9,214 bases of DNA from Candidatus Cloacimonadota bacterium (GTDB lineage: Bacteria > Cloacimonadota > Cloacimonadia > Cloacimonadales > TCS61): the NCBI GenBank assembly GCA_030596265.1, contig JAUVKM010000064.1, positions 1 through 9,214 on the forward strand, given 5' to 3'. Within the stretch, counting starts at the first letter, position 1; each line of letters begins with the position of its first letter. The position numbers were made by a program, and so were the translations under genes. Of the stretch, positions 1 through 9,214 are shown in pieces. A model generated the notes under the pieces. It saw only the letters and a list, made by a program, of their open reading frames with translations, ran no database searches and was not told where the DNA came from.

Positions 1-125
1 GTATCGTTCAAGATCACCTCTTTGAGTTTATCTGTTTTATCATTCTTAGCGTCATTCCTGTTTGTACAAGTAATACAACTTGTAGCCAGAATTACTAAAG
101 CTAATATTTTAATTAGATTTTTCAT
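1..125 (-). CDS. small lipoprotein, N-terminal fragment (runs off left edge)
   Basis: An open frame begins at the ATG at 125-123 and continues out of the window, giving 41 readable residues with no stop. The start is MKNLIKILALVILATSC: a Lys-bearing n-region, a hydrophobic core and a lipobox-like Ala-Thr-Ser-Cys with Cys17 as the probable lipidated residue. A second Cys follows at position 20. After that comes a polar, Lys/Asp/Asn-rich linker, as is usual for a lipoprotein tether. An AAGGA Shine-Dalgarno lies about five bases upstream of the ATG. The gene starts 55 bases beyond the fic stop on the same strand, and I see no clear terminator between them, so co-transcription is possible. The function cannot be read from this fragment. 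The lipoprotein call rests only on the signal; the -3 Ala is slightly atypical for a lipobox. Confidence 0.6.
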   Translation of the reverse strand, partial: MKNLIKILALVILATSCITCTNRNDAKNDKTDKLKEVILND

Positions 126-180
126 TTTTTCCTTTTTTGTACTTTTGCAAACGGTACGCAATTATGTTCAGTCTTTAGAT

Positions 181-1305
181 TTACTCAAAAATCTTAATGT
201 ATTTTTCGTAAATGAAAAGTTTATTTCTTTTCCGATTAGTAATTTCTTTCAATATTCCAAGATTAGTCAACTTATCCAGTAGTGTATAAACAGAAGGAAG
301 TGAAAGGTTTGTAATCAGTTTAGCTCTACGAGCATTGATAAGAGGATGTTGATACAGAGCTTCAATAATCTTTTGTGCGTTTACAACTTTATTTTCTAAT
401 GTTTGTAATTTCAAATCTGTTTCCTGTTGCAATTTCAAAATATTATCAAATGTTTTAATGCTATTTTCAGCTATTTCAATAACTCCTACAAGGAAGAATT
501 TAAACCATTGAGTAATATCATTTTTTTCCCTTACCCGCATTAGATTATCATAGTAAAGCGTTCTATTCCTTTCAAAAAAATCAGAGAGATAGAGAATCGG
601 TTTTTTTAATAACCCTTTTTCAACCAAATAAAGTGTGATCAGCAATCTTCCAACACGACCGTTTCCATCTAAAAAAGGGTGGATAGTTTCAAATTGATAA
701 TGAACCAAAGCAATTTTCAAAAGGTCAGGAAGATACAAATTCTCATTATGAACAAAATTTTCAAGATCACTCATAATTTCATCGATTGAATGATGAATAG
801 GAGGGATAAAAACAGCATCATTTATTGATGCACCACCAATCCAATTCTGACTAGATCTGAATTCACCTGGAAGTTTATACTTTCCTCGCACACCTTGTAA
901 CAAGATTTTATGCGTTTGTTTGATTAACCTTGATGAAAAAGGAATTTTTTGCAAATTATCTATCGCATTATTTAATGCTTGTATATAATTCTGTACTTCT
1001 TCCCAGTCCTCTCGCTTCTCTTCATTAATACTTTCTTTATCGAGAAGTGCTTCTTCGATATTTGTTTTTGTTCCTTCAATTTTACTGGATTGAGTTGCCT
1101 CTTTTAGAACGTGCATACTGATAAACAAATCAATATTGGGAACATATTCCGAGTACATATCCAGTTTGCCGAGTTGCCTGTCAGCCTGACTTAAAAGATT
1201 TATAAGCTGCATATCATCAATAAACCATTGTCTGTTAATCTTTTCAGGTTGAAAGCTTTTATAGAATGGTTGCTGTTCGTAATGTCCTGCTTTAAATTGC
1301 TTCAT
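181..1305 (-). CDS. Fic family protein (Fic_N + Fic + C-terminal winged helix)
   Basis: This 374-residue Fic protein carries the catalytic loop HPFLDGNGRVGR at residues 209-220, with His209 as the expected catalytic base. The usual reaction is transfer of AMP from ATP to a protein hydroxyl. The N-terminal part (about 1-100) resembles Fic_N and contains SSKIEG at 73-78, which fits the inhibitory [S/T]xxxE[G/N] motif. Glu77 would block ATP binding, so this is an N-terminally auto-inhibited (class II) form. Residues about 305-370 look like a winged helix (ARRAKLITNLSLPSVYTLL followed by a basic wing), typical of the large stand-alone Fic-HTH family. The start is supported by GGGAGA seven bases upstream. 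It has its own promoter, overlapped by a tandem direct repeat, which suggests autoregulation through the winged helix. No separate antitoxin gene is adjacent. The target protein is unknown. Confidence 0.93.
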   Translation of the reverse strand: MKQFKAGHYEQQPFYKSFQPEKINRQWFIDDMQLINLLSQADRQLGKLDMYSEYVPNIDLFISMHVLKEATQSSKIEGTKTNIEEALLDKESINEEKREDWEEVQNYIQALNNAIDNLQKIPFSSRLIKQTHKILLQGVRGKYKLPGEFRSSQNWIGGASINDAVFIPPIHHSIDEIMSDLENFVHNENLYLPDLLKIALVHYQFETIHPFLDGNGRVGRLLITLYLVEKGLLKKPILYLSDFFERNRTLYYDNLMRVREKNDITQWFKFFLVGVIEIAENSIKTFDNILKLQQETDLKLQTLENKVVNAQKIIEALYQHPLINARRAKLITNLSLPSVYTLLDKLTNLGILKEITNRKRNKLFIYEKYIKIFE

Positions 1306-1332
1306 TTAAATTTCTCCCATATTTTTATTAAT

Positions 1333-1360
1333 AATATAGCTTATTTAAGAAAAATGTCAA
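1333..1360 (-). promoter_or_regulatory. fic promoter
   Basis: On the minus strand TTGACA (1360-1355) is followed after 16 bases by TATATT (1338-1333), a near-consensus sigma-70-type promoter. The -10 box lies 27 bases upstream of the fic ATG. The -35 box sits inside the first copy of the direct repeat at 1341-1372, so a protein bound to that repeat would occlude RNA polymerase. Confidence 0.7.
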
Positions 1361-1372
1361 AAATTTAATTAA
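1341..1372. repeat. direct repeat copy 1, over the fic promoter (candidate operator)
   Basis: This 32-bp unit begins TTATTTAAG and ends AAAAATTTAATTA(A). It matches the unit at 1382-1413 at 29 of 32 positions, with no gaps. It covers the -35 box and spacer of the fic promoter. Each copy has weak internal dyad symmetry (TTATTTAA at one end, TTAATTAA inverted at the other). The start-to-start distance is 41 bp, close to four helical turns, so two bound proteins would lie on the same face of the DNA. A regulatory role is inferred. Confidence 0.6.
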
Positions 1373-1381
1373 GCGTTCTCT

Positions 1382-1413
1382 TTATTTAAGGAAAATGTTA
1401 AAAATTTAATTAG
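1382..1413. repeat. direct repeat copy 2, upstream of the fic promoter
   Basis: Second copy of the 32-bp unit at 1341-1372. It differs at the 10th position (A to G), the 18th (C to T) and the last. It lies upstream of the fic -35 box and overlaps the last codons and stop of the small membrane protein gene. Its version of the -35 hexamer is TTAACA, so it could be a degenerate promoter duplication as well as a second operator. Confidence 0.6.
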
Positions 1414-1681
1414 AGTCTTCATTTTTTCTCACCTTTCGGATAATGAGGAACAGAAATATACAATAGACAATTATAAAAGCAATAATAGAAAATATCTGAC
1501 TTAAATTACCTTTGATTATATTCGGAAAAAAAAGATCAAGATCAAGAATATCAAAAAAATTGAATTTAATTGTATTCAATTTGACTATGGAGTAGATTGC
1601 AATCATGATTATGTGAATTATTGCTGAGAACAGCATTACATTTTTTAATGCGACAATATATTTATTACTAATAAATTTCAT
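1406..1681 (-). CDS. small two-TM membrane protein of unknown function
   Basis: This 91-residue protein has two hydrophobic segments. They are about residues 15-35 (VMLFSAIIHIIMIAIYSIV) and about 59-82 (LSQIFSIIAFIIVYCIFLFL), joined by an Asp/Phe-rich loop. The second is followed by a basic tail (RKVRK), which suggests the C terminus faces the cytoplasm. I do not recognise the family. I chose the internal ATG at 1681-1679 over the ATG 33 bases upstream. AGGA stands eight bases before it, whereas the upstream ATG has no Shine-Dalgarno and overlaps the -10 box of the best promoter. The gene runs towards fic on the same strand and ends 100 bases before the fic ATG. Fic has its own promoter, so a functional link is only a possibility. 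Confidence 0.65.
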   Translation of the reverse strand: MKFISNKYIVALKNVMLFSAIIHIIMIAIYSIVKLNTIKFNFFDILDLDLFFPNIIKGNLSQIFSIIAFIIVYCIFLFLIIRKVRKNEDSN

Positions 1682-1713
1682 ATAATTTTTCCTGATTTCA
1701 ATTTCATTTTGCA

Positions 1714-1742
1714 AAAATATGCATAATACAATTATCGGTCAA
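1714..1742 (-). promoter_or_regulatory. promoter of the small membrane protein gene
   Basis: On the minus strand TTGACC (1742-1737) is followed after 17 bases by TATTTT (1719-1714). Transcription would begin near 1707, downstream of the first in-frame ATG (1714-1712). This supports translation from 1681. Confidence 0.5.
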
Positions 1743-1830
1743 GAGTTTCACGAAATCTACTATTCTCAAACTTTTATTTATTTCTCTAAATACAAAATAT
1801 TGGATATCTATAAACTTCTGAATTTATTAT

Positions 1831-1858
1831 TTGACAAGGTGAAATATTTAGTTAAGTT
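1831..1858 (+). promoter_or_regulatory. promoter of the TDT transporter / redox unit 1 (conserved type)
   Basis: TTGACA (1831-1836), 16 bases, then TAAGTT (1853-1858). The region 1827-1870 aligns without gaps to 6207-6250, upstream of the thioredoxin operon, at 36 of 44 positions. The match includes the non-promoter core AATATTTAGTTA. Because the match extends through the spacer, a shared regulator is likely. The -10 hexamer is poor, so activation may be needed. Confidence 0.55.
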
Positions 1859-1892
1859 TATAATTAAAAATAAGTAAAAGTTTGGAGATGAC

Positions 1893-2849
1893 GTGATAGA
1901 AAAAAATAGGTTAAAAAATTTCCCGATCTCTTTTTTCAGCATAATGCTGGGACTTTTGGGATTTACAATTGCAAATCAAAAAGCTGTAGAGATTCTGCAT
2001 TTATCTTATAATATCAGTTCAATCTTGATCTGGTTTTCAGTTGGAGTTTTTTCTTTATTACTATTAGTTTTCTTAATGAAATTAATGAAACATACTTCAG
2101 TTGTAATTGAAGATTATAATCATCCGATAAAGATGAATTTTTTCCCTACAATTGGGATTACACTGATTATGTTCAGTATAGTTCTTTATGGGTTAAATCC
2201 AATAATAGCAAAGAATGCATGGATAGTTGGAACAATTATCCAAACAGTTTTTACATTTTCATTAATTTCTAAATGGATGCATCATGATGTTTTTAAAATA
2301 ACTCATTTCAACCCATCGTGGTTCATCCCTGCAGTGGGGAATATTTTAATTCCGGTTTCAGAAGTAAGTTTCTTTTCTAAGGAGATTTCCTGGTTTTATT
2401 TTAGTGTTGGTCTCATCTTATGGATCGTACTGCTCACGATTTTTTTCTATCGGGCTTTTTTTCATTCTAAAATTGCAGAAAAAATGCTTCCAACTTTATT
2501 CTTGCTGATGGCTCCGCAAGCTGTGGGATTTCTCGCGTATGTAAAATTGACGGGAGTAATTGATCCATTTGCTAAAATATTGTATTATTTTACATTGTTT
2601 ACCGCAATATTACTTCTTACACAAATAAGATATTTTACAAAAATAAAATACTATCTTTCATGGTGGGCATTTTCATTTCCGATCTCAGCTTTTACAATTG
2701 CTACAATGTTGATGTTCCATAAAACCCACATGGAGTTTTTCAAATACACTGCATATTTTGGCTTTGGGATATTGAATATTCTTATTGCGATATTGATTTT
2801 CCAAACTATAAAACATATTATCAAAAAAGAAATTTGTATAGAAGAATAA
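1893..2849 (+). CDS. TDT/SLAC1 (TehA-like) family anion channel/transporter
   Basis: This 318-residue integral membrane protein has about ten hydrophobic helices (near 11-28, 40-63, 83-101, 108-127, 143-160, 166-188, 200-219, 227-246, 254-275, 285-310), the topology of the TehA/SLAC1/Mae1 (TDT) family. Family-like segments are FPISFFSIMLG (10-20), NPSWFIPAVGNILIPV (140-155), PTLFLLMAPQAVGF (200-213) and WWAFSFPISAFT (257-268); the last is the region that carries the gating Phe in TehA/SLAC1. Members pass small anions, dicarboxylates or sulfite, or confer tellurite resistance; the substrate here is not readable. It starts with GTG, supported by GGAG (1884-1887) five bases upstream. It leads a probable operon with the thioredoxin-like and trxB genes and shares its promoter type with the thioredoxin operon, so a sulfur-anion or oxyanion substrate is a reasonable guess. 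Confidence 0.87.
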   Translation: MIEKNRLKNFPISFFSIMLGLLGFTIANQKAVEILHLSYNISSILIWFSVGVFSLLLLVFLMKLMKHTSVVIEDYNHPIKMNFFPTIGITLIMFSIVLYGLNPIIAKNAWIVGTIIQTVFTFSLISKWMHHDVFKITHFNPSWFIPAVGNILIPVSEVSFFSKEISWFYFSVGLILWIVLLTIFFYRAFFHSKIAEKMLPTLFLLMAPQAVGFLAYVKLTGVIDPFAKILYYFTLFTAILLLTQIRYFTKIKYYLSWWAFSFPISAFTIATMLMFHKTHMEFFKYTAYFGFGILNILIAILIFQTIKHIIKKEICIEE

Positions 2850-2851
2850 CA

Positions 2852-2884
2852 AACTTCCGATTGCATGAAACTCATCGGAATGTT
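2852..2884. repeat. palindromic intergenic repeat, copy 1
   Basis: This is an imperfect hairpin directly after the transporter stop: TTCCGAT (2855-2861) pairs with ATCGGAA (2874-2880). Its ends, AACTTCCGA and TCATCGGAATGTT, match the element at 3352-3385 at 21 of 22 terminal positions. It may act as a weak terminator or mRNA 3' stabiliser, but has no good T-tract. Confidence 0.6.
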
Positions 2885-2898
2885 TATTGAAGTTAAAT

Positions 2899-2933
2899 CA
2901 ACACTCGGAAGTGCTGCACACATTCTGAGGTTG
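2899..2933. repeat. palindromic intergenic repeat, copy 2 (inverted orientation)
   Basis: This is a near-complete hairpin: CAAC (2899-2902) pairs with GTTG (2930-2933), and CTCGGAA plus GTG pair with CAC plus TTCTGAG, with single bulged A residues and a five-base loop. Its reverse complement aligns to 3351-3386 at 28 of 36 columns with one gap. It is therefore a copy of the same element in the opposite orientation, 15 bases from copy 1. Confidence 0.6.
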
Positions 2934-2956
2934 ATAAATAATTTAAAAAAAGAATC

Positions 2957-2987
2957 CGCCTACGTTCAAAAAAATTGAATTACGGCG
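2957..2987 (+). promoter_or_regulatory. imperfect inverted repeat in the leader of the thioredoxin-like gene
   Basis: CGCC (2957-2960) with GGCG (2984-2987), and TTCAA (2965-2969) with TTGAA (2975-2979), could form a stem with a small internal loop. It ends only a few bases before the AAGGAG ribosome site (2993-2998). It could be an operator or a translational control hairpin. Only the symmetry supports this. Confidence 0.3.
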
Positions 2988-3003
2988 CGACAAAGGAGAA
3001 AAA

Positions 3004-3345
3004 ATGTTAGGAACAAATTTGAAGCACATTAAAAGTGTTGAGGAATTCAACGAAGTTATTGAAAGTAATGAAAACGTGATGATCTGTTGTGGTAGAATGG
3101 GGCCGATGTGTCTTCCTGTTTACGATGTTATGGAAAATCTGGAAGAAAAGTATGAAATGGTGAAATTTTTCGATATGGATTTTGATGATCCGAATGCTCA
3201 TATTCTGAGAAATCATGAATTAGCAAGAGGATTTATGGGTCTTCCATTTACATTCTATTATAAAAATGGAAAAGCTGTGAAAGCTACTACCAGTATTCAG
3301 AATAAAAAGCAGATCAAAACATTAATAGAAGAGCATTTGGTATAA
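3004..3345 (+). CDS. atypical thioredoxin-like protein (CCGRMGPMC active-site region)
   Basis: This 113-residue cytoplasmic protein has a thioredoxin-fold pattern: an N-terminal helix (SVEEFNEVIE), a beta strand ending at the active-site turn, helix PVYDVMENLEEKY, strand MVKFFDMDFDD and the cis-Pro loop GLPFTFYYKNGK with Pro81. The active-site turn is unusual. Instead of WCGPC it reads CCGRMGPMC, with Cys28, Cys29 and Cys36. The Met-Gly-Pro-Met-Cys part puts Met where the nucleophilic Cys normally stands, so the redox pair is uncertain (perhaps Cys29-Cys36). A strong AAGGAG five bases upstream fixes the start. It lies between a TDT channel and trxB, so TrxB is the natural reductant partner. 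The turn resembles, from memory, NCBI's thioredoxin-like (seleno)protein family SaoT; I cannot check this. No in-frame TGA is present. Confidence 0.75.
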   Translation: MLGTNLKHIKSVEEFNEVIESNENVMICCGRMGPMCLPVYDVMENLEEKYEMVKFFDMDFDDPNAHILRNHELARGFMGLPFTFYYKNGKAVKATTSIQNKKQIKTLIEEHLV

Positions 3346-3350
3346 TGAGG

Positions 3351-3386
3351 CAACTTCCGAATGTGCAACAGCTCTTCGGAATGTTG
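3351..3386. repeat. palindromic intergenic repeat, copy 3
   Basis: CAAC plus TTCCGAA (3351-3361) pairs with TTCGGAA plus GTTG (3375-3386), with one bulged T at 3382 and a 13-base loop. It begins five bases after the stop of the thioredoxin-like gene. It is the best-formed copy of the element at 2852-2884 and (inverted) 2899-2933. Confidence 0.65.
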
Positions 3387-3443
3387 AGTTCTAAGTTGAA
3401 AAAGACCTTTTACCAAACAATAGGAAGGTCTTAAGAACATTCC
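3378..3443 (+). promoter_or_regulatory. structured trxB leader with alternative pairings
   Basis: Within the 126-base gap before trxB, AAGACCTT (3402-3409) pairs with AAGGTCTT (3425-3432). In addition GGAATGTT (3378-3385), the right arm of the upstream palindrome, is complementary to AACATTCC (3436-3443), and GTTCTAAG (3388-3395) is complementary with one bulge to CTTAAGAAC (3430-3438). The palindrome and this long-range stem cannot form together. No T-tract follows, so termination is doubtful. A control function is inferred. Confidence 0.35.
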
Positions 3444-3471
3444 TATGTTTTATCAAATTAAGGAAAAAATT

Positions 3472-4395
3472 ATGAATGCAGAACATTATGATGCAATAAT
3501 TTTGGGAGCTGGAGCTGCTGGGCTTACTGCAGGGATATATTTAGCTCGTGCAAACCTAAAAGCGCTGATCATCAATGAAGGTTCGATTGGTGGACAAATG
3601 GTTCTTACGCATGCCATAGCAAATTATCCCGGGGTTTTAGAAGCAAGCGGCAGAGATATTTCACTGATCATGAAAAAACAAGCGAAAGAGTTTAGTTGCG
3701 ATATTGAATCTAATGTTGAAGTAACCAAACTTGACCTTACTTCCAAAAAGAAAATGATAGAGATAGATGATGACGAAGTTTTTACATCCGATGTTTTGAT
3801 CTTGGCAACCGGGGGAAAACCGAGAAAGCTAGGTGCAAAAAACGAAGATAAATTCAAAGGTTTTGGAATTTCTTATTGTGCAACTTGTGATGGAGATTTT
3901 TATACCGATAAAGATGTGATAGTTGTGGGTGGTGGAAACTCTGCCTTAGAAGAAGCTGTTTCACTTACAAAATGGGTGAGATCAATTACTATCATTCATC
4001 AATTTGATAATTTTCAGGCAACTGATCATGCTATTAAGCAGGCAGAAAGAAATGATAAAATATCGTTTATCCTGGAATCGGAAATTACAGAATACCTGGG
4101 TGAACAGCAAGTAGAAGGCGTAATAATTCAGAATCAGAAAACAGGCAAATCCAGCGAATTAAAAACCGATGGCGTTTTTGTTTACGTTGGTTACATACCC
4201 AATACAGGTAAAGTTAAAGATATTATTGATCTTAGCGCAAGAGAAGAAATATTAACCGATGAAAATATGCAGACAAATATCGAAGGTGTTTTTGCTGCCG
4301 GAGATGTACGCATCAAGAAAATTCGTCAGATCACTACAGCAGTTTCAGATGGTACAATTGCAGCTTTAAATGCAATAGAATATCTTCAAAAGTAG
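3472..4395 (+). CDS. trxB: thioredoxin reductase (FAD, CATC active site)
   Basis: This 307-residue flavoenzyme has the usual TrxB length and order: FAD-binding GAGAAG (12-17), GGQM at 40-43, the redox-active CATCDGDF with Cys136 and Cys139, pyridine-nucleotide motif GGGNSALEEA (153-162), and the C-terminal FAD motif GVFAAGDVR (272-280) with RQITTA (285-290). It reduces thioredoxin-type partners in the cytoplasm; two candidates are encoded nearby. The HRRxxFR element that binds the 2'-phosphate of NADPH in classical TrxB is here HQFDNFQA (176-183), so the arginines are gone. NADH or another electron donor is therefore likely. I chose the ATG at 3472, with AAGGA seven bases upstream, over the in-frame ATG at 3445, which has no Shine-Dalgarno and would add nine non-family residues. 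It is closed by a strong terminator. Confidence 0.93.
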   Translation: MNAEHYDAIILGAGAAGLTAGIYLARANLKALIINEGSIGGQMVLTHAIANYPGVLEASGRDISLIMKKQAKEFSCDIESNVEVTKLDLTSKKKMIEIDDDEVFTSDVLILATGGKPRKLGAKNEDKFKGFGISYCATCDGDFYTDKDVIVVGGGNSALEEAVSLTKWVRSITIIHQFDNFQATDHAIKQAERNDKISFILESEITEYLGEQQVEGVIIQNQKTGKSSELKTDGVFVYVGYIPNTGKVKDIIDLSAREEILTDENMQTNIEGVFAAGDVRIKKIRQITTAVSDGTIAALNAIEYLQK

Positions 4396-4403
4396 ATTTA
4401 TAT

Positions 4404-4430
4404 GAAGGCGGAATATCCGCCTTTTCTTAT
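4404..4430 (+). terminator. intrinsic terminator after trxB
   Basis: AAGGCGGA (4405-4412), a three-base loop and TCCGCCTT (4416-4423), then TTCTTAT. The eight-bp GC-rich stem with a T-rich tail starts nine bases after the trxB stop. It separates unit 1 from the DUF1858 fusion gene. Confidence 0.85.
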
Positions 4431-4440
4431 AACCTGTTAA

Positions 4441-4455
4441 TGAGAATGAGTATCA
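4441..4455 (+). promoter_or_regulatory. Fur-like 7-1-7 operator candidate
   Basis: TGAGAATGAGTATCA matches the Fur 7-1-7 consensus TGATAATnATTATCA at 12 of 14 defined positions, one mismatch per half. It lies 18 bases before the ATG of the 573-residue protein, just upstream of its ribosome site. It is the only such site noticed in the window. In AT-rich DNA chance matches are possible, and PerR or another Fur-family protein would fit nearly as well. Confidence 0.4.
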
Positions 4456-4473
4456 AAAGCAAAGGGAGAAATA

Positions 4474-6195
4474 ATGATAATTTTAGGTAAAACAAAAATT
4501 AGTGTTGCATTAAAAGAGCATCCTGAATTAAAAAAAGTTTTAATGGGTATGTCTCCAAAATTCAGCAAATTAGAGAACAATAAAATATTCGGGATCGTAT
4601 CAAAATGGGCAACTTTTAATGACGTTGCAAAAGTGGGGAAGATCTCAATTTGTGAATTGCTTCATACATTAAATAATGAAATTGGAAATGAAGATAAATT
4701 ATATCTATCATTTCCTGAATGTATAAAGGAATTAGAGAAGAAGAAAAGTAAATCAGTTAAACCTACTTGGATAGATGAAATAAAACAGCTTGTTATTTTT
4801 GATGTACGAGAGCTTGATAGTTTCTTTCTTCCAAAAATAATCGAGAAACAAAAAAAACTGAAGAAGGATCAAACTTTACAGGTAATCAACGATTTTGATC
4901 CGGTACCTTTAAAAAGAATGTTGGAAGAAAATGGGAATACTTTCTATTTGGAAGAATTAAAAAATGGTGAATTTCATCTTTTCATCAAATATAAAAAAGC
5001 AGAAAAACTAACCAACGAGAATTGGAAGGATTATGTTGAGCAATTTGAAGAGATCAATGCTATAGGAATGAAAGAAGATCCGTTTGAATTAATCGTGAAA
5101 AAAGCTCAATCATTACAGCAAGGTGAAGGTTTTGTACTAAAGCAAATGTTCGAACCTACACCACTTATCAATATGCTTACAGGAATGGGATTTGAATATT
5201 TCACTGAGCAAAAAGAGACATTCAGATTCTTCATCTATTTTTTCAAAACAGTTACTAAAGATAAAGATTCAATTCAGCAAACAGATAAAGTTTCTGTAGT
5301 TATCCAATCTGCTACTCCTATAACCTACCCAATTATTATGAAAATGTTACAATCAAAACGATTGATGGATAAAATTGAAATTAAAGAATTGAAAGTTTGG
5401 GAAAAGACGGAAAAACACATGGCTTGGGTTATGAATAAAAAAGCTGATATTACATTTTCGGCAGTAGCAGCAGCAGCTAAATTGTATCTTTCAGGTGTAG
5501 ATATAAAAATGTATTCCATAAATATTTGGGATAATTTTCATCTGCTTACGCGTGGTTATGATGCAAAAAACTTTGCAGATATCAAAGGTCATAAAATTAA
5601 TGTGCCACTCTTTAAACAGGCTCCTCCAATGGTTATGACAAAGCATCTAATTGAAGCGAATGGATATAATATTGATGACTTTGAATTTACTTTTGGAGAT
5701 CCATTTGGACGTCCTGAAGAGATAAAAAACGATTTTATCGCTGAGAAAAGCGATACCGTTCTGTTGCGTGAACCGGAAGCAAGTTATGCTATGTATAATG
5801 CAAAAGATGCTTATGAATCAATATCATATAGTCAACTTTGGAAAGAGGACGGTAATAAAATTGGTAACATTCCAAATGCAGGATTGATCTTTAAAGGTGA
5901 ATTTTTAAGAGAGCATCCTGATGTTGCTGAAGTATTTGTAGAGGAATTAGAAAAAGCTACAAAATGGGTTGTAGAAAACAATAAAGCAGCAGCAGAGATG
6001 GCATTTGATATAATGAAACACAAATCTGAGGAAGTGGAACTTTTCTTGAATAGAGCACATTTTGAGCATGTGAAATCAGATGAAATATTGGATGAGATAG
6101 TGCATTATTTGCAAGTACTAAACGATGGTGAAAAGTACGCCAAAGATAGTATTAAAGGCTTGTTTGAAGTAGACTTAAATGAACAAAAAAAATAG
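4474..6195 (+). CDS. cytoplasmic DUF1858-DUF2249-DUF2249-substrate-binding-protein-like fusion
   Basis: This 573-residue protein has no signal peptide or TM segment. Residues 3-66 fit DUF1858 (KISVALKEHPELKKVL, PKF, then ISICELLHTLN). Residues about 105-173 fit DUF2249 (VIFDVRELDSFFLPKII, then DFDPVPLKRMLEENG), and about 198-258 look like a second, diverged DUF2249 (EDPFELIVKKA, then FEPTPLINMLTGMGF). Residues about 272-560 resemble a nitrate/sulfonate/NMT1-type periplasmic binding protein: VSVVIQSATPITYPIIMKML, a helix with KKADITFSAVAAAAKL, then DTVLLREPEASYAM. Such domains normally work outside the membrane with an ABC permease; none is encoded here. Only Cys60 and Cys83 are present, so the DUF2249 units lack the catalytic Cys of TusA-like proteins. 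GGGAG five bases upstream supports the start. A cytoplasmic ligand sensor or carrier tied to the redox genes is a guess. Confidence 0.8.
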   Translation: MIILGKTKISVALKEHPELKKVLMGMSPKFSKLENNKIFGIVSKWATFNDVAKVGKISICELLHTLNNEIGNEDKLYLSFPECIKELEKKKSKSVKPTWIDEIKQLVIFDVRELDSFFLPKIIEKQKKLKKDQTLQVINDFDPVPLKRMLEENGNTFYLEELKNGEFHLFIKYKKAEKLTNENWKDYVEQFEEINAIGMKEDPFELIVKKAQSLQQGEGFVLKQMFEPTPLINMLTGMGFEYFTEQKETFRFFIYFFKTVTKDKDSIQQTDKVSVVIQSATPITYPIIMKMLQSKRLMDKIEIKELKVWEKTEKHMAWVMNKKADITFSAVAAAAKLYLSGVDIKMYSINIWDNFHLLTRGYDAKNFADIKGHKINVPLFKQAPPMVMTKHLIEANGYNIDDFEFTFGDPFGRPEEIKNDFIAEKSDTVLLREPEASYAMYNAKDAYESISYSQLWKEDGNKIGNIPNAGLIFKGEFLREHPDVAEVFVEELEKATKWVVENNKAAAEMAFDIMKHKSEEVELFLNRAHFEHVKSDEILDEIVHYLQVLNDGEKYAKDSIKGLFEVDLNEQKK

Positions 6196-6210
6196 TTAAT
6201 ATTAATTTAT

Positions 6211-6238
6211 TTGACATTGTGTAATATTTAGTTATATT
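6211..6238 (+). promoter_or_regulatory. promoter of the thioredoxin-glutaredoxin operon (conserved type)
   Basis: TTGACA (6211-6216), 16 bases, then TATATT (6233-6238): a good sigma-70-type promoter. It begins 16 bases after the stop of the fusion gene. The block 6207-6250 is the partner of 1827-1870, with 36 of 44 positions identical including AATATTTAGTTA. A perfect ten-base palindrome TTAATATTAA stands just upstream at 6196-6205. Confidence 0.7.
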
Positions 6239-6268
6239 AATAATAAATAAAAAAGAAATAAGGATAAA

Positions 6269-6289
6269 ATGTTTTTGGATGACAACTGA
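6269..6289 (+). CDS. possible six-residue leader ORF (MFLDDN)
   Basis: ATG TTT TTG GAT GAC AAC TGA, preceded by AAGGA (6260-6264) with a four-base spacer. It lies in the leader between the promoter and the thioredoxin gene and overlaps the weak in-frame ATG at 6279. Nothing but the ribosome site supports translation; the codons show no amino-acid run of the attenuator type. Confidence 0.2.
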   Translation: MFLDDN

Positions 6290-6314
6290 AAGCAGATTCT
6301 TAATAGGAGAGAAA

Positions 6315-6668
6315 ATGGAACATTTAACAAAAGAGACTTTTCAGAAAAAAGTTTTTAATTATGAGGCAAGTAAAGATTGGAAATTTGAAGGTGATAAACC
6401 TTGTATTATCGATTTTTATGCAGATTGGTGTGGACCATGCAAACAAGTTGCACCTGTTTTAGAAGAACTTGCTAAAGAATATGAAGGCAAAGTAGATATA
6501 TATAAAATAGATACTGAAGATCAACAGGAACTGGCTGCTGCATTTGGTATTCGCAGTATACCATCAATGTTATTTTGCCCTAAGGATGATAAACCACAAA
6601 TGTCTGTTGGTGCTCTTCCGAAAGAGTCTATAGTAACAGCTATCAAAGATGTTCTTGAAGTAGTTTAG
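6315..6668 (+). CDS. trxA: thioredoxin (cytoplasmic)
   Basis: This 117-residue thioredoxin has the classical active site WCGPC at 38-42 (Cys39, Cys42), inside FYADWCGPCKQVAPVLEELA, and the cis-Pro loop GIRSIPSM with Pro83. It transfers electrons from thioredoxin reductase to cytoplasmic disulfides; trxB at 3472 is the likely donor. It has two further cysteines, Cys30 and Cys88. I placed the start at 6315, with AGGAG five bases upstream. The in-frame ATG at 6279 has no clear Shine-Dalgarno and would add twelve unaligned residues, whereas MEHLT matches the paralogue at 6946. The longer N-terminal segment before the fold (ETFQKKVFNYEASKDWKFEGDKP) is typical of Bacteroidota/Cloacimonadota-style thioredoxins. 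It is the first gene of an operon with a glutaredoxin and an exported thioredoxin. Confidence 0.95.
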   Translation: MEHLTKETFQKKVFNYEASKDWKFEGDKPCIIDFYADWCGPCKQVAPVLEELAKEYEGKVDIYKIDTEDQQELAAAFGIRSIPSMLFCPKDDKPQMSVGALPKESIVTAIKDVLEVV

Positions 6669-6700
6669 ATTTTATAAAATTATTTTAAGGATAAACTAAA

Positions 6701-6937
6701 ATGAAAAACGTTGTAGTTTTTAGCACACCAACTTGTTCATGGTGTAGGAAGTTAAAGAGTTATCTCAAAGAGAATAAAATTCGTTTTAAAGATGTTGATG
6801 TCTCTAGAGATCAAAGAGCTGCCAGGGACATGATACGTAAAACCGGACAACAGGGCGTTCCACAAATGTGGATAAATAATCGTCCGATAGTTGGATTTGA
6901 TAAAGCTAAGATCGACAGAATGTTGGCTATAAAATAG
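6701..6937 (+). CDS. glutaredoxin-like protein (CSWC)
   Basis: This 78-residue member of the glutaredoxin/NrdH group has the active site CSWC (Cys12, Cys15) after the strand NVVVFSTPT, then helix RKLKSYLKEN, strand IRFKDVDVS, the cis-Pro turn GVPQ with Pro54, and the C-terminal GFD turn (65-67) before a last helix. Without evidence of glutathione metabolism it may be reduced by TrxB or serve a NrdH-like role. AAGGA lies nine bases upstream of the ATG. It begins 32 bases after the thioredoxin stop, and its own stop overlaps the AGGAG of the exported thioredoxin, so the three genes are one transcript with tight coupling of the last two. Confidence 0.9.
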   Translation: MKNVVVFSTPTCSWCRKLKSYLKENKIRFKDVDVSRDQRAARDMIRKTGQQGVPQMWINNRPIVGFDKAKIDRMLAIK

Positions 6938-6945
6938 GAGAGAAG

Positions 6946-7374
6946 ATGAAGAAAATAATAGTGTTATCATTAGCATTAATGCTGATAATTCCATTGATTG
7001 CAGAAGAAATTAAGATGAAGCCCGAACATTTAACATTGGAAACATTTAAAGAGAAAATCTTCGATTTCGAGAATGAAACAGAGTGGAATTATAAGGGTAA
7101 AATACCAGCAATTATAGATTTTTATGCAGATTGGTGTGGACCTTGTAAACAAGTTGCACCAATTATGGAAGAATTGGCAATTGAATATGATGGGAAAGTA
7201 AAAATTTACAAAATAGATACTGAAGACCAAAAACAACTTGCAAGTATATTCGGAATTCGCAGTATTCCTTCAATCCTATTTATTCCGGTAGGAGAGCAGC
7301 CACAGATGTCAACCGGTGCACTTCCGAAAGAAAATTTTGTACAAATGATCGAGGAAATTTTTAAAGTTAAATAA
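6946..7374 (+). CDS. exported thioredoxin (Sec signal peptide), paralogue of the upstream trxA
   Basis: This 142-residue protein has a signal peptide, MKKIIVLSLALMLIIPLIA, with probable cleavage after Ala19, followed by a thioredoxin domain. WCGPC is at 63-67 (Cys64, Cys67) and the cis-Pro is Pro108 in GIRSIPSI. The mature domain matches the thioredoxin at 6315 at about 74 of 116 positions by eye, including seventeen identical residues around the active site, so this is a tandem duplication. It has lost the two extra cysteines (Cys30 became Ala55, Cys88 became Ile113) and keeps only the catalytic pair, as expected for a periplasmic protein. AGGAG five bases upstream fixes the start. It ends the operon. 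No DsbD/CcdA-type transmembrane electron donor is encoded in the window. Confidence 0.9.
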   Translation: MKKIIVLSLALMLIIPLIAEEIKMKPEHLTLETFKEKIFDFENETEWNYKGKIPAIIDFYADWCGPCKQVAPIMEELAIEYDGKVKIYKIDTEDQKQLASIFGIRSIPSILFIPVGEQPQMSTGALPKENFVQMIEEIFKVK

Positions 7375-7394
7375 GTAATAATATATTTATTGTT

Positions 7395-7431
7395 AAAAAG
7401 CCAATTCGCTTAATAAACGGATCGGCTTTTT
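7395..7431. terminator. bidirectional terminator between convergent genes
   Basis: AAAAAGCC (7395-7402) pairs with GGCTTTTT (7424-7431). The stem extends after one A-C mismatch by ATTCG with CGGAT (one G-T pair), leaving a nine-base loop. T-tracts occur on both strands, so it can end the thioredoxin operon and also the convergent lipoprotein gene from 8508. Confidence 0.85.
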
Positions 7432-7533
7432 AATTTATTGAATTTATTCAAATTTGAAATAACATTTCTCTTTTTAATTGAGCGAACAAATGATATCAAC
7501 TGTGAAGATAACTGTGGTATAATTCAATACTAA

Positions 7534-8508
7534 CTAATCATTTTCTGAAGTACTCATATCTTTTGACATCTCTACTTCATATTTTGCATTCTTAATGGCT
7601 TTATGGTATCTATTATTTGATGGATATAATTTGATTGCTCTTTTGTATGACTCTATAGCCAAATCGTATTTCATAAGAATTAATTGAGCCATACCAATAT
7701 CATACTCAATTTTTGCAAGTATCTTTGGCTTTAGATTCGGTTTATTGCGAAGATTTTCTAAAATAGTAAGTCCATCGGTAATCTCGCCTATGTGGAAATA
7801 GGATACTGCTTGGTTTATCTCAGGTAGATCAGAATCTAACTCAAATTTTAATTTCAGTGTTTCTCTTCTTGGATTCACTTTAGAGATAAATTTATTAATA
7901 ATTATCGTAAGAGATTGTTCAAAAAGTTCTTCAGTAATAATTACAGGTGCGGTATCCCAATCAGCTTTAGTTGTATAGTCACTAACATGTGAAAGAGTAA
8001 GAAGTGATAGAACTTCTGAGGTTTCGATATCAATTATTTTAAAAGATAAACTTAGTGAATATTCACCATATCTAGTATGATATCTATGTGGAAGTAAATT
8101 ATTATCAATTTGGAATTCTTTTGTGTAAGTCTCATTGTATGAATCCTTGTTTATTGTGCAATGAAGAAGTATTGTGGCACCTGTGAAGTTACCCTGTTTG
8201 ACAGTTGAGCTTTCATTCATTAATCCTGTTAGTGAGAGTTTTTGTTCGGAAAGTAGAGATTCCATATGTTGTCTATCAAGCACTTCAAAGTGTTGTGTTT
8301 GAATGAGTTCAACTTCAATTCGATCACTAATGTTCTTAGCGTTAATTATGTAGTAGGTGGAATCACGAAATGGTTTTACGTTGATGATAGCTATTTTAGT
8401 ATGTACTCCAAGGTCAACTGCGGCAGGTCGATCAAGTGTGTATTTAACAGTTGTATAAGAGCAGGAGATCAAAGTGATGATGCTGAATAAAATTAATATT
8501 CTTTTCAT
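7534..8508 (-). CDS. lipoprotein with CsgG/LpoB-like domain and TPR-like C-terminus
   Basis: This 324-residue envelope protein begins MKRILILFSIITLISC, a signal with lipobox Leu-Ile-Ser-Cys and lipidated Cys16. Residues about 35-210 resemble the CsgG/LpoB fold: TKIAIINVKPFRD (37-49), then FEVLDRQHMESLLSEQKLSLTG (74-95), then GATILLHCTI (110-119) and a beta-rich part (YSLSLSFKIIDIETSEVL). Residues about 230-305 look like one or two TPR units (LILMKYDLAIESYKRAIKLYPSN). Proteins of this layout sit at the inner face of the outer membrane and help assemble or activate envelope machines; the specific partner is unknown. AAGGGA lies four bases before the ATG. It is a single-gene unit, convergent with the thioredoxin operon and sharing its terminator. 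The C-terminal tail is very acidic and polar. Confidence 0.75.
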   Translation of the reverse strand: MKRILILFSIITLISCSYTTVKYTLDRPAAVDLGVHTKIAIINVKPFRDSTYYIINAKNISDRIEVELIQTQHFEVLDRQHMESLLSEQKLSLTGLMNESSTVKQGNFTGATILLHCTINKDSYNETYTKEFQIDNNLLPHRYHTRYGEYSLSLSFKIIDIETSEVLSLLTLSHVSDYTTKADWDTAPVIITEELFEQSLTIIINKFISKVNPRRETLKLKFELDSDLPEINQAVSYFHIGEITDGLTILENLRNKPNLKPKILAKIEYDIGMAQLILMKYDLAIESYKRAIKLYPSNNRYHKAIKNAKYEVEMSKDMSTSEND

Positions 8509-8588
8509 TATATCCCTTTTAGCAAATTTCTTATACTCAATATTTACATTTCAAGTTTTCTTCTAAAACTAAACAGTATTCATATTTA

Positions 8589-8617
8589 TAAATCGGATAT
8601 TGATTTAATTTTGTCAA
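8589..8617 (-). promoter_or_regulatory. possible promoter of the CsgG-like lipoprotein gene
   Basis: On the minus strand TTGACA (8617-8612) is followed after 17 bases by GATTTA (8594-8589), a poor -10 box. A better-looking TATAAA comes four bases later but gives a 21-base spacer. The -35 match is perfect; the rest is weak. Confidence 0.3.
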
Positions 8618-8632
8618 ACGATTTATATTTCA

Positions 8633-8691
8633 ACCTCCGCAATGGTAATTTAATATAACTCAATCATTGCGAAGGTCAAGACCATTCGCAA
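8633..8691. repeat. nested palindromes after the GNAT gene
   Basis: TTGCGAAGGTC (8667-8677) pairs with GACC, a bulged A and TTCGCAA (8680-8691), forming a hairpin nine bases past the acetyltransferase stop. The arm ATTGCGAAGGT (8666-8676) is also complementary at 10 of 11 positions to ACCTCCGCAAT (8633-8643). The hairpin may terminate the acetyltransferase transcript, though its T-tract is poor. The left arm CAACCTCCGCAATG resembles the ends of the repeats near 2900 and 3351. Confidence 0.45.
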
Positions 8692-8700
8692 GATTACAGA

Positions 8701-9214
8701 TTATTTAGAATCGTTAATAACTAATTCTGCATAATAACCATCTTCAATTCGTTCCATTTTATACCCACGGCTTTTAAACATGTGCTGCATAATGTGATTT
8801 GTTGCCATAACATTCGCATAGATCTTTTGAATTCCTCTTTTCAGGGCAATTTCTTGAATGTAATCTGTGAATTTATTTCCAAGTCCCAGATTGTGCCAAG
8901 GATCAGCAATAACAATTGCATATTCTGCAGTTTCATTATATTGATCTGCGATCAAACGAACTACACCAGCCATTTTCTTTCTGCCATCTTCTTCAACTTC
9001 GGCAATAATGGCAATTTCACGATCATAATCAATCTGTGTATACCGAACAAGCTGTTCATGGGAAATATGTTTTATCAGTTGGAAAAAGCGGAATCTTTGA
9101 GTACGTTCGGAGAAATTGGAGAACATCTCTTTTTCCATAAATTCATCTTCTGGTTTGATCGCTCTCAGAATTACTTTCTGTCCATTTTTCATTGTGTATT
9201 CGGTAGTGAATTCA
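8701..9214 (-). CDS. C-terminal GNAT domain of a probable Pat/PatZ-type acyl-CoA synthetase fusion (runs off right edge)
   Basis: The frame is open from the right edge to the stop at 8701: the seven codons before the ATG at 9192-9190 (EFTTEYT) carry no stop, and that ATG has no Shine-Dalgarno, so it is probably internal. Numbered from that Met, the GNAT domain shows KNGQKVILRAIKPEDE (2-17), a segment ending YTQIDYDREIAIIAEV (51-66), then MAGVVRLIADQ (74-84), Glu90 in AEYAIVIAD and the acetyl-CoA loop WHNLGLGNKF (99-108). The TQIDYDRE stretch is characteristic of the C-terminal acetyltransferase of Pat/PatZ, where it follows an ADP-forming acyl-CoA synthetase-like part and acetylates lysines of acetyl-CoA synthetase and other enzymes. 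The acetyl-CoA loop has His in place of the usual first Gln/Arg. A stand-alone GNAT cannot be fully excluded without the upstream DNA. Confidence 0.8.
   Translation of the reverse strand, partial: EFTTEYTMKNGQKVILRAIKPEDEFMEKEMFSNFSERTQRFRFFQLIKHISHEQLVRYTQIDYDREIAIIAEVEEDGRKKMAGVVRLIADQYNETAEYAIVIADPWHNLGLGNKFTDYIQEIALKRGIQKIYANVMATNHIMQHMFKSRGYKMERIEDGYYAELVINDSK

Follow-up and report, generated by a model that had tools for sequence, protein, structure and literature searches.

The window, the whole stretch of 9,214 nucleotides from a Candidatus Cloacimonadota bacterium that was analysed here, harbours a complete gene for a protein of four domains (Table 1). Pfam analysis and fold comparison together confirmed the fusion described in the original prediction, in which DUF1858 and a pair of DUF2249 units precede a substrate-binding-protein (SBP)-like domain. 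The lack of an SBP fold in the C-terminal part, named at that time as a refuting outcome, did not occur, and a type-II SBP fold was found there. Matches of the window protein to transport family models are weak, with 17.0 bits for NMT1 (Pfam), under the cut-off of 20.5, and a score of 34 for SsuA_fam (NCBIfam), against a curated score of 163.5. TIGR03980, the model of the Hcp-associated redox-disulfide DUF1858, gave no match to the window protein at E<=1 and matched one of 32 family representatives, at 8.4e-4.

Table 1. Features of the fusion gene and its flanks in the window.
Feature	Position	Strand	Remarks
Whole gene, 573 aa: DUF1858 - DUF2249 - DUF2249 - SBP-fold domain	4474..6195	+	
DUF1858 domain, residues 6-63, all helical, contains C60	4489..4662	+	Pfam E 5.9e-9
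Codon of C60	4651..4653	+	kept in 93/97 aligned members
Codon of C83	4720..4722	+	kept in 94/97 aligned members
First DUF2249 unit, residues 109-172, beta-alpha-beta-alpha-beta-beta, TusA-like, without cysteine	4798..4989	+	
Second DUF2249 unit, residues ~190-260, fold as first unit	5041..5253	+	Pfam: two stretches
Type-II SBP-fold domain, residues ~270-570	5281..6183	+	fold comparison and conserved columns
Hairpin followed by T-rich tail, between trxR and the fusion gene, read as terminator	4404..4424	+	
Promoter-like site TTGACA-16-TATATT, between the fusion gene and the next thioredoxin gene	6211..6238	+	

The fusion family is conserved across several phyla. A search in which only the 7994 candidates with most words in common were scored returned 517 proteins matching the fusion protein, and the best 120 of the 517 reach down to 43% identity. 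Source names among the matches include Cloacimonadota, Marinimicrobia, KSB1, Calditrichaeota, Spirochaetota, Halanaerobium and Bacteroidota. Among the matches listed, the nearest named relatives of the window protein are from Cloacimonadota, with 92% identity, and the copy at locus L001 shares 91%. DUF1858 was matched by all 32 representatives and DUF2249 by 30 of them (Pfam, E<=1e-3); the variant of Halanaerobium, with 487 aa, possesses a single DUF2249. Few whole genomes contain the full fusion, and these are spread over several phyla. Matches at E<=1e-15 were present in 8 of 124 genomes of the phylum of genome G001 (three full-length, one decayed in G002, and four partial), and matches at E<=1e-60 in 4 of 103 genomes of a phylum inferred as Thermotogota (one copy broken), in 5 of 392 genomes of a phylum inferred as Spirochaetota, and in 1/2 and 1/1 genomes of two small phyla. 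Two mixed genome samples, which overlap with the phylum counts, gave 7/289 and 6/390. The SBP part as sole query retrieved 31 proteins at 1e-5, mainly fusion members, plus shorter proteins starting within the fusion sequence; no exported SBP was detected among the eight short matches whose starts were read. P0123 and P0124 (320 and 315 aa) appear to consist of the SBP domain alone, without signal peptide, and could be either standalone cytosolic copies or fragments. The excerpts consulted from the literature on DUF2249 and DUF1858 contained no description of a DUF1858/DUF2249/SBP fusion.

Two copies are broken. In Tenebribacter burtonii (L002, 8001-8899) stops break up the SBP half, and no sequence was detected upstream of residue ~250, while the Marinitoga copy (L028, 8134-10010) consists of two ORFs. 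Together with the name NitT/TauT substrate-binding protein, given by JGI to some members, these copies would fit a mis-annotated or decaying transport SBP that has no present function. We regard this as very improbable, and conservation refutes it in the main: domain order is constant across phyla, and 97 aligned members, the top-scoring proteins with 40-74% identity to the window protein, share 28 invariant columns and uniformly lack a hydrophobic N-terminus.

All 28 invariant columns lie within the SBP domain, and include Q278, T281-P282, W309, E313, H315, W318, W352, N354-F355, P384-P385, F411, P414, R432-E433-P434-E435, and S437. In the comparison with 22 transport SBPs, E433 and P434 were common to all 22 and W456 to 21, followed by G470 (18), A469 and S437 (17 each), and W352 (10). 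E313 and R432 were each found in one transport SBP, and Q278, T281, H315, W318, N354, R413, and E435 in none. The window protein possesses only two cysteines, C60 and C83, both near-invariant in the family and located outside the DUF2249 units, for which a putative redox role is proposed.

Binding proteins of this type are expected to be exported, and the original prediction had pointed to a missing export signal and to the absence of adjoining transporter genes. Both points were borne out. A crude hydropathy analysis detected a hydrophobic N-terminus in none of the 97 aligned members, and the SBP domain follows three other domains. Eight permeases and three NnrS proteins from related transport loci served as tblastn queries against 219 kb, made up of the window plus 15 related loci (several ending near the fusion gene); they revealed no NitT-type permease or NnrS there, and the positive control was found. 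Homologues with a signal peptide or a constant ABC permease neighbour were looked for, and neither turned up. These results support an SBP-fold domain that is intracellular and has no transporter partners. In genomes of anaerobes, proteins annotated as NitT/TauT transport components can be cytoplasmic and lack a transporter.

Genes surrounding the fusion were read in 16 loci (the window, L001, L002, L022-L029, and L063-L067), mostly by eye from ORF starts; Pfam was run on ten proteins, taken from the 16 loci and from others. Thioredoxin genes adjoin the fusion gene in four of the 16 loci (window, L001, L002, and L023; by eye), all from Cloacimonadota, and the first three are near relatives. 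In the window, the region 4396-4436, which covers the terminator-like hairpin, folds at -14.3 kcal/mol (z -4.6), and this hairpin is missing from the list of a separate scan. The scan for promoters returned 21 promoter-like sites, where shuffled sequences gave 20.9; the one listed in Table 1 is the best match. Taken together, hairpin and promoter-like site are weak evidence that the fusion gene is not transcribed along with the thioredoxin genes. A thioredoxin operon as a general rule was thus rejected, and the predicted action with the thioredoxins is unsupported, since the neighbours are confined to Cloacimonadota and probably not co-transcribed. Thioredoxin genes form a close pair in the window (6279-6668 and 6946-7374) and likewise in L001, L002, and L023; one product is apparently cytoplasmic and the other has a signal-peptide-like start. 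In the window, a glutaredoxin lies between the two. The window also encodes a thioredoxin-like protein (3004-3345) with CCGRMGPMC instead of WCGPC, whose Pfam thioredoxin match is under the cut-off.

No partner gene conserved across phyla was seen, and apart from the cases described here no shared neighbours were noticed in the loci read. Genes related to oxidative or nitrosative stress were found near the fusion in two of the 16 loci, both from Cloacimonadota. L022 has Rrf2, cupin and ChaN genes as neighbours, and the opposite strand encodes ferritin, desulfoferrodoxin, peroxiredoxin, rubrerythrin and a flavodiiron-type protein. In L023, ChaN and Hcp are adjacent, Fur is near, and rubrerythrin, peroxiredoxin, desulfoferrodoxin and ferritin lie farther away. 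By eye, a hydrogenase- or complex-I-like cluster directly precedes the fusion gene in L064 (10385-19001), and a similar cluster lies a few kilobases from it in L022 (1602-12202). Towards its edge, the window encodes the GNAT-like end of an acyl-CoA synthetase-like protein (8701-9192), and the full counterpart in L001 (3805-6486) is an ADP-forming acyl-CoA synthetase-like protein of 893 aa (both by eye).

An N-terminal ferredoxin precedes the fusion in 9 of the 16 loci (L023, L025-L029, and L065-L067), called by cysteine motif and confirmed by Pfam for L025, but in just 3 of the 97 top-scoring proteins and in one of the 32 representatives. It is absent in six loci, including the window, and could not be judged in L002, where the front half was not found. 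Both the C60/C83 pair and the ferredoxin present in part of the family hint that redox state serves either as an input or as a source of energy. Of the redox link proposed originally, the part resting on thioredoxins is unsupported as stated, while the near-invariant cysteines and the ferredoxin, with its uneven distribution, speak for the link itself.

A possible relation to nitric oxide came from plasmids, where transport SBPs matching the SBP domain are encoded in 23 records. Of these, 14 were read, leaving out H12, H17-H22, H24, and H30 from the same or related organisms; nnrS is adjacent in 12, hcp is present in one of the other two (H2), and neither gene in H26. In Campylobacterota and Alphaproteobacteria, genes for a NitT-type SBP, a permease and an ATPase repeatedly cluster with nnrS (L034, L036-L043, L046-L048, and L051); a TonB receptor is frequently encoded there too, and ChaN in a single case. 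This SBP-permease-ATPase cluster is a transporter tied to NnrS, and no description of it was found in the parts consulted of the literature searched. A query with a Paraclostridium SBP matched 59 records, 40 of them listed, and seven outside the 23 were read: nnrS is present in H58, absent in H42, H43, H48, H57, and H71, and H34 is unannotated. The difference between 12/14 and 1/6 in the Paraclostridium-SBP records has a Fisher p of 0.007, which is not a clean test since the records are related.

These plasmid neighbours, with the two stress-gene loci described above and the occurrence of ChaN and cupins also beside transport SBPs, would suit a cytoplasmic protein that carries or scavenges a product of nitrosative or oxidative stress and derives from the SBP stock of an nnrS-linked ABC transporter. 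We consider such a carrier improbable. In the tree, the SBP domains of the fusion form a separate clade, whose very long branch measures 1.8 changes per column; nesting among the nnrS-linked SBPs is not supported, although these are among the best plasmid matches. None of 15 fusion genomes (two with broken copies) contains nnrS, compared with one of 61 control genomes without the fusion from the same phyla, so a partnership with NnrS in the same genome was rejected. Similarly, matches to the hcp family, through a Prismane Pfam model that also covers CO dehydrogenase and in genomes of unstated completeness, occur in 10 of 15 fusion genomes and 43 of 61 controls (p 0.76); without enrichment, an Hcp partnership as a general rule was rejected as well. 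Moreover, stress genes lie near only the two fusion loci mentioned. The nitric-oxide link is thus only suggestive. Also improbable is a proposal in which capture of an SBP by a DrpB-like regulator of nitrate respiration would have given rise to a ferredoxin-coupled, one-protein system in the cytosol that senses or converts a small molecule derived from redox chemistry, such as a nitrogen oxide. If true, the captured SBP domain, distant kin of the nnrS-linked ones, would be a soluble substitute for NnrS in anaerobes.

The front half of the fusion protein allows a closer comparison. Standalone proteins with this set of domains, 267-274 aa in length, were retrieved by a profile built from 13 front halves. 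P0161, a member of this group, aligns with Thermus DUF2249 proteins along 99% of its length (E 2e-34 for the first one listed). The homologue in T. thermophilus JL-18 comes second in a pair of DUF2249 genes located behind nitrate-reductase genes and an MFS transporter, which is the place of drpB in Thermus according to the sections consulted of the paper describing it; DrpB is reported there as a cytoplasmic regulator of nitrate respiration (PMC6282519). Alignment of the 13 front halves to Thermus DrpB with hhalign gave a probability of 99.1%, covering 2-253 of 259 against 9-269 of 273 with 25% identity. By sequence, the front half of the fusion is DrpB-like, a point that the original prediction had missed, and at about 25% identity it may differ from DrpB in action.

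DUF1858 and DUF2249 are widespread, and despite their obscure biochemistry repeatedly linked to nitrate respiration and denitrification. In the excerpts consulted, DUF2249 genes are induced under denitrification in Haloferax mediterranei (PMC11218638), one DUF1858 gene is within the NnrR-dependent list of Bradyrhizobium (PMC6710368), and hemerythrin domains are known to pair with DUF2249 (PMC6282519). Pfam detected a hemerythrin and PAS_10 protein downstream in L001 (8168-9403). In another genome of the phylum of G001, a desulfoferrodoxin-like gene, a DUF2249 protein and an Hcp-like gene lie in a row (L031, 474-3144; by eye), and this DUF2249 protein, just below the Pfam cut-off, has a longer second half without assigned domain.

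By analogy, a cytosolic SBP domain on a regulator-like module would most simply act as its ligand-sensing part. The reading we prefer, with somewhat less than even confidence, is a cytosolic ligand sensor joined to a DrpB-like regulator, with redox input. The SBP domain would close on a small ligand, as proposed for the regulatory domains of NrtC and CmpC, and its open or closed state would pass to the DrpB-like half, made of DUF1858 and two TusA-fold DUF2249 units, which would bind a partner regulator or enzyme. Redox state may be read or set via C60/C83, and in some relatives via the fused [4Fe-4S] ferredoxin. In this sensor we infer the ligand binding, the signal transfer, the partner and the redox role of the cysteines. 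Several points count against the sensor: no output domain (DNA-binding, kinase or other) was found in the fusion protein, no partner gene was seen to recur across phyla, the fusion loci gave no match to nar or drpA queries in the tblastn search described below, and ferredoxin fusion is more typical of enzymes. The intracellular sensor or carrier proposed at the outset is plausible and partly supported, through the intracellular SBP fold without transporter, whereas its partnership with thioredoxins is unsupported. Once found, the ligand of the fusion protein may reveal the input of the DrpB module.

Electron-fed catalysis is the main rival, because some enzymes have an SBP fold and the polar residues kept invariant here would fit such a role; E313, H315, R432 and E435 could equally be catalytic. 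Here a cytoplasmic SBP-fold enzyme would receive electrons from a fused or free ferredoxin, or from thioredoxin via C60/C83, with DUF2249 and DUF1858 as arm for the transfer of electrons or intermediates. We hold this enzyme to be unlikely, though a serious candidate. No enzyme family model was matched, no conserved metabolic neighbours were seen, and ferredoxin is missing in six of 16 loci, the window included, and in 94 of the 97 top-scoring proteins. The sulfurtransferase motif of TusA is a CPxP cysteine. Similar to TusA and SirA, the DUF2249 units have the beta-alpha-beta-alpha-beta-beta fold, but they lack cysteine and hence the CPxP cysteine, which argues against a persulfide relay by the TusA mechanism.

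Thi5, MqnA/MqnD, and DszB are cytoplasmic enzymes that have their fold in common with the SBP domain of the fusion, at 9-14% identity and with the fold alone compared; to our knowledge, they have no ferredoxin or DUF2249 partners. The NnrS-linked SBPs of Arcobacter, Sulfurimonas, Rhizobium, and others, of NitT/TauT type, are among the best plasmid transport-type matches, but are apparently exported and accompanied by permease, ATPase, and NnrS, whereas the fusion clade stands apart with its own invariant residues. The C-terminal regulatory domains of NrtC and CmpC, in cyanobacterial ATPases for nitrate and bicarbonate transport, likewise have an SBP fold without export, and offer a precedent for the proposed ligand-sensing role in the cytoplasm (PMC6603209, PMC11349869). 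They are fused to the ABC ATPase of their own transporter, whereas the fusion protein has no nearby permease, and no ABC ATPase domain was detected in the window protein (Pfam) or among the families of the 32 representatives. DrpB shares DUF1858 and two DUF2249 units in the same order, collinear over nearly the full length. However, DrpB, with about 270 aa, ends where the SBP domain starts, and the fusion continues for about 300 further residues with SBP fold; C60 and C83 have no counterpart in DrpB in the hhalign alignment. Moreover, the Thermus gene pair drpA and drpB is located behind the nar operon, whereas relatives of nar genes were not detected at the fusion loci: Thermus NarG (part), NarH, NarI, the MFS protein and DrpA gave no tblastn match in the 16 loci, in a search run with no positive control. 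The fusion is best seen as a variant of both the DrpB-like regulator and the cytoplasmic SBP-like sensor, and as a member of neither.
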